Positions 1-64,000 of a stretch of DNA of 64,000 nt are shown here, piece by piece. This stretch comes from Terriglobia bacterium (GTDB lineage: Bacteria > Acidobacteriota > Terriglobia > Terriglobales > Acidobacteriaceae): positions 124,001 through 188,000 of the forward strand of contig JAVUPY010000017.1 of NCBI GenBank assembly GCA_032252755.1, in the 5' to 3' direction. The notes beneath the pieces were generated by a model. The model was not told the DNA's origin. It did no database searches and saw only the letters and a program-made list of their open reading frames with translations. The position numbers and the translations under genes are program-made. How positions within the stretch are numbered: the stretch's first letter is position 1; each line of letters starts with the position of its first letter.

Positions 1-1
1 G

Positions 2-1180
2 ACCGCCTGCGGTGGGTTCAACCTCGTCGAGGGCAATCGCGGAGTTTTTGACGGGCTTGACGCCGTTGGCACCCACAGCAGCGCCGCGCTCGCCAAGCGT
101 CTCCAACTTCCAGTGATCCTCGTCCTGAACGTGACCAAGGTTACCCGTTCGGCGGCGGCATTCGTGCTCGGTGCTCGCGCCCTCGATCCCGAACTCAATA
201 TCGCCGGCATCGTCTTGAACAACCTTAACGGACGCCGCCACGAACGAGTTGTGCGCGATGCGATCGCGTCCGCCTGTGATATCCCGGTGGTCGGCGCGGT
301 GCCCAGACTCGATATCTCCGAACTGGTCCCGGAGCGTCATCTCGGACTGGTTACACCGGAGGAGTTCCCCGTCCTCAGTGCCCTTGAGCACCAGCTCGGA
401 GAGATCGCGTCGCACAATGTAGATCTTGATGCCATCCTGCGAATCGCCGCCACTGCCCCGCCCCTCACGATCACACCACTCCCCGAGACGACTTGCCGCT
501 GCGGTTCCGGATTGAAGATCGCCTATATAAAGGACCGCGCGTTCAGCTTCTACTACGCCGAGAACCTGGAAGCTATCGAGCGCTCCGGAGCACAACTGGT
601 CGAAATCTCAGCGCTGTCGAATTCCGAGCTTCCGCCGGACATCAACGCTCTCTACGTTGGGGGCGGTTTTCCCGAGACGCAGGCTGTGACGCTTCGTGCC
701 AACGAGAGTTTCCTTCGATCGCTGCGGAACGCCGCCGAGCGAGGCCTTCCTATTTACGCCGAGTGCGGCGGCCTCATGCTGCTGTCGCATTCCATTCTCT
801 GGAAGGGGAAGTCGTTTCCAATGGCGAACGTTTTCCCATTCGATGTGCAGGTGCAGTCGACCAAGCAGGGACACGGGTACACCGAACTGCAAGTGGACCA
901 CCCAAATCCTTTCTTCGAAATGGGAACGAGTTTACGAGGGCACGAGTTTCACTACTCTCACGTGGTCCTTGAAGGTACAGTGCCCGCAACCGCCTGCGCT
1001 GTACGGCGTGGCACAGGGATCGGGAATAACCGCGACGGTCTCATCACGAAAAACGTTTTTGGCAGCTACACCCACCTGCACTCTCTTGCCACACCGGAGT
1101 GGGCCAATGGGCTGCTGAAGGCGGCGAGGCGATATGCCGATTCGCATGCCACTCTGGCAGTCGTCTCGGAGAAAGCGTAA
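2..1180 (+). CDS. cobB: Cobyrinate a,c-diamide synthase, 5'-truncated by the window edge
   Basis: This enzyme makes ATP- and glutamine-dependent amidations of the corrin a and c side chains in cobalamin synthesis (known for the family). The reading frame is open from base 2 with no start, so the N-terminal P-loop part lies outside the window. The visible part starts in the dethiobiotin-synthetase-like domain with VEGNRGVFDG, the family motif near the ATP/corrin site. The C-terminal half is a class I glutamine amidotransferase domain with YAECGGLMLL, whose Cys is the expected nucleophile, and a late HLHSLA-type stretch. The first ATG in frame is at 113 but lies inside the conserved domain, so it is not the true start. 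No other cobalamin gene is in the window. CbiA is the anaerobic-pathway name for the same family and cannot be separated from CobB here. Confidence 0.93.
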   Translation, partial: TACGGFNLVEGNRGVFDGLDAVGTHSSAALAKRLQLPVILVLNVTKVTRSAAAFVLGARALDPELNIAGIVLNNLNGRRHERVVRDAIASACDIPVVGAVPRLDISELVPERHLGLVTPEEFPVLSALEHQLGEIASHNVDLDAILRIAATAPPLTITPLPETTCRCGSGLKIAYIKDRAFSFYYAENLEAIERSGAQLVEISALSNSELPPDINALYVGGGFPETQAVTLRANESFLRSLRNAAERGLPIYAECGGLMLLSHSILWKGKSFPMANVFPFDVQVQSTKQGHGYTELQVDHPNPFFEMGTSLRGHEFHYSHVVLEGTVPATACAVRRGTGIGNNRDGLITKNVFGSYTHLHSLATPEWANGLLKAARRYADSHATLAVVSEKA

Positions 1181-1210
1181 AGGCGAAGGCTAACCGTCCT
1201 CCTAGTGGGG

Positions 1211-1240
1211 TGCCGGGTACCAGGTACCGGGTGCCGGGTA
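1211..1240. repeat. Short GGTACC/GTGCCGGGTA tandem repeat
   Basis: About 30 bases made of alternating near-repeats of TGCCGGGTACC and GGTACCGGG in the gap between cobB and the first RHS tip. A related GGTACCCTGGGTACCC stretch occurs near 4788-4803. No function is visible; it may be an intergenic repeat or a slippage product. Confidence 0.5.
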
Positions 1241-1344
1241 AACCTCAGACGGCGTGATACGCCCTCCCCCGGCTCATTCTCTGGAATCAACGACAGTTAC
1301 GTGGTGAATACTCGTCGCGAATTCGATAGCATTGTTTCCGCGCG

Positions 1345-2112
1345 ATGCTGACCAAAAGTCAATCACGTTCTACCGGCAAAGAACGCGATGGTGAGACCGG
1401 GCTGGATTATTTCGGAGCAAGGTATTACTGGTCAAACATGGGCAGGTGGATGTCACCTGATTGGAGCGTTGAGCCAAAGGCCGTGCCGTATTCTGACCTC
1501 GCCGATCCACAGACACTTAATCTATATGGGTACGTGCGAAATAATCCGCTTGGCCATCCTGACGTTAATGGGCACTGCCCCCAATGTATCGTCGTGCTGG
1601 GGTGGGCTGTCGGAGTCGAACTTGGCCTATGGACTGGTGGCAGCATTTACTTTCACCTGCAGAAAGCGACTGCTGATGCAAAATATCAAGAGGAGACGGG
1701 AAGGCTTTACATAGACGCAAACAGGTTTCCGAATAGTCCTGGCTATTCACAACTCGATATCAATTCGCTCGCCCGCCAGACTACACTGAGTCAAGTCCAG
1801 ACCTTTAAAGATGCGATTCAGGTCGGCCAAGACATCAATTCGATCGCTGGCAAAGGAAACCTGACGAGGGGCTCAGGAACCGCCACGGAAAAAGCAATCG
1901 GGGTGGGCCTGAGTACAGGGACTAAGACGGTTAGCGATTTTGTGAAGGATACAACTCCGACGACGCAGAATAAACAGCAAGACACTCAACGGACAGGCCA
2001 GCAGCTAAATCAACCGAAACCGACGCAGCCACCTCAGACTCCACCGCCGGTACCACAATCGGCTACGCCGAAACCACCACCACCCGTGTGCATTTCGAAG
2101 ACGATGTGTTGA
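1345..2112 (+). CDS. Orphan RHS repeat-associated core C-terminal tip (tip A)
   Basis: This is the C-terminal end of an RHS/YD-repeat protein without its body. The RHS-core signature is at residues 11-75: TGKERDGETGLDYFGARYY, then GRWMSPDW, DPQTLNLYGYVRNNPL and a DVNGHC end. Full RHS proteins have more than 1000 residues before this point; here there are about ten. After the core comes a variable tip of about 180 residues with a hydrophobic stretch (residues 75-95), a polar region and a Pro/Gln-rich tail (residues 205-250). In intact RHS proteins this variable part is usually a toxin, and a cognate immunity gene follows; the gene at 2134 is in that place. I do not recognise the tip fold. It may be an expressed orphan tip, a recombination reservoir or a decayed gene. 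The ATG at 1345 is the only plausible start and no clear ribosome binding site is seen. Confidence 0.75.
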   Translation: MLTKSQSRSTGKERDGETGLDYFGARYYWSNMGRWMSPDWSVEPKAVPYSDLADPQTLNLYGYVRNNPLGHPDVNGHCPQCIVVLGWAVGVELGLWTGGSIYFHLQKATADAKYQEETGRLYIDANRFPNSPGYSQLDINSLARQTTLSQVQTFKDAIQVGQDINSIAGKGNLTRGSGTATEKAIGVGLSTGTKTVSDFVKDTTPTTQNKQQDTQRTGQQLNQPKPTQPPQTPPPVPQSATPKPPPPVCISKTMC

Positions 2113-2133
2113 TGGAGTAACGGAGGTCTCGTA

Positions 2134-2691
2134 ATGTTGACTTTTGGCCGTTCAGGCAATCGATGTCTCGTAATCTTTTCACTATTTATCTGCGTGGTAA
2201 TCTTTTCGCCTTCCATAATTGCTGCGGCATCGCGGATCATCTTTGGCACGGAGGTTTTGTTCCACGGGATGCTTATAGAGATTCCTCGAGGGTGGGTCCT
2301 TGTGCCGAGGGCGTGGCGGAACACCCCCAGTCCCGAGCTGATCAAATTACCAGTCACCCTATTCTCCAAATATCACCTTGGACACATGAGTTTTGCTGCG
2401 GAAAGCGACGCGACAAACTTCACCGATGAGAGCCTCGATAAGTGGAAACACGCAGTTGAATCACTCTATGTTCATCGCGGGTATACAGTTCATGGTCCCG
2501 ATGAAATGAGTGGCGGAGAATCGACCTGTATTGTTGCCCTCGCGTCCGAGACTGAGCCGAATGCAATTGCTTTTTGTTATCTACAGAAGGGCAGGTTCAG
2601 TGCATCTTTCCAAGGTAAGAACGATGATCTCGACCAGTTCTTGAGGAGCATTCGAAATCTCAAGGTAATACAAACGTCGCCGGGAACGTAA
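2134..2691 (+). CDS. Predicted secreted protein after RHS tip A (possible immunity protein)
   Basis: A 185-residue protein I do not recognise. Residues 1-32 have basic residues followed by a long hydrophobic run and small residues (SIIAAAS), a signal peptide or membrane anchor. The rest is soluble and mixed alpha/beta in look, with Cys near residues 133 and 149. An AACGGAGG-like ribosome binding site lies just upstream of the ATG. It starts 21 bases after RHS tip A stops, in the same direction, and is followed at once by a terminator-like hairpin, so tip and gene form a two-gene unit. By analogy with RHS systems it could neutralise the tip in the periplasm. This is inference from position only. 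Confidence 0.6.
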   Translation: MLTFGRSGNRCLVIFSLFICVVIFSPSIIAAASRIIFGTEVLFHGMLIEIPRGWVLVPRAWRNTPSPELIKLPVTLFSKYHLGHMSFAAESDATNFTDESLDKWKHAVESLYVHRGYTVHGPDEMSGGESTCIVALASETEPNAIAFCYLQKGRFSASFQGKNDDLDQFLRSIRNLKVIQTSPGT

Positions 2692-2698
2692 GGAAACA

Positions 2699-2728
2699 GG
2701 CCCGCTGAGCGAATCAGCAGGCCGTTTC
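2699..2728 (+). terminator. Terminator-like hairpin after the tip A unit
   Basis: GGCCCGCTGA and TCAGCAGGCC form a stem with one mismatch around a five-base loop, followed by GTTTC. It begins 8 bases after the stop at 2691. The T-run is short, so termination strength is uncertain. Confidence 0.5.
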
Positions 2729-2848
2729 TCATGCAGCGGGATGCGTCTTGGAAATTCGGGGGAAATTCGGGGACAGACGGAAAATTCCCCAATTTCTGCA
2801 CAACCCATCGCAATCTCACCGTATGACGTTCTTTGCCGGTGAAATGGT

Positions 2849-3385
2849 TCACTCACTGCACGCAGCCACAGTGGCAGAACTAGTAATGCGATACTCCATC
2901 GCATCTAGACTACTTAACTTAAAATTGGGATCACGCAATACGGTTCGAAAATCGAATGAAGGTGTCGGCCCAAGATAGATGCCAACGATGCCCTTAGAAT
3001 AGGTATAGTGGAACAAGTAATTTGGAGCAGCGTCGAAAACCATCCATAAGTTGTTGTGCAGCACCGAAACGAGCTTTGGACGAAACCTGAGGCGCTTGTA
3101 ATCTCCGTACGCCGCATCCTTGCACTGTCGAAAGTAGGCGAACGCAAATCCATGGTGGTCCGTCAGACACACTTCGAATTTGTCACTGCAATCCTGCAGT
3201 CCCGTACTTCGTGAGCGCGGTGTATCAAGAGTTCCAGTCCGCGTATCCAGGTTTATGGTGGCTCCATTCGATGCAGTAAATGTAGCCAGGAAACCGGCGT
3301 GCTCCGATGATCCCGACTGTGCCGTCGCTGCCGAAAGCAGCGTCACGAGCACAAAGAATATTCGTATACTACACTTCATTGGCAA
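2849..3385 (-). CDS. Predicted secreted protein coupled to RHS tip B (possible immunity protein)
   Basis: A 178-residue protein I do not recognise. The N-terminus (MKCSIRIFFVLVTLLSAATA) is a clear signal peptide; a second ATG at 3379 gives the same peptide without two residues. The mature part contains Cys pairs near residues 65-72 and 87, aromatic-rich segments and a final VAACSE. The start overlaps the end of RHS tip B (stop at 3376) by 10 bases, the translational coupling often seen for polymorphic toxin and immunity pairs. It is unrelated by eye to the gene at 2134, as expected if each protects against a different tip. A periplasmic protective role is inference. Its stop faces the tip A unit, so the two units are convergent. 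Confidence 0.6.
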   Translation of the reverse strand: MPMKCSIRIFFVLVTLLSAATAQSGSSEHAGFLATFTASNGATINLDTRTGTLDTPRSRSTGLQDCSDKFEVCLTDHHGFAFAYFRQCKDAAYGDYKRLRFRPKLVSVLHNNLWMVFDAAPNYLFHYTYSKGIVGIYLGPTPSFDFRTVLRDPNFKLSSLDAMEYRITSSATVAACSE

Positions 3386-4122
3386 CCCCCTGGTATATCG
3401 CAGTCGAACGGAGCACCGACAGCTTCTGACATGCGCTTGCCGGCCGAGCTCGTGCCTTGTTCACGCGGCCACGAAATCATAGGCGTAACCGGATATTGTT
3501 GCGTCAACGCCTCTCCAAAGTGGGTTTCATGACCTAGCTCATGAAACGTCAAAGTAGTGAGCCCCACGAGCGGAGCCTCATTGCGGGCAGACGCGGCGTT
3601 AGCGTAGTCCGACACCGCCTGAGGATTTAGCTCGCTATGACCGGAGAATGAATCTCCTTTCCAGGTGCCACCTGTTCCGCCGCCAGCGCCGCCGTTATTG
3701 AAACCCTTGTTCGTCACGTCAAAATGTGTCCCGTTCCAAACAGCCTTGATCTCCTTCCCCGTCATTGACCCAATGACCTTACCCTTCGAGTCTTTGATAT
3801 CAAATTTGTCCTTGTCATTTAGAGCATTCACGGCCTTGTCATACTTGTTCAATACCCCTTCCAGTTGCTTGCCAGCTTTTGTGCCTGCCGACCCCGTGTT
3901 CGGGTCCACATTTACCTTACAAGTCCCATCCTTGTAGTGATCGGCGCAGTGCCCATCCAGGTCGGCACGACTCAGAGGATTGTTCCTTACGTATGAGTAC
4001 AGGTTCAACGTCTGTGGGTCACCGAACAATGCGTAGGGCACAGTCGTAGGTTTAGCAGCCCAATCGGGCGTCATGAACCTGCCCATATTCGAAGCGTTGT
4101 ATCTAGCTCCGAAGTAGTCCAA
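3376..4122 (-). CDS. Orphan RHS tip with zincin-like HELGH motif (tip B)
   Basis: A second RHS C-terminal tip without the RHS body. Core motifs are LDYFGARYNASNMGRFMTPD, DPQTLNLYSYVRNNPL and ADLDGHC in residues 1-60. The variable part (residues 60-248) has a Gly-rich patch GGAGGGTGG and then TLTFHELGHETHF near residue 193; HELGH fits the HExxH zinc-protease motif, so a metallopeptidase-type toxin is a reasonable guess. The frame begins at a TTG (4122) inside the conserved core. Compared with tip A, one extra C near 4151 shifts the upstream bases matching tip A's MLTKSQSRST into another frame, and the open frame runs back to about 4220 without an ATG. It may therefore be non-expressed. Coupled downstream gene: 2849-3385. 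Confidence 0.65.
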   Translation of the reverse strand: MDYFGARYNASNMGRFMTPDWAAKPTTVPYALFGDPQTLNLYSYVRNNPLSRADLDGHCADHYKDGTCKVNVDPNTGSAGTKAGKQLEGVLNKYDKAVNALNDKDKFDIKDSKGKVIGSMTGKEIKAVWNGTHFDVTNKGFNNGGAGGGTGGTWKGDSFSGHSELNPQAVSDYANAASARNEAPLVGLTTLTFHELGHETHFGEALTQQYPVTPMISWPREQGTSSAGKRMSEAVGAPFDCDIPGGCQ

Positions 4123-4326
4123 CCCGGTTTCGGAATCGCGTTCTTTGCCGGGTAGAACGTGATTGGGTTGACGTAAGCATGGGAAACGAAATCGTGCCCA
4201 ATAAGGCTTACAGGGTCACAGATTTCTTTTCTTCCCGTTTTGGAACTGCCCGAAAATTTTCCTCATCCCCAACCACCAGCCCTCTTGACCACCCGAGTTA
4301 CAATGGTTCTGGACACAGTCTTTCCA

Positions 4327-4356
4327 GCGGCGCCCCCAGTGGGCGCCGCCGCTTTT
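4327..4356 (+). terminator. GC-rich hairpin followed by TTTT
   Basis: GCGGCGCC and GGCGCCGC pair perfectly around a seven-base loop, followed by CGCTTTT. It looks like an intrinsic terminator on the plus strand, but no plus-strand gene ends just before it; it may be left over from lost RHS sequence. Confidence 0.45.
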
Positions 4357-4425
4357 GGTGCCCTACCCTTCTCGGCCGCAGCCGGCGAGAGGGTGGGGCT
4401 GTTCGCTCTTTCACAACTCGTCGCA

Positions 4426-4490
4426 TATCAGGGCACAGCTTCAGCCATGCCGTCTCGTATTCGTATCAGGGCACGGCTTCAGCCGTGCCG
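4426..4490. repeat. Pair of REP-like palindromic units
   Basis: Two 27-base units (4426-4452 and 4464-4490) differ at two positions. Unit 2 holds a perfect hairpin, GGCACGGC-TTCA-GCCGTGCC; in unit 1 two base pairs of the stem are lost. They are spaced 38 bases apart in the same orientation. Confidence 0.6.
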
Positions 4491-4843
4491 GAGGGACCGC
4501 AACCCCGCCGGGGCTTCATGCCCGACATCTGTCGTTGTCAGAAGATACGCGTCGCGTCGCACTTGACGCGACATAGCAGGCGTCGCCGTCCTCATCCTTT
4601 TTCTTTTACGGAGACTGAGAACGGAGAACGAGGTTTTGCTAATGGCTAATGGCTAATTGCTCACTCGCAAGCCACTAAAAATAAACACACTTTGATATTT
4701 TCAGATTTAAGCCCTTGTCCCTCAATATTTTACCGGGAAAATTTCCGTAAAATATTGAAAACAACGATTCGCAAAATAGGGGGGTGGGTACCCTGGGTAC
4801 CCAGTAACGAGCTGTTAAGCCGGGCCAGCGGCCAGCCGAAGTC

Positions 4844-6694
4844 TCAGTTTCCTGGCGGTGGCAGGATTGGGCTGCCGGTGGAAACTGAGTTGCCGCGCAG
4901 GATGACGTCGCGAGCCTGGATCTCCTCCGGGCGTGTCTTGTGACACCACGCGCACTGGGTCATCTCCGGTTTCTTCTTCTCCACCGCTTTCTTCCGGTGA
5001 CAGCCAAGGCAAGTGCGGTGCATGGCGTCAACGTAGCTGGGCGCAACGTAGGTCTTGACCTGGATGAGCGACTTCGGGGGAACCAGGTCCTTGTGACAAC
5101 GATCGCAACGGACGGCGGTGGCGGCGGTTCGCGCCAGGCCGGGAGTGTGGCACTGATAGCAGGCGATGTTGGCACCATGGGGAGAGGCGTGCCAGTCGTG
5201 GCGGAAGACGTCGACAGCCTGGTACATCTCGCGATGGCAGGATGCGCAGTCGGAATTTTTGCTGCGCGGCAGGTTCATGTGGTGGCAGAGGACGCACGAG
5301 TCCTTCTCGCCGAGGCGCTTCTTGTGCTCGTCATGCTTGAAGGCGACGCCGGTGCCATCCAGGTTGGCATCGATCCAGAGCACTTCTCCGCCGCGTGCAC
5401 GGTGGGCGGGTGTGGTTTCGATCCCTTGTTTCTGCGCGGCATTGGCGGTTAAGAGGCCAAAGCCAACAGCCGCAGCGACAACCGCCGCAAGCGAATAGAC
5501 TGTGCGCGCACCAATCGCGTGCACGTCGAGCCAGGTAGTAGTGACCTCGTCGAATTCCGGGAGATGCCTGGGATCGGCCAGTGGATCCACGGGGCGTTGC
5601 TCCCAAACGCGGAAGTGCTCCATGATGAAGAGGAAGAGCAGCGTCGCAGCCGACACAATGCCAACGCTGATCGCCACTTCAGTCCATGCAGGAACATAGA
5701 AGCCGCCATTGGGCCGCAAGTGCGCCAGACCGCCGGTGTCGATGCGGTTGAAGACGACGCCAAAAACACCGATAGCGGCTCCCGCCCATTGTCCTTCGCG
5801 AGTGCGACGCACCTTCGGAATGGAAAACAGAACCAGCGGCACTACGGCTATCACGCAGATCTCGAACCAGAACAGGAACGTTCGAACATCCGCTGCAAAC
5901 AGGTACAGTCCCTGATGCCGGATCAGCAGATCTCCGAAACGCAGTGCCAGGTACAGTACGAGTACCCATCGCACGGCTCCGGCGAACGAGGCCATCAGGT
6001 CCCGCTCCGGCTTGCGGCGATAGAGAAAGGCCGTGAAATGGCTCTCGAAGATGACCATCATCATGCCGAGTGCAATGGCGGAGATGAGGAACAGCAGCGG
6101 GAGCACCGGCGAATACCACAACGGCGAGAGCCGGTACGGCATGATAAGGAACAGCGAACCAAGCGAGGACTGGTGCAGGGTCGAGAGGCCGATTCCAAGC
6201 AGTACAAGCGGCAATCGCAGCCGCACCAGGAAGCTGCGAACCTTTGCCAGGCGCGGAAACTCCTCAGCCGGGACGGGCAGAAACTCGAGCGACAGAACAG
6301 TGAGGTACAGCATGACGCACCAGCCCACCTCGAACAGCGCTGAGCGCGGATTCCAGTAGACCATCATGTGCCAGATGTTCCACGGCAGTCCGAGATCGAA
6401 GAGGAGGCTGAACGCAACAGCGGCGTACCCGAGAAAAGCTGTCAGCACGGCAGGACGAACGATGGAGTGAAAGCGCTCGAGTTTGAAGATATAGACAGTC
6501 GCGGTGACGATGAAGCCGCCGGCGGCAAGCGCGACGCCACCCATTACGTCGAACCCGACCCACAATCCCCAGGCGTTTCCGTCGCCGAGGTTCGTGGTCG
6601 CGCCGAGGCCGAAGTAAAAGCGCGCTGCAGCGACCGCAGCCGCGAGTCCTACCAAAGTCCACAGCAGAAATTTAAGTTTCTGAACTCTGTCCAT
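4844..6694 (-). CDS. NrfD/HybB-type membrane subunit fused to a hexaheme cytochrome c
   Basis: A 616-residue fusion. Residues 1-370 are a polytopic NrfD/HybB/HmcC-like quinone-interacting protein with about ten membrane segments; the stretch VYIFKLERFHSIVRPAVL is typical of the HybB branch. After a polar linker (370-400) another membrane segment (about 402-425) leads into a C-terminal domain (440-600) with six CxxCH heme sites: CVLCH, CASCH, CYQCH, CDRCH, CLGCH and CAWCH, plus many His that could be distal ligands. The heme domain is expected in the periplasm. In Hmc, Dsr and related complexes the NrfD protein and the multiheme cytochrome are separate subunits, so the fusion is unusual. The start overlaps the upstream FeS gene by 23 bases. 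It is the last gene of the operon 9665 to 4844. Substrate and direction of electron flow cannot be read from the sequence. Confidence 0.88.
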   Translation of the reverse strand: MDRVQKLKFLLWTLVGLAAAVAAARFYFGLGATTNLGDGNAWGLWVGFDVMGGVALAAGGFIVTATVYIFKLERFHSIVRPAVLTAFLGYAAVAFSLLFDLGLPWNIWHMMVYWNPRSALFEVGWCVMLYLTVLSLEFLPVPAEEFPRLAKVRSFLVRLRLPLVLLGIGLSTLHQSSLGSLFLIMPYRLSPLWYSPVLPLLFLISAIALGMMMVIFESHFTAFLYRRKPERDLMASFAGAVRWVLVLYLALRFGDLLIRHQGLYLFAADVRTFLFWFEICVIAVVPLVLFSIPKVRRTREGQWAGAAIGVFGVVFNRIDTGGLAHLRPNGGFYVPAWTEVAISVGIVSAATLLFLFIMEHFRVWEQRPVDPLADPRHLPEFDEVTTTWLDVHAIGARTVYSLAAVVAAAVGFGLLTANAAQKQGIETTPAHRARGGEVLWIDANLDGTGVAFKHDEHKKRLGEKDSCVLCHHMNLPRSKNSDCASCHREMYQAVDVFRHDWHASPHGANIACYQCHTPGLARTAATAVRCDRCHKDLVPPKSLIQVKTYVAPSYVDAMHRTCLGCHRKKAVEKKKPEMTQCAWCHKTRPEEIQARDVILRGNSVSTGSPILPPPGN

Positions 6695-7439
6695 CCTCGG
6701 ACTCTTTCTGGCGCTTGATTCGCCGCTCGATTACCCAACTGACGCCACCCATGAGCGCCAGCATTCCACAAAAGACAAACGGGACGCTCTCCATCGCGAC
6801 CGAGGTAAGCGTCGGCAGGGCCGTCCCAGCGACTGAGGTGTTTCCGGTGAGGAACGACAGATCGACGCCCGAGATGTAGAGCACCGATGAGCCCCCAGCA
6901 TCGCTTTCTCCCCAGACCTTGTTGAGGTAAAGATCGGGACGCAGTTCGATGCGACGGTGCGCCTCGGCGAGCAGAGCATCGCGATCGCCGAAGATGGTGG
7001 CCTTGGCGGGACAGGCTTCCGTGCATGCAGGCTGCTGCCCCTGCTTCACGCGGTCGTAGCACAGGATGCATTTGCGCACGTACGGTACGGCCGCTTCCCA
7101 GTCATAGCGGGGGATCTCGTAGGGGCACGCCATCATGCAATAACGGCAGCCCATGCACTTCACCGGGTCGTAGATTACCGGGCCGAACGAAGTCTTCTGC
7201 ATCGCTCCGACTGGGCAGGCCGACACGCACGCGGGCTCCAGGCAATGGCGACACTGTTTGCGAACGTGCGAGTTGGCGGGACCGTCCACAACCGACGTCC
7301 AGTTGCGCGCGGTCAGGCCGTCGCCAACGTCCCATCGTCGCGGAACGTCGGGCGCAAGATGGTTTGTTTTCTTGCACGCGGCTACGCACTCGCCGCAGGC
7401 AATGCACTTGGTGACGTCCGTGAGGATCGCTGGCTTCAT
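6672..7439 (-). CDS. 4Fe-4S ferredoxin subunit with C-terminal membrane anchor (HmcB/HybA/DsrO-like)
   Basis: A 255-residue electron-transfer subunit with Cys clusters CIACGECVAACK (residue 11 on), CRHCLEPACVSACP, CMGCRYCMMACP and CILCYDRVK...CTEACP, enough for four cubane clusters as in DmsB/HybA/HmcB proteins. There is no Tat leader at the N-terminus, so these Cys-rich domains may face the cytoplasm, unlike HybA; the membrane segment near residues 219-237 anchors the C-terminus. The start chosen is the ATG at 7439, where the conserved MKPAILTDVTKC begins; the frame is open further upstream but that part matches the overlapping cytochrome b gene in another frame. It overlaps that gene by four bases (ATGA) and the fusion gene by 23, which implies co-translation. 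Confidence 0.9.
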   Translation of the reverse strand: MKPAILTDVTKCIACGECVAACKKTNHLAPDVPRRWDVGDGLTARNWTSVVDGPANSHVRKQCRHCLEPACVSACPVGAMQKTSFGPVIYDPVKCMGCRYCMMACPYEIPRYDWEAAVPYVRKCILCYDRVKQGQQPACTEACPAKATIFGDRDALLAEAHRRIELRPDLYLNKVWGESDAGGSSVLYISGVDLSFLTGNTSVAGTALPTLTSVAMESVPFVFCGMLALMGGVSWVIERRIKRQKESEDGQSSET

Positions 7440-8236
7440 GAAACGCGGACCTCCTCCGATGCTGTGCCGGTTTTTGCGGTTGACGCTTGCTCTTCCGCAG
7501 GCGAAGGAGGCTCGAGGCGCGCCTTGGGAAGCCAGTTTGGCCGATCTTCGTAACCAAGCGTCTCGGCAACCCTGTCTCCACCCCCGACCGGAAACTTCCA
7601 TGCCACTGCGGTGACGACCTGCGAAATTGGCGCAAGCACGCAATGCGCAATTCGAGTGAACGGCAGCAGCGCCAGGATCAGGTCGGCCGAGTAAACGTGC
7701 AGCAGCATGAATTGCTGATAACCATTTGCCGAAAGGCGCGCGTGCGAGCAGACAAACCCTGTGGCAAATGGTACGAGCAGCAGCGCCGGCCAGAGGTACT
7801 CCTGCAGCCCGCTCAACTTGCGGGTGGCGGCGGGAATCGCTCGTCCGAGGAGAAGCCCAATGCCGGCTACCAGCGTCGTTACGGTCAGAATGTCGGCGAG
7901 GCGCTGCGGAATGGCTCCCCAGGCAAAACCGGTGGAGCGGCGCCACAGGAGTACGTGCGCGGCGGCGAAGAGCGGTACAAGGATCAAGCCAATGTGGAAT
8001 ATCACCGACACGGCGCTGTATACCGGTCGCTTTCGCAGCAGGCTGCGGACTGGTAACAGCCAAGTCGCGGTCTGTAGACGAACGTCTTTCCAGTTGACGA
8101 TTCGGTCCCAACTGCGGCGGTACGCGCCAGCGACACCCATCACCGTGAGTAACAGGATTCGGGCGAGCCCCAGGACCAGCACGGAGAACGACATCACGAA
8201 GAGCGGCCCGCGGCCAAATTCAATCCAAGTCTCCAA
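7436..8236 (-). CDS. Cytochrome b subunit (HmcE/DsrM/NarI-like)
   Basis: A 266-residue integral membrane protein with about five to six hydrophobic segments. His residues in VIFHIGLILVPLFAAAHVLL and in SHARL / LLHVYSADLILAL are placed like the heme b ligands of the NarI/DsrM/HmcE family, which exchanges electrons with quinone. The start chosen is TTG at 8236, because a strong GGAGGGG ribosome binding site ends about seven bases upstream and because the upstream open frame would run into the preceding gene. The C-terminal 40 residues are polar and Glu/Pro/Ala-rich. It starts 19 bases after the CCG/FeS gene stops and overlaps the next gene by four bases. Confidence 0.82.
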   Translation of the reverse strand: METWIEFGRGPLFVMSFSVLVLGLARILLLTVMGVAGAYRRSWDRIVNWKDVRLQTATWLLPVRSLLRKRPVYSAVSVIFHIGLILVPLFAAAHVLLWRRSTGFAWGAIPQRLADILTVTTLVAGIGLLLGRAIPAATRKLSGLQEYLWPALLLVPFATGFVCSHARLSANGYQQFMLLHVYSADLILALLPFTRIAHCVLAPISQVVTAVAWKFPVGGGDRVAETLGYEDRPNWLPKARLEPPSPAEEQASTAKTGTASEEVRVS

Positions 8237-8255
8237 TCTGTCCCCTCCGAAATGC

Positions 8256-9665
8256 CTAATCGAAAACGATGGCCTTATAGAGCAGGTCGTGCAGTCCCAC
8301 GATCTGGCAGTCGATATGGTTGTCTTCCACCAACTCGCGGAGTTGCTTCTTGCAATTCGCACACGGGGCGACACAGTACTTCGCGCCGGTCGCGCGAATC
8401 TGCTCGGCCTTCGCGAGTCCGCCCACGGTAGTTCGGTACGGACGTATCTCGTCGATTGACACTGTCCCGCCCCCGCCGCCGCAGCAAATGTTATTTCGCC
8501 GGTTCGGCGTCATCTCCACGTAGTCGGAGCAAAACGCCTTGAGCAGTTCGCGCGGCTGTTCGAGGATCCAGCCCGGCCGTGCGATGTTGCAGGGATCGTG
8601 GTAGGTAATTCGTTCCGTTATTGCGCCCGGCTTCAGCTTCAGGCGACCTTCCTTCCAGGCCCGGTAGGTGTACTCCATGATGTTGATCACCGGGCGGCCA
8701 TTCCGGCCCTCGCAGAAAGCCGGGTAGAAATACTTCGCGACGCGCGAAGCGTGGCCGCATTCCCCGATGATGATCTTCCTGGCGTGGAGACGGTCCGCCT
8801 CGGCCTTGATCTTCTTTACTACGTGCTCGAGCACCTGGTCGGAATAGAAGAGGCCGTAATTGATGCCATCGTAGTAGCCGGTGCCGATCGTCCAAGTGTC
8901 GCCCGTGGCTCGGAACACAGCGGCGTTTCCCATGAGGGTATCGGCTTCCATCATGAAGTCGGAAACGGCGGGGAAGAAAATGTACTCAGCACCATCCTGA
9001 TCGATAGGAAATGGCACATCGACCCCGCGCTCCTCCTTCATCGAATCCGAGAGGAACTCCAGCGAATCCAGGAGTGCAGGAAGCGGGATCGCGGAAGTGT
9101 TGCCCGTCTTTCCTGTCAACTGTTCGCGCACGCTGACGGCCAGGGCTCGCGGCACGATTCCAATCTCCGAAAGTATGTACCGTCCGAGATGCGTGATCAG
9201 TGCGTGGTCTACTCCGACAGGACACTCGAAGACACAGCGGCGGCAGGCGGTACAGTTGTAGAACGCTGCGGCCATCTCCTGTACCTGGTCGTCAGTCAGG
9301 CCCGGGTCTCCGAGCAAACGGGCACGTAACATGCCGGCCACGGTGAAGTGTCGCCGATAAACGTTCAGCAACAGGCTGGACCGGTAGCATGGCACGTCGT
9401 GCGGATCGCCGGTCGCCTGGTAAACCTGGCAGCTCGTGGCGCAGCGCGCGCATTTCGCGATCACCCGAATGTAATGATCGAGGGCGACACGGTAGTTGGT
9501 GTGTTTCAGGATCGCCGCGAATGCCTCGAGGAAGCGCCTTGGCCGCTCCTTCACGTCGAAATCTTCGACGTGATAGCGGACCGGCAGCTTCTGCCGGGCG
9601 ATGACGTCCTGCTTTTTTACGGTTGAGAAGGCCCTTTGCCGCTGCTCTTCGCTAATTCGCTCCAT
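8256..9665 (-). CDS. CCG-domain iron-sulfur oxidoreductase (HmcF/DsrK/HdrD-like)
   Basis: A 469-residue cytoplasmic subunit. An N-terminal ferredoxin-like region has CARCATSCQVY and, after a helical region, CTACRRCVFECP for two 4Fe-4S clusters. The C-terminal half has two Cys-rich CCG-type domains: HDPCNIAR with the NNICCGGGGG box (residues about 370-410) and a final CVAPCANCKKQL. The CCG domains of HdrB/HdrD hold the special cluster that handles disulfides; DsrK and HmcF carry the same architecture. The first gene of the operon; the start is the ATG at 9665 (MERISEEQR), since the 36 residues upstream are low-complexity and unlike the family. It probably sits on the cytoplasmic face of the cytochrome b and NrfD subunits. 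Confidence 0.88.
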   Translation of the reverse strand: MERISEEQRQRAFSTVKKQDVIARQKLPVRYHVEDFDVKERPRRFLEAFAAILKHTNYRVALDHYIRVIAKCARCATSCQVYQATGDPHDVPCYRSSLLLNVYRRHFTVAGMLRARLLGDPGLTDDQVQEMAAAFYNCTACRRCVFECPVGVDHALITHLGRYILSEIGIVPRALAVSVREQLTGKTGNTSAIPLPALLDSLEFLSDSMKEERGVDVPFPIDQDGAEYIFFPAVSDFMMEADTLMGNAAVFRATGDTWTIGTGYYDGINYGLFYSDQVLEHVVKKIKAEADRLHARKIIIGECGHASRVAKYFYPAFCEGRNGRPVINIMEYTYRAWKEGRLKLKPGAITERITYHDPCNIARPGWILEQPRELLKAFCSDYVEMTPNRRNNICCGGGGGTVSIDEIRPYRTTVGGLAKAEQIRATGAKYCVAPCANCKKQLRELVEDNHIDCQIVGLHDLLYKAIVFD

Positions 9666-9947
9666 GGCACTATGGCACCCGAGCTGCCTATGCGGAGTGC
9701 GAGAGCGGTTCTGGACGAGCGGGCAATGAACGGGAGAAACCGTCTCTGACGCGGATTTCTGCGAACTTGCCAACCGGGCCAGCGCACTTCAAGAAAAGGC
9801 GCGATCAAGTCGTTACAACCAAAAACGGTATCCTGCCGCACATGCTGGCGCAAGCTTCCATATCACAGAAGATTGTGATTGAAGCGGGTTCCGCGAATGA
9901 TAGACAAGTCTGACTCAGACACCAGAGGCCCGGCTTCGAGGAATTCA

Positions 9948-10139
9948 TCATCTGCGGCCCTGGAAGTCCACTGAGCCTGATCTTTCGTCATGGGAATTGG
10001 AAGTCGGCTCGTTTTCCAATTTGCGCAGGACAAAGCGACAAGCCGCCTGTATGGATTTTGAGGCGAGCCGACGGGGCGCGCCGAAAAGAGTATAGACAGC
10101 TATGACAATGGCCACTACGAGAAACGCCGTTTCATGCAT
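9948..10139 (-). CDS. Small single-pass membrane protein
   Basis: A 63-residue protein starting MHETAFLVVAIVIAVYTLFG, one strong membrane segment, followed by a basic amphipathic stretch and a polar Ser/Asn/Asp-rich tail. A good GGGAGGT ribosome binding site lies about seven bases before the ATG at 10139, which supports translation. It lies on the same strand 282 bases upstream of the HmcF-like gene. Hmc operons include a tiny membrane subunit (HmcD), but similarity cannot be judged for so short a protein. Function unknown. Confidence 0.5.
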   Translation of the reverse strand: MHETAFLVVAIVIAVYTLFGAPRRLASKSIQAACRFVLRKLENEPTSNSHDERSGSVDFQGRR

Positions 10140-10348
10140 TGAGGCACCTCCCACTGGCCAACATGGCCATGGCAATCAAAGCCTGGAGCGGAAGACCTCG
10201 ATGCGCATTCAATCCCGCGGATTTCGAAGAACAAGTCTCACGTTAACGGCCGGAACGAGAGATCACGCCGCCTGGACCTTTGGTCGCCGATGAAACTTCC
10301 CTGTACCAGTTCGTCCTTGTGGCTGATCTCTCAATCCTGCAAAGTGCT

Positions 10349-11656
10349 TTAGCGATGTGCCGCGACCGCCGACTCCTTCCAGTGCGGATCGACCTTGCGC
10401 TCGTCGTAGCCGACAAAGAGCTGCCGCGGACGAGATATCTTCTGTTCGGAATCGGTCAGCATTTCCTGCCACTGCGCCAGCCATCCGGACATTCGCGGAA
10501 TCGCAAACAACACCGTGAACATCGCCGGCTTGAAGCCCATCGCTTCGTAGATAATGCCCGAATAGAAGTCGACGTTGGGATAAAGCTTGCGGCTGACGAA
10601 GTATTCGTCTTCCAGCGCGATCCGCTCCAGTTCGAGGGCGATCTCCAGCTTACGGTTGATTCCAGTGACGGAGAAAACCTCGCTGGCGGTCTGTTTGATG
10701 ATGCGTGCGCGTGGATCGTAGTTCTTGTAAACGCGGTGCCCGAATCCCATCAGCTTGAATTTTCCGTCCTTCACCTGGCGAATGTATTCGGCGATGTTTT
10801 CTTTTTTGCCGATCTTGTCGAGCATGACCAGCACCTCCTCGTTGGCGCCACCATGCAGGGGACCTGAGAGGGCCGCGGCTGCGGCAGCAGCTGAAAGGTA
10901 GGGATCGGCATGCGAACTGCCCGTGCTGCGCATTACGTTTGCGGAGCAGTTCTGTTCGTGATCAGCGTGGAGGATGAAGAGCACGTCAAGTGCGCGGGCA
11001 AGCTTCGGATTGGCAACATACTTCGGCTCCACCATCTTCCAAAGCATGTTCATGAAGTTTTCCGTATACGTCAGATCGTTGTCGGGATAGATGAACGGGA
11101 ACCCGACGCTGTGCCGATAGCCGTAAGCCGCGATGGTTGGAATCTTTGCTATGAGCCGAGCAATCTGGAGCCGGCGGTTCTCGGCGTTCGAGATGTCGCG
11201 CGCTTCCGGATAAACCGTGGAGAGTGCCGCGAGGGTACTGACCAGGATGCCCATTGGGTGGGCGTCGTAGCGAAAGCGCTCCATGAAGGTACGGGTCGTC
11301 TCATGGACCATGGTGTGATGGGTAATCAGTTCGATCCAGCTCTTTCGCTGCGTTGCATCGGGCAATTCACCGTGGAGGAGGAGATAAGCGACGTCGAGAT
11401 ATGTGCAGTGTTCCGCAAGTTGCTCGATCGGGTATCCGCGATACCGCAGGATTCCGCGGTCTCCGTCGATAAAGGTAATCGCACTTCGGCACGAAGCGGT
11501 ATTCATGAATGCAGGGTCATAACCCATCAGGCCGAAGTCTTCCGGTGAAGTCTTGATTTGACGGAGATCCATTGAGCGGATCGCGCCGTCCTTGATGGGA
11601 ATCTTGTACTGTTTGTCTGTTCGTTCGTCGACAACCGTGAGCTGATTGACGTTCAT
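10349..11656 (-). CDS. gltA: Citrate synthase, type II
   Basis: Condenses acetyl-CoA and oxaloacetate to citrate at the entry of the TCA cycle, in the cytoplasm. 435 residues, the usual length for the hexameric type II enzyme. The N-terminal beta-rich extension (DLRQIKTSPEDFGLMGYDPA, FIDGDRGILRYRGYPIEQLA) is characteristic. The catalytic His motifs HADHEQNCS and GPLHGGANEEVL and the GFGHRVYKNYDPRA motif with the catalytic Asp are intact. Downstream PNVDFYSGIIYEAMGF is also typical. The ATG at 11656 is preceded by AGAAGGAG. It is transcribed alone toward the redox operon; the integrated element begins about 275 bases upstream of its start. Confidence 0.97.
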   Translation of the reverse strand: MNVNQLTVVDERTDKQYKIPIKDGAIRSMDLRQIKTSPEDFGLMGYDPAFMNTASCRSAITFIDGDRGILRYRGYPIEQLAEHCTYLDVAYLLLHGELPDATQRKSWIELITHHTMVHETTRTFMERFRYDAHPMGILVSTLAALSTVYPEARDISNAENRRLQIARLIAKIPTIAAYGYRHSVGFPFIYPDNDLTYTENFMNMLWKMVEPKYVANPKLARALDVLFILHADHEQNCSANVMRSTGSSHADPYLSAAAAAAALSGPLHGGANEEVLVMLDKIGKKENIAEYIRQVKDGKFKLMGFGHRVYKNYDPRARIIKQTASEVFSVTGINRKLEIALELERIALEDEYFVSRKLYPNVDFYSGIIYEAMGFKPAMFTVLFAIPRMSGWLAQWQEMLTDSEQKISRPRQLFVGYDERKVDPHWKESAVAAHR

Positions 11657-12115
11657 TTACCTTCTCCTTTTCCCGCAGCGGTCGAATGTTCAAGACGTGC
11701 AGTTATGATTCCATTCGTGTGGCCTTGGAGAATTACGGCCGCCCGGCGAATTGTCAGGCGAACAAGTCCGGAAAGATAGTGGTGCGCGGACGCTGTGCGC
11801 CGAAAATGGCAAATATGTTATGGCGGCTACAAAGACATTTCTGTGCGACGGCTCACAGGAAGATGTTTGGCTTGGGAGTGGGCTTTGGGGGCGTACGGCG
11901 CAGCAACTCAGATCAGGCCACTGAACTAGTTGGTGCCGGGAGGGGGGGTCGAACCCCCACGAGGGGTGAACCTCGGCGGATTTTGAGTCCCCCTCCCGAT
12001 TCTCTCAAGTGCAGCAAACCCACATATTTACAGGCTGCAATGCAAACGGGCTAGTTTGTCTGGTGAGGTTTGGTGAGGGTCTGTTTCGGCCGGTTGGTCA
12101 CGAATTGGTCACGTT
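11657..12115. other. Upstream region of gltA and left border of the integrated element
   Basis: 459 bases without a supported gene. It should contain the gltA promoter (no confident box picked) and, from 11931, the left attachment repeat. The frame open across 11686-12054 crosses the attachment site and has no domain. Confidence 0.5.
11931..11990. repeat. Left attachment site (attL), 60-base direct repeat
   Basis: Identical over all 60 bases to 18175-18234. It matches the tRNA-Leu 3' portion on the minus strand, from the encoded CCA back through the T arm and variable arm into the anticodon stem-loop; the 5' half of a tRNA is missing on the far side. Confidence 0.9.
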
Positions 12116-12667
12116 TTACTGCTGATGTTCGTGACCGTCGTGAGCTTTCCCATCCCACTTGTACCCTGGGTCGTTGAAACTCGGCTTCGCGCTTCTCAGC
12201 TTCATCTTTGTGAACAGGGCCGCTGCTTCCGAGAGAGTCAGTACGACAACAACAGGTATCCACCATGCATCCGCGAAACTCTCAATCGCACCCGGTTGAC
12301 GTCCGGGCTTGAAGCCAATCGGCGCCGTCAGAAAGCCGTATGCTCCGGCCAGAACCCAAATTGCGACAAAGATCAAAAAGACAATCAAGCTGCACACGGA
12401 TACGATTCTGCTGAGGGAATTTATTGTCTCGTAGATGAGATCGCGCAGTTCTTCCAGCGGATCTTGGAATCTTTTCGGCATTAGTGGTCGGGAAGACCAC
12501 ACGGAGTATGCAATCGCGCTGCAACTCATGAGCCATCCGATGAGACCTGAATTGTCTTTGTGTTGAGGATCGCTTACCCAGACTAGCGTTAGCCCAATTG
12601 CGAGAATCGCGCCGCCAATGATGAGACGCAAAAGTACTCCAAATGTATCTTGCATGTTGAGCCCCAT
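12116..12667 (-). CDS. Membrane protein of unknown function in the element
   Basis: A 183-residue protein with four predicted membrane segments: about residues 10-31, 41-58, 85-112 and 136-155. The loop between the second and third is charged (RFQDPLEELRDLIYETINSL), and the cytoplasmic-looking C-terminal tail ends in a His-rich GHEHQQ. No family is recognised. It starts 10 bases after the secreted protein gene at 12678 ends, so the two are probably one transcript and may act together at the envelope. It lies next to the left attachment site, a typical cargo position. A second ATG at 12655 is possible. Confidence 0.65.
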   Translation of the reverse strand: MGLNMQDTFGVLLRLIIGGAILAIGLTLVWVSDPQHKDNSGLIGWLMSCSAIAYSVWSSRPLMPKRFQDPLEELRDLIYETINSLSRIVSVCSLIVFLIFVAIWVLAGAYGFLTAPIGFKPGRQPGAIESFADAWWIPVVVVLTLSEAAALFTKMKLRSAKPSFNDPGYKWDGKAHDGHEHQQ

Positions 12668-12677
12668 CTTTCTCGGC

Positions 12678-13178
12678 TTACTTCAGCCGTTTGACGAGAA
12701 TTGTCTCGTTTTCATCCTCAACCTTCATGCGGCAACCAGATGAGGTTTCGTAGATTGTCACTTCTGGCCGATAAGAATAGCTATACATATAGGAATACTC
12801 GGCTTGCTCCCAAATCTGCCCGTTATCGAGTTTGAAGACCGTTTCGCCCTCCCATCCCTCGAAATCTCCAGTGATGTTGCTCTCGACAGCCGGACTACAA
12901 GGGGAAGAGGAGGATGGTACAGGAGCCGTTTTCTTCGCTGGAACAGTGATGTTTCCGTTCTCTGTCTCCTCAATCAACATCCTCGTGTACCGACGAAGCC
13001 ATCCCGTGAAGGCGAGGCGCTGCGCGGGACTTAATGTCATGACGCCAGTGCTCTTTTGCTCCTCCGGGGTCATGAATTTTTCGATAGAAATTGAACCAGA
13101 AGCATTTTGGCAGACGGCGCCCGGTATGATTCCGCACAAACAAAACAGAACAACAGCCACGGCCAAAAACCGAGACAT
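12678..13178 (-). CDS. Predicted secreted protein in the element
   Basis: A 166-residue protein with a clear signal peptide (MSRFLAVAVVLFCLCGIIPGAVC, probable cleavage near residue 23). The mature part has a helical segment TLSPAQRLAFTGWLRRYTRML, a Ser/Pro linker, then a beta-rich C-terminal half containing ITGDFEGWEGETVFKLDNGQ, IWEQAEYSY and a C-terminal SGCRMKVEDENE. The C-terminal half resembles small secreted domains with a conserved F-x-L-x-N-G-Q-x-W-x-Q pattern found in many Gram-negatives; I recall the pattern but not a function. First gene of a two-gene unit with 12116-12667. Possible cargo of the element. Confidence 0.65.
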   Translation of the reverse strand: MSRFLAVAVVLFCLCGIIPGAVCQNASGSISIEKFMTPEEQKSTGVMTLSPAQRLAFTGWLRRYTRMLIEETENGNITVPAKKTAPVPSSSSPCSPAVESNITGDFEGWEGETVFKLDNGQIWEQAEYSYMYSYSYRPEVTIYETSSGCRMKVEDENETILVKRLK

Positions 13179-13331
13179 TACCCTATTCTCCTATTCTTGA
13201 AAGTACCCCACTCGGAGGCTCCGGTGCGGGGGTGGAGCTTCCTTGTCGCGTGTGGAGTTGGGGGAGCGTCGAACGTGCCGATGATAGGCACGGGAGACCG
13301 AGATTTCAAGAAAATCTATTCGATATGGTTA

Positions 13332-13892
13332 TCAAAGTAATTTGAGCAGCCACGGCGGCACGGCGCGGGATTCCGCCTCCTGAAACCGTTGCAGATGGCG
13401 GTAGTAGGTCCGCCAGTGCATTCCTTTCGGTTTGAACAGCGGGTCATCAATGATTCCCGTTCCGCCTAGTTTCTCGTGGATGTCTTGCGCCTTGCGTAAT
13501 GCGCGATAGTGCAGAACTTCCCTCTGGCACGGATAGGTGAGGTGGAGGCACTGCCGGCACGCGAATACCCCCGCACCATAGAGAATCGCGGCGCACCGTC
13601 CGCACGCTGGACATCGGAACCATGCACGCTTTCCCCCATAACGACACGGCACCCACTCCACGGCAACCGGATACCGTTTCTCTTGCCATTCGCCAAGCCC
13701 GCGCCGTGTTTTGTAGCGCAGCGTGACCGCATCTGGCGAAGCGGAAAGATAGATAAACGCAAAGCGCTCACCGCCTCTAGACCAGTTCACCGAGCCCGAC
13801 CAACCTGGCCGCAAATAACCCTGCCTCCGTAGCCATCGAACATCGAGCGCGACATATTCAATCGTTGTATCGTGGAGTTGTTGGCGTCCCAT
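13332..13892 (-). CDS. Cys-rich, probably zinc-binding protein of mobile elements
   Basis: A 186-residue basic protein. The middle has WFRCPACGRCAAILYGAGVFACRQCLHLTYPCQRE (residues about 91-125), giving CxxC and CxxC pairs for a zinc ribbon, followed by RALRKAQDIHEKLGGTG and an aromatic, basic stretch ending RTYYRHLQRFQEAE. This layout recurs in small proteins of bacterial prophages and integrative elements whose role is unknown to me. The start chosen is the ATG at 13892, with GGGAGAAG about seven bases upstream; the open frame begins six codons earlier. It is transcribed away from the integrase. DNA or RNA binding is likely but not shown. Confidence 0.65.
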   Translation of the reverse strand: MGRQQLHDTTIEYVALDVRWLRRQGYLRPGWSGSVNWSRGGERFAFIYLSASPDAVTLRYKTRRGLGEWQEKRYPVAVEWVPCRYGGKRAWFRCPACGRCAAILYGAGVFACRQCLHLTYPCQREVLHYRALRKAQDIHEKLGGTGIIDDPLFKPKGMHWRTYYRHLQRFQEAESRAVPPWLLKLL

Positions 13893-14102
13893 TCGTCTTC
13901 TCCCGCACACTACCCAGAGAATGAATCGAAATCATTTGCGAACTTAGCCTATTTTTGATCTTTTTGCCTCCTGTCTTCCACGCTAGGATGGGCATGAGCC
14001 GGATAGCTGCTGACTGATCATCGGCGGCGACAAGGCGGGGCGCCTTCCCGTCCCCGCCTTCTTTGGCACTCCAAAACCGGGAAGGTCACGGAAGGGTGAC
14101 TG

Positions 14103-14882
14103 ATGACGGCACGGCGCGGGATTCTGACCCGCAGAAGTGACTTGGTACTCAGGGCGGGTAAGCATTCGGAACCAAAAACTCCGGGCAACTGGTTCACGAT
14201 GCTGCTCGGGTATCCGACACCAATCGGAAAGAGTACGCTTCCCCAACTGGCGCTAGACAATTCCCACTCGAGGTTTCTTAGGAAGATGTGCGGAGGGGTG
14301 GATCCTCGGTTGGAGCAGAAATTTGCACGGCTGGTGCTTGTGAGTCTTCACTACATCCGAGAGGCCGGTGCCGACGGCGCGCGCCCAACAAAGAAGATGA
14401 ACGGGCGCAAGACAAGCGAACTAGTTCGGAATGTTCGGCGTTCGCGTAATTCTGCACTCAACGCGGCTGAGGTACTCTTGGGACAGATCGAGCGCTTAAT
14501 CCCACTCTTGCCGGACATTCCAAATCCCCCTATCGAGGAGCTGGCTAAGTTCGCGAAGGAAATGAATCAACTCGCAGACCGGCTCGAATCTCAACTGAGG
14601 CAGAACCATGGGTCCCGCTCTCGCCGAAAGCCTCGGCCCGAAAACATTGAAATCGTGGACCTGGCGGACTTTGTTCATCGGATGACCGGACGAAGGCACT
14701 GGGATCCACTTTCGCGATTGATTTCCTTCGCACTCTGCGACCCGCAGTTCGACGCGGAGCGACTTAGGCACTTGTTTAAGTACCACACGCGCTTGAACAC
14801 AAGCATACAGCTGCGACCGGACCGGAGAATTTGGGGCGCGAAGTCTGCGCCGACTTCTTCCATGGAAAAACAAAAGGACTAG
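14103..14882 (+). CDS. Hypothetical protein of the element
   Basis: A 259-residue protein with no family recognised. The first 60 residues are basic and poorly structured. Residues about 75-165 are strongly helical (RLEQKFARLVLVSLHYIREA; NAAEVLLGQIERLIPLLPDI; ELAKFAKEMNQLADRLESQL) and may form a coiled coil. The C-terminal part is basic and contains ENIEIVDLADFVHRMTGRRH. The start at 14103 has GGAAGG about eight bases upstream; an internal ATG at 14286 would remove the ragged N-terminus. It stands between the divergently transcribed Cys-rich gene and the four-gene operon. Confidence 0.55.
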   Translation: MTARRGILTRRSDLVLRAGKHSEPKTPGNWFTMLLGYPTPIGKSTLPQLALDNSHSRFLRKMCGGVDPRLEQKFARLVLVSLHYIREAGADGARPTKKMNGRKTSELVRNVRRSRNSALNAAEVLLGQIERLIPLLPDIPNPPIEELAKFAKEMNQLADRLESQLRQNHGSRSRRKPRPENIEIVDLADFVHRMTGRRHWDPLSRLISFALCDPQFDAERLRHLFKYHTRLNTSIQLRPDRRIWGAKSAPTSSMEKQKD

Positions 14883-14985
14883 CTGCAACTCCAAATTACT
14901 CCACTAGATTAGTTGCACGGTTTGACTAGATTCGAGTGAGAAAGGAACAGCGCCCGTTCCGGGTCAAGGAAAGCGGACGCTGTAG

Positions 14986-15216
14986 GTGAATCTAGTGACC
15001 GTATTAGAAAACAGTTCCCCACGTGTTGCAAGCCGTCGTTTATCTCGCGTGCTTGCTCTCCTCAGTCGCGCATCGCGTCAATTAGACTGTGCTTCTCAAT
15101 CGGCGCCCGACCGATACAACAGAGATCGTCTTTACAGCCTCTCAACCGGGCTGCGCGAACTGAGCATCCCGTTGTACCGTCTCGCCTCCACGCTGGAGAA
15201 AGGAGGTGAGGACTAG
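14986..15216 (+). CDS. Small helical protein, first of the four-gene operon in the element
   Basis: A 76-residue protein with a GTG start; no family recognised. It is Arg/Ser/Leu-rich and likely all-helical (RRLSRVLALLSRASRQLDCA; GLRELSIPLYRLASTLEKGG). The stop shares one base with the GTG of the next gene, the first of three tight junctions in this operon. The ribosome binding site is not well placed (AAGGAAAG about 14 bases upstream), so the start is uncertain. Confidence 0.5.
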   Translation: MNLVTVLENSSPRVASRRLSRVLALLSRASRQLDCASQSAPDRYNRDRLYSLSTGLRELSIPLYRLASTLEKGGED

Positions 15217-15521
15217 TGGGCGAGCTATGGCGCAATTACCCGGCAGCGCTTCCCCTGTGCACTCCGCAAGGGGCGCCAAAGAAGCATTCAAAGCGTATTC
15301 CGCAGGCTGACATTTTCCTGAAATTGTTGCGCGCAAGACGTGTAGAGGGAAGACCCGTTCAGCTTCCTGAAATTCGCGATTTGGGAATTTATCAATACAC
15401 AGCCAGAGTATTCGAGCTACGCGAGCGCGGACACGTCATCGAGAACCAACTTGAGCGGGTTAATGGTCAGGTTCATAGCTGCTACTTTCTTACGCACGAT
15501 GCGGAGGAGGATGCACGATGA
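15216..15521 (+). CDS. Winged-helix DNA-binding protein of the element
   Basis: A 101-residue protein. Residues about 31-95 (IFLKLLRARRVEGRPVQLPE, then IRDLGIYQYTARVFELRERG, then HVIENQLERVNGQVHSCYFL) form a winged-helix pattern: helix, recognition helix and a two-strand wing ending in a Tyr/Phe strand. Small proteins of this type are common in phages and integrative elements, where they act as regulators or replication accessories. The GTG start shares one base with the upstream stop and the preceding GGAGGTGAGG is a strong ribosome binding site. Its own end overlaps the next gene by four bases. Confidence 0.7.
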   Translation: MGELWRNYPAALPLCTPQGAPKKHSKRIPQADIFLKLLRARRVEGRPVQLPEIRDLGIYQYTARVFELRERGHVIENQLERVNGQVHSCYFLTHDAEEDAR

Positions 15522-15775
15522 TGAGCGCAACCGTGCTTCCCTCACCTCCTACTCAATCCGAACGACAAACAACCGTACGCCAGATGTGGGAAGGGGGACC
15601 GCTGCGAAGCTGGTCCTCTATCAAATCCTCGAAGGCACCACTCGGATACAAGAACGGCTTTGTGGGTTCCTACGTCTGCGCAGTATGCCTTGAGCCGTGC
15701 GACGGAGTTTACCTCATCCGGGAAGGCTCTAGGTGGCTTTGCGGGCCATGTAAAGCGGAGGTCTGCTCCCGATGA
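15518..15775 (+). CDS. Small four-Cys (zinc-finger-like) protein
   Basis: An 85-residue protein. The C-terminal 35 residues have YVCAVCLEPCDG and WLCGPCKAEVC, two CxxC pairs spaced as in a zinc ribbon; the first 50 residues are Ser/Pro/Thr-rich and may be disordered. It starts ATGATG with the previous gene's TGA overlapping, and its own TGA overlaps the next ATG. Function unknown; a nucleic-acid or protein adaptor is plausible from the zinc-finger pattern. Confidence 0.6.
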   Translation: MMSATVLPSPPTQSERQTTVRQMWEGGPLRSWSSIKSSKAPLGYKNGFVGSYVCAVCLEPCDGVYLIREGSRWLCGPCKAEVCSR

Positions 15776-16263
15776 AAGAACCTTCGCACGATGCAATCGA
15801 GTGGCGGGAGTATCCCCGCATTCTTCCCGGTGAGTATCGGGCATATTGCCGATGGAGCAAGCGCTACAAAGACCCTGGGTTCCGGCGCTGGCTCTGCCTG
15901 TTAGGTTGGGACGTTCTCAGCCCTGACCTGCTGCGCGTGATTGCCCGCGTTCCCCTGTGGTTCTCGCTTGGCAGTGGAGAGAAACCGCAGGCGTCTCGCC
16001 GGGGCCATTACCTGAAAGAGTGGACCCGGGCAAACGGGGCGCCACCTGTTCGCGGTGACCGTCTCTCTCCCCGCGTCTTCGTTCACAGAATGGCAACCGT
16101 TCAGATTGGCGATACCGACAGCCCTGCTCCGTATTCAGTAGTAAAGCGCATCCTCGAATGGGAAACGGGGCGCGCCGGTTCTCCGGGTCACTCGTTCAGC
16201 AAGTCACACAATCAAGAAGAGCAAGCGAATAGGCCCGACAGATCAGAGGGTTTCAGGGAATGA
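15772..16263 (+). CDS. Conserved protein of phage/integrative elements, unknown function
   Basis: A 163-residue protein. The pattern GEYRAYCRWSKRYKDPGFRR, then WLCLLGWDVL, then a middle part with PLWFSLG, RRGHYLKEWTRANG and RGDRLSPRVFVHR, and finally PYSVVKRILEWETG matches, by memory, a protein family seen repeatedly in integrated elements, often beside small HTH proteins; no role is known to me. The tail after residue 135 is polar and probably disordered. It is the last gene of the overlapping operon 14986-16263. A hairpin follows at 16332. Confidence 0.65.
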   Translation: MKEPSHDAIEWREYPRILPGEYRAYCRWSKRYKDPGFRRWLCLLGWDVLSPDLLRVIARVPLWFSLGSGEKPQASRRGHYLKEWTRANGAPPVRGDRLSPRVFVHRMATVQIGDTDSPAPYSVVKRILEWETGRAGSPGHSFSKSHNQEEQANRPDRSEGFRE

Positions 16264-16331
16264 TTGTCAATTCGCTGGCTTCGGCCCGAGCCGGGGTCGA
16301 GGGTGCAACTCACTCCAGCGCACACCCAAGG

Positions 16332-16355
16332 GGCGGGCCTGTGATTAGGCCCGCC
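16332..16355. terminator. Strong hairpin between the element's operon and the integration module
   Basis: GGCGGGCC and GGCCCGCC pair perfectly around an eight-base loop. No T-run follows, so it could be a Rho-dependent or processing hairpin rather than an intrinsic terminator. It lies in a 196-base gap with no gene. Confidence 0.4.
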
Positions 16356-16459
16356 AAAGGCAAAAGCGGAGGATTCAATATCCGCCGCGTCCTTCTAACA
16401 GATTGATTGTAAACGAGCTACAAAGGTGCGTGACTTACACGTGACCGATATACAGGAGC

Positions 16460-16666
16460 ATGATGCAGGCGAAATCGACACCGAAACGGCTATTCCGGCT
16501 GAAAATGGCGGCCGAGTATCTGAGCGTGAGTCCGTGGAAATTGCGCCGTTTGATTTCCGATGGGAAACTGCCTGTGGTTCAGGATGGTGAGGGCGGGCCT
16601 TTCCTATTGGATGTGCGCGACTTAGACGGATTCGTAGAGCGAAACAAGTCTTTGATTTCCTTTTGA
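16460..16666 (+). CDS. Excisionase/AlpA-like helix-turn-helix protein
   Basis: A 68-residue MerR-type HTH protein: LFRLKMAAEYLSVSPWKLRR, then LISDGKLPVVQDGEGGPFLL, then DVRDLDGFVERNK, the pattern of HTH_17/excisionase family proteins. Such proteins direct excision by tyrosine recombinases or act as small activators. AGGAG lies four to seven bases before the tandem ATGs (16460 and 16463). It precedes the integrase by about 280 bases on the same strand, consistent with an Xis role. Confidence 0.8.
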   Translation: MMQAKSTPKRLFRLKMAAEYLSVSPWKLRRLISDGKLPVVQDGEGGPFLLDVRDLDGFVERNKSLISF

Positions 16667-16730
16667 TTTTTCGGGGAAATCAAATCGCTATTTTCTTGAC
16701 ATCTTGCCTAGCGTTACGTAAGATGAGTGC

Positions 16731-16949
16731 ATGAAGAAAAACCCAGCAGCACAGGCACTTGGGAAACTCGGAGGAAAGGCGCGGGCCAAGGCCCTGACCG
16801 CCTCCGAGCTTTCCGAGATCGGCAAAAAGGGGGCACAGGCGCGGAAGAAGAATCTCACAGCCGCGCAGCGCTCCGAGATCGCACGGAAGGCCGCACAAGC
16901 CCGCATAGCGAAGTACGGCCAACAGCAACGAAAGGAGAAACAGTCATGA
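16731..16949 (+). CDS. Small basic protein with two internal repeats, coupled to the integrase
   Basis: A 72-residue, Lys/Ala-rich protein with two copies of a pattern, LGGKARAKALTASELSEIGK and GAQARKKNLTAAQRSEIARK, followed by KAAQARIAKYG. Each unit is a short basic helix-loop-helix reminiscent of KGG-type repeats. The last four bases overlap the integrase ATG (ATGA at 16946), so the two are translationally coupled. Nucleic-acid binding, perhaps as an accessory in recombination, is inference. Confidence 0.7.
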   Translation: MKKNPAAQALGKLGGKARAKALTASELSEIGKKGAQARKKNLTAAQRSEIARKAAQARIAKYGQQQRKEKQS

Positions 16950-18166
16950 GGAAGAAAAAGGGAGAAGGGTGCATCTACCAGAGACCCGACTCCCCTGTTC
17001 TGTGGATGAAGTACTCCCGCAATGGTAAGACCTTTCGTGAATCCACGAAAACTGACGATCCCGATAAGGCCGGGAAGATGTTGAAGCGGCGCCTTGCCGA
17101 GATCATGACCGGAACCTTTGTGGGACCGAAGACTGAGCGCATCCGAGTCGATGAATTGGCCGATGATTTCCTCCGCGAATATCGGATCAATGGCCGCAAG
17201 AGCCTTGCCGATGTCGAGACGCGCTGGAATGCCCATCTAAAGCCATTCTTTGGCGTCCTGAGAGCCGTTGAAGTTGCGAGCAGTGTTATCGCTCGTTACG
17301 TCGATGCGCGCCAGCAGGAAGGCGCCAGCAACGCGACAATTAACCGCGAATTGGCCGCATTGAAACGGATGTTCCGATTGGGAATGTTGGCAACTCCTGC
17401 GAAGGTGCTCCGCCTCCCTGCTTTCCCCAAACTGAAAGAGAACAACGTGCGAAAGGGGTTTCTCGAGGATTCCCCGTATCGGAAGTTGGTAGAAGGTTCT
17501 GAACTGTGGTTCCGTACCCTTGTCGAGTGTGGCCGCACTTACGGTTGGCGCGTTTCGGAACTGTTGGGCCTCCGCAAACGGCAGGTCGATTTGGCGCAAC
17601 GTGTAATCCGCCTGGAACCGGGGACAACGAAGAACAGCGAAGGCCGCGAAGTGATCATGACGGATGTTGTTTACACGTTGCTAGCGGCGTGCGTGATCGG
17701 CAAGAAGGCCGACGATTTTGTGTTCACGCGGAAGAACGGAAAGCCTGTCCGCGATTTCCGAAACACTTGGGAGAACGCTTGCGTGCGTGCGGGAGTTGGA
17801 AAGATCGTTTGCGCTCGCTGTTTTGCTCCCAAGATCTCGGGCCAGCATTGCCCGAAGTGCAAAGCGAAGCACTCGAAGTACACGGGCCTCATCTTCCACG
17901 ATCTCCGCCGGACCGCAGCACGGAACCTCCGCCGCGCTGGAATCGCGGAAGGTGTGATCATGAGCATTGGCGGATGGAAGACTCGCTCCGTTTTCGAGCG
18001 CTACGCAATCGTGAGCCGGACGGATATTGCCGATGCCATGCGGAAACTCCAACAGACTGAAAAGGCCCTTGAGATAAGTCACGAATTGGTCACGTTGCCC
18101 ACCTCACAGAAAAGTGACCAACTTGCAGCGGCGCCAGCCGTTATGCAGAAGTTCCACACTGCCTGA
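16946..18166 (+). CDS. int: Tyrosine recombinase/integrase of the element
   Basis: A 406-residue phage-type integrase that should catalyse integration into and excision from tRNA-Leu. N-terminal arm/core-binding part (residues 1-165): QRPDSPVLWMKYSRNGKTFR is the AP2-like arm-binding motif, then a SAM-like helical domain. Catalytic domain: Arg in GRTYGWRVSELLGLRKRQVD, the H-x-x-R box HDLRRTAARNLRRAG, and GGWKTRSVFERYAIVS with Trp in the last-His position and the Tyr nucleophile. Between the first Arg and HDLRR is CARCFAPKISGQHCPKCKAK, a four-Cys insert that may bind zinc. The frame is open upstream to 16727, but the ATG at 16946 is coupled to the previous gene and begins the conserved part. 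It ends eight bases before the right attachment repeat. Confidence 0.92.
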   Translation: MRKKKGEGCIYQRPDSPVLWMKYSRNGKTFRESTKTDDPDKAGKMLKRRLAEIMTGTFVGPKTERIRVDELADDFLREYRINGRKSLADVETRWNAHLKPFFGVLRAVEVASSVIARYVDARQQEGASNATINRELAALKRMFRLGMLATPAKVLRLPAFPKLKENNVRKGFLEDSPYRKLVEGSELWFRTLVECGRTYGWRVSELLGLRKRQVDLAQRVIRLEPGTTKNSEGREVIMTDVVYTLLAACVIGKKADDFVFTRKNGKPVRDFRNTWENACVRAGVGKIVCARCFAPKISGQHCPKCKAKHSKYTGLIFHDLRRTAARNLRRAGIAEGVIMSIGGWKTRSVFERYAIVSRTDIADAMRKLQQTEKALEISHELVTLPTSQKSDQLAAAPAVMQKFHTA

Positions 18167-18174
18167 TGTTTAGG

Positions 18175-18234
18175 TGGTGCCGGGAGGGGGGGTCGAACCC
18201 CCACGAGGGGTGAACCTCGGCGGATTTTGAGTCC
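18175..18234. repeat. Right attachment site (attR), 60-base direct repeat inside tRNA-Leu
   Basis: Identical to 11931-11990. It begins exactly at the encoded CCA of tRNA-Leu (minus strand) and ends in the anticodon stem, so integration leaves the tRNA intact on this side. Confidence 0.9.
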
Positions 18235-18263
18235 GCTGCGTCTGCCAGTTCCGCCATCCCGGC
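18175..18263 (-). tRNA. tRNA-Leu (anticodon CAA)
   Basis: 89 bases including an encoded CCA. Acceptor stem GCCGGGA pairs with TCCCGGC; the D arm starts TGGCGGAACTGGCAGACGC; the anticodon loop CTCAAAA gives CAA (reads TTG); a long class II variable arm (GAGGTTCACCCCTC region) and a GGTTCGACCC T arm follow. The gene is the integration target of the element. Confidence 0.95.
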
Positions 18264-18408
18264 AAAAGGAAGGCATATTCAGTATCGCACAAGAGGAGTG
18301 GGATACAAATGCCCTGAACGCACCTCAAACTCAGGCACCGCGGGGCCCCTGCAAAAGCGGAGGCGGCGGACGGCAACTCGGGAGATGCCTTTTCGGCTCG
18401 AAAGAAGG

Positions 18409-18864
18409 ATGAAAAGGAGAGTAAGCGGGAAGAGCGGTTTTCTACAGCACCATTCCCTGAGTCTCGTGGCGTGCTCGATCCTGGTTTCGTGGATTTTGTT
18501 GTATCGCGTGTTCGACTCGAAAACTCATTGGGGCTCGTTTTTTGGAAATGCGATTGCCGACTGGACCGGGGTACTCGTGATGGTGTTGGCAACCAAGCAC
18601 CTGTATGAAAGCGGGTCTGAAGAGAGTAACGAACCGCCGGCCGGATTCTTTCCTGCCGCATTCCGCATCGTGCAGAAACATTCGCTGACGATTTTTCTGG
18701 TCATGACGGGAGCGGGGTGGATCTTGCTTTTCATGAGGTCGGATCCGACGGGTAAGTGGGGCCAGGTTGTCAGCAACATAGTGTCTGAATGGACCCAACT
18801 GCTGGGACTCGTACTTCTCACCAAGAAATTACGAGAGTGGCACTCGAAGGAGAGCAAACCCTAG
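18409..18864 (+). CDS. Small membrane protein, unknown function
   Basis: About 151 residues with four membrane segments arranged as two similar halves: HSLSLVACSILVSWILLYRV with WGSFFGNAIADWTGVLVMVL, and HSLTIFLVMTGAGWILLFMR with WGQVVSNIVSEWTQLLGLVL. The internal duplication (HSL...W...WG....I..WT) is clear by eye. No family is recognised. The start is uncertain: ATG at 18409 follows AGAAGG very closely, and an in-frame ATG at 18385 is an alternative. It lies just outside the integrated element, transcribed away from the tRNA. Confidence 0.6.
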   Translation: MKRRVSGKSGFLQHHSLSLVACSILVSWILLYRVFDSKTHWGSFFGNAIADWTGVLVMVLATKHLYESGSEESNEPPAGFFPAAFRIVQKHSLTIFLVMTGAGWILLFMRSDPTGKWGQVVSNIVSEWTQLLGLVLLTKKLREWHSKESKP

Positions 18865-18954
18865 TTTTTTCGTCGTTCATTCCTCGTCCTTCGATAGCGA
18901 TTACAAATGGCTTGCGCTACGAAGACGAAGAACAGAACAGGAGAAAGAAGCCAT

Positions 18955-20097
18955 TCAATCTTTTAGTATCTGGCGCGAAATCACCATACGCTGGATTTCG
19001 CTGGTGCCTTCGCCGATGGTGCAGAGCTTGACGTCGCGGTAGAACTTTTCTGCCGGATAATCTTTGATAAAGCCGTAGCCGCCGTGGATCTGGACGGCTT
19101 CGTTAGCGACGCGCACGGCGACCTCGCTGGTATAGAGCTTGGCCATCGAAGACTCGAGCGTAGTCTTCTTGTGATTGTCCTTGAGCCAGGCGGAGCGCAG
19201 GGTCAGGAGCCGCGCCGCGTCGATCTCGGTAGCCATGTCTGCGAGTTTCCATTGGATCGCCTGGAATTCGCTGATGGCTTGGCCGAACTGTTTGCGCTGC
19301 TTGCTGTACTTGAGCGCCGATTCGTAAGCGCCCTGCGCCATACCGAGCCCGAGCGCGGCAATCGAGATTCGCCCGCCATCGAGGACCCGCATGGCGTCGA
19401 TAAAGCCCTGACCTTCCTGCCCGAGAAGGTTTTCGGCAGGAATCTCGCAATCTTCGAAGATCAGCTCCGAGGTGTCACTGGCACGCAGGCCGAGTTTGTT
19501 CTCTTTCTTTCCCGGCCGGAAGCCCTTGGTTCCCTTCTCCACTATGAACGCGGAAAGACCATGCGTATGGGCGGCTTTGTCGGTTACGGCGATGACAACG
19601 TAAACGTCCGCGTGAGCGCCGTTGGTGATGAAGGTCTTGGTTCCGTTGAGCACCCATTTGTCGCCCTTGCGAACGGCCGCGCAACGAGCGCCGCCAGCAT
19701 CCGAACCGGAGCCGGGTTCGGTCAATCCCCATGCGCCAAGAAATTCTCCGCTGGCGAGTTTCGGAACGTACTTCTGCTTCTGCGCCTCAGTGCCGGCGAT
19801 GAAGATGTGATTCGAGCAAAGCGAGGTATGGGCCGCGACGATGATACCGACGGAACCGTCTACCCGTGAGAGCTCTTCGACGGCAATCACGTACTCGATG
19901 TATCCCATTCCGGCGCCGCCGTACTCGGCCGGAAAGATAACGCCCATGATGCCCATATTTCCGAGTTCTTTCACAATCTCGGACGGAAAATGCGAAGCTT
20001 CATCCCACTCCAGAACGTGCGGCCCAATTTCGCGCTCCGCGAACTCGCGGATACTCTTTCGCAGTTGTTGCTGCTCATCATTCAGTTGAAAATCCAT
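18955..20097 (-). CDS. Acyl-CoA dehydrogenase
   Basis: A 380-residue FAD flavoenzyme that introduces a trans-2 double bond into acyl-CoA, passing electrons to ETF. The usual order is seen: N-terminal helical domain ([20 protein letters not shown]), middle beta domain with [16 protein letters not shown] and the [15 protein letters not shown] flavin stretch, and C-terminal helical domain with [20 protein letters not shown] and [13 protein letters not shown]. The Glu in GEGTSE is at the catalytic-base position of short-chain (SCAD-like) enzymes. Length is normal. No other beta-oxidation gene is adjacent. The exact acyl chain cannot be told; short/branched-chain or butyryl-CoA dehydrogenase type is most likely. 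Confidence 0.95.
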
Positions 20098-20318
20098 ACG
20101 GGCAGGCTCCGGGCGAGAATTCTTACAGCTAATGGACTAATAAGAAGAACTAATACTTATATCATACCTAGGCGCAGACGGAACCCTCGGTAGATAAGAA
20201 TCTCGGCGCCGCGCAAACGAAGATCGAGCGGTATCAGCTATTTCGCAGTATGAGGGAGGATAGGCAGACGGCGAGGATGAAGTATTGTATCGATTCCCAG
20301 ATTGTGCCGAGTTTTCTG

Positions 20319-20567
20319 CTAGAACGAGCGCGTTTCCCAAACCTTGGCGCGAACGCGGCTGATCAGGGCATTGTCGTCCAGAAGGCGTTTTTCCTGCTTG
20401 AACGAATAGACCTGGGACCCATTAACCTCGATCGCAAGGTCGCCCGAGGCCCAAGCCATGCGCGGTTGCATACCCCGCATGATCAGCATCTTGCGAAGAC
20501 GCTTGGCGGTGCTGCGAAGGTTGAATTCCCAGAAGCAACGGCGAATGGTGATTTGGTGTGTGGCCAT
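20319..20567 (-). CDS. Rdx/SelW-like small protein lacking the redox CxxC
   Basis: An 82-residue protein. The pattern ITIRRCFWEFNLRSTAKRLR, then SGDLAIEVNGSQVYSFKQEK, then RLLDDNALISRV resembles the SelW/Rdx thioredoxin-like family (strand, helix, then 'G-x-F-E-V-x-V-N-G-x-x-V-x-S'). In that family the first loop has CxxC or CxxU; here it reads CFWEF with a single Cys, so a redox role is doubtful. A strong GGGGGAG ribosome binding site sits eight bases before the ATG. The family link is weak and by eye. Confidence 0.5.
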   Translation of the reverse strand: MATHQITIRRCFWEFNLRSTAKRLRKMLIMRGMQPRMAWASGDLAIEVNGSQVYSFKQEKRLLDDNALISRVRAKVWETRSF

Positions 20568-20775
20568 TTTGCTGTCTCCCCCACCTATGCGGAGCGTAGA
20601 TTTTTAGCCCACCACGGGAAGAAGCTACATCAACTTCCGATCAGAAAAGAGTAAAAAATCCGGCGGGATAATTACGAACGTAATCGCGCGATCGGGCAAT
20701 CTGGTAATCGGGTTGAGGAAGATAGAGAGCCCGCCATGCATCGTTTTTCCGTTACGCGAGTTCCAGATTACCCGT

Positions 20776-21246
20776 TTAAACGCAGGGTGGGGTCCAGTTG
20801 GCGATCCGGCTGTTGGCTTCCGCTTCACGCTTGATGTGGCCGAGCAGGTGGTGAACTCCTTCTTCAATCAAGCTTTTGGCTTTGGGACCGAGGAGGAGCA
20901 GAGGTGCACCGGAGTATTGCTGCAGCGTGCGAATTTCGGTGTCGTCGTTGGGTAGGAGTTTGAAGATGAACCATTGCTCTCCGGAAACGCCGCTGCCACT
21001 GGCCCGCCAGTGAATCAGGATAGGCTTCTCGGCTTCCACAATCTCGGGCACAAGCGTATAGGGTATCGGCTTATGCAGTTTGATCCGAAACCGCGACCCC
21101 GCGGTCCACGGCTCGCCTCTAACCCATTCCGCCGAGTCGATCGCTTCGCGATCGAACTGAGGCCATCGGCGTATGTCCTGAATGGCCAGCCACACATCAT
21201 CCGGATGACAGTGAGCAATTACGGAATGATCAATTTGAATGGACAT
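20776..21246 (-). CDS. SRPBCC (START-like) family protein
   Basis: A 156-residue protein of the polyketide-cyclase/dehydrase-like helix-grip fold. The N-terminus IDHSVIAHCHPDDVWLAIQD, IRRWPQFDREAIDSAEWV, then RFRIKLHKP, the beta-strand IHWRASGSGVSGEQWFIFKL and the C-terminal helix KSLIEEGVHHLLGHIKREAE match the family order. Members bind hydrophobic ligands; the ligand here cannot be told. It is monocistronic by position, with about 146 bases to the threonine aldolase gene upstream on the same strand. Confidence 0.8.
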   Translation of the reverse strand: MSIQIDHSVIAHCHPDDVWLAIQDIRRWPQFDREAIDSAEWVRGEPWTAGSRFRIKLHKPIPYTLVPEIVEAEKPILIHWRASGSGVSGEQWFIFKLLPNDDTEIRTLQQYSGAPLLLLGPKAKSLIEEGVHHLLGHIKREAEANSRIANWTPPCV

Positions 21247-21392
21247 GTAACTACAGTTGCACGTCGCCGTTTGTCAGTTGCTTATGCATACTTCAATCTT
21301 TGCAAACCCACACGGAGAGCGACTTCTAAATATAGTGATGCTTGATACCTTGAAAAGGACGAAGAATTTTGCGATCGCAAACTGCGGCCAAT

Positions 21393-22478
21393 TCACGCAT
21401 GCGCGCGCGCGCCGCAAATCGCTTCGACCGCTTCCAGGGCCCGTTGACAGTCGGCGCGGTTTACGTCGCAATGAGTTACGAAACGCATCAGTTCGCGATT
21501 CACGGCACCAGCCAGGACATTGTGCTCGGCGAGTCGCTTGGAGAACTCCTGCGCGGTAACACCGGTCCCACTTATGTCGAATACGAGGATATTCGTCTGA
21601 ACGGTCTTCAAGTCGATCTTGATGCCGGGAACTTTCGAAAGACCTTCCGCGAGGAACTTGGCGTTGTCATGGTCTTCATAAAGACGTGATGGAGATTTTT
21701 CGAGCGCGATCAGGCCGGCAGCGGCCAGGATTCCAGCCTGGCGCATGCCGCCACCGAGCGTTTTGCGGACAGAACGCGCACCCGTGATGAACTCTTTCGA
21801 GCCAACCAGGAGGGAGCCGACTGGCGCACCGAGTCCCTTGGAGAGACAGAACATCACCGAATCGAACTTACGGGTGAGTTCGGCGACGGGTTTGCCAAGC
21901 GCAGAGGATGCGTTGAAGATGCGAGCGCCATCAAGGTGGACCTTCAAGCCGATCTCATGAGCGTGGTCGCAGACGTCGTCCATGACCTCCTGCGGAATGC
22001 ACACTCCGCCCGCCATGTTGGCCGTATTCTCCAGCACGATAAGACCCGTCGGCGCGTAATAGTAAATCGGCGGCGAAATCTTGGACTGGATGAGGTCCCA
22101 CGTGAGGTAACCCTCGGGCGAGTAGATAGTGCGGGGTGAGCAGGCGCTGAACAGCGACATCATGCCCATCTCGTAGTTGTAGACGTGGGCACGCTGCTCG
22201 CAGATGACTTCCTGCCCGGGCCGCGTGTGCAGTTTGATGGCAATCTGGTTGCCCATCGAGCCGCTAGGAACAAAAATCGCGGCTTCACGACTGAAAATCT
22301 CGGCGGCACGAGTTTCCAGACGATTGATCGTAGGATCTTCGCCGTAGACGTCGTCGCCGACCTCGGCCTCGGCCATCGCATGTCGCATCTCGTCGGTGGG
22401 AAGCGTAACGGTGTCGCTACGCAGATCGATCTTGTGAGGTTTGAACTTGGGAGAATTTGCACACGGAATACCGGTCAT
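21393..22478 (-). CDS. ltaE: Low-specificity L-threonine aldolase
   Basis: A PLP enzyme that cleaves L-threonine/allo-threonine to glycine and acetaldehyde. 361 residues, normal length. The N-terminal [59 protein letters not shown] and [14 protein letters not shown] (PLP Lys in SKG) motifs are all present. It is followed on the same strand, 146 bases downstream, by the SRPBCC gene. The first ten residues before KIDLRSD are unusual for the family and the true start may be slightly downstream. Confidence 0.93.
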
Positions 22479-22531
22479 CGGGGCCTCTCATGGAAAGATT
22501 AACGCAAAGAACGCTGCGGACGCTGAGAAAA

Positions 22532-23791
22532 CTAATCGACGAGGAAGCGGGAGAAGACTTCATTGGATAGGAGGCGTCCGCGGTCTGTGAGTCGAAGCCA
22601 GTTCTCATCGGTTGAAAGCAGGCCTGATCCCGTCAATTCGCTGATTTGTTCGCGATAGCGGTCGACGGCGTCGCGGCCAAAGTCGTTCGCGAGGGTGTTG
22701 AGATTCACTCCGCGGTTCAGGCGAAGACCGAGGAAGAAGGTTTCTTCCAGAGCATTCTTGTCGGCTACCTCAGTGAGGGTGAGTGGGGCACCGGCGAGGA
22801 GCGCGTCAATGTTATCGCTGGTGGCGAAACGAACGGCCGTGTGTGACGGATCCGGGCGAGAAGCGCAGAGCATCGAGTGAGCATCGACGCCGAAACCGAG
22901 GTAGGGCTGACGAAGCCAATATTTGAGATTGTGGCGCGAAGCGTGGAAAGGGAGCAAATGGGCCTTTGACTCCGCGCTTTCTTCGCTACGCTCAGGATGA
23001 CACGTCCCAGGGTTAGGAGCGAATTTCGTGTTCCGCGCAAAATTGGATATCTCGTACTGGTGGATTCCGGCGACCTTCAGGGTTTCGCAGGCTTTCAGGT
23101 ATAAGTCGGCGACGAGGTCGTCGTCAGGGACATGGTGGGCGTGGTATCGGGTGCCACCGGCGATGAGTTCACGGCCCAGGCGGGAATCCTCATCGACTTC
23201 GAGCATGTATACGCTGACGTGCGGAACGCCAGTCGCAATCGTCTGCGCGAGCGAGTAGTCCCAGGATTCAGCGGTCTGGTGCGGCAGCCCAGCGATCAGG
23301 TCGAGCGAAATTTCCGCGATCCCGGCCGCTCGCAAGTTGGCAATATCAGCAAGCGTGATCTCGCGAGTGTGTAGCCGCCCTACCGAGCGCGACTCCTGGT
23401 CAACAAAGGACTGCATTCCGAGAGACACACGGTTTACGCCTGAGTCCACGAGGACTGTCAGGATTTCCGGCGATAGCGTGCCGGGAGCGACCTCGACCGT
23501 GATCTCGGAACCGGGCAGCACGTCGAAGTTGTCGCGGACTGAGCGGAACAGGGTTACGAGCTGGTCGGGAGCTAAGACGCTCGGGGTTCCGCCGCCCAGG
23601 TAGACGGAATCGACCTCACGTTCAAACCTGCCGCCCATCTCCTTCGCGACCTGCTCGGCTCGCGCCAGTTCTCTTTCCATGTACCCGACATAGCTGTCGA
23701 ACAGTGGGCGCGAGAACACCCCCGATGCGAAGTTGCAGAACGAACACTTCGTCCGGCAGAACGGAACCGAGAGGTAAAGGCCGAGGGGCAT
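22532..23791 (-). CDS. hemW: HemW-like radical SAM protein (heme chaperone) carrying a repeat insertion
   Basis: A 419-residue coproporphyrinogen-III-oxidase-like radical SAM protein; family members deliver heme and are not themselves oxidases. The cluster motif CRTKCSFCNF (residues 12-21) is CxxxCxxC plus Cys, the HemW type. SVYLGGGTPSVL, GVNRVSLGMQSF, YEISNFARN and SRHNLKYW are conserved. Between YEISNFARN and SRHNLKYW there are about 30 extra residues, including CHPERSEESAESK, the translation of a widespread intergenic repeat inserted in frame. The C-terminal HemN domain (LEETFFLGLRLNRGVNL, LRLTDRGRLLSNEVFSRFL) is intact. It lies 53 bases upstream of ltaE on the same strand and could be co-transcribed. 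Confidence 0.92.
   Translation of the reverse strand: MPLGLYLSVPFCRTKCSFCNFASGVFSRPLFDSYVGYMERELARAEQVAKEMGGRFEREVDSVYLGGGTPSVLAPDQLVTLFRSVRDNFDVLPGSEITVEVAPGTLSPEILTVLVDSGVNRVSLGMQSFVDQESRSVGRLHTREITLADIANLRAAGIAEISLDLIAGLPHQTAESWDYSLAQTIATGVPHVSVYMLEVDEDSRLGRELIAGGTRYHAHHVPDDDLVADLYLKACETLKVAGIHQYEISNFARNTKFAPNPGTCHPERSEESAESKAHLLPFHASRHNLKYWLRQPYLGFGVDAHSMLCASRPDPSHTAVRFATSDNIDALLAGAPLTLTEVADKNALEETFFLGLRLNRGVNLNTLANDFGRDAVDRYREQISELTGSGLLSTDENWLRLTDRGRLLSNEVFSRFLVD
22964..23003. repeat. HPERSEES-type dispersed repeat inside hemW
   Basis: About 40 bases that on the minus strand translate to CHPERSEESAESK within hemW. I recognise this string as the translation of a dispersed repeat found between genes in many bacterial genomes. 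The insertion keeps the frame. Its flanks (about 22940-23030) also lack counterparts in ordinary HemW proteins. Confidence 0.6.
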
Positions 23792-23900
23792 AGGAACATC
23801 TTAAATCGGGCAATCACGCCACCGGGCCCGAATCGCCCAATGGCGCGATTCCTTATCTGCTGCGACCAAAATGCCGTTTCCACGTCTAAAATAGGAACGG

Positions 23901-25979
23901 ATGGCCATTCAAGAGGAAGAGGTACTGGGGAAAGCGTACGACAGCCGCCTGATGAGGAGGCTGCTCAAATATCTGAGCCCCTATAAACCCCAGGTGGTTG
24001 TTGCGCTTACGGCGATCATCCTGAAGGCCGGGTGCGACGTACTTGGTCCCTACCTGACCAAGACCGCTATCGACAAGTACCTGTCCAGCAACGCCGGTTC
24101 CGGCAACTCCTTCCTCGACCCGATTCTCAGTTCCAAGCCGATGGTTGGCATCGCGCAGATTGGCTCGATGTACATCGGGCTGCTCGCTGCCGGGTTCCTG
24201 TTCGACTTCCTGCAGACTTACTTCATGCAGTGGACTGGGCAGAAGGCGATGTTCGACCTTCGCGCCGAGATATTCCGCCACCTGCAGCGGATGCACATCG
24301 GCTTCTACGACAAGAACCCTGTTGGGCGCCTGGTGACGCGGACGACGACCGACGTGGACGCGCTGAACGAGATGTTCACCTCGGGTGTGGTCTCGATCTT
24401 TGAGGACATCTTCGTACTGGCGGGGATTCTCGGGATCATGCTGTACATGGATTGGAAGCTGGCGCTGATTACCTTCTCGGTGCTTCCGTTCATCTTTATC
24501 GGGACAAAGATTTTCCGCGACAAGGTTCGGGACAGCTACCGGCGCATTCGCGTGGCAATCGCGAAGATTAACAGCTCGATGCAGGAGCACATCACAGGCA
24601 TCGTCGTACTACAGCTGTTCAACCGGGAGCACAAGGCTTACAAGAAGTTTGAAAAGGTGAACCAGCAGCACATGGACGCGTTCAAGGACGCGATCATGGC
24701 ACACGCGGTGTACTACCCGGTGGTGGAAATCCTCTCGTCGGTCGCAATTGCGATGGTGGTCTGGATAGGGGGCAATGAAGTTGTCCGCCACTTCCAGGCG
24801 ATCTTTCACCCGCAGCCTGGCGGCATACCGGTGCACTACGCGCAGCCGTGGCTGTTGCTGCGGGACCCCAAGTATGACGTTATAGCAATGGGGACAACTC
24901 TCGGCGTACTGGTCGCCTTCATGCAGTACGCGCAACGTTTCTTCCGTCCGATCCAGGACCTCAGTGAGAAGTACAACATTCTGCAGTCGGCGATGGCGTC
25001 GGCGGAGCGCATTTACAAGTTGCTCGATACCAAGGCGGAAATCGTCTCGCCGGCGGTGGTGAAACGCGCGGAGGGGCCCGGTCGAATCGAATTCGATCAC
25101 GTGTGGTTCGCCTACCGGAAAATGCCGAAGGACGGCGAGGAGCCTGGGCAGTATGTAGTTGTGCCGCCCGTGGTCGCTCCGGAACTGGACGTGCAGAGCG
25201 AGCATGCGATCCAGGAGCGCTCCGACGAAGAGTGGGATTGGGTGTTGCGCGACGTCTCGTTTGCGCTCGAACCGAGTGAGACCGTGGCCATCGTTGGCCA
25301 CACGGGAGCGGGCAAGACCACTCTGATTTCCCTGCTGCTTCGCTTCTACGACGTCCAGAAGGGCTCCATCAAGATTGACGGCATCGATATCCGCGAAATG
25401 GACTTGACGGAGCTTCGCCGCCGCTTCGGCGTGGTGTTACAGGACCCATTCCTCTTTACCGGAACAGTGGAAGAGAACATTCGCCTAGGGTCGAGTTGGA
25501 TTCCTGACGAATCCGTGGAAGAGGCTGCCGAGGAAGTGAATGTTGCCGACTTCATTCGCTCGCTGCCGGACGGATTCAAGTCGAAGGTGCGGGAGCGCGG
25601 ATCGACACTGTCCACCGGCCAAAAGCAGCTCATCTCTTTCGCCCGAGCGCTGGCGCACAATCCGAAAATCCTCATCCTCGACGAGGCCACATCGAGCGTC
25701 GACACGGAAACCGAGTTCCGCGTTCGCGAGGCCCTGACGAAACTGGTCGAGGGCCGGACCTCGCTCATCATCGCTCATCGCCTCTCCACGGTGCAGCGCG
25801 CGGACAAGATCGTCGTGATGCACAAGAGCAAGGTCCGCGAGATGGGCACGCACCAGCAACTGCTCGCGCAGCGCGGGATTTACTACAAGCTCTACCAACT
25901 GCAGTACAAAGACCAGGAGATACCGATCATCCCCACCGAGCCTACCGTTCAGCCCGGAGCGGTTGTGGGCGACGACTAG
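23901..25979 (+). CDS. ABC transporter, fused permease and ATPase (MsbA/MdlB-like exporter)
   Basis: A 692-residue half-transporter that exports lipids, drugs or peptides as a dimer. The membrane domain (about residues 15-370) has six segments and coupling-helix motifs (RMHIGFYDKNPVGRLVTRTT). An insertion of about 40 residues in the fifth-sixth segment region contains FHPQPGGIPVHYAQPW. The ATPase domain is separated by a second insertion (FAYRKMPKDGEEPGQYVVVP and on) between the first strand and Walker A. Walker A GHTGAGKTT, Q-loop VLQDPFLF, signature LSTGQKQL, Walker B ILILDEATSS and H-loop IIAHRLSTV are intact, so both sites should be active. lpxB lies 146 bases downstream, which may favour a lipid substrate, but that is inference. 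Confidence 0.93.
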   Translation: MAIQEEEVLGKAYDSRLMRRLLKYLSPYKPQVVVALTAIILKAGCDVLGPYLTKTAIDKYLSSNAGSGNSFLDPILSSKPMVGIAQIGSMYIGLLAAGFLFDFLQTYFMQWTGQKAMFDLRAEIFRHLQRMHIGFYDKNPVGRLVTRTTTDVDALNEMFTSGVVSIFEDIFVLAGILGIMLYMDWKLALITFSVLPFIFIGTKIFRDKVRDSYRRIRVAIAKINSSMQEHITGIVVLQLFNREHKAYKKFEKVNQQHMDAFKDAIMAHAVYYPVVEILSSVAIAMVVWIGGNEVVRHFQAIFHPQPGGIPVHYAQPWLLLRDPKYDVIAMGTTLGVLVAFMQYAQRFFRPIQDLSEKYNILQSAMASAERIYKLLDTKAEIVSPAVVKRAEGPGRIEFDHVWFAYRKMPKDGEEPGQYVVVPPVVAPELDVQSEHAIQERSDEEWDWVLRDVSFALEPSETVAIVGHTGAGKTTLISLLLRFYDVQKGSIKIDGIDIREMDLTELRRRFGVVLQDPFLFTGTVEENIRLGSSWIPDESVEEAAEEVNVADFIRSLPDGFKSKVRERGSTLSTGQKQLISFARALAHNPKILILDEATSSVDTETEFRVREALTKLVEGRTSLIIAHRLSTVQRADKIVVMHKSKVREMGTHQQLLAQRGIYYKLYQLQYKDQEIPIIPTEPTVQPGAVVGDD

Positions 25980-26125
25980 GAGTAGTTCCCAGTTCCAAGT
26001 TCGTTCCTCGTTCTTCGAAAACCCTGACGATTTTCGGTGTGGGTTTTGACGAAGAACGAACACCCTCTTCAGCACACTGGGAACCGAGGACTGGCAACTG
26101 GTTCTCTGTTATCCTTCCCCCATCC

Positions 26126-27298
26126 ATGCGCGTACTGATCTCAGCCGGAGAAGCTTCAGGAGAGATGTATGGTGCGGGGCTGATCGAGGCCCTGCAGAGG
26201 CTGGCTGCTTCCCGGGGCTTAGGGTCCATCGAGTTCTTCGGCCTCGGCGGAGACCGCATGCGCAAGGCTGGATGCGAAACCGTCATCGAAGCCAGGGACG
26301 TAGCGGTAGTCGGCATCTTCGAGGTCGTTTCGCACCTTCCTTCCATTTATCGCCGATTCCACAAGCTGGTTCGTGAGGCGGAGCAGCGACGCCCCGATCT
26401 CGCGGTCCTGATCGACTTCCCGGATTTCAATTTTCGGCTAGCGAAAGAACTTCACCGGCTGGGAATCCCGGTCATTTATTATGTCTCGCCCCAACTCTGG
26501 GCCTGGCGTTCCAGGCGCGTCGAACTTGTAAAGAAATACGTGCGGAAGATGCTGGTCATTTTCCCATTCGAGGAGCAGTGGTATCGAGAACGCGGGGTTA
26601 CGGCAGAGTTTGTGGGTCACCCGCTGGCAGGAACCGAGGCAGCGGGTGACGCCGCGGCGGAGAGTTCACAGATTGCCCTTTTGCCGGGCAGTCGCCGAAA
26701 GGAAATCCGGTTCAATCTGCCGTTGATGCTGGACGTTGCCGAGAGCCTGGCGCCGTCCTACAAATTCGTTCTTCCGGTCGCCTCCACTGTGGACGATACC
26801 TTTCTCTATTCCATCGTTCGCCGACACTGGAGCTGCGAAAACCCGACATCAAAGATCACCTTATGTCGAGACGTTCGGATTGCCTTGACGCAATCCCGGG
26901 CGGCGGTGGTGGCTTCGGGGACAGCAACGGTCGAGGCGGCGGTAATCGGGACGCCGTTCGTGATGGTCTACCGCATGGCGCCCCTCAGCTATGCGCTTGG
27001 CACCAAGATGGTGAACGTTCCCTTTTACGCGATGCCGAATCTGATTGCGGGGCGACAGGTCGTGCCGGAACTCGTGCAGGAGAACTATATTGCGGAAAAG
27101 GTTGTCGCGGAGTTGAGTGCGATCCTCCCCGACGGCCCTCAGAGAGAGGGTATGCTGGAGGGACTGGGCGAGGTTAGGAGAAGGCTGCGCGGGTCCGATC
27201 CCGGCAATAGCAATGCCTTCGAGAGAGCAGCAGCGGCCGTACTGAACGCAGTAAACGGCACCCTCCGAAGTCGCGCATCGACCAACGGGAGTGCTTGA
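26126..27298 (+). CDS. lpxB: Lipid-A-disaccharide synthase
   Basis: Joins UDP-2,3-diacylglucosamine and lipid X in lipid A synthesis, on the cytoplasmic side of the inner membrane (known for the family). 390 residues, normal. The N-terminal ISAGEASGEMYGAGLIEAL, FFGLGGDRMRKAGCE, VGIFEVVSHLP and the IDFPDFNFRLAKELHRLGIP motif are all characteristic; the central YYVSPQLWAWRSRRV and PFEEQWYRERGV follow; the C-terminal ALTQSRAAVVASGTATVEAA and GTPFVMVYRM form the nucleotide-sugar half. The start is the ATG at 26126; the upstream 29 codons of open frame are low-complexity intergenic DNA. It shows that the organism has an outer membrane with lipid A. Confidence 0.96.
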   Translation: MRVLISAGEASGEMYGAGLIEALQRLAASRGLGSIEFFGLGGDRMRKAGCETVIEARDVAVVGIFEVVSHLPSIYRRFHKLVREAEQRRPDLAVLIDFPDFNFRLAKELHRLGIPVIYYVSPQLWAWRSRRVELVKKYVRKMLVIFPFEEQWYRERGVTAEFVGHPLAGTEAAGDAAAESSQIALLPGSRRKEIRFNLPLMLDVAESLAPSYKFVLPVASTVDDTFLYSIVRRHWSCENPTSKITLCRDVRIALTQSRAAVVASGTATVEAAVIGTPFVMVYRMAPLSYALGTKMVNVPFYAMPNLIAGRQVVPELVQENYIAEKVVAELSAILPDGPQREGMLEGLGEVRRRLRGSDPGNSNAFERAAAAVLNAVNGTLRSRASTNGSA

Positions 27299-27545
27299 GA
27301 CTCCTCGATCCGCCAATCCATTTTTCGCCTAATTTGTCGCGGCGTACATTGGCGCTGTATTCGGCCTGTTCGCGTTCGTTGATTTTCTTGTCTAAACTTT
27401 GTCAGGACGGCAACTCTGGTGACCTCGTTGGGGTTCAGAGCTTAGTAGCCCAGGAACAGTTGCACGAGGATTACTGCAAACGCATCTTTTAAGTAGGAAT
27501 CCACATCAAGTACTATTTACAGAGACAATCAGGAGTTTTAACCGG

Positions 27546-29714
27546 ATGAAACAAGCACGACGTCCCTTGGGGCGTGCTGTCTTGGTGGTCTTTGCCTTAA
27601 TAGCCGGTCTGTTCTTGTCGCTGCACCTGGCAGCGGCTCCCGATAAGGCGAAGATCCAGATCGATGACTATGTCATCGACGCCGCGGTCAATCCCGCCAC
27701 GCACCATCTTTCCGCCCACGCCAAAGTCCACTTCACGGCACTGGAAGACCTCAGCGTCGCAGTTTTCACATTGAACAACGGGTTGAAGCCCACGAAGGTA
27801 ACCGACGACCAGGGTCACACGCTTTCCGCCGAGCGCGTCACGCAGGATTCGACAATTCGCGTGATGTTTCCTAACGGCATGATGAAAGGCCAGTCGGCGA
27901 CGCTCGACTTCGATTACGAAGGCGCATTGATCTCCGTCGAAGACAGTCCGGTACAGGGCCTCAAACTCGCGTACATCGGTGATCCGGTCAGCTATCTCCT
28001 CTACCCCGGCGCGTGGTTTCCGATGACCGGCTATGGAACGGACCGCTTCAGCTCCGTGATCAATGTCAGCGTGCCTGCCGGCTACACCGTGATTGGCAGT
28101 GGCGGATCAACTACTGCTGGGGCGGCAGTCACGACCGCAATCAAGCCGGTTGAGTCCGCGCCTGAAGAGAAGGCTCCCGCACTGACACGTCGCACCAAGG
28201 AACCCGCCAAACCCGCCAAGCAGACGCGCAAGCCTCCGGTTCGCGGACGAAAAGCCCCCGCGAAAACTGGGGAGAAGCAGGCAGAGAGCCTTCCCACGGA
28301 AATTCCTGGCGGGCAGAAGTTCACCTTTGCATGGACGAAGGCGAGTTTCCCGGGGTCTATCTTCATCGGCAAGTTCGTTCACCAGCACTTCTCGGAGGCT
28401 GGCGCGACGATCCACGTCTACTTCCTGCCGGATAAACAGAATTTGGCCTCGACCTACGCCGACACGGCATCTCGTGAAATGTCGTTCTTCACCACCGTCT
28501 ACGGCATTCCGCCTTCACCGACATTGAAGATCGTGGAGATACCGGACGATACCGTGCCGGTGGCATGGGCACCACAGATTGCGGCACTGTCAACGCGGGC
28601 CATCAGCCAGAAGGTTAACTACCGTTTGCTGGCGAACACGATTGCTCACCAGTGGTTCGGAGTCGACGTGAGCCCGGCGACTGAAAAGGACTGGTGGATC
28701 ATGGATGGAGGTGCCCGTTACTCCGAGGAACGCTACGTCGAGTTCGCGGCGGGAAAGGCCGGCGGGCAGGAAGTCGTAAAGGATATGTCGGTCGGTGCGC
28801 TCGCGTATGAGAGCGTTCCGCTTGGCCAGGTGGCAACCCTGAATCCGTTCGACCCGGTCTTCCAGTCGCTCGTAACCGACAAGGGCGGCATGATCTTTCA
28901 CATGCTCCGCTACGTGGTGAACGAGAACAACTTCGACAAGATCATGCGAACGTTCTTCCAGGAGTACGCCGGCAAATCGGTGACTACTGCGGACTTGAAA
29001 TCAGTCTGCGAGAAGGTTACGGGCCAGCAGATGACCTGGTTCTTTTCGCAATGGCTCGATTCGACAGGCGCGCCTGAATTCAAGAACAAGTACACGATCT
29101 ACCGCATCGCCAAAGGATTCCGTGTGGTCGGCGAAATCTCGCAGGATCTCGACCTCTTCCGCATGCCCGTACAATTGAAGATCGAAACGGACGGCAAAAC
29201 CGAGCAGAAGACGATCGACGTCGTCGGCACGAATTCCAGCTACTCGGTGGAAACATTTGGCCGTCCGAGGAAGATCACCATCGATCCCAACGATCACGTG
29301 CTGAAGAATTCGCCGGACCTGCGTCTTCGAACCGCGATCATGCGCGGACAGCAGTTGGTCGCGCAGGGGAACCTCGCGGAGGCGTTGCGCGAATTCCAGA
29401 AGGCGCTCGACATCAATCGAAACAGTTCGCTGGCTCACTATCGTATCGCCGAGGTCTTCTATCTGCAGCACAACTACCAGGCCGCGGCAAACAGTTATCG
29501 CGACTCGCTTAACGGCGACGGGGATCCGAAGTGGACCGAGGTTTGGAGTCACATCCAACTCGGCAAAATCTTCGATATCACCGGCCAGCGCGAACGCGCG
29601 GTAAACGAATACCGGCAGGCCCTGCAAACCGGCGACAACACGCAGGGAGCACTCGATCAGGCTCGGCAATACATCCAGAAGCCGTTCGAGCGCGAGGAGC
29701 GCAGCGGAGACTAA
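27546..29714 (+). CDS. Secreted M1-peptidase-like protein with degraded zinc site and C-terminal TPRs
   Basis: A 722-residue exported protein (hydrophobic N-terminal segment, residues 14-33). An N-terminal M1-type beta domain is followed by a very basic Pro/Lys linker (residues about 205-245) and the catalytic-like domain. Ordinary M1 enzymes read HELAHQWFG and then NEGFA; here the first reads NTIAHQWFG near residue 363 and the second MDGGARYSE, so the first His, the Glu general base and the third ligand Glu appear lost. KDWWIMDGGARY still marks the family. The last 130 residues hold about three TPRs (QLVAQGNLAEALREFQKALD; AHYRIAEVFYLQHNYQAAAN; IQLGKIFDITGQRERAVNEY). It is probably a scaffold or binding protein rather than a peptidase. 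The stop overlaps the convergent hydrolase gene by four bases. Confidence 0.85.
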   Translation: MKQARRPLGRAVLVVFALIAGLFLSLHLAAAPDKAKIQIDDYVIDAAVNPATHHLSAHAKVHFTALEDLSVAVFTLNNGLKPTKVTDDQGHTLSAERVTQDSTIRVMFPNGMMKGQSATLDFDYEGALISVEDSPVQGLKLAYIGDPVSYLLYPGAWFPMTGYGTDRFSSVINVSVPAGYTVIGSGGSTTAGAAVTTAIKPVESAPEEKAPALTRRTKEPAKPAKQTRKPPVRGRKAPAKTGEKQAESLPTEIPGGQKFTFAWTKASFPGSIFIGKFVHQHFSEAGATIHVYFLPDKQNLASTYADTASREMSFFTTVYGIPPSPTLKIVEIPDDTVPVAWAPQIAALSTRAISQKVNYRLLANTIAHQWFGVDVSPATEKDWWIMDGGARYSEERYVEFAAGKAGGQEVVKDMSVGALAYESVPLGQVATLNPFDPVFQSLVTDKGGMIFHMLRYVVNENNFDKIMRTFFQEYAGKSVTTADLKSVCEKVTGQQMTWFFSQWLDSTGAPEFKNKYTIYRIAKGFRVVGEISQDLDLFRMPVQLKIETDGKTEQKTIDVVGTNSSYSVETFGRPRKITIDPNDHVLKNSPDLRLRTAIMRGQQLVAQGNLAEALREFQKALDINRNSSLAHYRIAEVFYLQHNYQAAANSYRDSLNGDGDPKWTEVWSHIQLGKIFDITGQRERAVNEYRQALQTGDNTQGALDQARQYIQKPFEREERSGD

Positions 29715-31075
29715 TGCTGTAGATAGTGAATTGCGGAGCGCGATTTCTGCCCCATTCCGGCTTTGCTCGGAGTGGGGCTTTTTTCTTGAGTATTACCAAT
29801 ATCAGGCAGGTGAAGCTCCGGGCACTGCTCCTTCACTTCGCACTCCAGCATATCCTGCACGAGCAGGTCCCAGCCGACAAAGCCCGTGAACACATGATTC
29901 GGAGACTGTTCCGGAGTTGGCGCCAATCCTTCGCCGGTTTCGGCGTCGTAGCACTCGTGCATCGAACCCCATTTCTTGATGTCCGCAAGAACCATTCGGC
30001 CAAGCTTCGCGGCCAACAGCGAGGCCTGCTCGTTGAAGCCATAACGCCTGAGCGCGATGAAATCGAGGTAGTTTGCATTGATCCAGATTGGTCCCTGCCA
30101 ATTCGAATATGGCTTGATCATGCTCACGTTGTTGTAGTCTGGATCCCGTTTCGAGAGGCTGCGAATCCCATAGGGCGCCCACATTTGATCGGGCGACAGC
30201 AGGTAGCGGCGAATCATCGCCTTCGCGCTCTGTTGCGGCAGGATGTCTTCGATGAGCGGCACGAAATCGGAATAGGTAACGCGCCGAACTGGCTCGCCGT
30301 TATCGCGACGGATATTAAAGAAGATCTCGTCTTTTTCGAACCACAGGTGCTTCAGCATCGCGGCGCGAAGCGCCTCAGCCTTTCGGTGGTATTCCGCGGA
30401 TTCTCTTTGCTTTCCCAGTTTTTCCGCAAGCCAAGCCATTGCTTTGTATTCGCGGAATTGAAATGTGCAAAGATCCACCGCAAGAATAGCGTTCTGGTCT
30501 TTCGGATCATTGGTTAATGCGACGTTGTTGTCGGCACCTGATTGGATTGCGTTGTTCCAGAAAAACAGTCCCCACTTGGGGTCGAATTGCGTCTTTTCGC
30601 GGTAAGCGATGATCCGCTGTAGTTGACCCCAGATCGGCGCGACCCACCCATAATCGCCGAGTCTCTCCGATGCTATGACCGCGCCCTGCGCAAGGAAGGG
30701 CTTCATTGCAAACTTTCCCATCAACGGCTGCGGACCCTCGGTCGTGACTCTTCCCGCTACGTACCCGTCCTGATCGATGGCATCGGCAAAGTTCAGCACC
30801 CAGTATTTCAGGTACTTCGCTTTCCCCCGGCTTTGGTCTGCAAGGTGGACGCCGATGAAGAACCCGTCCCAGTCCCACATCTGTTTGTAATACCCGGCCG
30901 GAATCAGGTAGTCGTACTTGATGAAGCCCTCGGCGGGCCTGATCGATTGCGGCTCTAGTTTGGCGTAAGCAGAACTCACGTCCGCGAGTAAGTGTTTCAG
31001 ATCGGGGGGATTCCGCTGCGGTTGCGCGAGCGTTATAAGTGGAAGCAGGACGAAAATCGCCGGAAGTGTGCGCAT
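29711..31075 (-). CDS. Secreted GH63/trehalase-like (alpha/alpha-barrel) glycoside hydrolase
   Basis: A 454-residue protein with a signal peptide (MRTLPAIFVLLPLITLAQ). It has the (alpha/alpha)6-barrel pattern of GH63/GH37 enzymes: YKQMWDWDGFFIGVHLAD, PFLAQGAVIASERLGD, GADNNVALTNDPKDQNA, SFVPLIEDILP-like loop, NWQGPIWINANYLDFIALRR and MHECYDAETGEGLAP. In the related mannosylglycerate hydrolases and GH63 glucosidases the Asp of the WDWD region and the late Glu in HECYDAETG sit in the active site; both are present. The substrate may be an alpha-glucoside, trehalose or glucosyl/mannosyl glycerate; not decidable. The C-terminal 25 residues are encoded across a plus-strand terminator hairpin and are probably not structural. 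Confidence 0.85.
   Translation of the reverse strand: MRTLPAIFVLLPLITLAQPQRNPPDLKHLLADVSSAYAKLEPQSIRPAEGFIKYDYLIPAGYYKQMWDWDGFFIGVHLADQSRGKAKYLKYWVLNFADAIDQDGYVAGRVTTEGPQPLMGKFAMKPFLAQGAVIASERLGDYGWVAPIWGQLQRIIAYREKTQFDPKWGLFFWNNAIQSGADNNVALTNDPKDQNAILAVDLCTFQFREYKAMAWLAEKLGKQRESAEYHRKAEALRAAMLKHLWFEKDEIFFNIRRDNGEPVRRVTYSDFVPLIEDILPQQSAKAMIRRYLLSPDQMWAPYGIRSLSKRDPDYNNVSMIKPYSNWQGPIWINANYLDFIALRRYGFNEQASLLAAKLGRMVLADIKKWGSMHECYDAETGEGLAPTPEQSPNHVFTGFVGWDLLVQDMLECEVKEQCPELHLPDIGNTQEKSPTPSKAGMGQKSRSAIHYLQH
29749..29784 (+). terminator. Intrinsic terminator of the M1-like gene, inside the convergent gene
   Basis: GCCCCATTCCG pairs with CGGAGTGGGGC around GCTTTGCT and is followed by six T and a C. 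It lies 34 bases after the M1-like stop and within the last codons of the hydrolase gene on the minus strand. Confidence 0.75.
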
Positions 31076-31112
31076 TTAGGTGCCAAGTATGCCCCTGAGG
31101 GTTAAGGAGAGT

Positions 31113-31598
31113 CTAGACCGCACAATCCTTTGCATCTCCCTGTAACTTCTCGATAGCGTGCGGCACTGCGGCCCACACCGCCGCAAGGCTCTCGACTGCG
31201 CCAGCGGGACTGCCGGGAAGATTGATAATCAATGTACGTTTACGGATACCGGCAACTGCTCGCGAAATGATCGCAGTCGCAAGTTTCTCGCGGCTCGCCG
31301 CTCGCATCGCCTCCCCGAAGCCCGGGAGAACCTTCTCGACGACTCGAATCGTGGCATCCGGTGTGACATCCCTGGGAGAGACGCCGGTCCCACCGGTCGT
31401 CAGCACGAGGTCGGCTTCGCCGAGATCGGCAACATCCGTCAGGTTCTGCGCAATCTGGTCCTCGTCATCTGGCAGGATGACCGCATGCAAGACATCAACT
31501 TCATGTTCGCGGAGCCATGCCGCGAGCGCCGGACCGCTTATGTCGACCCGCTCGCCGCGTGATCCTTTGTCGCTAATGGTGAGAATGACAGCTTTCAT
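31113..31598 (-). CDS. mog: Molybdopterin adenylyltransferase-type protein (Mog/MoaB family)
   Basis: A 161-residue protein of the MoaB/Mog family, which adenylates molybdopterin before molybdenum insertion. The MKAVILTISDKGSRGERVDI start, LTTGGTGVSPRDVTPDAT (the MPT-binding loop) and LIINLPGSPAGAVESLAAVW are conserved. The open frame extends upstream to 31856, but that part overlaps the AraC gene in another frame; the ATG at 31598 is the conserved start. It follows the AraC regulator by 11 bases. Molybdenum cofactor use is supported elsewhere in the window by the YdeP-like molybdoenzyme at 41100. MoaB and Mog cannot be separated confidently. Confidence 0.92.
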   Translation of the reverse strand: MKAVILTISDKGSRGERVDISGPALAAWLREHEVDVLHAVILPDDEDQIAQNLTDVADLGEADLVLTTGGTGVSPRDVTPDATIRVVEKVLPGFGEAMRAASREKLATAIISRAVAGIRKRTLIINLPGSPAGAVESLAAVWAAVPHAIEKLQGDAKDCAV

Positions 31599-31609
31599 TG
31601 AGCTTCGTT

Positions 31610-32497
31610 TTATGCGGCACGCCCCGCCCGGTAAGCACGAGGATTCAATCCGAACTCGTTCCGGAATGCGCGATTGAAATTCGAGACATCTCCGAAACCG
31701 GAATCGAGAGCGATGTCGAGAATTCTTGATGGTTCGACCCTGATCCGTGCGGCAGCATCGCGCAGCCTTGCCCGGCGGACATATTGGTGTGGTGTAAGTC
31801 CCGTTATTTGCTCGAAAACGCGCAGAAAATGATAGGGACTGAGTCCCGCTTCGCACGCCAGTTCTTCCAACGTATGTGTACCGGTCGGCTCAGCATTGAT
31901 CTGCCGTACGGTCCGCGTCACTCGGGCCTCGGAACTTAGAGGCACTCTTACGTTGTCATAAGGGTATCCATTCGCAATGCGTGCCGCTGTAGCGGCGAGA
32001 GTCAGAGCAATCTCTTCCCAGTCACCTTCGATAGATCCCAACAGGTTTGAGACTGTCTGCGCGAATAGCAGAGAGAATTGACGCATGGGCGGCAGCCGCT
32101 GAATGCCGAATCGGGCATGATGAATTCCCGAATCATCTCTCACCAACTTGTCGAAGAATTCCGGGTCGAAGCGGAACGCGATGCAGCGGTCGCCAGCGGC
32201 GTGTCGATGATCGCATTCGAAGCATTGGCCCGCATTGCCGAGCAGCAGCGAACCCGGAGTCATCAGTGCGCGTCCGGATTCGGACCGGTACTGAAAGGTT
32301 CCGACCACCACCATCGCGATAGATACGTGTGAATGCAATTCCTCGAATGGACGATCGTCTGGGCCGGAGTTACAGACCACATCTTCTACAACCCAGCCTC
32401 CACCTTCCGCCAGCACGCGCCCTCTGACGCCGCCTGCACCGCCGGTCCGCTTGCGATCCGCTAGAGCTTGTTCGACTTCGACCGCAATTTTCGCCAA
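31610..32497 (-). CDS. AraC-family transcriptional regulator
   Basis: A 295-residue regulator. The N-terminal half is a cupin-like sensor region (ELHSHVSIAMVVVGTFQYRS; DHRHAAGDRCIAFRFDPEFF). The C-terminal 100 residues contain two HTH motifs: HTLEELACEAGLSPYHFLRV and RILDIALDSGFGDVSNFNRA, then FRNEFGLNPRAYRAGRA, the classical AraC signature. It is divergent from the gene at 32612, with a 114-base gap that should hold both promoters, so that gene is the most likely target. The downstream mog gene starts 11 bases after its stop. Confidence 0.93.
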   Translation of the reverse strand: MAKIAVEVEQALADRKRTGGAGGVRGRVLAEGGGWVVEDVVCNSGPDDRPFEELHSHVSIAMVVVGTFQYRSESGRALMTPGSLLLGNAGQCFECDHRHAAGDRCIAFRFDPEFFDKLVRDDSGIHHARFGIQRLPPMRQFSLLFAQTVSNLLGSIEGDWEEIALTLAATAARIANGYPYDNVRVPLSSEARVTRTVRQINAEPTGTHTLEELACEAGLSPYHFLRVFEQITGLTPHQYVRRARLRDAAARIRVEPSRILDIALDSGFGDVSNFNRAFRNEFGLNPRAYRAGRAA

Positions 32498-32611
32498 GAA
32501 TCGCTCCGTCTTGAGATCGTATAAAGCTTTTGATGAACCAAGATATCAGGGAGAACCAAGGATTAAAACACAGCCAGCGACATCCTGTGGGTGCGATGAA
32601 GGAAAACGGAA

Positions 32612-33151
32612 ATGACAACCTTGAAAAAGAACATTAATTTTCTATCGGCCCTAAGTGCGCCGGGCCGTTCGATCGAAATACCGGAATCAGTCGACGCTTA
32701 CGGCTGGCTGATTGGGGATTGGGAACTTGAAGTTTTCGATTACCGGGAGGACGGCAGCGTCCGGCACGGCAATGGCGAGGTCCACTTCGGCTGGGTTCTG
32801 GAAGGTAGAGCCGTTCAGGACGTTTGGATCATGCCACGCATTGCGGAGCGCCGCGCGGAACTCGGCAAAGAGGGGAATCGTTACGGGACGACACTGCGGG
32901 TCTGGGATGCCGAGATCCAGGCATGGCGCGCCACGTGGATCAATCCAGTCACAGGCCGAAGTGACGAACTTCTCGGACGTCGCGTTGGCAAGGACATTAT
33001 CCAGATCGGGACGCACCAGGACGGCAGACCTATTCGCTGGAACTTCACAGAGGTGACGGATGATTCCTTCCGATGGACGGGTGAAGTGCTCACTTCGGAT
33101 GGACAGACGTGGAAACTAGAAGCTGAGTTTCACGCAAAACGAATAAAGTAG
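32612..33151 (+). CDS. Conserved hypothetical, lipocalin-like beta-rich protein
   Basis: A 179-residue protein without signal peptide. Residues 28-170 show repeated beta strands (WLIGDWELEVFDYREDG; GEVHFGWVLEGRAVQDVWIM; YGTTLRVWDAEIQAWRATWI; SFRWTGEVLTSDGQTWKLEA), the look of DUF1579-type or lipocalin-like barrels, known from many soil bacteria with no defined role. The AraC regulator is divergently encoded 114 bases away, which suggests inducible expression. Function unknown. Confidence 0.7.
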   Translation: MTTLKKNINFLSALSAPGRSIEIPESVDAYGWLIGDWELEVFDYREDGSVRHGNGEVHFGWVLEGRAVQDVWIMPRIAERRAELGKEGNRYGTTLRVWDAEIQAWRATWINPVTGRSDELLGRRVGKDIIQIGTHQDGRPIRWNFTEVTDDSFRWTGEVLTSDGQTWKLEAEFHAKRIK

Positions 33152-33191
33152 ATGAGGTGCGCGGCCTGCGCCTGCCGCGCACCCTATATCC

Positions 33192-34556
<1,365 letters not shown>

Positions 34557-34608
34557 GAGCTTTACCGCCTCCGCAGGTAGTAGATGCTAGTTGCATGAAA
34601 TTCGCGAG

Positions 34609-34638
34609 CGGACTAGTCCGAAACGGACGAGTCGTCCG
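34609..34638. promoter_or_regulatory. Two tandem dyads between aceA and a TPR-HTH regulator
   Basis: CGGACTAGTCCG at 34609-34620 and CGGACGAGTCGTCCG at 34624-34638, starting 15 bases apart, both inverted repeats with the half-site CGGAC/GTCCG. They lie 53 bases upstream of aceA and 91 bases upstream of the regulator, the expected place for a shared operator. Protein binding is inference. Confidence 0.55.
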
Positions 34639-34728
34639 GGGCGGCCCCAGGCAGCCAATTGAGCCGCTCCGCAATCCTACTGTCACCGACGCTTGGCCTG
34701 GCCGGTGCTTATAATTTCGTCGCGGAAT

Positions 34729-36357
34729 ATGAAGACAAGAGAACAGGCTCTTCTCGCGGATCTGAAGCAGGACCTTTGGGATCGCAGGATCGCGCGGGGC
34801 ATGTCGCTACTGGAAAAAAACCTGCCGATGCTCGTTTCGTTGGGGCCAGAGCAGCCTGACGCCGGCGCGCTCCTCGGCTATCTTGCCCAATGGATCGACC
34901 TCGGCTTCGACAATCGCGAACTACTCGCCCGAGTTCTAGTCAAATTTCAGACGCCTGTTCGCGCTCAACTCAAGCTTTGCGACTACCTGCACCTGCGCAT
35001 GGCCGAGGGTCTCCTCGCAATGGCCGGCGAATCGTTCGAGGCGGCCATAGCGCATTTCGATTTTGTGCTCATGGTAGGTGAAGAAATCGAAGACAAGGAA
35101 ACCCTGGCCATCGCCGATTTCTGGAAAGGGCGCTGCCTTCGACGAAAAGGCGAATACGACCTGGCACTCACCTGCACCGTACGCGGCTGCGAACTTGCAA
35201 ACTCTCTCGGACATCCGAAAATGGCCGCCGTAATGCGTGTCCTCGAAAGCTGGCTCGTTTTTCAGAAGGGCGTCCCGCAAGAGGCATTAAAAATCCTGCA
35301 AAGCGCCGAGGCCGTCCTGGCTTCTACCGACGACTACATCACCCTCGGTAACATACATTCTTCCTATGGCCGTATTGCGCGACGCGAGGGCCGCTATCAC
35401 CAGGCGATCGACCATTTCACCCGGGCCATCACCGAGTACAAGAAGCGTGACCCGGAGCATCGCAACGTCGCTCGTTCGCTTGCAAACCTTGCGTTCGTCA
35501 AACGTCTGATCGCGCTCGAACTCCTGCGGAAGCTCGACGCAGAGATCAGGCGCCGCAAGTCCGGCACTGCGAAACCCAAACCGCCGAGTTCCCGTAGCCA
35601 TCGCAAACAGAGGTTTGAGGAGCTTCGCGAGGAAGCATTCAGTCACCTGGCGGAAGCCAGAGAAATTTACGCAAGACGGCCTAACCATCACGGCCTCGGA
35701 ACGGTTCACCTCAATATCGGGTATCTCTATCTCGATACGGGAGACCTGGAGCAAGCGGAAAACGAAGGAACTGCCGCCTTCAAACTCGGCGACGAGACAA
35801 AGGATTTGATAATAATGGCGCGCGCCCGCCTGCTGCAGTGCATGGTAGAAAACGCCAAAGTCGAAGAAGAAATCGGGGGAGCCGCTGATCCTGGTGCTCA
35901 TGCGCGCTCGGCAATGGAATTCGCAGCCGATGCAGTAGAACTCTCCAAGCGCACCCAAAATCGCCGCCTTCTCGCGAACTCCTACATCTGGGAAGGGCTT
36001 ACGCACTGCAACTCCTATTTCGAGAACCTCGAAGCCGCAAGGCGGTCGTACGACACGGTGATGAAGTTCCTGAAGGACTATCGTCCAGACTATATGCGTG
36101 AAGACCTTCAGAGACTGAAGCGCCGCGCCTTCGAAGCTGGCACCGTGAATTCCACATTGCGCGCATGGTCGCAGGGATCGCTCGGCGACAAGACCTTCCA
36201 ACAGGTGACGGAAGAATTCGCGGAGCTGGTGATTCCGAAAGTCTGGGAGCGCGAAGGCCGCAAGGTCTCGCGTGTGGCCTCGCGGCTGTCCATCTCGCCC
36301 AAGAAGGTTCGGCGAATTCTCAACCGAACGGGCCGAAAAAAGCCCGGAAATCGATAG
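34729..36357 (+). CDS. TPR-repeat protein with C-terminal Fis-like HTH
   Basis: A 542-residue cytoplasmic protein. Most of it is helical repeats of TPR type (AIAHFDFVLMVGEEIEDKET; GRIARREGRYHQAIDHFTRA; LGTVHLNIGYLYLDTGDLEQ; ANSYIWEGLTHCNSYFENLE). The end, EFAELVIPKVWEREGRKVSR, VASRLSISPKKVRRILNRTG, is a Fis/sigma-54-activator-like HTH. The combination suggests a transcription factor that senses a ligand or partner through TPRs, but no ATPase domain is present. It is divergent from aceA. The start is the ATG at 34729; a TATAAT lies 14 bases before it, so the leader would be very short if that is the -10 box. Confidence 0.75.
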   Translation: MKTREQALLADLKQDLWDRRIARGMSLLEKNLPMLVSLGPEQPDAGALLGYLAQWIDLGFDNRELLARVLVKFQTPVRAQLKLCDYLHLRMAEGLLAMAGESFEAAIAHFDFVLMVGEEIEDKETLAIADFWKGRCLRRKGEYDLALTCTVRGCELANSLGHPKMAAVMRVLESWLVFQKGVPQEALKILQSAEAVLASTDDYITLGNIHSSYGRIARREGRYHQAIDHFTRAITEYKKRDPEHRNVARSLANLAFVKRLIALELLRKLDAEIRRRKSGTAKPKPPSSRSHRKQRFEELREEAFSHLAEAREIYARRPNHHGLGTVHLNIGYLYLDTGDLEQAENEGTAAFKLGDETKDLIIMARARLLQCMVENAKVEEEIGGAADPGAHARSAMEFAADAVELSKRTQNRRLLANSYIWEGLTHCNSYFENLEAARRSYDTVMKFLKDYRPDYMREDLQRLKRRAFEAGTVNSTLRAWSQGSLGDKTFQQVTEEFAELVIPKVWEREGRKVSRVASRLSISPKKVRRILNRTGRKKPGNR

Positions 36358-36505
36358 AATTTCCGCTCTCCCTTCGAATGTCCATTACCTTCGTAACGGC
36401 CCTCGTACCTTCGTGACTACCTGACCTCACCCCACCCTGGCATAGAATCGGGTTCGTTCCAGGGGGGACGACGAACGTGTCGTTGTAATTTTCGGGGCAG
36501 CAGTT

Positions 36506-36826
36506 ATGAAGAACATCTACAGGAAATTCGTCGTGGTAGCCGTAGTGATTCTGGCGATGGCCCTGATGCGGCCGGCCCAGGCTGAAGACCGCAAAGTCAA
36601 GACGCAGATCGAGCCGGTTTATCCGGAACTTGCAAAGTCCATGCACCTGACCGGCACGGTAAGAGTTGAAGTCACAGTTAACGAACAGGGCACCGTGAAG
36701 GACACAAAGGTCGTCGGCGGCAACCCCGTTCTAGCCGATGCCGCCGTCAAAGCCGTGCAGAAGTGGAAGTTCGAGCCTGGTCCGCAAGAGACCAAGCTGC
36801 TCACCTTCGATTTCAAGGGAAACTAA
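36506..36826 (+). CDS. Small secreted TonB-C-terminal-domain protein
   Basis: A 106-residue protein: signal peptide or N-terminal anchor (residues 1-26, KFVVVAVVILAMALMRPAQA) followed directly by a TonB_C domain (VKTQIEPVYPELAKSMHLTG; VRVEVTVNEQGTVKDTKVVG; NPVLADAAVKAVQKWKFEPG). The long Pro-rich spacer of ordinary TonB is missing, so reaching an outer-membrane receptor from the inner membrane is doubtful. Such short TonB-C proteins are abundant in acidobacteria. A terminator follows at 36870. Confidence 0.82.
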   Translation: MKNIYRKFVVVAVVILAMALMRPAQAEDRKVKTQIEPVYPELAKSMHLTGTVRVEVTVNEQGTVKDTKVVGGNPVLADAAVKAVQKWKFEPGPQETKLLTFDFKGN

Positions 36827-36869
36827 AAGTTTAATGGCCCACTGACGCCTAAGAAGTCAGGAACGAAAC

Positions 36870-36903
36870 GCCAGCCGAAATCAGGGCTGGCCTTTTCGTT
36901 TTT
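36870..36903 (+). terminator. Intrinsic terminator after the TonB-C gene
   Basis: GCCAGCC pairs with GGCTGGC around an eight-base loop; CTTTTCGTTTTT follows. It begins 44 bases after the stop at 36826. Confidence 0.75.
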
Positions 36904-37011
36904 GCGATGCTCGGCAATCTGAACATATGCCTGTGACGAACTGCATAGAGAGGTCATCGGCGGATCTCTAGAATTTCAATGTTGATAAGTTGCTGCGACC
37001 GAAGGTGGACT

Positions 37012-38397
37012 ATGCCGATCCGCACCATTATCGAGCCTTTTCGCATTAAGAGCGTTGAACCGATCCGCTGGACTACGCGCGAGGAACGCGAAAAGCTGCT
37101 TCGTGACGCGTACTACAACCTCTTTCTTCTCCCTGCCGATGACGTCCTGATCGATCTGCTCACCGACTCTGGCACCGGCGCAATGTCCACCTACCAGTGG
37201 GGTGCCATCATGGAAGGGGACGAGAGCTACGCCGGGAGCAAAAGTTACGACCGCTTCCGTGACTCTATCCAGGACATATTCGGATACAAGCACGTCATTC
37301 CGACGCACCAGGGACGCGCCGCAGAACGGATACTGTTCAACGTGATGGCGAAGCGCGGCCAGATCGTACCTAACAACACGCATTTTGATACCACCCGCGC
37401 GAACCTCGAGTTCGTCGGCGGAGTGGCGCTCGACTTAGTCATTGCAGAGGGCAAGCAGCCGAGCCTGAGGCACCCGTTCAAGGGCAACATGGATGTCGCG
37501 GCCCTTGAGCAGGTGATCGAACGCGAAGGTCGCGAGAAGATTCCGCTGGTCATGCTGACCGTGACCAACAACTCCGGCGGTGGTCAACCAGTGTCCATGG
37601 GGAATGCGAAGGCAGTCAGCGCGGTATGTCGAAAGCATGGCATCCCCCTGTATTTTGACGCCTGCCGCTTCGCCGAGAATGCGTATTTCATCAAGCTTCG
37701 CGAACCCGGCTATGAGAACAAGACACCGAAAGAAATCGCGCAGGAGATGTTCCGCCTCGGCGACGGATGCACCATGTCAGCCAAGAAGGACGGCATGGCC
37801 AACATTGGAGGATTTCTATGCACGAACGACGACATCCTGGCGCAACAGGAAAAGGACCTGCTGATTCTGACCGAGGGCTATCCGACCTACGGTGGCTTGG
37901 CCGGGCGCGACCTTGAGGCCATCGCCGTAGGCGTGCAGGAGGCACTCCATGAAGATTACCTGCGGTATCGAATAGCCTCGACTGCATATCTCGGCAATCA
38001 CATTGCCGAACACGGAGTGCCTATCGTGCAGCCTCCCGGCGGACACGCCATCTATCTCGACGCGCGCGCATTTGTTCCGCACATCCCGCTTGAGCAGTTT
38101 CCCGGTGTTGCCCTGGCAAATGAACTGTACCTCGAAGGGGGAATCCGCTCGGTCGAAATTGGAACTCTGATGTTCGGCAAAGCGGCAAAAATGGACCTGG
38201 TCCGACTCGCGATCCCGCGGCGAACCTACACGCAGAGTCACATCGACTATGTCATCGAGGTCATTCTCGAGGTCTGGCGCAAGAGGAACGAAATTCGCGG
38301 ACTGAATATCTCTTATGAACCGCCCTTCCTCCGGCACTTCACGGCACGATTCGAGCAGATGCCGGTTTCGGCAACGGTTGCGGGACATCCGAAGTAG
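37012..38397 (+). CDS. tnaA: Tryptophanase
   Basis: A PLP beta-eliminating lyase that splits L-tryptophan to indole, pyruvate and ammonia. 461 residues, normal. EPFRIKSVEPI, LLTDSGTGAMS, GDESYAGS, IPTHQGRAAE, the Lys motif MSAKKDGMANIGG and the C-terminal IPRRTYTQSH are conserved in tryptophanase and tyrosine phenol-lyase. Three positions that separate them read as tryptophanase: Asp in HFDTTRANL (Thr in the phenol-lyase), Ile in RSVEIGTL (Arg in the phenol-lyase) and His in LRHFTARFE (Phe). The start is the ATG at 37012 behind GAAGGTGG; the ten upstream codons of open frame lack similarity. No tnaC leader peptide or tryptophan permease is adjacent. The small membrane gene at 38426 may be co-transcribed. 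Confidence 0.93.
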   Translation: MPIRTIIEPFRIKSVEPIRWTTREEREKLLRDAYYNLFLLPADDVLIDLLTDSGTGAMSTYQWGAIMEGDESYAGSKSYDRFRDSIQDIFGYKHVIPTHQGRAAERILFNVMAKRGQIVPNNTHFDTTRANLEFVGGVALDLVIAEGKQPSLRHPFKGNMDVAALEQVIEREGREKIPLVMLTVTNNSGGGQPVSMGNAKAVSAVCRKHGIPLYFDACRFAENAYFIKLREPGYENKTPKEIAQEMFRLGDGCTMSAKKDGMANIGGFLCTNDDILAQQEKDLLILTEGYPTYGGLAGRDLEAIAVGVQEALHEDYLRYRIASTAYLGNHIAEHGVPIVQPPGGHAIYLDARAFVPHIPLEQFPGVALANELYLEGGIRSVEIGTLMFGKAAKMDLVRLAIPRRTYTQSHIDYVIEVILEVWRKRNEIRGLNISYEPPFLRHFTARFEQMPVSATVAGHPK

Positions 38398-38425
38398 CCA
38401 TTCGCAATACAAAAAGAGAGGACCC

Positions 38426-38806
38426 ATGGCCGATGACACCAAGACTCTCCTGACCATTCGGGGCAGCAAGTTTCTCGTCGGTATTCTGCTTGCGTGGGTC
38501 CCTATTGTGGTGATCATCGTCCCCGTGTTCTTCGAGGTTTTTCGCGGAATCACCGACCAGAAAGCTACCGGTCTCGGCGCCGTTGCAGGGGGATTCTCCG
38601 AAGCTTTCGTCACATTCGGCGTCGTCACCTTCGTTGCCGCCCAAGTATTGGCGATCATCCTTCTCATCCGCAGTGTGGGTATTGGCAAAACCGTTCAGAG
38701 TGTATTCGCGATCCTCTCTATTGGAATTTGCGCCACCATGCTCGCGGCAACGGGGCTGTTCTTCTGGATAATGTTGTTCGTGATACCGCGTTTGCACAAC
38801 CGGTAA
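38426..38806 (+). CDS. Small three-segment membrane protein
   Basis: A 126-residue protein with three membrane segments: FLVGILLAWVPIVVIIVPVF, GFSEAFVTFGVVTFVAAQVL into AIILL, and SVFAILSIGICATMLAATGL into FFWIMLF. The N-terminus (MADDTKTLLTIRGSK) is polar. An AAGAGAGG ribosome binding site lies six bases before the ATG. No family is recognised. It lies 28 bases downstream of tnaA and might share its transcript, although a link with tryptophan or indole transport would be a guess. Confidence 0.65.
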   Translation: MADDTKTLLTIRGSKFLVGILLAWVPIVVIIVPVFFEVFRGITDQKATGLGAVAGGFSEAFVTFGVVTFVAAQVLAIILLIRSVGIGKTVQSVFAILSIGICATMLAATGLFFWIMLFVIPRLHNR

Positions 38807-38932
38807 CGCGCGAATTCGCCACCAAGGTCGGGCAATCTCATGCAATCGCCTTAGCCGACTGGTATCGGTTTACGAAACTTTTCCGCCACAACGTACTCTG
38901 CCTGTATGGAAGCATACTTCGCGGAGGTATTC

Positions 38933-39808
38933 GTGAAGTACATTGCATCTCTGTTTGTATTTCTGGGCAGTGTGGTTGCGAGCGCCCAGGTCCCCCATTT
39001 CAAACATGTCGTGGTTGTCGTGGAAGAAAACCACTCCTACTCGCACGTGATTGGCAATCCGGCAATGCCCTACCTGGACCATTTGGCAAACATGTACGGC
39101 CTGGCGAAGGATTATTACGCCAACAGACATCCCTCGATCGGCAATTACTTCATGCTGACCACGGGCAAGATCATCACCAACAACGACGGATACACAGGAG
39201 TGCTGACCGGAAGCAACGTGGTTCAGCGGTTGCTGACGGCAGGCAGGAGTTGGAAGGTTTACGCCGAAAGTCTTCCTTACACCGGATACATCGGCGGCGA
39301 TCGCTTCCCATATCTCAAACACCACAACCCGTTCGCGTACTTTTCAGACGTCCGCAACAGCAGCACACAAAGGTCGCACATTGTCTCGACCACGCACCTG
39401 AGCACTGATCTCTCCAACAACGCGCTTCCGAATTATGCGTTCATCGTGCCGAATGTTCTGCACGATGCCCACAATTGTCCATACGGCGGGACGTGTTCCG
39501 AGAACCTGAAACTCTCAGTAGCCGATTCGTGGCTGAAGACGCACATCGCTCCCATTCTTGCCAATCCGTCGTTCAAGGCCAGTGGCGTTCTGGTGATCGT
39601 GTTCGACGAATCGACCACGAGCGATACAGCTCATGGTGGCGGCCACGTTGCGGCGGTAGTCGCAAGTTCGCAGTCAAAAATGGGATATCGTTCAACCACG
39701 TTCCATCAACATCAGTCGGTGCTCAAAATGACGTGCAGTGCGCTGAGCCTAAGTTCCTGCCCTGGAGCTGCGGCATCGGCCAGCCCAATGTCGGAATTCT
39801 TCAAGTGA
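38933..39808 (+). CDS. Secreted phosphoesterase (acid phosphatase/phospholipase C superfamily)
   Basis: A 291-residue exported protein of the phosphoesterase family related to AcpA and PLC. After the signal peptide (MKYIASLFVFLGSVVASAQ) it starts HFKHVVVVVEENHSYSHVIG, the metal-binding Glu-Asn motif, then NRHPSIGNYFMLTTGKI with the usual catalytic-residue position (Ser/Thr), NYAFIVPNVLHDAHN and VLVIVFDESTTSDTAHGGGH, which ends the metal site. The start chosen is the GTG at 38933, since GGAGG lies five bases before it and it gives a clean signal peptide. A terminator hairpin follows at 39883. Substrate unknown. Confidence 0.87.
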   Translation: MKYIASLFVFLGSVVASAQVPHFKHVVVVVEENHSYSHVIGNPAMPYLDHLANMYGLAKDYYANRHPSIGNYFMLTTGKIITNNDGYTGVLTGSNVVQRLLTAGRSWKVYAESLPYTGYIGGDRFPYLKHHNPFAYFSDVRNSSTQRSHIVSTTHLSTDLSNNALPNYAFIVPNVLHDAHNCPYGGTCSENLKLSVADSWLKTHIAPILANPSFKASGVLVIVFDESTTSDTAHGGGHVAAVVASSQSKMGYRSTTFHQHQSVLKMTCSALSLSSCPGAAASASPMSEFFK

Positions 39809-39882
39809 TTGACTGCCATTGCGGCTGAAGAACCGGGAGTTGAAACCCAGGTTACACTAGAAATGGAAGCAGTCAATCCACC

Positions 39883-39905
39883 GGCGCCTTCAGCAGGCGC
39901 CGTTT
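39883..39905 (+). terminator. Intrinsic terminator after the phosphoesterase
   Basis: GGCGCC pairs with GGCGCC across TTCAGCA and is followed by GTTTTC. The short stem may be moderate in strength. It lies between convergent genes. Confidence 0.6.
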
Positions 39906-39951
39906 TCATTGCTCGCTCTTTCTTAAGCTATTTGTCGGTCTGGGGTTGGGT

Positions 39952-40581
39952 TCAAGCCGCGAGTCTCTCTTCCCTTTCTGGCGACTGCTCTTCGAAATCG
40001 AGCAGCAACTCGCGAAGCCGCCGCCTGGCCTTGAACAGCTGCGACTTCGTATTCCCCTGCGTACAGCCCAGAATCGCAGCAATTTCCGAGTGTTCGAAGC
40101 CCTCAATGTCGTGTAGCACGAACATGATGCGATATCCCGGCGGCAAAGAATTGATGGCATGCTCGAGTTCGATGCGCTCAACGGAATGGGTGAGATGCCG
40201 GTCCTCGACATGGAATCGCTCACCTTCGAGCGGCTCGCCATCGTCATAGGTCAGTTCGGTGTCAGCATTCTCCGTCGGGGTGGTCTTGCACCGTCGGAAG
40301 TACATAAGGACAGCATTTACGGCGATACGGTGCAGCCAGGTGGAGAATAGGGAGTCTCCCCGAAAAGTGTTGATACGTCGGAACGCACAGAGAAAACTCT
40401 CCTGCAGAACGTCTTCGGCTATGAAGGGATCCTTGATCATGCGCAGACAAAGAGCATGAATTCGGTTGCGATACTTTTTGTAAAGGATTCCGAACGCTTC
40501 GATATCGCCCGCGCAGGCGCGCTTCACGATTGCATTGTCGTCATCGCGTTTTGGCTTTTGTATGACATGGTTGGAATTCAC
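39952..40581 (-). CDS. ECF-family RNA polymerase sigma factor
   Basis: A 209-residue sigma-70 family factor of the RpoE/ECF type. Region 2 (AFGILYKKYRNRIHALCLRM; EDVLQESFLCAFRRINTFRG; LFSTWLHRIAVNAVLMYFRR) and region 4 (AINSLPPGYRIMFVLHDIEG; HSEIAAILGCTQGNTKSQLF) are intact. The start chosen is the GTG at 40581 because AAGGAG lies eight bases upstream and the length fits the family; a GTG at 40665 would add 28 residues. It lies downstream of a STAS-domain gene in the same direction and probably the same transcript. No anti-sigma factor is visible nearby. Confidence 0.9.
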   Translation of the reverse strand: MNSNHVIQKPKRDDDNAIVKRACAGDIEAFGILYKKYRNRIHALCLRMIKDPFIAEDVLQESFLCAFRRINTFRGDSLFSTWLHRIAVNAVLMYFRRCKTTPTENADTELTYDDGEPLEGERFHVEDRHLTHSVERIELEHAINSLPPGYRIMFVLHDIEGFEHSEIAAILGCTQGNTKSQLFKARRRLRELLLDFEEQSPEREERLAA

Positions 40582-40690
40582 TCCACCCGCTCCTTCTGAA
40601 GAATCTTCGTCGTAAGACGCGATTTCCCAGGGGAGGTTCTGCACGTCAATATGTGCCTGAGTCACTGGGCCTGAAGAAACTTGAAAAATG

Positions 40691-41071
40691 TCAGGGGCGC
40701 CATTCGGATGGCACCGAAGCGCCAGCAGCCGCATTAAAGCTGGCAGCCGCATCTTCCGGCGAATCGAAGACTTCGAAGATTGTGGCAAGCTTGGTGATTT
40801 GCAGCAGGTCGCGCACACGCGTCGTAAGATTCGCCAGCTTGATCGATCCGTAGCCGCTCCGTGCCGAAGTGTAAAGCGACATGAGGACCCCGACGCCGGA
40901 GCTATCGACATACGTAACTTGCGCGAGATTCAGGACGACATTCGGGGATTCGGCCAGAAGCTCCTTGACGTGCTGACGAAGGGCAGCACTTTCGTCGCCG
41001 AGCACGATGCGGCCAATACAGTTAACAATCGCGATATCACCCAGGTAGCGGGTTGCAAGCTGAAGCGACAT
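40691..41071 (-). CDS. STAS-domain protein (anti-sigma factor antagonist type)
   Basis: A 126-residue single-domain STAS protein: LQLATRYLGDIAIVNCIGRI, then VLNLAQVTYVDSSGVGVLMS with the phosphorylatable Ser in VDSSGVG, then IKLANLTTRVRDLLQITKLA and IFEVFDSPEDAAASF. Proteins of this kind bind or release an anti-sigma factor according to phosphorylation by a HATPase kinase. It starts at the ATG at 41071 with GGAGG eight bases upstream and lies 28 bases after the molybdoenzyme stop and about 110 bases before the ECF sigma start. STAS pairing with an ECF sigma is uncommon; the partner kinase and phosphatase are not in the window. Confidence 0.88.
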   Translation of the reverse strand: MSLQLATRYLGDIAIVNCIGRIVLGDESAALRQHVKELLAESPNVVLNLAQVTYVDSSGVGVLMSLYTSARSGYGSIKLANLTTRVRDLLQITKLATIFEVFDSPEDAAASFNAAAGASVPSEWRP

Positions 41072-41099
41072 AACAAAACCTCCGGTCGAGAATTCTGAA

Positions 41100-43376
41100 T
41101 CAATCTGCTGCGATCGACGGTTTCGACAGGCAAGCGGCCGCGAGCACTTCAACAGTCGTGTTGTAGTCGGGCACACCGCTGGCGTCGAGGCGTCCGGCCG
41201 GGATGATCTTGTTGACCTCCGGCCAATGCGCCTGCAGACACCCTGGGCGAATGCGATCAATGCGAACGCGCCCACGGAACTCGCCAATGTTGTTGCGCAA
41301 TGTTATCTCGTCGCCGTTCTTCAGGCCGAGACGGTCGGCGTCCTCCTGCGCCATGAAGATATCTTGGCGGCGAGCACCTGTGAGTGGATCCTTGTCGGCA
41401 TGAATGATGCTGTTGAACTGCTTGCCACGGCGAGTGCCCAGAAGGAAATGCCCTTCGGGGACTTTCTCGTCTGGTAGAACGACCGCGGAAAAATGGCCGA
41501 GGCCGTCGGGCGTGAGGAACTTGTCAACGAGGAGTCGCGGGCCACCGTACTGGAAACTGTCGCCCTTCTTCTTCATGTTCGCGATGCCCTTGTATGTTGG
41601 ACATACACGATCAATCTCGTCCCGGATGTCCTGTGTGTCGCGCCATTGGAAGAATTTGCGGGCGCGCTCAGGATCGAGTTTGCGCGCCACTAGAACCGGA
41701 ATCTCCCATTCATCTTTGGCCTCTTCGACGCGTGGGCCAGGAATTTCCGGACTATAGATGATGCGGCGCTCGGTGCTGGTTTCCGTGCCGCCACCGCGTT
41801 GCTCGTAACGGGTCTTCGCAGGAAGAAGGACCACGGTGTCGGCCGGATCGACGAACATGGTCGGGTTGACGACGATGTCCTGGTGGATTCGCAACTTGAT
41901 GTTAGCGAGAGCATCGTGAACGAGATTGGGCTCAGGCAAAGTCTGCTTGAAGTTGCCGCCGCTCTGCCACAAGGCATCAATTTCGCCACGGGAGGCGGCG
42001 AGCACCATGTGCGCGGCGCTCAGACCCTTCCATGCCGGAGGCTGGAATCCCCACATCAGGGGATCGGCGAATTTCGTTGCGTTCTCCTCGGTTACAGGCG
42101 AGCCCATGACGTAAGCGCCGGGCATGGCGCCCATCTCAGCACCGCCCTGGACGCCGCTGTGTCCACGAATTGGCATGAGTCCGGTGTGACGACGCCCGAC
42201 GTTTCCACGCGCAAGTTGCAGGTTCACGATGGCCTTCACGTTGTCGGTGCCATAGGAGTGCTGGGTGATTCCCATGCTCCAGACGGCGATCGCAGAGGTT
42301 GCTTTGCCGAACATTTCGGCAAAGCGAAACATGTCGGCGCGAGTAAGACCGGAGCCGCGTTCCAACGTCTCCCAGGAGAGCGGGCGGACCTTGGATTCAA
42401 GATCCTCCCAACCGACGGTCCGCTGGTAGATGAAGTCGCGATCTACCCAGTCGTTATCGATGAGGTGCTTGAGAACGCCATAGAAGAACGGGATGTCGCC
42501 GCCGGCGTGGATTTGAAAATAATCGTCGGCAATCCTGGTGCCGAACAGGGCGCTCTCGGTAACGGAGGGAACCCAGTATCGCTTCAGGCCCGGTTCCTCG
42601 TAGGGGTTGATGACGACTACCTTTGTACCAGCCTTCTTCGCATAGTAAAGATACTTAGTCGTGACCGGTTGATTGTTCGCGAGGTTGGTGCCGATGAGGA
42701 TTAACAGGTCGGTGCCAACCCAATCCGAGTAGGAACAGGTAGTAGCGGCACAGCCAACCGTGGCGCTGAGTCCGACAGTACTGGGAGCGTGGCAGATGCG
42801 GGCGCTTGTGTCGATGTGGTTAGTGCCAATAAAACGAGCGACCTTCTGGTGGGCGTAGTAGGCTTCGTTGGTCAGCCCGCGCGAGGTGAGATACCAGCCG
42901 ACACGGTGCGGATCGATGGTGCGGAACTGGTCGGCAATAACCGTCGTCGCTTGGTCCCACGAAACGCGGCGAAAACCTTTCTCGCCCTTGCGACGAATCA
43001 TGGGAACCGGAAGGCGCCCCAGATTGCGTAACTCACCTTCATTCTTATCCTGCAGACGACTGGCATCCTCAAGAAGCCGATAATCCATGGCTGCCATAGT
43101 GTTGAGGCGCAGCAATTTCAGACGCAACGAACAGAGATGAATGCCCTTCATCGTCCAATCGCGCATCCCGGTGGTGCCGAGCGAGCAACCATCGCAGCAA
43201 CCGTTCTTCAGGATGCGTAAGGCATAACCGAGATTGTCGCGGTTCTCCCACGCGATCTCGGCGATTTCCTTGTAAGCGTTTGGGTGCTGCTGGTGAAGAC
43301 CATATGGGACGAGACTCACCCAACTTTTCCGGTCGAAAGCTTTGCCTGCACGCGATTCAGCGTGCTCTTCCATCAC
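41100..43376 (-). CDS. Molybdopterin oxidoreductase, FdhF/YdeP-like
   Basis: A 758-residue DMSO-reductase-superfamily enzyme most like the YdeP/FdhF alpha subunits. An N-terminal Cys cluster NGCCDGCSLGTTGMRDW with a later Cys (IHLC) could hold one 4Fe-4S cluster. ICHAPSTVGLSATVGCAATT, SDWVGTDLLILIGTNLANNQ, the MGITQHSYGTDNVKAIVNLQ and GGAEMGAMPGAYVMG loops and the C-terminal molydopterin-binding beta-barrel (FLLGTRRGKQFNSIIHADKD; MAQEDADRLGLKNGDEITLR) are in place. No Tat signal is seen, so it should be cytoplasmic. No electron-transfer subunit is adjacent. Substrate unknown; formate is possible but there is no selenocysteine/Cys motif that I can read as diagnostic. The mog gene at 31113 would serve its cofactor. 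Confidence 0.9.
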   Translation of the reverse strand: MMEEHAESRAGKAFDRKSWVSLVPYGLHQQHPNAYKEIAEIAWENRDNLGYALRILKNGCCDGCSLGTTGMRDWTMKGIHLCSLRLKLLRLNTMAAMDYRLLEDASRLQDKNEGELRNLGRLPVPMIRRKGEKGFRRVSWDQATTVIADQFRTIDPHRVGWYLTSRGLTNEAYYAHQKVARFIGTNHIDTSARICHAPSTVGLSATVGCAATTCSYSDWVGTDLLILIGTNLANNQPVTTKYLYYAKKAGTKVVVINPYEEPGLKRYWVPSVTESALFGTRIADDYFQIHAGGDIPFFYGVLKHLIDNDWVDRDFIYQRTVGWEDLESKVRPLSWETLERGSGLTRADMFRFAEMFGKATSAIAVWSMGITQHSYGTDNVKAIVNLQLARGNVGRRHTGLMPIRGHSGVQGGAEMGAMPGAYVMGSPVTEENATKFADPLMWGFQPPAWKGLSAAHMVLAASRGEIDALWQSGGNFKQTLPEPNLVHDALANIKLRIHQDIVVNPTMFVDPADTVVLLPAKTRYEQRGGGTETSTERRIIYSPEIPGPRVEEAKDEWEIPVLVARKLDPERARKFFQWRDTQDIRDEIDRVCPTYKGIANMKKKGDSFQYGGPRLLVDKFLTPDGLGHFSAVVLPDEKVPEGHFLLGTRRGKQFNSIIHADKDPLTGARRQDIFMAQEDADRLGLKNGDEITLRNNIGEFRGRVRIDRIRPGCLQAHWPEVNKIIPAGRLDASGVPDYNTTVEVLAAACLSKPSIAAD

Positions 43377-43535
43377 ATCAGCTCCTGGGTGGGGTTAAGA
43401 GCTATACGGGTAGCCGGAGTGTCTAATGTGTAGACCGCCATTTCTTCTACCGGAAGCTCCACCCCACAGTGCCGCATACGATAGCGGAATTGGACACAAT
43501 TAACAACTGGCTTGTATCGGATTCTGAATGCCAAA

Positions 43536-43549
43536 ACTGAAGTTTCAGT
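43536..43549. promoter_or_regulatory. Small dyad ACTGAA-GT-TTCAGT upstream of the molybdoenzyme gene
   Basis: A perfect six-base inverted repeat with a two-base centre in the 236-base gap between the molybdoenzyme (start 43376) and the permease (stop 43613). It could be a regulator site for the molybdoenzyme or a chance palindrome. The rest of the gap shows no gene. Confidence 0.3.
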
Positions 43550-43612
43550 GAAAATGGTCTTTCGTCAAAGGCGGCGGATTTGGCGACGGGGAGTGATCGT
43601 AACGAGCCCCCT

Positions 43613-45040
43613 TTAGGCGGTCCGATTCGCCTGTCTCTTGAGATTGCGCCAGTAGAAATACGCGGGTGTACCCAGCAGCATGATAGCGATTCCACCCAAC
43701 GCCTGAACGGGTCGCTCCCAGAATGTGTTCAGGGCCCATGCGCCGCAGATTACACAATAAAGAATCGGAACCCAGGGATAGCCGGGACACTTGTAGTCGC
43801 GTGGAAGATCGGGCCGGGTGCGGCGGAACACGAAGATAGTAGAGGCAGCCGCCGCGTAAGCTATCACGCTAATGAACATCGCGTAGGTAAAGAGTTCGTC
43901 GTAGCGCCCGAGCAGCACCAGTGCGCATGACCAAACACATTGCAGGACAAGGCTGAAGACCGGCGTATGCCAGCGAGGATGAACTTCAGCGAGTTTCTGA
44001 AAGAAGATACCATCCCGAGCCATCGCATAATAGACGCGCGCTCCGCTCATGACACACGCGGCCGCAGCGCCGAATGCTGAAACGGCAACGAGCATTCCCA
44101 TGAGGCGTCCGGCGGCGGGAAAGAAGAGTGTCTGCGCTGCCGCTTCTGCAACCGTGGGCTGCTGCGAAATCGCGCTGAGGGGCATCGCATACAGATAAAG
44201 GACATTGGCGCCCACGACCAGGGCACCGATGATCAGTACGGACAATATCAGCGATCGCGGTACGTTCCGCTCCGGCCTCTTGACTTCCCCAGCCACCCAG
44301 GTGATGTAGACCCATCCATCGTAGACCCAGAAAACCGCGATCAGCGCGACGCCGAAGCCACTGAGCAGTGTCCGGCTGTCGTAATGCTCGATTGGCGTGT
44401 GCGTGAAATTCGACCAGTTCCCGTGACCCAGGGCGAACCCGAGGAGCAGAAACGCACCGAGCGCTCCAAATTTCACCCAGGTCGCCAGATTTTGCAGGAG
44501 CACTGCGGGGCGCAGTCCGATGATGTTGATCCAGGTCAGAAAAACGATGGCCGCGATCGCGACGACGTGTCCGCAGTTGAGAGTGAAACCTAAGATAGTG
44601 ATGATCGGGCGCGATGCATGAAGCTGAGGAATGATCGCCCCCATGTAATAAGCAAAGCCGACGGAGATGGCGGCGAGACTGCCGCAGACGTTAATGGAAA
44701 AAATCATCCATCCGTACAGAAAACCGACCAGTTCGCCGTAAGCTTCTCGCAGATACACATACTGTCCACCCGCGTCGGGAAACATCGACCCGAGTTCCGC
44801 AACGGAAATCGAAGCGAGCCAGGTAACAACCATGCCAGCGAGCCAAGCCCCAATAAAAATGATGGGGATACGGGTGGCGGCCGCTACCTCGTTGGACGTG
44901 AGGAAAATACCTGTTCCGATCGTGCCACCCACTATCAGGAGCACGGCGTCCGGCAGCGACATGGCCCGAACAAGCCCCGCCTTTCGTTCGGGACGGGTGT
45001 TCCCCGCCACGGGCTTTGACGCTGCTTCGCTATAATTCAT
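43613..45040 (-). CDS. APC-family amino acid permease
   Basis: A 475-residue transporter with twelve membrane segments. The first segment has the consensus LLIVGGTIGTGIFLTSNEVA, followed by WLASISVAELGSMFPDAGGQ and YVYLREAYGELVGFLYGWMI, typical of the LAT/cationic amino-acid branch of the APC superfamily. The late segments and a FVFRRTRPDLPRDYKCPGYP loop before the last two segments also fit. The start is the ATG at 45040; the frame is open 14 codons upstream, into the divergent Rieske gene. Substrate unknown. Divergent arrangement with the Rieske oxygenase suggests shared control, perhaps for uptake and oxidation of one compound. Confidence 0.92.
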   Translation of the reverse strand: MNYSEAASKPVAGNTRPERKAGLVRAMSLPDAVLLIVGGTIGTGIFLTSNEVAAATRIPIIFIGAWLAGMVVTWLASISVAELGSMFPDAGGQYVYLREAYGELVGFLYGWMIFSINVCGSLAAISVGFAYYMGAIIPQLHASRPIITILGFTLNCGHVVAIAAIVFLTWINIIGLRPAVLLQNLATWVKFGALGAFLLLGFALGHGNWSNFTHTPIEHYDSRTLLSGFGVALIAVFWVYDGWVYITWVAGEVKRPERNVPRSLILSVLIIGALVVGANVLYLYAMPLSAISQQPTVAEAAAQTLFFPAAGRLMGMLVAVSAFGAAAACVMSGARVYYAMARDGIFFQKLAEVHPRWHTPVFSLVLQCVWSCALVLLGRYDELFTYAMFISVIAYAAAASTIFVFRRTRPDLPRDYKCPGYPWVPILYCVICGAWALNTFWERPVQALGGIAIMLLGTPAYFYWRNLKRQANRTA

Positions 45041-45065
45041 CGGGTTCGTTGCAAGGTATTGCAGT

Positions 45066-46178
45066 ATGACACGTGACGTCAATAAAGATAAGAAAACCGG
45101 GCGGAGTGATCTTGTGATGAATCCGGCGATCGAGTTCGCCTCAACCTTACCTTCCGAGTACTACACCGACCCGAAGTACCTGCAGTTGGAACGGAAGAAC
45201 ACCTTCTGGCGAACGTGGCAAATTGTCGGCCGATCCGAACAGGTCTCCAAGGCAGGCGACTACTTCACGGCAAATCTCTGCGGTGAGCCGCTGCTGATTG
45301 TTCGCGACACGGAGAACACGTTGCGTGGGTTCTACAACGTGTGCCGGCATCGCGCCGGCCCGCCGGCAGAAGGATGCGGTTCGCGGAAAGTCTTTCGCTG
45401 CGGATATCATGGATGGACGTATGGGCTCGATGGGCGGCTGTTGAATGCTCCCGAAATGGACGGGACCAAAGATTTTCGATTCGAGGACTTTCGGCTGCGG
45501 AGCATTCGAGTTGAGGAATGGGAAGGCCAGGTATTCGTTAACCTCGACGACAACGCGGAGTCCCTACCTGAGTCGCTGCGAGAGTTGCCGAACCAGGTCA
45601 TGAAATTCAGGTTCGGCGAAATGAGACTGGCCGGTCGTCGCGACTATCACATGCGGTGCAATTGGAAGGTATACATCGACAACTATCTCGAGGGTTATCA
45701 CCTGCCGAGTGTGCACCCGAGCCTGAACCGTGAACTCGATTACAACGCCTATGTCACAACACTTTTCGAGAGACACTCGCTGCAGACCAGCCCGATCCGC
45801 GGCCCTGAAAATCAGGTGTCAGTGGAACGCCGCTACAAGCAGGCCGACGGCGACATGGCAGCTGAATACTACTGGATTTTCCCAAACTGGATGTTGAACT
45901 GCTATCCGGACAACGTTTCGCTCAACATCGTGCTGCCGACTGGCCCGGAGACGTGCGTCGCCATTTTCGAGTGGTACTTCCTGGCGGAACGGATCTCCGC
46001 GGCAGAGGAGACGATCAAGTTCAGCGACGAGATTCAGTTGGAAGATGGTCGCATTTGCGAGACCGTGCATTTGAATTTGAAGTCGCAATCCTATGCCCGT
46101 GGGCGCTACAGTGTGAAGCAGGAGAAATGCCTGCATCATTTTCATCGGTTGTACGCGAAAGTGATGGGCCTGGCGTGA
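45066..46178 (+). CDS. Rieske non-heme iron oxygenase, alpha subunit
   Basis: A 370-residue ring-hydroxylating-dioxygenase-type alpha subunit. Rieske motif: CRHRAGPPAEGC then FRCGYHGWTYGLDG (2Fe-2S ligands Cys-His and Cys-His). Mononuclear iron site: DNYLEGYHLPSVHPSL with the two His; the third ligand is probably the Asp in a late helix (DEIQLEDGR). Overall it resembles the choline/glycine-betaine monooxygenase branch more than the naphthalene branch, but this is by eye. No beta subunit, ferredoxin or reductase gene is adjacent. The start at 45066 gives a polar leader; ATG at 45117 with GGAG about ten bases upstream is an equally good start and would free the space shared with the permease promoter. 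Confidence 0.92.
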   Translation: MTRDVNKDKKTGRSDLVMNPAIEFASTLPSEYYTDPKYLQLERKNTFWRTWQIVGRSEQVSKAGDYFTANLCGEPLLIVRDTENTLRGFYNVCRHRAGPPAEGCGSRKVFRCGYHGWTYGLDGRLLNAPEMDGTKDFRFEDFRLRSIRVEEWEGQVFVNLDDNAESLPESLRELPNQVMKFRFGEMRLAGRRDYHMRCNWKVYIDNYLEGYHLPSVHPSLNRELDYNAYVTTLFERHSLQTSPIRGPENQVSVERRYKQADGDMAAEYYWIFPNWMLNCYPDNVSLNIVLPTGPETCVAIFEWYFLAERISAAEETIKFSDEIQLEDGRICETVHLNLKSQSYARGRYSVKQEKCLHHFHRLYAKVMGLA

Positions 46179-46321
46179 AAACCCGCTCCGGGCTTGCGAT
46201 TACACACGCTCACGTGATATTCATCACTGCTGCAGCGTTCTCACGGCGTAAGGTGTAATCTGCCGTATTACGGTCGACAGCAAGCGCTCGGTAGACTCGT
46301 ATTTGCGGGGAGGTAATTCCT

Positions 46322-47209
46322 GTGTCGAAGCGACAACGCACATCGGCCGCACTAATCATCTTCGTACTGCTCACCACTATCTCAACCATTCTCGTCGCGC
46401 AGTCGGCTTCGGACTACATCGTGAAAGTTCCCGTGGCGGACATGCATTCGGCTCCATCGGATGACTCCGATGTGGTCTCGCAGGCAATCCTCGGCAGCAA
46501 TGTGACGGTCCTGAAAGTAAATGGCGATTGGGCTAAGGTTCGCACCGACGATCAATACACCGGGTGGATGCCACTGAATGCCATGGTACCGAAGTCGGGA
46601 GCACCGGCCTATGGAGGTTCCGGCAAAATGGCACAGGTCACGAGCGTGTTCGCGCACATCTATCGCGAAACAGATGTGACGAAGCATGCGCCACTTTTCA
46701 CTGCACCGTTCGACAGCCACATCGCAGTCATCGATGCAATGAACGGCGATGCACGGTGGTTGAAGGTGCAACTGCCGGATGGGACGGTTGGGTATGTTCA
46801 GCGCGGCGATGTGACTCTGGACCCCAAAGTTCTGACTATTCCCGAATCGATCGACTTGGCGAAACGCTTTCTCGGGCTCCCGTATACGTGGGGCGGAAGC
46901 TCTTCTTATGGTTACGATTGCTCTGGATTCACTCAGATGCTGATGCGAAGCCGCGGAATCATTATGCCGCGCGACGCCGATTTGCAGGCAGCATGGAGCG
47001 GAGTAATGACAATCAAGCGGGACGAACTCAAGCCCGGCGATCTGTTGTTCTTCGGCAGCAGTCCGGATCACATAACACATACAGGGATGTATATCGGCAA
47101 TGGCGAATTCATACATGCCACGACCCACGACCATCCGGTAGTGCAAATCAGCCGTCTAGACGATCAGCCGTGGACGCGAATTCTCGTGGCAACCAGGAGG
47201 GTGAAATGA
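46322..47209 (+). CDS. Secreted NlpC/P60 endopeptidase with SH3-like domain (YkfC-like)
   Basis: A 295-residue exported cysteine peptidase. Signal peptide at residues 6-27; an SH3b-like pair (YIVKVPVADMHSAPSDDSDV; ITVLKVNGDWAKVRTDDQY-like; FDSHIAVIDAM... VQRGDVTLDP) in the middle; a C-terminal NlpC/P60 domain with Cys in YGYDCSGFTQML, His in HTGMYIGNGEFIHAT and the third polar residue in that second His motif. Such enzymes cut L-Ala-gamma-D-Glu bonds of murein peptides. The GTG start has GGGAGG eight bases upstream. Its end overlaps the dipeptide-epimerase gene by four bases, matching the functional pair YkfC-YkfB of murein-peptide recycling. Confidence 0.92.
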   Translation: MSKRQRTSAALIIFVLLTTISTILVAQSASDYIVKVPVADMHSAPSDDSDVVSQAILGSNVTVLKVNGDWAKVRTDDQYTGWMPLNAMVPKSGAPAYGGSGKMAQVTSVFAHIYRETDVTKHAPLFTAPFDSHIAVIDAMNGDARWLKVQLPDGTVGYVQRGDVTLDPKVLTIPESIDLAKRFLGLPYTWGGSSSYGYDCSGFTQMLMRSRGIIMPRDADLQAAWSGVMTIKRDELKPGDLLFFGSSPDHITHTGMYIGNGEFIHATTHDHPVVQISRLDDQPWTRILVATRRVK

Positions 47210-48333
47210 ATCGGCGAGAATGGATGAAGACGACCGCGACAGCGGGCGCAGCGGTGGCACTGGGCAGCGGCTTGGATGCGGAGGCGTTGGGAAAAACCAT
47301 GCAGAGTTCGGGAGGAACGAAGTTCGAGACACAGATTCGGCGCCTCAAGACACGTCATACGTGGACAACGACCATGTCGGCGAGCGACTTTCGCGACACC
47401 CTCTTTGTGAATCTCACCCGGGATGGAGTAACCGGCACAGGCGAAGGCGCTCCGATCGTTCGGTATTACGAAGACGCCGTTGGTGGACAAAAAGCGCTGG
47501 AATCCGTGCGCCAGTTGTTGACGGAAGCGGATCCATGGCAGTACGCGAAAGTAATGGATCAGCTGAATCACCGCATCCAGGGCCAGTTCGCAGCAAAGGC
47601 GGCCGTTGATATAGCACTGCTCGACTGGGTTGGGCAGAAACTCAACATCCCTCTATATAAGTTTTTCGGGCTCGATGCGAAAGATGCACCCATCACCACG
47701 TTTTCAATCGGAATCGATACACCGGAGATTACCAGACAGAAGGTACGTGAAGCCGAGCAGTACCCAGTCCTGAAAATCAAAGTAGGGTTGAGCACCGACG
47801 AGCCGACCATCGAGGCGGTGCGCAGCGTGACGAAAAAGCCGTTACGTGTGGACGCCAACGAAGGCTGGACGGATAAGGAAGAAGCGGTCCGTAAAATCAA
47901 TTGGCTCGAGAGTCAGGGTGTGGAATTCATTGAGCAGCCAATGCCCGCGGCCATGCTGGAAGAGACTCGCTGGGTACGAAGCCGGGTGCATCTGCCGATC
48001 ATCGCGGACGAAGCGTGCCTAAACATCGCCGTGATCCCGAAACTCGCAGACGCGTATGACGGCGTCAATGTCAAGTTGGACAAGTGCGGCGGGATGCAGC
48101 AGGCGCAGCGCATGATCCAGATCGCGAAATCACTCGGGATGAAGACGATGCTCGGGTGCATGGTCTCGAGTTCCGTGAGCGTAACCGCCGCGGCACATCT
48201 CTCACCACTGGTGGATTACGCCGATCTCGATGGCAACCTGCTGATCGCAAATGATCCATATTCCGGTGTCAAAGTGGAACATGGAAGGCTGATCCTTCCG
48301 GATCGTCCAGGATTGGGATTGAAGCCAGTCTAG
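47206..48333 (+). CDS. L-Ala-D/L-Glu (dipeptide) epimerase, Tat-exported
   Basis: A 375-residue enolase-superfamily enzyme of the muconate-lactonizing subgroup, dipeptide epimerase branch. The KxK motif LKIKVG, the metal ligands in RVDANEGW, EQPM and IADEA and the second acid/base Lys in VKLDKCGG are intact. The N-terminus MNRREWMKTTATAGAAVALG fits a twin-arginine signal, so it should fold with its Mg in the cytoplasm and act outside. It is co-translated with the NlpC/P60 gene (four-base overlap); together they would release and epimerise L-Ala-D-Glu from peptidoglycan outside the cytoplasm. The homologous E. coli and Bacillus enzymes are cytoplasmic. Dipeptide specificity is inference. Confidence 0.9.
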   Translation: MNRREWMKTTATAGAAVALGSGLDAEALGKTMQSSGGTKFETQIRRLKTRHTWTTTMSASDFRDTLFVNLTRDGVTGTGEGAPIVRYYEDAVGGQKALESVRQLLTEADPWQYAKVMDQLNHRIQGQFAAKAAVDIALLDWVGQKLNIPLYKFFGLDAKDAPITTFSIGIDTPEITRQKVREAEQYPVLKIKVGLSTDEPTIEAVRSVTKKPLRVDANEGWTDKEEAVRKINWLESQGVEFIEQPMPAAMLEETRWVRSRVHLPIIADEACLNIAVIPKLADAYDGVNVKLDKCGGMQQAQRMIQIAKSLGMKTMLGCMVSSSVSVTAAAHLSPLVDYADLDGNLLIANDPYSGVKVEHGRLILPDRPGLGLKPV

Positions 48334-48465
48334 TCGCCATCCTTCAAGGTTGCAGGCACAAGATGCAATGCTGCAATCCAGACAGTTGGGGAAAGCACCA
48401 TCGCACCGACGCTACGAGTGTCTACATAGGTTTGACGCGACTAAATGCAGTTGTTAGTATTCAAG

Positions 48466-48542
<77 letters not shown>

Positions 48543-48870
48543 CTTAGGAGTTGGCGACCCCACACAGCCCCACAGTGAATCTGGGGATTTTGGAGTCCAA
48601 AGCATGACAAAGGGCTGCACCAGGGCAGCCCTTTTGCTTTGTCCTGGGAATTGCAGGATTCAAACTGCTTGTCGAAGGACCATCCGCACGACTTTGCCAT
48701 TCACGTTTGGACCCCATAAACGCCTTGCCGGAGGCAATCCATCGCTGAACTCCCATTGGAGCCCCTCGTGCGTCTACTCGTCAGACATTGTCACGCTATT
48801 TGGCACGATTTGGTTCGTTCTGTCGCTTTCCACTAGAGTAGAATCCCCGCACTGCTTCCAGGAGTGGGGA
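48543..48870. other. 328-base gap between initiator tRNA and the kinase gene
   Basis: Holds a terminator (48609-48634) after the tRNA and presumably the kinase promoter. An open frame runs in from 48604, but its first 90 codons have no similarity and are interrupted from the kinase start by nothing but a good TTG start site; no other gene is supported. Confidence 0.5.
48609..48634 (+). terminator. Intrinsic terminator after initiator tRNA
   Basis: AAAGGGCTGC and GGCAGCCCTTTT form a strong stem with a loop ACCAG, followed by T bases. It lies 66 bases after the tRNA end. Confidence 0.75.
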
Positions 48871-51592
48871 TTGGGACTTACCAGTGGAACTCGACTGGGC
48901 CCTTATGAAATCGTGTCGCCTCTCGGCGCCGGCGGCATGGGAGAAGTGTATCGTGCGCGCGACACCCGGCTGGACCGCACGGTCGCCATCAAGGTTCTTC
49001 CGTCTCACCTCTCTTCCGATTCTGCGTTGAAACAGCGCTTCGAGCGTGGAAGCTCACGCAATCTCTTCGCTTCAGCATTCGCACATCTGTACTCTGCACG
49101 ACGTCGGCTCACAGAACGGTGTCGACTTTCTTGTCATGGAGTACCTGGAGGGCGAAACGCTGGCTGACCGGCTGAGCCGAGGTCCGCTGAAGATCGGTGA
49201 GGTATTGAAGATTTCGACGGAAATCGCTGACGCGCTGGAGAAAGCGCACAAACAGGGGATCGTTCACCGCGACCTGAAGCCGGGCAATATCATGCTCACA
49301 AGGTCCGGGGCCAAGCTGTTGGACTTCGGACTGGCGAAGCCGACGGCAGCGATCGCGGCGGGTAGCGCTGGGAATACGGCGCCGAACACGCCAACGGTGA
49401 GCGTGGCAGCGCTGACTTCACCGGCATCGCCGCTGACGCAAAAAGGTTCGGTGGTCGGAACTTTCCAGTACATGGCACCCGAGGTGCTCCAGGGAGCGGA
49501 GGCGGATGCTCGCAGCGACATTTTCAGCTTTGGATGCGTGCTTTACGAGATGATCGCAGGGCATCCCGCGTTTGAAGGTAAGACGCAAGTTTCCGTGCTC
49601 GCGGCAATTCTGGAGAAGGATCCGGAACCTGTGGCGTCTCTCCAGCCATTGACCCCACCCGCATTGGAGTTCTGCATCCGCACCTGCCTGGCGAAAGAGC
49701 CCGATGCTCGTTCCCAGACGGTCCACGATGTGAGCCTGCAACTGCAATTCGCGATGCAAACGGCGGCAGTTCTTCCTGCACCTTCGGGAATGAGGCGGGT
49801 ACCGCAGGTTGTGCTTGCGGCAGGAGCGGCTTTGTTGCTGATGATGACGGCGGCCCTTGCATACTTTGCGATGCCCCGGTCGCAAACTCTGCCGGTGCTG
49901 AGGACCTCGATCGTCGCACCTCCAGGCGCCTTGTTCGACGCGACCGGAGATTTCAGCGCGCCTCCCGCAATCTCGCCGGACGGCAAGACACTTGTATTCG
50001 GCCTGCAATCAGGCAACGGAGGCCGGAAATTATACGTGCGCTCCCTCGACCAGGAGGACGTGCGCCCGCTGGAAGGAACGGAGGGAGCAACTTTTCCGTT
50101 CTGGTCGCCCGACAGCCGCTCTATCGCATTCTTCGACGGCGGGAAGCTGAAGAAAATGCCGGTCGACGGCGGACCCGCGACCGAACTGGCGGTCGCCCCA
50201 AACGGGAGAGGTGGATCTTGGGGAAGCAGAAACATCATCATCTTTGCTCCCGACTTCCGCAGCGGACTGATGCAGGTCAGCGCCGATGGCGGAACTGCTA
50301 CACCGGTCACGACGGTCGACTCTTCGTTACACAGCACACACCGCTGGCCCGTATTCCTCCCCGACGGAAAGCACTTCCTGTTTTTTGCCAACAATCACTC
50401 CGGTGGAATCGCCGAGAAAAACGGGATTTACTTCGGCATGCTGGGTAACGCTTCGGTGCATGAAGTAGTCGCAACCGATGCGGGCGCACTGTACCGCTCC
50501 GGATACCTTCTATTTCACATGGGCAACCGTATGGTGGCTCAGCCGATGGATCCTGAATCCGGCAAACTCAGCGGCAACGCGCTACACGTGGTCGCCGGTA
50601 TTACGACCGATATTGCCGTTTGGCGCATGCTGGCTACCGCTTCGGATACCGGTCTGATGGTATATGGCAGCGGCGGCGGGACGGGTGGAACCATTGACCT
50701 GACGTGGTATGACCGCTCAGGCGAGTCGCTGGGAACGATTGACCGTGGCGTTTTTCGTGAGCCACGTCTCTCTCCGGATGGGCGCGAATTGGCAGTCGCG
50801 GAGTTCGTTGATAACCAGAACCAGATTTACTCTTTCGATGTGGCACGCGGCGTGAAGACCAGAATTACCTTCGACAATGCCGCCCATATCGCGCCGGCGT
50901 GGTCGCCCGATGGGAAGACGATCGCTTACTCCGCTATATCAGGAAATGCGCAGGTCGGATGGACGATTTTCGCCAAAACGGTCCAGGGCGCGAGTTCGCC
51001 GAAGCTGATTGTGCCGTACACGCCGGGTTCACAGAAAAACAATGGAGTCCCTGAATGGGTGCCGGGCAGCAACTATCTTCTGTATCACGCCGCGACAGGG
51101 CCGGCGGGGCAGAAGATCATGGCCGCGCCGCTGGTGGGCAACTCGAAACCGTTCACCGTTATTGCGCCGCAGTCGCCCCACGGAAATATTCGGAACTACC
51201 GTGTGTCACCGGATGGGAAGTGGATTGCATTTGAGTGCGACGACGGTGGGCAACCCGATATCTATGTCTCATCGTTTCCCAGCAACGGCACGCGAACACA
51301 GATTACCAGCGGTGGAGGTCTCTATCCGGTCTGGCAGCACAACGGAAAAGACCTTTACTACCTCGATCCCCACACCCTGATGATCACCGAGGTGCCGGTG
51401 ACTGCCACCGGCGCGGAATTTCAGTTCGGTACGCCCAAGCCGCTGTTCCGCGTGCAGACAGCGGCTACCGGAAGCTTTGTATATGACGTCACGCATGACG
51501 GAAAGAAGTTCGTGATCACGTCCGCGCCGCCATTGGCCAACGTGCCGTTGACACTCATGACGAATTGGCCCGGGCAGCTGAAGCAGAAATGA
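48871..51592 (+). pseudogene. Ser/Thr protein kinase with TolB/WD40-like propeller, frameshifted
   Basis: A PknB-type receptor kinase of about 906 residues if one base is removed. Start: TTG at 48871 behind [24 protein letters not shown] with G-loop and VAIKVL with the ATP Lys. At 49048-49049 an extra G breaks the frame: QRFER in frame 1 continues as [20 protein letters not shown] in frame 2. Frame 2 then holds [26 protein letters not shown] and the rest of the kinase (to about residue 275), one membrane segment ([20 protein letters not shown], near residue 310) and a large extracytoplasmic propeller of TolB-like repeats ([70 protein letters not shown]). The long intact remainder suggests a recent mutation or an assembly error. 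A second, decayed kinase start follows at 51589. Confidence 0.85.
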
Positions 51593-51770
51593 CACTCGTT
51601 GCGGATACCAAACTCGGGCCCTATGAGATTGTCGCCGCTCGGCGCCGGCGGCTTGGGCGAAGTGTACAAGACGCGCGACACGTGACTGGAGCGCGCGGCC
51701 GCAATCAAGGTGCTGAATTCGGCGCTGGTGGCATCATTGCCGTCGGAGGTCCGCGAGACCCCGCGGGTTG
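51589..51770 (+). pseudogene. Decayed N-terminal fragment of a second Ser/Thr kinase
   Basis: Starts at an ATG overlapping the previous stop: [15 protein letters not shown] in frame 1. Then a small deletion near 51635 shifts the frame, and a second frame gives LGAGGLGEVYKTRDT followed by a TGA where kinases have Arg (RLDR), then LERAAAIKVLNSALVA. It is a remnant of a tandem paralogue of the gene upstream; the remainder is gone. Confidence 0.75.
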
Positions 51771-51811
51771 TTTACCGTCCTTTGAGGATGCGAATTGAAA
51801 AATCCGGTTGG

Positions 51812-52681
51812 TCAATATCCGCGCACTACGCGATTTGCGATCTTTCCGACCCCCTCGATTTCGACCTCGACGACATCTCCTTCGTGCAAGAATCTTGGCG
51901 GGTTGCGTGAGAAGCCGACACCTGGCGGCGTGCCAGTCGCAATAATGTCGCCCGGATGGAAGCTGAAACTCTTCGAGAGATACGAGATCAATTGAGGAAT
52001 GTTGAAGATGAGCTGTTTTGTGCTCGAATCTTGCATAAGCTCACCATTGACTCGCGTTGTGACACGCAGGTTCCCAGGGTCCGGGACTTCATCTCGCGTT
52101 ACCAGGCAGGGGCCATTCGGGGAGAAAGTGTCACACGATTTGCCTCGCGTCCATTGACCATCCGCGAATTGCCACTTTCGAGCGGAGACATCGTTGAAAA
52201 CGACGTATCCCGCGATGCACTCCATGGCATCCGCTTCGGAAATGAAGTGCGCTGTGCGTCCAATCACTACCCCCAGCTCCCCTTCGAAATCTACTTGGGC
52301 ATCCTCTGCAGGGAGTTGAATCGGGTCGTACGGGCCAGAAAGACTTGAGGTGAATTTCGCAAAACACAGCGGCGTGGTCGGAACCGCCTGTCCGGCTTCT
52401 TTCGCATGGTCCAGGTAATTAAGACCGATTGCGACAATTTTCCGTGCTGCTACCGGATAGTCCAATTCAGCTTCTGTGAGCAACAATGCCTGATTGTCGT
52501 AACCCAATTCCCGAACGAAGTCGGATGCCACCGGTCCGGCCTCAAGTAACGCGAGCGTCGAATGGAACGGCGCAATGTCGTATCCGCGTTTTGCCGCCGC
52601 GCTCGCGACATCGACAATTCGTCCGTCAACCACCAGGCCCAAACGGCTTCGACCTTTCACTCGGAATTGCACAAGACGCAT
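51812..52681 (-). CDS. Fumarylacetoacetate hydrolase family protein (diketo-acid hydrolase)
   Basis: A 289-residue FAH-superfamily enzyme. The conserved part begins at KIVAIGLNYLDHAKEAG, then FAKFTSSLSGPYDPIQLP, the metal-site DFEGELGVVIGRTA (Glu-x-Glu), GYVVFNDVSARKWQF, and SFHPGDIIATGTPPGVGF near the end. Family members split 2-keto-4-oxo acids such as fumarylpyruvate, acylpyruvates and 2,4-diketo-3-deoxy sugar acids. The start is the ATG at 52681 with GGGGAG just upstream. It is divergent from the lactonase gene, with a dyad operator between them, and it fits as the last, cleaving step of the sugar-acid route in 52.8-57.6 kb. Confidence 0.9.
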   Translation of the reverse strand: MRLVQFRVKGRSRLGLVVDGRIVDVASAAAKRGYDIAPFHSTLALLEAGPVASDFVRELGYDNQALLLTEAELDYPVAARKIVAIGLNYLDHAKEAGQAVPTTPLCFAKFTSSLSGPYDPIQLPAEDAQVDFEGELGVVIGRTAHFISEADAMECIAGYVVFNDVSARKWQFADGQWTRGKSCDTFSPNGPCLVTRDEVPDPGNLRVTTRVNGELMQDSSTKQLIFNIPQLISYLSKSFSFHPGDIIATGTPPGVGFSRNPPRFLHEGDVVEVEIEGVGKIANRVVRGY

Positions 52682-52759
52682 AAAGCTCCCCAAAATGTTA
52701 ATATGCTTGACTTCCGACAAAAGGAAACTATAAATGTCGTTTTATTAAGCAAACAAGTA

Positions 52760-52777
52760 TGAAACGCATGTGTTTCA
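52760..52777. promoter_or_regulatory. LacI-type operator-like palindrome
   Basis: TGAAACGCATGTGTTTCA: arms TGAAAC and GTTTCA are perfect, with a CATG core; one mismatched pair only. It lies between the divergent FAH and lactonase genes, close to the start of the latter (ATG 52791), as for a repressor site. The regulator gene is not in the window. Confidence 0.6.
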
Positions 52778-52790
52778 CCCTAAATCGGTC

Positions 52791-53633
52791 ATGAAATCTG
52801 CCTTTCCAATAGATCGCTTCGAAATTTTCGCCGAGGGATTCGATCATCCTGAGGGTCTCGCCTTCGATCGTGACGGGAACCTCTGGGTCGGCGGCGAACT
52901 CGGCCAGATCTACTGCGTCGATGCAAAACGCAAAATCACCTTAATCACAACCCTCGGCGGCTTCAATCTCGGACTTACCTTTTCGGCCGGTCAGGATTTG
53001 TATGTTTGCAACTCCAAACTTGGTGCGCTGGTTCATCTCAATCGGTCGGGCAAAGTCCTCCGCTCGTGGGAGAGGGTGGGCCGCTATCGTCTCAGGACGC
53101 CGAATTTCGCCGTCTTCGACCGCCACGGAAATCTTTATTTCAGCGACTCTGGTGAGTGGCGAGCCAATGACGGGTTGCTTTTCGTACTACGGCCCAGTGG
53201 AAAGATCGAACAACTGCTTGAAGGCCTCAAATTCCCAAATGGCCTTTCCCTCAGCGCGGATGAGAAAACACTCTTCGTCGTCCAGAGCACCGCGGACAAT
53301 GTTCTGGCTGTTCCCATCCCTTCGCCCGCCAAAGTTGGCAGGCCTCGAATCCATGCGGGCGGGCTGCACAACGTGCCGGATGGCGCGGCGCTGGATGCTG
53401 CTGGGAACCTCTACGTCACCTGTTACGCTTCACATAACATTTATCGCGTGACGCCAAGCGGAAAAGCCTCTCTCTTCGCCGAGGACCGCGAAGGCACTAT
53501 GCTCGCCAGTCCTACAAACATCGCTTTTGGCGGTCCCGGTTTCGACGAAATGTACTTTGCCAACCTTAGCCGCTGGCATATCTGTCGTCTCAAAGCAGGC
53601 ATCAAGGGACAACCGCTTGCAAACCAGCGCTAG
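52791..53633 (+). CDS. SMP-30/gluconolactonase family sugar lactonase
   Basis: A 280-residue six-bladed beta-propeller lactonase. FAEGFDHPEGLAFDRDGNLW, GGELGQIYCVDAK, TPNFAVFDRHGNLYFSDSGE (metal ligand Asn/Asp), LKFPNGLSLSADEKTLFVVQ (second Asn) and VPDGAALDAAGNLYVTCYAS (Asp of the metal site) follow the family order. It should hydrolyse a sugar lactone to the acid. No signal peptide is seen. ATG 52791 is preferred; a GTG at 52770 adds seven codons but falls inside the operator palindrome. First gene of the plus-strand catabolic run 52791-57617. Confidence 0.88.
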   Translation: MKSAFPIDRFEIFAEGFDHPEGLAFDRDGNLWVGGELGQIYCVDAKRKITLITTLGGFNLGLTFSAGQDLYVCNSKLGALVHLNRSGKVLRSWERVGRYRLRTPNFAVFDRHGNLYFSDSGEWRANDGLLFVLRPSGKIEQLLEGLKFPNGLSLSADEKTLFVVQSTADNVLAVPIPSPAKVGRPRIHAGGLHNVPDGAALDAAGNLYVTCYASHNIYRVTPSGKASLFAEDREGTMLASPTNIAFGGPGFDEMYFANLSRWHICRLKAGIKGQPLANQR

Positions 53634-53648
53634 CTGGCTGGAGTTCTC

Positions 53649-54842
53649 ATGAAAATTACCGATATCCGTTGGACACGCGCATTCATTCCGATCGAAGCGC
53701 CGCTTCGATATTCCGTCGGTTCACACCCCGGATTCTCTCGCATCATCATCGAAATCGAAACCGATGAAGGCATTACCGGGCTTGGCGAGTGTTACACAGG
53801 AGCAACTCGCACCGGCCAGCTGGAAGACCTCAAGCCACAGCTCATCGGCGAAGATCCCATGAACCTGGAGCGGATCCGATGGAAGGTGGCGGCTCCCAGT
53901 TCAGTTAAACTTTTCGGCTTCGCGCTCGGCTTTGCCGGAATCGAATTCGCTCTTCTCGACATCCAGGGCAAGGCTCTCAACCGTTCCGTTTGCGACATCC
54001 TCGGCGGACGTATTCGCGATGAGGTTCCATTTGCCGCTTACCTTTTCTATCGGTATGCGAACGAACAGGGTGTCGGCGAGATTTCGAACGCAGAGCAGAT
54101 GGTCGCATTCGCAAAAGACCTCGTCCAGCGTTATGGCTTCAAAACTCTGAAATACAAGAACGGTGTACTGCCCCCGGACGACGAAATCGACACCTTCATT
54201 GCGTTGCGCCAGGCCTTCCCCAAGCATCGCATCCGCCTCGATCCCAATGCCGTCTGGACTGTGACTACGGCGGTTGACGTGGCGCGACGTCTCCATGACT
54301 ACAACATGGAGTACCTGGAAGATCCCGTGTGGGGTATGCGTGCCATGCAGCGCGTGAACGCGAAAGCGCCGTGGGTTACGTTGGCATCGAACATGTCGGT
54401 ATTCGCCTTTGAGGACCTCGCTCCGAACATAATGTCCGATGTTCTAGACGTCGTACTCCTCGACCCGCACTGGTATGGAGGTATCCACCGCGCCAAACTC
54501 GCCGGCCAGATCTGCGAAGCCCTTGGCGTGGATGCAGGCATGCACAGCGGCGCCGAATTCGGCATCTCGCAGGCGGCGATGATCCACCTCGCCGCTTGCC
54601 TGCCGAACCTCGTGCTCGCGGCAGACTCACACTACCACCACCTCACCGACGACATCATCGAGGGTGGCAAACTGGAATTTAAGAACGGCTGCATGAAAGT
54701 CCCAACCGGACCGGGCTTGGGTGTGTCGCTCGATCGCGACAAACTGGCTCGTTACCACGAATTGTCGAAGAAGCAGGAAATGGGCGCGTGGACCGATGAC
54801 CCCAATCGCCGCGGGAAGGTGATCACGCAGCCGAAGTGGTAG
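53649..54842 (+). CDS. Enolase-superfamily acid-sugar dehydratase, glucarate-dehydratase-like
   Basis: A 397-residue mandelate-racemase/enolase-type dehydratase. N-terminal capping domain to about residue 110; barrel with KxK in TLKYKNGVLPP (near 168-170, the same layout as glucarate dehydratase FKLKGGVL), metal ligands in RLDPNAVW, EDPVWG and ASNMSVFAFE, and a late LLDPHWYGG Asp with HSGAEFGISQAA, the His-Asp pair region. It should remove water from an aldonate or aldarate to give a 2-keto-3-deoxy acid. Its exact sugar cannot be told; the neighbouring lactonase and FAH hydrolase suggest an aldonate. It starts 15 bases after the lactonase stop, with GGAG before the ATG. Confidence 0.9.
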   Translation: MKITDIRWTRAFIPIEAPLRYSVGSHPGFSRIIIEIETDEGITGLGECYTGATRTGQLEDLKPQLIGEDPMNLERIRWKVAAPSSVKLFGFALGFAGIEFALLDIQGKALNRSVCDILGGRIRDEVPFAAYLFYRYANEQGVGEISNAEQMVAFAKDLVQRYGFKTLKYKNGVLPPDDEIDTFIALRQAFPKHRIRLDPNAVWTVTTAVDVARRLHDYNMEYLEDPVWGMRAMQRVNAKAPWVTLASNMSVFAFEDLAPNIMSDVLDVVLLDPHWYGGIHRAKLAGQICEALGVDAGMHSGAEFGISQAAMIHLAACLPNLVLAADSHYHHLTDDIIEGGKLEFKNGCMKVPTGPGLGVSLDRDKLARYHELSKKQEMGAWTDDPNRRGKVITQPKW

Positions 54843-54879
54843 TTATTCGCGGTCCATCTACTGCAAGGGAGAACCAACC

Positions 54880-55695
54880 ATGAAGATCGACCTGACCGGC
54901 AAGGTTGCTGTCGTAACTGGCGGCGCCATGGGTATCGGCGAAGCGAGCGCACGCAAACTGGCGTCAGCAGGAGCGTCGATTGCCATTCTCGACGCGGACG
55001 CTTCGGCCGGAACCAAAACCGCAGCCGACATAGGTAAGAGCGGTGCTGCATGCAATTTCTTTCACTGCGACATGAGCAAGTCCGAGCAGGTCGAACACGC
55101 AATCAGCGGCGTCGTTGCGCGATATCACTCCATCGACATCGTCGTGAGCAATGCCGGGATCCAGGCTTACGGCGATGTCATCACAACCTCGGAAGCGGAC
55201 TGGGACCGACTACTTGGCATCAACCTGAAAGGCTGTTTCCTCGTTTCGAAATTCGCTGTTCCCCACATGCTGAAGAAAGGCGGGGCTGTTGTCGTGATCG
55301 GATCTGTCCAGAGCTTCACCGCTATTCAGAATTCTGTCGCCTATGTCACGTCCAAGCACGCTCTGCTCGGACTCGCCCGCGCGATGGCGTTGGATTACGC
55401 AAAGAATGGTATCCGCGTGAACTGCATCTGCCCCGGCGCAATCGACACGCCCATGCTCCGCTGGGCGGCCAGCCTGTCTCCTGACCCGGAGTCCGTGATA
55501 CGAACCTGCGATCGCATGCACGCTCTCGGTCGCATCGGCAAGCCGGATGAAGTTGCGGATGCTGTGCTCTATCTTGCCTCGCCGATGTCTTCTTTCATTA
55601 CTGGCGCTTCACTCCTGGTTGACGGCGGAATGCTTGTACCCACCGGCGGAATGGGATTCCAGGAAGGTGGCACGGGAGCAGCGACACACGAATGA
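54880..55695 (+). CDS. Short-chain dehydrogenase/reductase (SDR) 1
   Basis: A 271-residue classical SDR. NAD(P) motif TGGAMGIGEASARKLASAGA at residues 12-31, SNAGIQAYG, the catalytic Ser in VIGSVQSF and YVTSK (Tyr near 154), and INCICPGAIDTPML-like VNCICPGAIDTPML. An Asp after the second strand (LDADAS) suggests NAD preference. The C-terminal tail is extended by about 15 residues (PTGGMGFQEGGTGAATHE). In the cluster it may oxidise the sugar or the 2-keto-3-deoxy acid. It overlaps the next SDR gene by four bases. Confidence 0.9.
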   Translation: MKIDLTGKVAVVTGGAMGIGEASARKLASAGASIAILDADASAGTKTAADIGKSGAACNFFHCDMSKSEQVEHAISGVVARYHSIDIVVSNAGIQAYGDVITTSEADWDRLLGINLKGCFLVSKFAVPHMLKKGGAVVVIGSVQSFTAIQNSVAYVTSKHALLGLARAMALDYAKNGIRVNCICPGAIDTPMLRWAASLSPDPESVIRTCDRMHALGRIGKPDEVADAVLYLASPMSSFITGASLLVDGGMLVPTGGMGFQEGGTGAATHE

Positions 55696-56450
55696 AACTC
55701 CAACGTAAAACCGCAATAATTACCGGCGCCGCGGCCGGCATTGGAGCAGCTTCCGCGACGCTTTTTGCGTCGGAAGGTGCAAACGTTGTTGCCGTCGATC
55801 TCGACGGCTCAAGGCTTGACGATCTCGCTAAACAGATCACCACATCTGGCGGCGAGTGCCTGGCAGTTCGTTGCGATGTGAGCCAACGAGCCAATGTGCA
55901 AAGCGCGATCCAAGCGGCTATCGATCGTTATCGCCGGATCGACATCCTCTTCAACAATGCCGGGATCGTTCCAGTCGGCAAAATTGACACGACGGAGGAA
56001 GCCGAGTGGGATCGCGCCATGGCGATCAACGTCAAGAGCATGTACTTGTTTTGCCACGCCGTGATTGTCCATTTTCGACAAAACGGCGGCGGCGTGATTC
56101 TCAACACCGCTTCGGCGACAGTACTCCGCACTGTTCCAGATAGAGCCTGCTACACCGCGACGAAAGCCGCCGTCCTTGGACTCACGAAGTCCATGGCTCT
56201 CGATTATGTCCGCGACAACATTCGCGTGAACTGCCTGTGTCCCGGCACTATCGATACGCCCTCGCTCGCTCAGCGCATTGCCGCGCTTCCGGACCCCATC
56301 GCTGCGAGAAAGACCTTTATCGCGCGCCAGCCGATGGGCCGCTTCGGCACGGCCGAAGAGGTTGCCCGCGCCGCCCTCTACCTCGTTTCCGACGAGGCCA
56401 CCTTCATTACCGGTACCGCATTCCCAGTGGACGGAGGCTTCGGTCTTTAG
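55692..56450 (+). CDS. Short-chain dehydrogenase/reductase (SDR) 2
   Basis: A 252-residue classical SDR: TGAAAGIGAASATLFASEGA with VVAVDLDGS (Asp, NAD type), FNNAGIVPVG, LNTASATVL Ser, YTATKAAVLG (Tyr near 154) and NCLCPGTIDTPSL. It resembles 2-keto-3-deoxy-fuconate/rhamnonate dehydrogenases by memory of the CPGTIDTPS pattern, which is a weak clue. It is a paralogue of the upstream SDR, starting in an ATGA overlap. The next gene starts at the base after its stop. Confidence 0.9.
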   Translation: MKLQRKTAIITGAAAGIGAASATLFASEGANVVAVDLDGSRLDDLAKQITTSGGECLAVRCDVSQRANVQSAIQAAIDRYRRIDILFNNAGIVPVGKIDTTEEAEWDRAMAINVKSMYLFCHAVIVHFRQNGGGVILNTASATVLRTVPDRACYTATKAAVLGLTKSMALDYVRDNIRVNCLCPGTIDTPSLAQRIAALPDPIAARKTFIARQPMGRFGTAEEVARAALYLVSDEATFITGTAFPVDGGFGL

Positions 56451-57617
56451 ATGCCGCGCTGCGAAGCCGCTCCCGTCGACTGGAAGAAGCGCCGGGCGTT
56501 CCGGCTCTCAAATGGAACCATCGAGATCACAGTTCTTATCGGTGGCGGACATATCGCGGACGCCCGTCTCTGCGGTTCTCCATACAACATGGTCTACGAG
56601 TCACCGTGGCAAACTATTGACCCCCACACATTTTCTGAGAGGGAGCACGCGGCACGATACGGGGAAGGCGCGGTCGGAAAATTTCTTTCGGGCTATACCG
56701 GCCATGCGTACGCCCTCGGATACTTCGGCATGCCGGACGAAGAAGAAGCCGCAGCCGGACTCCCGCTCCACGGAGAAGCCGCCACCTCAGAGTGGACTGT
56801 CCTTGGTTCCGAGGCAAGCGAGTCCGGCGCGTCGCTATCTCTGGAGATCATGCTTCCGCACTATCACTTGCGCGCCACCCGCGGGCTTTACCTCACAGCC
56901 GGAGCCTCGTCCGTATTGATCGAAGAGCGTGTCACGAATATTGGCAAGGACTCGCAGGACTTCCAGTGGGTCGAGCACGCGACATTCGGCCCACCGTTGT
57001 TCAATAATGGCGAAGCACGTCTCTTCCTTTCGACAACGCGGGGCAAAACGTGGCCACTCGGTTATGAAGGTCACGAACTGCTGCCTTCGGATTTTGAATT
57101 CTCCTGGCCGGCTCTTCCCGCACTGAATGGTGAAAGTGTCGATCTGTCGCAAGCTTTTCCTCGCACTGGAACCGGTTTCGTGGCTTCGTTGCTTGTGGAC
57201 CAGAGACGATCGAGTGGCTTTGTTGCGATCCATAACCGACGATTGGAACTGGCAGCGGGATATGTATTCGATCCTCGGATGTTTCCGTGGGTCGCGCTTT
57301 GGGAAGAAAACTGCTCTCGGAATTACGCTCCCTGGGATGGAGTCACGCGCGCACGGGGTGTGGAATTCGGCACAAGCCCAATGCCGCTTGGACTGAAGCA
57401 TGCGCGTGAGATGAAGACTCTATTCGACACGCCAACGTTTGCCAGCATTAGCCCTGGGGAAACGATGGCAACCGCCTATCATCTGTTTGTGACCACACTC
57501 TCCGGCGAGTATTCAGAAATTGATGTGACGATCTCCCCCCACAATCTGGTGCTGCATGACACAACCGATCGAACGCTCGCGATTCCAGTAAGCAGGATGC
57601 CGACCATGCGTTCTTAG
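56451..57617 (+). CDS. Aldose-1-epimerase-like (galactose-mutarotase fold) protein
   Basis: A 388-residue protein with the supersandwich fold pattern of DUF4432/mutarotase-type enzymes: IEITVLIGGGHIADARLCGS, GLPLHGEAATSEW with a conserved His, YLTAGASSVLIEERVTNIGK, WVEHATFGPPLF with another His, and a C-terminal strand with a Glu in VALWEENCSRNYAP. Related enzymes interconvert sugar anomers. No signal peptide. The ATG follows the SDR stop with no gap. As last gene of the cluster it may supply the right anomer for oxidation. A two-way terminator follows at 57758. Confidence 0.8.
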   Translation: MPRCEAAPVDWKKRRAFRLSNGTIEITVLIGGGHIADARLCGSPYNMVYESPWQTIDPHTFSEREHAARYGEGAVGKFLSGYTGHAYALGYFGMPDEEEAAAGLPLHGEAATSEWTVLGSEASESGASLSLEIMLPHYHLRATRGLYLTAGASSVLIEERVTNIGKDSQDFQWVEHATFGPPLFNNGEARLFLSTTRGKTWPLGYEGHELLPSDFEFSWPALPALNGESVDLSQAFPRTGTGFVASLLVDQRRSSGFVAIHNRRLELAAGYVFDPRMFPWVALWEENCSRNYAPWDGVTRARGVEFGTSPMPLGLKHAREMKTLFDTPTFASISPGETMATAYHLFVTTLSGEYSEIDVTISPHNLVLHDTTDRTLAIPVSRMPTMRS

Positions 57618-57757
57618 TCTCACCGAGGCTTTTGCCAAAGCCACTAGGGACGGGACCACGTTATCTGGGGTCGGGTTGAACATCCGTCACGCTCGCCCAC
57701 GTCACTCAAATATCTCTATCGAATTTGATCGGTCGATACCGATCGCGGAGCAACACT

Positions 57758-57794
57758 AAGGGCAGAAGGTCGAGCACTTCGTTCTGCCCTTTAC
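57758..57794. terminator. Hairpin between convergent genes
   Basis: AAGGGCAGAA and TTCTGCCCTT are perfect ten-base arms around 14 bases. T- and A-rich flanks on each side could let it work in both directions, ending the catabolic cluster and ilvE. Confidence 0.7.
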
Positions 57795-57848
57795 CCTCTG
57801 CCCTTTGACTTCGTTTCCGTGCCGCTTTTCCCTTGGCCGTTTTGCTGT

Positions 57849-58796
57849 TTATACACTGACCGGTTGCTTCACTTCCACCGCCACCGGCGTGAACCAGTTG
57901 TACTTATCCGGCCTCGATCCATCGAAGATCCCGAAGAGCTCGTTCTTGATCTGCTTCGTGATCGGCCCGATTTTGCCGTTGCCGACCGTGATCTTGTCCA
58001 CTGACCGTATGGGTGTAATTTCCGCTGCAGTGCCCGTGAAGAACACTTCGTCGGAGATGTACAGCATCTCGCGCGGAATCATCTGCTCGATCACCGGGAT
58101 CCCGAGATCCTTCGCCAGGTCGATGACCGAATCGCGAGTAATACCAGGCAGCACCGAGTTCCCCAGCGGTGCCGTCAACAGCTTCCCTCTCCGAACAACG
58201 AACAGGTTCTCGCCCGAACCCTCGCTGACGTAACCATTCACGTCCAGTGCAATGCCCTCGACATAGCCGTTCACGATCGCTTCCATCTTGATCAGCTGCG
58301 AATTCATGTAATTTGCGCCGGATTTTGCCATCGCAGGCATCGTGTTCGGCGCCAGCCGCGTCCACGACGATACGCACACATCCACGCCCTCGTCTTCCGT
58401 GCCACCCAGGTATTTGCCCCACGGATAGTTCGCGATATAAACCTCGGTCGGCGAATTGAACGGATTCACGCCCGCCTCGCCGTATCCACGCAGCACGATT
58501 GGACGTATGTAGCACGGCGCAACACCGTTGACCTTCACCACGTCCACCATGCCCTGCACCAGTTCGTCCCGTGTATACGGAACTTCGATGCGGTAAATCT
58601 TCGACGAATCAATCAACCGCTGAATATGCTCTGCCGCGCGAAAAATCCCGGCGCCGCTCGGACGCTTATAGCAACGCACGCCCTCGAACAGTGACGAACC
58701 GTAGTTCACCACGTGAGCCATGACGTGCAGCTTCGCATCGTCCCAGGCTATGAGTTTTCCGTTGTGCCAGATCTTCTCGGTCTTCTGGAGGGGCAT
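57849..58796 (-). CDS. ilvE: Branched-chain amino acid aminotransferase
   Basis: A 315-residue class IV PLP transaminase for the last step of Ile, Leu and Val synthesis. KIWHNGKLIAWDDAKLHVMA-like start, YGSSLFEGVRCYKRPSGAGI, YIRPIVLRGYGEAGVNPFNS, the PLP-lysine region INSQLIKMEA-like NYMNSQLIKMEAIVNGYVEG, EGSGENLFVVRRGKLLTAPL, VLPGITRDSVIDLAKDLGIP and FFTGTAAEITPIRSVDKITV are all in place. Length is normal. It is monocistronic; the upstream gene (59080) is followed by a terminator. Confidence 0.96.
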   Translation of the reverse strand: MPLQKTEKIWHNGKLIAWDDAKLHVMAHVVNYGSSLFEGVRCYKRPSGAGIFRAAEHIQRLIDSSKIYRIEVPYTRDELVQGMVDVVKVNGVAPCYIRPIVLRGYGEAGVNPFNSPTEVYIANYPWGKYLGGTEDEGVDVCVSSWTRLAPNTMPAMAKSGANYMNSQLIKMEAIVNGYVEGIALDVNGYVSEGSGENLFVVRRGKLLTAPLGNSVLPGITRDSVIDLAKDLGIPVIEQMIPREMLYISDEVFFTGTAAEITPIRSVDKITVGNGKIGPITKQIKNELFGIFDGSRPDKYNWFTPVAVEVKQPVSV

Positions 58797-58989
58797 GGAC
58801 GCTCCTTAATTCTGCGGGGATGCGCTCACCCCGCGCCCGCGTCCACCCGAAGGGCGCACGAATACGGGGGAGACTTAAGAATTATAACCTAGTAGTCGGG
58901 GACGCTCTGCAGTTGAAAGCGCCGGCGCCTGCGAGCAGTTCGGAGCGCCTCCGCATCGCCGGACACGATGCTCTGCCCAATGTAGACCG

Positions 58990-59006
58990 GGCGAGCGAAG
59001 CTCGCC
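58990..59006. repeat. Short REP-like palindrome
   Basis: GGCGAGC-GAA-GCTCGCC, a perfect seven-base stem with a three-base loop, in the 283-base gap between ilvE and the DUF4015 gene. The layout resembles the GGCACGGC-TTCA-GCCGTGCC unit at 4470. Confidence 0.45.
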
Positions 59007-59023
59007 TATTCTCCACTCCCAAC

Positions 59024-59059
59024 AAAAAAAGAGCAGACGGGCTACCAGTTCCGTCCTGC
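59024..59059 (-). terminator. Intrinsic terminator of the DUF4015 gene
   Basis: On the minus strand GCAGGACGG pairs with CCGTCTGC (one bulge), followed by TCT and seven T (the A-run at 59024-59030). It lies 21 bases after the stop at 59080. Confidence 0.6.
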
Positions 59060-59079
59060 CCTCTGCCTTTTATTGCCGT

Positions 59080-60588
59080 TTACTTCGCCGCCACACTCGC
59101 CGTCGTCACAGGTGCTTTCGGCACATGGAAGTACACCTGCTTATTTGCCTCCATCAACGGCATGGCTCCAAACGGCTTCGAATAATCGTTCCGCGCATTC
59201 CAGAACAGGAACCCGATCCCGCCACGCGCATTCGACGTCTTCACCTGCGTCAGGATGTAATCGACAGAATACGTCTTCGTCCGCCACCCGAAAGCCTGCA
59301 ACCACGGCCGCAGCACCACTCCCGAACCCGCCGTGATTTTCACGAACCGGTCCATCGACTCGCCAATAAAATGCTCCGGCGCATCTCCCGGCTGGGCAAT
59401 CCCATCCATCCCGAAGAAGTGCGACGGATAAATCATCGGCGAGATCACGTCGCAGTGCTTCGCCATCCTCACGATGTCCTGTCCCGTGTGGCTCAAATCT
59501 ACGGTCCGCTGCCACGCCATCACCCCGAACACGTCGAGCGAAAACAGTACGTGCTTCTGCTTCAGCGCCTCATGCGCCTTGGTCAGGAAATCCTCAATCA
59601 CGTCCGCGCGTTGCCACTTTGGATGCTCCGTCTCGAACATGAACTTCGCATCCTTCTGATCGCCCTCCGCCGGGAAGCGCACATAATCGAACTGGATCTC
59701 GTCTGCCCCGCTATCAGCCACATACTTCGCCAGAGCAATGTCGTAGTTCTGCACTTCGTTGTGCGACGGATCCGTCCAGACCTGTTTCCCGTTCTCCTTC
59801 CAAGGCAGTCCCGTCTTCCGAGACTTCACCGCCAATTGGGGATGCTGTGTCGCAATATACTCGTCCCGGAAGATCGCGATGCGCGCGATAGCGTGCATTC
59901 CAAGACTGTGCAGGTAGCGAGTGAACTTCGGCAGGTTACGGATTGGAACATGCTTGTTGTGCGGCGCCAGCGGATTGTCGAACGGAATACTCAGCAGACC
60001 ATCGCTATCTTTAATATCGAACACGACCGCATTTCCGCCCGCCTGTTTCCACCGCTGAATGATCTTCAGCCCGTTTTCGCTGCCGGCCATCACGCCGGTC
60101 AAATAGATCGCTTTTACCTCGTAATCCTTGGGAACCGGCACCGACTTCTCCACAATCGGCTGCGGCTCAATTCCCGGGATGATCACCTTTGTGCCGGGTT
60201 TCGGGAACAATCCTTTCAACCGCGGGTTCGCCTGTCGCAACGCCGCCTCGAACTCCGGTTTCGTCATGTACTTCGTCTGCGGCAAATACGAATACAACAA
60301 TCCCGGGATCGTCTCGCCCTTCGCGATCGTATGCAGTTCCGCTCCCGGCGGCACGATGATGGGCGTCTCCGCCTGCGCGGGCGCGGCCGTACCTTTCCTT
60401 TTCGCATCCTTCGTCGAAAGCACATCACCGTGAGCGGCGGGAGTATGCAGCGCTGACACTTCCTGTTTCTGCGGCTGTCCCGACCCCGACCGCGAAATCG
60501 CCGCATGGCCCATTGAGTAGAGCGAAACCGCGGCCAGCACAAGGACGCCGGCCAGAATCGTCACCGTCGACAACTTCTTCCGTGGCAT
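59080..60588 (-). CDS. Secreted DUF4015 glycoside-hydrolase-like protein
   Basis: A 502-residue exported or membrane-anchored protein. Membrane/signal segment at residues 7-30; Pro/Ala-rich spacer; a short LysM-like region (HTIAKGETIPGLLYSYLPQT; LFPKPGTKVIIPG); then a TIM-barrel domain (residues 155-480) of the DUF4015/GHL15 type: IYLTGVMAGSENGLKIIQRW, AVVFDIKDSDGLLSI, ARIAIFRDEYIATQHPQLAV, GADEIQFDYVRFPAEGDQK, VLFSLDVFGVMAWQ, MIYPSHFFG and GGIGFLFWNARNDY. The Asp in the DYVRFPAEG stretch is at the presumed catalytic place. Substrate unknown; a cell-wall or exopolysaccharide role is often assumed for this family. Confidence 0.9.
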   Translation of the reverse strand: MPRKKLSTVTILAGVLVLAAVSLYSMGHAAISRSGSGQPQKQEVSALHTPAAHGDVLSTKDAKRKGTAAPAQAETPIIVPPGAELHTIAKGETIPGLLYSYLPQTKYMTKPEFEAALRQANPRLKGLFPKPGTKVIIPGIEPQPIVEKSVPVPKDYEVKAIYLTGVMAGSENGLKIIQRWKQAGGNAVVFDIKDSDGLLSIPFDNPLAPHNKHVPIRNLPKFTRYLHSLGMHAIARIAIFRDEYIATQHPQLAVKSRKTGLPWKENGKQVWTDPSHNEVQNYDIALAKYVADSGADEIQFDYVRFPAEGDQKDAKFMFETEHPKWQRADVIEDFLTKAHEALKQKHVLFSLDVFGVMAWQRTVDLSHTGQDIVRMAKHCDVISPMIYPSHFFGMDGIAQPGDAPEHFIGESMDRFVKITAGSGVVLRPWLQAFGWRTKTYSVDYILTQVKTSNARGGIGFLFWNARNDYSKPFGAMPLMEANKQVYFHVPKAPVTTASVAAK

Positions 60589-60898
60589 TAAGTTTTATCC
60601 AGAGATGATGCTGGGTGGATACTACCACGGCCTGCTTCAACTCTAATCAGCACTGAGGCACCAAGTAGTACATGAGTTGTATTTCGTCTTTCGTAACTTG
60701 CTAACAGCGCCAACCCCAGCGTCGTATCACCGCTTCCGCGAAACATTCCTTCAGCATCTAAGTAATCAGTGTGGGGGACAAGAGTTGCTAACTTTCCCGT
60801 TCGAGCAACTCTAAAGCCGCTGGTTCCATCTCACCGACTCAGTATCTGGGAATACCAGAATGCTGGGCCCCGCACGCCGCTCTTGATGAGCGCGACAT
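60589..60898. other. 310-base gap between divergent DUF4015 and AAA+ genes
   Basis: Should carry both promoters. An inverted repeat AGAGTTGC (60781-60788) and GCAACTCT (60805-60812) with a 16-base spacer is visible, as is a small CTGGGAATACCAG hairpin near 60847. No small gene is supported; no strong ribosome binding site precedes the ATG at 60899. Confidence 0.5.
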
Positions 60899-62062
60899 AT
60901 GAAGACCGGACTTAACGCTACTCTTGATCCGAATCGTCGGTCCACCGAGGCCCAGGACTTCGAGGCGGCATTACGTCGGCGAATTGTTGGACAGGAACTC
61001 GCCGTCGAAAAAGTCACCGAGATCTACCAGATGTTCCTCGCATCCCTCAACCCTCCGAACCGTCCCGTGGGCAATCTTCTGTTTCTTGGCCCAACCGGTT
61101 CGGGCAAAACTCGCGTCGTCGAAGCCATGGCCGAATCCCTCTTCGGAGACGCGCGTGCGGTCGTCAAAATCGACTGTGCCGAGTTCCAGCACTCGCACGA
61201 GATCGCCAAGCTCATTGGTTCTCCCCCCGGCTACCTCGGCCACCGCGAAACCCATCCGCTCCTCACCCAGGAAGCGCTCAACCAGTGGCACACGGAAAAG
61301 CTCAAGCTCTCGCTCGTTCTCTTCGACGAAATCGAGAAAGCTTCCGACGCTCTCTGGCAGCTCCTGCTCGGCATCCTCGACAAGGCTACGCTCACCCTCG
61401 GCGACAATCGCCGGGTCGACCTCTCTCAGTGCGTTATCGTAATGACCTCGAACCTCGGCGCCGCCGAGATGAACGAACTCATCAACGGTACTATGGGATT
61501 CTCTCCCGTGCCCGCCGTCTTCGACACCAAGCTCGACGAGAAGATCAATCGCACTGCCGTCGAAGCCGCGCGTCGCAAGTTCTCGCCCGAGTTCATGAAC
61601 CGCATTGACAAAGTTGTCGTGTTCAAGACGCTCCGCTCCGAGCACCTCGGCCAGATCCTCGAAATCGAACTCGGCATGGTCCAGCAGCGAATCCTGCAGG
61701 CCACCGGAAACAACCAGTTCGTCTTTACCTGTACGCCAAAGGTCAAGCAGTTTCTGCTCACCGAAGGCACCGACCTCAAGTACGGCGCCCGACACCTTAA
61801 GCGTGCGATCGAACGTTTCGTGGTCTTCCCGCTCGCCAACCTCGTTGCCACCGGACAGGTCAAGCTCGGCGACTTCATCCGCATCGACATGGACTCCAGC
61901 GGCGAGATGACTTTCGTGAAGGAAGCCGAAGGTGCGCTCGTCCCGGTGCTGCTCGAGAAATACGGCCCCGAATTCGTCTCCCAGAACTCAGCCGCCCGCG
62001 CCACCCGCAGCGTCAGCCGCCGCGAAGCCGCTGGCGGAGGCTCCCTCCTCGACCACAAGTGA
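60899..62062 (+). CDS. Single-ring Clp-type AAA+ ATPase (ClpA/B D2-like)
   Basis: A 387-residue AAA+ protein matching only the second ATPase domain of ClpA/ClpB/ClpC. RRIVGQELAVEKVTEIYQM begins the domain; Walker A GPTGSGKTRV; the pore-type loop region SPPGYLGHRETHPLL; Walker B LSLVLFDEIEKASDALWQLL; sensor I VIVMTSNLGAAEMNEL; arginine-finger region FSPEFMNRIDKVVVFKTL; sensor II KYGARHLKRAIERFVVFPLA. No N-domain, first AAA ring or middle domain is present, and the ClpP loop (IGL/F) is not evident. The tail (residues 345-387) is Ser/Ala/Arg-rich. It could be a stand-alone unfoldase or a specialised chaperone. It is divergent from DUF4015. Confidence 0.88.
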   Translation: MKTGLNATLDPNRRSTEAQDFEAALRRRIVGQELAVEKVTEIYQMFLASLNPPNRPVGNLLFLGPTGSGKTRVVEAMAESLFGDARAVVKIDCAEFQHSHEIAKLIGSPPGYLGHRETHPLLTQEALNQWHTEKLKLSLVLFDEIEKASDALWQLLLGILDKATLTLGDNRRVDLSQCVIVMTSNLGAAEMNELINGTMGFSPVPAVFDTKLDEKINRTAVEAARRKFSPEFMNRIDKVVVFKTLRSEHLGQILEIELGMVQQRILQATGNNQFVFTCTPKVKQFLLTEGTDLKYGARHLKRAIERFVVFPLANLVATGQVKLGDFIRIDMDSSGEMTFVKEAEGALVPVLLEKYGPEFVSQNSAARATRSVSRREAAGGGSLLDHK

Positions 62063-62267
62063 TCCGCCGGTGCCCACATCTGCCTCAGTTGGCGGATGTG
62101 GCCCTGTTCTTCTTCGTTCTTCGGTTCTCCTGATCTTCCGTTCTTGGGTTGCTCTCCTCTCCCCAGAGCTCCTAAAATTCGCTTAAACCGAATTCCGCAT
62201 CTAACATTCAGGTCCTTTTTACATTGAGATCCGGCGTGTTCGTCTCTTAGGCGAACAAGGAAGAGAC

Positions 62268-63761
62268 ATGAGACAGCAACCGATACTTACTCGCGTAATG
62301 GCCGTACTTTTGGTCACGTGTTTCCTCGCGTCAGAGACGATCGCGGCTATCCACAACCCCGAGCTGCCAAACCCGGGCAACGCTCCGCTCTCCAAGCAGG
62401 AACAGGAAAAGATGGGTGAGCAGGCCGCGGCGGAGGTCTACAAGCAGATGCCGGTGCTGCCCGACAACAGCCCCGAGACCCAGTACGTCCGCCAGCTCGG
62501 CCAGCGCCTCGCTGCCCAGATTCCGCCGCAGTACAGCTGGCCTTTCCGCTTCCACGTCATTCCCGAGAAGGACATCAACGCCTTCGCGCTTCCGGGCGGC
62601 GAGATGTTCGTCAACGTCGGCGCAATCACCGCGGCCAAGAACGAGGCACAGCTCGCCGGAGTCATGGCTCACGAAATGTCCCACGTCTACATGATGCATT
62701 CCGCCAAGCAGATGGGGAAAACCAGCACGCTTGAGGGTCTCGCTGGACTTGCCGGAGCAATCCTCGGCGGCTCCAACAGCATTTGGGCCGGACTGGCCCG
62801 CGCCGGCATCCAGATCGGCGCCGGAGCGGTCGTGCTGAAGTATTCGCGAGCCGATGAAGGGCAGGCCGATGCCGTTGGCGCCATCATCATGTACAAGGCT
62901 GGCTTCAATCCCATCGAACTGGCAAACTTCTTTGAGACGCTCGCGCAGCAGAGTGGCGGCGGCCCGCAGTTCCTCAGCGACCACCCCAATCCGGGCAATC
63001 GATACCAGGCCATCAAGGACGAGGTCGCCAACTGGCCCACTAAACGCTTCCAGGACAACAGCCAGGCGTTCCTGAATGCCCGCAATCAGGCACAACGCCT
63101 GAAACTCTATACCGCGCAGGAAATCCAGGCTGGGGCGAAGTCCGGCCAATGGTCGCAGTTGAACCAGCAGAACGGAGCAGTCTTCACCAATAATCCCGGC
63201 GCACCGCCGGTCGCGACTCCCGCGTCGCAGACCCGGCCGATGGGCAACTTCCCGACCTCCGACATTCGTCCGAGCGGGAACTTCAGGAGCCTGAACCTGA
63301 ACTTCATCTCTATGAAGTATCCGGACAACTGGCAAGTGATCGGCGATCAGCAGCAGCAACAATCGGTCACGATCGCGCCGCCCGCGGGAGTCTCCGGCAA
63401 CGAGATCGCGTATGGAGTCGTGATCAACGGCGCCGCGCCGCCTAACGGCCAGAGCATGAATCTCGACCAGATGACCAGCGAGATCATCCAGAGTCTGCAG
63501 CAGGGTAACCAGGGGATGCAGGCGATCGGCCGGCCGCAGACGATCAACGTCAACGGCCTTCGCGGCCGCTCCGTAGACCTGGCCTCGACCTCGCCGATCC
63601 AAGGCCCGAACGGTCAGCGCCAGGGCGAACGCGATTGGCTCGTCACGCTCCCACGCAACGACGGATCAGTCGTCTTTCTAGTCTTCATCGCGCCGCAGAA
63701 CGACTTCGACAACCTGCGACCGACCTACGAGAACATGCTGAGGAGCGTGAGGCTGGATTAG
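62268..63761 (+). CDS. Secreted M48-family metalloprotease (BepA-like)
   Basis: A 497-residue exported zinc protease. Signal peptide (residues 8-27, MAVLLVTCFLASETIAA). The M48 domain has NAFALPGGEMFVNVGAITAA, the zinc motif VMAHEMSHVYMMHSAKQ (HExxH), a Gly/Ala-rich membrane-associated stretch and YSRADEGQADAVGAIIMYKA, with the third ligand Glu in ADE. DHPNPGNRYQAIKDEV follows. From residue 290 a Gln/Asn/Pro-rich linker leads to a C-terminal domain (340-497: LNFISMKYPDNWQVIGDQQQ; VFLVFIAPQNDFDNLRPTYE) resembling PsbP/DUF1795-like domains. It is likely a periplasmic quality-control protease for outer-membrane proteins; the C-terminal domain replaces the TPRs of BepA. Confidence 0.93.
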   Translation: MRQQPILTRVMAVLLVTCFLASETIAAIHNPELPNPGNAPLSKQEQEKMGEQAAAEVYKQMPVLPDNSPETQYVRQLGQRLAAQIPPQYSWPFRFHVIPEKDINAFALPGGEMFVNVGAITAAKNEAQLAGVMAHEMSHVYMMHSAKQMGKTSTLEGLAGLAGAILGGSNSIWAGLARAGIQIGAGAVVLKYSRADEGQADAVGAIIMYKAGFNPIELANFFETLAQQSGGGPQFLSDHPNPGNRYQAIKDEVANWPTKRFQDNSQAFLNARNQAQRLKLYTAQEIQAGAKSGQWSQLNQQNGAVFTNNPGAPPVATPASQTRPMGNFPTSDIRPSGNFRSLNLNFISMKYPDNWQVIGDQQQQQSVTIAPPAGVSGNEIAYGVVINGAAPPNGQSMNLDQMTSEIIQSLQQGNQGMQAIGRPQTINVNGLRGRSVDLASTSPIQGPNGQRQGERDWLVTLPRNDGSVVFLVFIAPQNDFDNLRPTYENMLRSVRLD

Positions 63762-63782
63762 AACGGTTCTTAATGCAGGCCG

Positions 63783-63959
63783 CTAGTCGGATGTCGCAGC
63801 GGTGCTGGCGTCTCTCGAGAAAGTGTCTTTCCCGAGTCTGAGATTAAGCTCCTCGAGTTCACGCAGATAGTGATCCCGCTGCTCTGGAGTGAGGCTGATC
63901 GACCGGAGAAGCTCTTCAATTTGCGCCTTGGCCGCGATTAGTTCCCGTCTGCTCTTCAT
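63783..63959 (-). CDS. Small helical protein, unknown function
   Basis: A 58-residue protein from the ATG at 63959: MKSRRELIAAKAQIEELLRS, then LTPEQRDHYLRELEELNLRL, charged and heptad-like, probably a helical hairpin or coiled coil. The last 15 residues are polar. The ribosome binding site is weak (AGGTG), and a start at 63980 is possible. It converges with the M48 gene 21 bases away. It could be chance, but the composition looks coding. Confidence 0.4.
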   Translation of the reverse strand: MKSRRELIAAKAQIEELLRSISLTPEQRDHYLRELEELNLRLGKDTFSRDASTAATSD

Positions 63960-64000
63960 AGCACCTATGTGACTATCCACTTATGCCACATCAGTGCCAT

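Follow-up and report, generated by a model that had tools for sequence, protein, structure and literature searches.

The locus considered here raises the question of what two RHS C-terminal ends, each followed by its own partner gene, are for at a site where no full RHS gene is found. The window, i.e. the whole stretch of 64,000 nucleotides that was analysed, carries two such ends, designated tip A and tip B, which face each other and converge, together with partner A and partner B, on a hairpin between them. The explanation that fits best, and which we consider probable, is that the locus holds a pair of orphan RHS C-terminal toxin/immunity cassettes, displaced, acquired horizontally and parked tail-to-tail with no delivery gene, the tips being envelope toxins, the partners their immunity proteins, and protection the main benefit. 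The features on which the argument draws are as follows.

1319 to 1374, plus strand: 5' leader of tip A, also present in copies on contigs C93, C15, C73 and C27 of the same genome.
1345 to 2112, plus strand: orphan RHS tip A, with its core (TIGR03696) at 1375-1578 and its variable tip at 1579-2109.
2122 to 2126, plus strand: GGAGG ribosome-binding site of partner A, duplex energy -10.7 kcal/mol.
2134 to 2691, plus strand: partner A, predicted immunity protein of tip A, 185 aa with an N-terminal hydrophobic export or anchor segment.
2699 to 2723, no strand assigned: terminator-like hairpin between the convergent cassettes, a 10-pair stem, weak as evidence since shuffled sequences give nearly as many such sites.
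2750 to 2837, minus strand: segment running from the core-start bases GGCAAAGAACG into repeat-like sequence, matching C73:108303-108409 at 91% identity over 91 query bases.
2827 to 2848, minus strand: truncated core start ACCATTTCACCGGCAAAGAACG ('NHFTGKER'), directly 3' of the partner B stop codon.
2849 to 3379, minus strand: partner B (start at ATG 3379), which carries a Sec-type signal peptide and four invariant cysteines and is predicted to confer immunity to tip B.
3376 to 4149, minus strand: orphan RHS tip B, with its core (TIGR03696) at 4149-3949 and its variable tip at 3948-3379.
4150 to 4195, minus strand: 5' leader of tip B, from sequence and alignment, anti-SD energy -2.4 kcal/mol.

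The RHS-associated core domain TIGR03696 matches both frames (E 9e-15 for tip A and 2.7e-14 for tip B), both cores were recovered again by a genome-wide core scan, and the two frames are convergent with their 3' ends inside, as the first-pass annotation had described. Its shared core of about 230 bases is likewise borne out (238 nt aligned at 69% DNA identity), and the tips are indeed unrelated to each other (BLASTP E 3.5), as are the partners (BLASTP E 0.66). The core ends at a D-x-x-G motif, DVNGHC and DLDGHC in the two cassettes, after which the variable tip begins, while the N-terminal delivery part is absent, the open frames beginning about 10-25 codons from GKERD, and no RHS repeats were found at the locus upstream of either frame. 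Homology between the cassettes had been placed as starting at ATGCT; this has to be moved outwards, tip B and other copies within this genome agreeing over about 25-40 nt more upstream (GATACGATTTYGTTTCCCATGCT). Partner A starts 21 nt after the tip A stop codon, the gap that had been reported, and the overlap reported between tip B and partner B is real, its supposed length of 10 bases depending on an upstream TTG; counted from the conserved ATG, the two genes overlap by 4 nt (ATGA), exactly as they do in three other genomes. The GC content of the cassettes is 51-52%, against 60-61% in their flanks. Short GC-rich repeats lie on either side of the cassettes, at 1205-1240 and 4426-4490 (GGTACCGGGTGCCGGGTA; TATCAGGGCAC[AG]GCTTCAGCC[AG]TGCCG). 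Known RNA families were not found at the locus, and no promoter for the partner genes was identified there.

Comparison of the four proteins with Pfam, PADLOC, PHROGs and the PDB gave anything useful for the core only. Beyond the core, neither tip matched a known toxin family (Pfam, NCBIfam and PADLOC, with the PDB for tip B); for tip B, sequence searches gave neither a Pfam family nor a solved structure, and neither partner matched a known immunity family. Structure models of tip B and partner B reached a pLDDT of 36 and 42, respectively, too low for use.

For tip B, three relatives (L091, L092 and L093) were recovered when 84,980 species genomes were scanned, with 70-79% identity in the best segment (tip identity 70-80%), and in all three a partner B homolog that is 58-68% identical stands directly behind the tip. 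In L092 and L093 the pair belongs to long RHS reading frames, with another orphan tip following it in L093. In L091, which comes from a Lysobacteraceae MAG, a tip that is about 80% identical sits on an unrelated RHS core, identity being lost at the core/tip border, and the tip/partner DNA has 49-52% GC within a contig of 67-70% GC. L092 and L093 are labelled Acidobacteria, which is the ground on which the genome of the window was placed as acidobacterium-like. The codon-position differences between tip B and its L091 relative (29/20/101) fall mostly on third positions, and pN/pS against the relatives is 0.17-0.26 for tip B and 0.33-0.39 for partner B, values that are rough because synonymous sites are near saturation, while amino-acid change in the window tip B is not in excess of that among the relatives themselves. 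Judged by these patterns of substitution, tip B is under strong purifying selection. The tip carries a HELGHETH motif (at about 3529-3543) and two Cys pairs; the latter are invariant across the relatives, and HELGH is found in three of the four family members with HELAH in L093, so that H, E and H never vary. The HELGH motif indicates that tip B is probably a disulfide-stabilised, zinc peptidase-like toxin.

For tip A the evidence comes mainly from the partner. A family profile (A1) built on partner A has matches in 30 of 399 genomes of the class, and in six genomes, including that of the window, an RHS tip stands directly upstream of the homolog on the same strand (G000; L049 in G078; L073 in G249; L081 in G082; L088 in G040; L086 in G234). 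That these six adjacencies arose by chance is very unlikely, because cores number only a handful per genome. The tips concerned are alike in architecture more than in sequence, a Cys pair being followed by a hydrophobic segment, then by a helical-looking stretch and finally by a tail that is Pro-rich or charged. In tip A the tail is Pro-rich, and a second Cys pair closes the tip in G000 (the genome of the window), G078 and G082. In G234 the tip has no Cys pair and the partner match is weak (E 3e-5). Every tip of this type contains a hydrophobic segment (best 19-residue Kyte-Doolittle mean 1.4-2.0), and sequence resemblance between tip A and its putative relatives is weak (E 0.17), that to tips on long RHS proteins being at family level only. 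Tip A itself is probably helical and membrane-active. The majority of partner A homologs have no tip beside them, some lying next to housekeeping genes and those of one family in an ordinary gene neighbourhood; the protein family is thus wider than immunity. No viral relative of partner A was confirmed. Adjoining the tip A/partner A relative in G078, a further locus (L053, G078:C160, 2627-3637) holds a tip that looks like an M15-type peptidase by eye and a lipoprotein-like partner.

Since the same tip-partner pairs recur together in distant bacteria, they are likely to be real toxin-antidote cassettes, and on this sequence comparison the pairs are genuine tip/partner cassettes; the proposal that they move as units holds for tip B/partner B in L091-L093 and for the homologs of partner A, which six genomes have directly behind an RHS tip. 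Toxicity, targets, neutralisation and benefit are what we infer from their design. Each tip would be the active end of a toxin exported as an RHS protein and, if attached to a complete protein of this kind, would reach a neighbouring cell, where tip B may act as a zinc peptidase through its invariant HExxH and tip A may insert into the membrane. The exported partners would serve as immunity proteins outside the cytoplasm. Action and protection in that compartment are suggested because the tips are bracketed by Cys pairs, the partners are exported and the cysteines of partner B are conserved; the view that secreted partners fit extracytoplasmic protection thereby gains from their signal sequence or transmembrane segment. 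Here, the tips are probably silent because the delivery part is absent and a translation start is hardly present. The partners, on the other hand, would be well translated and exported, their ribosome-binding sites lying at about the 1st percentile of the window background for partner A and among about the strongest 1% for partner B (-10.6 kcal/mol). With partners translated and tips hardly so, the main benefit would therefore probably be to protect the cell from neighbours whose full RHS genes bear these same tips.

The remainder of the genome (5.39 Mb in 96 contigs, estimated completeness 99.98%) provides the context in which other explanations have to be weighed. Its assembly contains six core matches, namely tip A, tip B, an intact orphan on C93, a broken copy on C15 and longer frames on C79 and C25, and none of the six is a long RHS gene with the window core. 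The longer frames have an unrelated core, which BLASTN of the window's core did not match. More pieces of the leader and core start were found on C73 and C15 and at the extreme ends of C27 and C29; since these two contigs end inside the leader/core repeat, the repeat breaks the assembly, and further copies may be missing from it. The third intact orphan, with the same leader and core (C93:133486-134325, plus strand, within L121, C93:122000-136668), encodes 279 aa from its ATG and has a different tip, which only by eye resembles a nuclease; the small frame behind it lacks a signal peptide. In the same region (C93:136582-136114, minus strand) a leader runs directly into a tip-like frame that has no RHS core, and a broken tyrosine recombinase gene (about C93:135704-134773, minus strand) lies near this copy. 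That recombinase was considered as the mover and rejected, the gene being broken and the 17-nt match beside it weak (E 0.13). A mobile element with terminal inverted repeats was also rejected: opposed copies occur on C93 and C15 as well, and a shared inverted element is unsupported because ordinary genes lie between the two C15 copies, which are themselves broken.

Among the alternatives, the one that survives best, and which we still regard as unlikely, is that the cassettes are decaying, functionless leftovers of a lost RHS locus. Broken copies do exist elsewhere in the genome (C15:53063, C15:48851 and a leader stub on C73), the leader ATG of tip B (4180) is offset by one base relative to the core, and behind partner B the next core is truncated; this core start is 95.7% identical over 23 nt to that of the full gene in L092 and, to judge from this match, is the remnant of a further cassette. 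Against decay, both tips (2/2) and both partners (2/2) are full-length and intact, strong ribosome-binding sites are kept at the partner starts, and tip B lacks surplus amino-acid changes.

It has also been proposed, in the first-pass annotation, that the locus feeds its tips into a full RHS gene elsewhere by recombination across the shared core, which would make it a reservoir of cassettes kept for swapping the tip of such a gene. Evolutionary exchange of tips between cores, as seen between L091 and L092/L093, is consistent with this idea, and recombination of an orphan tip onto the main gene has been discussed for Salmonella (PMC7043789). Moreover, the segment of about 90 nt that stands behind the truncated core start in the window stands behind an orphan leader at C73, being joined at GGCAAAGAACG to two different 5' sequences (C17 and C73), and this junction, read from the change of upstream sequence, is a recombination joint. 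The far part of the segment (window 2750-2837 and C73) has three occurrences in C10 and the look of a REP-type repeat. On the opposite side, the assembly is without a long RHS gene having the window core, identical runs are short (17 nt at most between cores A and B, 8 nt with the RHS frame of C79), and the cassettes at the locus are inverted and not direct. Feeding by recombination is unsupported at present because no same-core gene is assembled and the identical stretches are short, and we consider the reservoir improbable. The absence of a full RHS gene, which the annotation had itself named as counting against its proposal, weighs largely against the feeding idea and not against toxin/immunity cassettes. 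When a full-length relative was used to look for a carrier, nothing came up, an empty result that proves little in such a search. With C27 and C29 ending inside the repeat, a carrier may exist outside the assembled sequence.

Very improbable, finally, is a self-acting toxin-antitoxin module whose tips, translated from the ATG in the leader, would attack the cell that makes them, for which an ATG that lies in frame 10 codons ahead of GKERD in tip A (ATG 1345, reading MLTKSQSRST-GKERD) and in the copies on C93, C15, C73 and the C27 contig end speaks together with the Salmonella orphan Rhs tip precedent (PMC7043789), and against which stand a tip A start devoid of a ribosome-binding site (anti-SD energy +0.1 kcal/mol), a tip B ATG out of frame, and exported partners and paired cysteines that fit a cytoplasmic toxin and antitoxin poorly.

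Displaced cassettes with a protective benefit, as we favour here, can be set beside those of related genomes. The core is present in 202 of 300 genomes of the family, where arrays of a long RHS gene, a partner, an orphan tip and a partner are common, and one full RHS gene starts with a Sec-type signal peptide, as read by eye. Tyr-Asp shortly before FTGKERD occurs in 10 of 18 orphans versus 2 of 26 long genes, the orphans with this leader coming from several genera (L008, L009, L011, L016, L031, L032, L055 and L056); as a leader common to all orphans it was rejected, a second orphan set having it in 1 of 8. A speculative idea, to which we give a small chance of being right, is that the short orphan genes of the family, sharing a standard 5' leader (xYD...FTGKERD, provided at this locus with an ATG of its own), form their own lineage, spreading and exchanging tips independently of full RHS genes, and that carrier-less genomes would thereby hold a self-sustaining immunity repertoire against envelope-acting toxins. 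Another candidate for an envelope-acting toxin is an orphan tip in L057 (G015:C14, 6658-8234), in which a motif like that of L,D-transpeptidases can be seen by eye and whose partner has a signal peptide.

Orphan modules displaced from their usual place, and thus not behind a full rhs gene, are already known as well. A literature search found no paper on orphan Rhs modules in this bacterial group. The present cassettes resemble the orphan cdiA-CT/cdiI and rhs-CT/rhsI modules (Poole et al. 2011, PMC3150448), in which a tip and an immunity gene are detached from the delivery gene; alike are the arrays behind full genes, the homology border at a conserved motif before the tip, and a toxin fragment without translation signals next to an immunity gene that keeps them. 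In E. coli EC93, where no start signal precedes the orphan toxin, orphan immunity genes are expressed and protective (PMC3150448). Unlike these modules, the window cassettes have no assembled same-core carrier, are convergent and lie apart from any full gene, a position directly behind a full rhs gene being found in the relatives and not in the window; their tips and partners also belong to unnamed families and the partners are exported. In Salmonella Typhimurium, the orphan rhs likewise consists of a short tip gene and a partner apart from the delivery part, with the tip expressed from internal signals and acting inside the producer, whereas the window tip starts are without ribosome-binding sites and the partners are exported (PMC7043789). 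With the Tox-MPTase families (Zhang et al. 2012, PMC3482391) the locus shares RHS-linked HExxH tips and recombination with standalone cassettes, tip B, by its HExxH motif a candidate for one of Tox-MPTase1-5, matching no Pfam family. By analogy, the helical membrane-active tip suggested for tip A recalls Tse5, the pore-forming Rhs effector of Pseudomonas aeruginosa (PMC9637101, PMC10684867), from which it differs in its bracketing Cys pairs and Pro-rich tail.

In conclusion, the locus belongs to the orphan Rhs-CT/RhsI class in everything except the missing upstream carrier, and its tip and partner families are previously unnamed. With it, two toxin/immunity pairs without a name are added, each apparently designed for the cell envelope, and the four-genome tip B series, with two core types and an orphan, shows cleanly how distant bacteria have exchanged a tip in nature. 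As a same-core carrier is not assembled, the locus also provides a test of why orphan cassettes persist, for immunity alone or as reserve ammunition.

Follow-up and report, generated by a model that had tools for sequence, protein, structure and literature searches.

An operon encoding an NrfD-hexaheme cytochrome c fusion protein adjoins sulfate respiration genes in an acidobacterium

Comparison of the fusion operon with known complexes

The Hmc complex of Desulfovibrio (HmcABCDEF) carries a separate 16-heme cytochrome, HmcA, and DsrMKJOP combines a cytochrome b, a CCG iron-sulfur (FeS) protein, a further FeS protein, the NrfD subunit DsrP and the separate triheme cytochrome DsrJ. The Tmc complex (TmcABCD) is not known to contain an NrfD subunit. 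In QrcABCD, the hexaheme cytochrome QrcA is likewise a separate protein, and Desulfovibrio Qrc uses periplasmic electrons and cytoplasmic protons to reduce menaquinone close to the periplasmic side of the membrane (PMC6303296). Modules that pair a tail-anchored FeS protein with a HybB-like subunit have also been described (PMC10924467). Some include an octaheme cytochrome; in others the FeS protein has no signal and its neighbor is a FeFe hydrogenase exported by Tat.

The window analyzed here is a stretch of 64,000 nucleotides from contig JAVUPY010000017.1 of a Terriglobia bacterium. On its minus strand, translation, Pfam and NCBIfam comparison and CxxCH motifs identified a single 616-aa frame (4844..6694), here called CA, in which an NrfD domain of the HmcC/HybB type is joined to a hexaheme cytochrome c. 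CA is the last gene of an operon, with F, E and B upstream on the same strand. F (8256..9665, minus strand) is a DsrK/HmcF/TmcB-like (HdrD-type) FeS protein with the full CCG cluster ligands, E (7436..8236, minus strand) is a di-heme cytochrome b resembling HmcE, TmcC and NarI with four invariant histidines, and B (6672..7439, minus strand) is an HmcB/HybA-like protein with 16 conserved cysteines (four [4Fe-4S] clusters), a C-terminal membrane helix and no signal peptide; the start of F and the TTG start of E are proposed from homologues. B and CA overlap by 23 nt, and spacing across the operon consists of overlaps or a 19-nt gap. The order F-E-B-CA was kept wherever the contig was long enough, except at the divergent five-heme locus L076. 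The four-subunit grouping mentioned by an earlier sequence-only reading of this DNA was thereby recovered as a conserved four-gene operon. Promoter and terminator scans detected nothing above chance.

The closest NCBIfam models for the four subunits were HmcC, HmcB, HmcE/TmcC and DsrK, and none of the four reached the curated cut-off of any Hmc, Tmc, Dsr, Qrc or Hyb model. The operon resembles Hmc in having counterparts of B, C, E and F, a periplasmic multiheme cytochrome and a sulfate-respiration setting (HmcB model, 223.7 bits against a cut-off of 420; HmcC, 298.3 against 550; HmcE, 115 against 275; HmcF, 199.8 against 750). However, six hemes are fused to the C counterpart here in place of a separate 16-heme HmcA, and B lacks the N-terminal 37 positions of its model, which form the signal region. 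Hexadecaheme HmcA above cut-off was found in none of 26 fusion genomes. No HmcD gene is present in the operon, and the tight spacing of the genes leaves no room for one.

All five kinds of DsrMKJOP component have a likeness in the operon, but DsrP and DsrJ are separate in that complex and a real DsrMKJOP is also encoded in the same genome; the scores were 29.1 bits for DsrP (cut-off, 350), 98.8 for DsrO (200) and 282.9 for DsrK (400). The likeness to QrcABCD lies in an NrfD subunit with a likely periplasm-side quinone site, a hexaheme cytochrome and several proton-path residues, whereas the fusion operon has no separate QrcA, lacks a QrcB-like subunit and carries an extra F-E arm. The QrcD model gave 112.7 bits on CA (cut-off, 570), and none of 14 fusion genomes had QrcB above cut-off. 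F is similar to TmcB (205.3 bits; cut-off, 735) and E to TmcC (113.9 bits; cut-off, 240). The Hydrogenase-2 models reached 284.3 bits for HybB (cut-off, 450) and 191.6 for HybA (cut-off, 263), and the fusion operon contains no hydrogenase gene. The tail-anchored modules of PMC10924467 show the same B-C pairing, but here the cytochrome lies within the NrfD polypeptide and an F-E arm is present. On the model cut-offs and missing subunits, the complex was ruled out as Hmc, Dsr, Tmc or Qrc proper. It is probably Hmc-like in its working yet a separate variant, with known parts in a known kind of layout.

Topology of the fusion protein

Pfam placed NrfD at residues 40-318 of CA (E 1e-19), and the protein passed the NrfD/PsrC family model PF03916 with 71.8 bits against a gathering score of 25.8. 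The tail passed class III (c3/c7-type) cytochrome models, matching Cytochrom_CIII at residues 496-585 (46.8 against a gathering score of 22.9) and Cytochrome_C7 at residues 452-535 (29.8 against 24.8). An AlphaFold2 model of CA, in which the membrane part was mostly at pLDDT 70-95 and the cytochrome part was poor, contained ten helices within residues 2-360 and an eleventh at residues 392-414 (5453..5521, minus strand). From Pfam, this model and fold matches, the ten-helix NrfD domain was delimited as residues 1-366 (5597..6694, minus strand); fold comparison of this part matched ActC of alternative complex III across residues 1-366 (Z about 30) and PsrC across residues 39-329 (Z 16.8). The class III-type hexaheme periplasmic domain comprises residues 440-602 (4889..5377, minus strand), with CxxCH sites starting at residues 467, 483, 512, 530, 562 and 581 (5282-5296, 5234-5248, 5147-5161, 5093-5107, 4997-5011 and 4940-4954, all minus strand). 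Modeled alone, this domain reached a pLDDT of 63 and a pTM of 0.37 and was hence not used for fold search.

Among 26 CA homologues, mean numbers of lysine plus arginine were 1.9-4.2 in the N-terminus and even loops versus 0.4-1.5 in the odd loops. By this charge bias, the N-terminus and the loop between helices 10 and 11 lie inside, whereas the hemes lie outside. Since ten helices leave the chain inside, the eleventh helix brings the tail outward, to the site of c-type heme assembly. The sequence-only reading had described one frame with a ten-segment HybB/NrfD-like domain, an extra membrane segment and six CxxCH sites; its coordinates were exact, on the minus strand, the proposed 10+1 topology with periplasmic hemes agrees with both the AlphaFold2 helices and the charge bias, and the contrast that it drew with the separate HmcC/HmcA and DsrP/DsrJ was upheld. 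Its picture of CA as a one-protein wire linking the quinone pool with hemes in the periplasm was overstated. NrfD-like subunits have no redox cofactor (PMC8076601), and therefore the FeS subunit B must bridge hemes and quinone. The fusion ties the cytochrome to the membrane module, and the wire is not made by CA alone. As a natural fusion, CA makes the NrfD-cytochrome contact certain and offers an aid to structural work on the NrfD family.

Sulfate respiration setting and proposed electron path

The window begins with the 3' part of a dsrN-like gene (1..1180, plus strand; cobyrinate a,c-diamide synthase type), identified by sequence likeness and gene order at the end of a dsr cluster that lies upstream of the window. 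The operon follows about 3.7 kb past dsrN and adjoins aprBA-qmo and dsr genes: upstream of the window, the same contig carries aprBA with QmoAB-like genes, followed by dsrB, a gene resembling dsrL, dsrM, dsrK, dsrJ, dsrO, dsrP and small genes resembling dsrD and dsrN. AprA, AprB, DsrB, DsrK, DsrJ and DsrP of this genome all exceeded their cut-offs, the remaining names in the island resting on gene order and sequence likeness. Since DsrK, DsrJ and DsrP pass, a genuine DsrMKJOP coexists with the fusion complex. The link to a sulfate-respiration gene island had been absent from the earlier reading. Between dsrN and the operon lie two RHS-core-like C-terminal remnants ('GLDYFGARYY..GRWMSPDW'; 1345-2112, plus strand, and 3376-4122, minus strand), perhaps a past site of insertion or rearrangement.

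Across 396 Acidobacteriota genomes, dsrB above cut-off was found in 29. It was present in 16 of 18 fusion genomes versus 13 of 378 genomes without the fusion (p about 1e-18) and, counted by genus, in 14 of 16 fusion genera (p 5e-15), although both p values overstate independence, as the sampled genomes are related. The two fusion genomes without detected dsrB were 84% and 74% complete. In a second phylum, dsrB was found in all three fusion genomes versus none of six relatives with unfused NrfD. AprA exceeded its cut-off in 22 of 29 genomes tested. Because 13 sampled dsrB-bearing genomes have no fusion, the fusion is not required for the Dsr pathway. The complex tracks dsrAB across genera and two phyla, making it a concrete candidate for linking periplasmic electrons, the quinone pool and cytoplasmic sulfur enzymes in non-classical sulfate reducers.

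One carrier of the operon is the acidobacterial MAG CO124 (locus L023, contig JARLGM010000007), which transcribes dsrAB almost only under anoxic conditions, in a reductive setting (PMC10564751). Neither that study nor PMC6018796 mentions an Hmc-like complex or such a fusion. The published 'qrcABCD' of CO124 was ruled out as the fusion operon; genes resembling QrcB and QrcD lie at another locus of this MAG.

We favor, at a probability of roughly 0.55, an Hmc-type transmembrane redox complex of four subunits that serves dissimilatory sulfate/sulfite reducers. Its periplasmic multiheme subunit would have turned into a C-terminal extension of NrfD, and electrons would flow inward to F. The analysis establishes the genes with their cofactor ligands, how CA is threaded through the membrane, the conservation of the operon and the dsr/apr link; subunit contacts, direction, partners (including that of F) and energy conservation are inferred. 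A soluble periplasmic c3-type cytochrome would pass electrons to the hexaheme tail of CA. The four FeS clusters of B would relay them to menaquinone, at a site in the NrfD domain that faces the periplasm, and the cytoplasm would supply the protons, as in QrcD. Menaquinol would then be re-oxidized by the di-heme cytochrome b E, which would deliver electrons to the heterodisulfide-type cluster of F, and F would reduce a cytoplasmic disulfide, for example DsrC-trisulfide. Elsewhere in this genome, and in two relatives, lies a gene for a soluble tetraheme class III cytochrome whose N-terminus is signal-like. In an alignment made via the QrcD-like protein of CO124, five of nine proposed proton-path residues corresponded to D49, Y90, Y130, E137 and H174 of CA, positions that were invariant or present in 23 of 26 sequences. 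QrcD E164 corresponds by spacing to E144 of CA and QrcD N100 to Arg80, while the path residues Y88 and E413 have no settled counterpart in the alignment. The conserved positions speak for the favored mechanism, and Arg80 speaks against it.

The reverse direction, in which menaquinol or a thiol oxidized by F would send electrons through B and the hexaheme tail to acceptors in the periplasm or outside the cell, serving redox balance, sulfide oxidation or disproportionation, was considered unlikely. NrfD modules work in both directions (PMC6303296), DsrL-bearing Acidobacteriota may use the Dsr pathway in reverse (PMC6018796) and related operons with 13- and 14-heme proteins adjoin more multiheme genes; against this, quinone reduction is the presumed role of HmcC, HybB and QrcD, which are the closest relatives known (PMC6303296), and the operon-bearing CO124 transcribes its dsrAB in a reductive setting (PMC10564751). 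It is more doubtful still that two modules share nothing but the operon, with F-E acting as a menaquinol:disulfide reductase and B-CA working apart from it as a quinone/cytochrome module. Cases without adjoining F-E genes were found among B-C pairs and among B-CA fusions of 3 or 14 hemes, but F-E lay beside every hexaheme and 4-heme B-CA on long-enough contigs, with the divergent L076 as the exception; moreover, the genes overlap or lie 19 nt apart, and both parts are present in Hmc of D. vulgaris.

For the favored inward-flowing complex, the location of B is critical: B has no export signal, so that its periplasmic placement is putative, and were it cytoplasmic, the heme-to-quinone path would fail. 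B lacked a signal peptide in all 22 operons that combine F-E with a fusion of 4 to 7 hemes (L021-L033, L077-L081 and L106-L109). In these same operons B keeps its C-terminal membrane helix followed by basic residues, a pattern that marks tail-anchored proteins whose FeS domain lies outside. As an internal control, a twin-arginine leader was present in B of all 11 of the 13- and 14-heme operons; it was missing from B of five 3-heme and nine cytochrome-less operons. An FeS protein with a tail anchor and no signal is thought to hitchhike on a Tat-exported hydrogenase (PMC10924467). No Tat-exported partner for B was found within the hexaheme operon, and the signal-less B presents a testable puzzle for Tat export. 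On a broader proposal, to which we give slightly less than even odds, this would be a respiratory complex without a name as yet, which the Dsr pathway accompanies in both inheritance and transfer and which takes the role of Hmc, Tmc or Qrc in non-classical sulfate reducers, with cytochrome entry and quinone/proton module in one polypeptide and B reaching the periplasm without a signal of its own.

Conservation of the fusion and other NrfD-multiheme forms

A genome scan with the CA protein yielded 15 named loci, 13 of them full-length fusions. Five- to seven-heme fusions were present in 18 of the 396 Acidobacteriota genomes searched and in 3 of 14 genomes of the second phylum (named record, Candidatus Omnitrophota SURF_12). 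In 29 fusion homologues from separate assemblies of the two phyla, both halves were in frame with no stop between them, and a tree of the NrfD part alone placed all 29 on one side of a branch (support 99/96; second tree, 99/98). The suggestion that the fusion is fixed was borne out by these in-frame homologues of one clade; neither a stop or frameshift at the junction nor homologues occurring always as two genes, the outcomes that had been named against it, was found. An assembly or frameshift artefact, with two genes joined through sequencing error, is refuted by these 29 homologues from separate assemblies, conserved at both sides of the junction; nothing was found in its favor, and its probability is negligible. 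No description of an NrfD-hexaheme fusion was found in the open-access literature searched.

Hemes 1, 2, 4, 5 and 6 of CA were invariant, and heme 3 was missing in one of 26 homologues. Further histidines at residues 454, 472, 499, 502 and 559 were invariant or nearly so, giving five for six hemes. The sixth candidate distal ligand, H457, was missing in four homologues; in L022-L025 it is replaced by Glu or Ile, with all six CxxCH sites kept. One heme in the sequences lacking H457 may have an open or non-histidine distal ligand.

The fusion sequences of the second phylum fell at two separate places within the hexaheme clade, which suggests that the fusion has passed between phyla. Lentisphaeria was set aside as a third phylum. 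The contig concerned (L034, JAGLDW010000497.1), which carries F-E-B-CA genes and was binned as Lentisphaeria, is probably mis-binned: its NrfD part shares 92% identity with a protein from Thermoanaerobaculales. No full fusion was found among 288 genomes of its assigned phylum.

Several NrfD-cytochrome fusion types exist, a point absent from the earlier reading, with three (c7-like), four, six or fourteen hemes. Three-heme fusions (L069-L073) had no F-E genes alongside, and four-heme fusions (L108 and L109) occurred with F-E; the 3-heme tails align to hemes 1-3 of the hexaheme tail and the 4-heme tails to its hemes 1-4. In L132-L138, one frame of about 1,080-1,170 aa with 13-14 hemes joins NrfD to class III-like hemes and to a tetrathionate-reductase-family domain with eight hemes. 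These fusions directly follow a Tat-signaled FeS gene, and the octaheme domain ends the 14-heme tail. In the tree, the hexaheme, 14-heme and 4-heme forms each clustered as a single group, with the 14-heme fusions next to operons that have a separate 13-heme gene. In L103, L104, L105 and L110, a Tat-signaled B and an unfused NrfD are followed by such a separate 13-heme gene, and L103-L105 have additional 6-, 11- or 19-heme genes nearby, a layout resembling that of extracellular electron transfer. At L068 (G000:C32:42000-59000), heterodisulfide-reductase-like and NiFe-hydrogenase-like genes are followed directly by a 362-aa NrfD-like gene.
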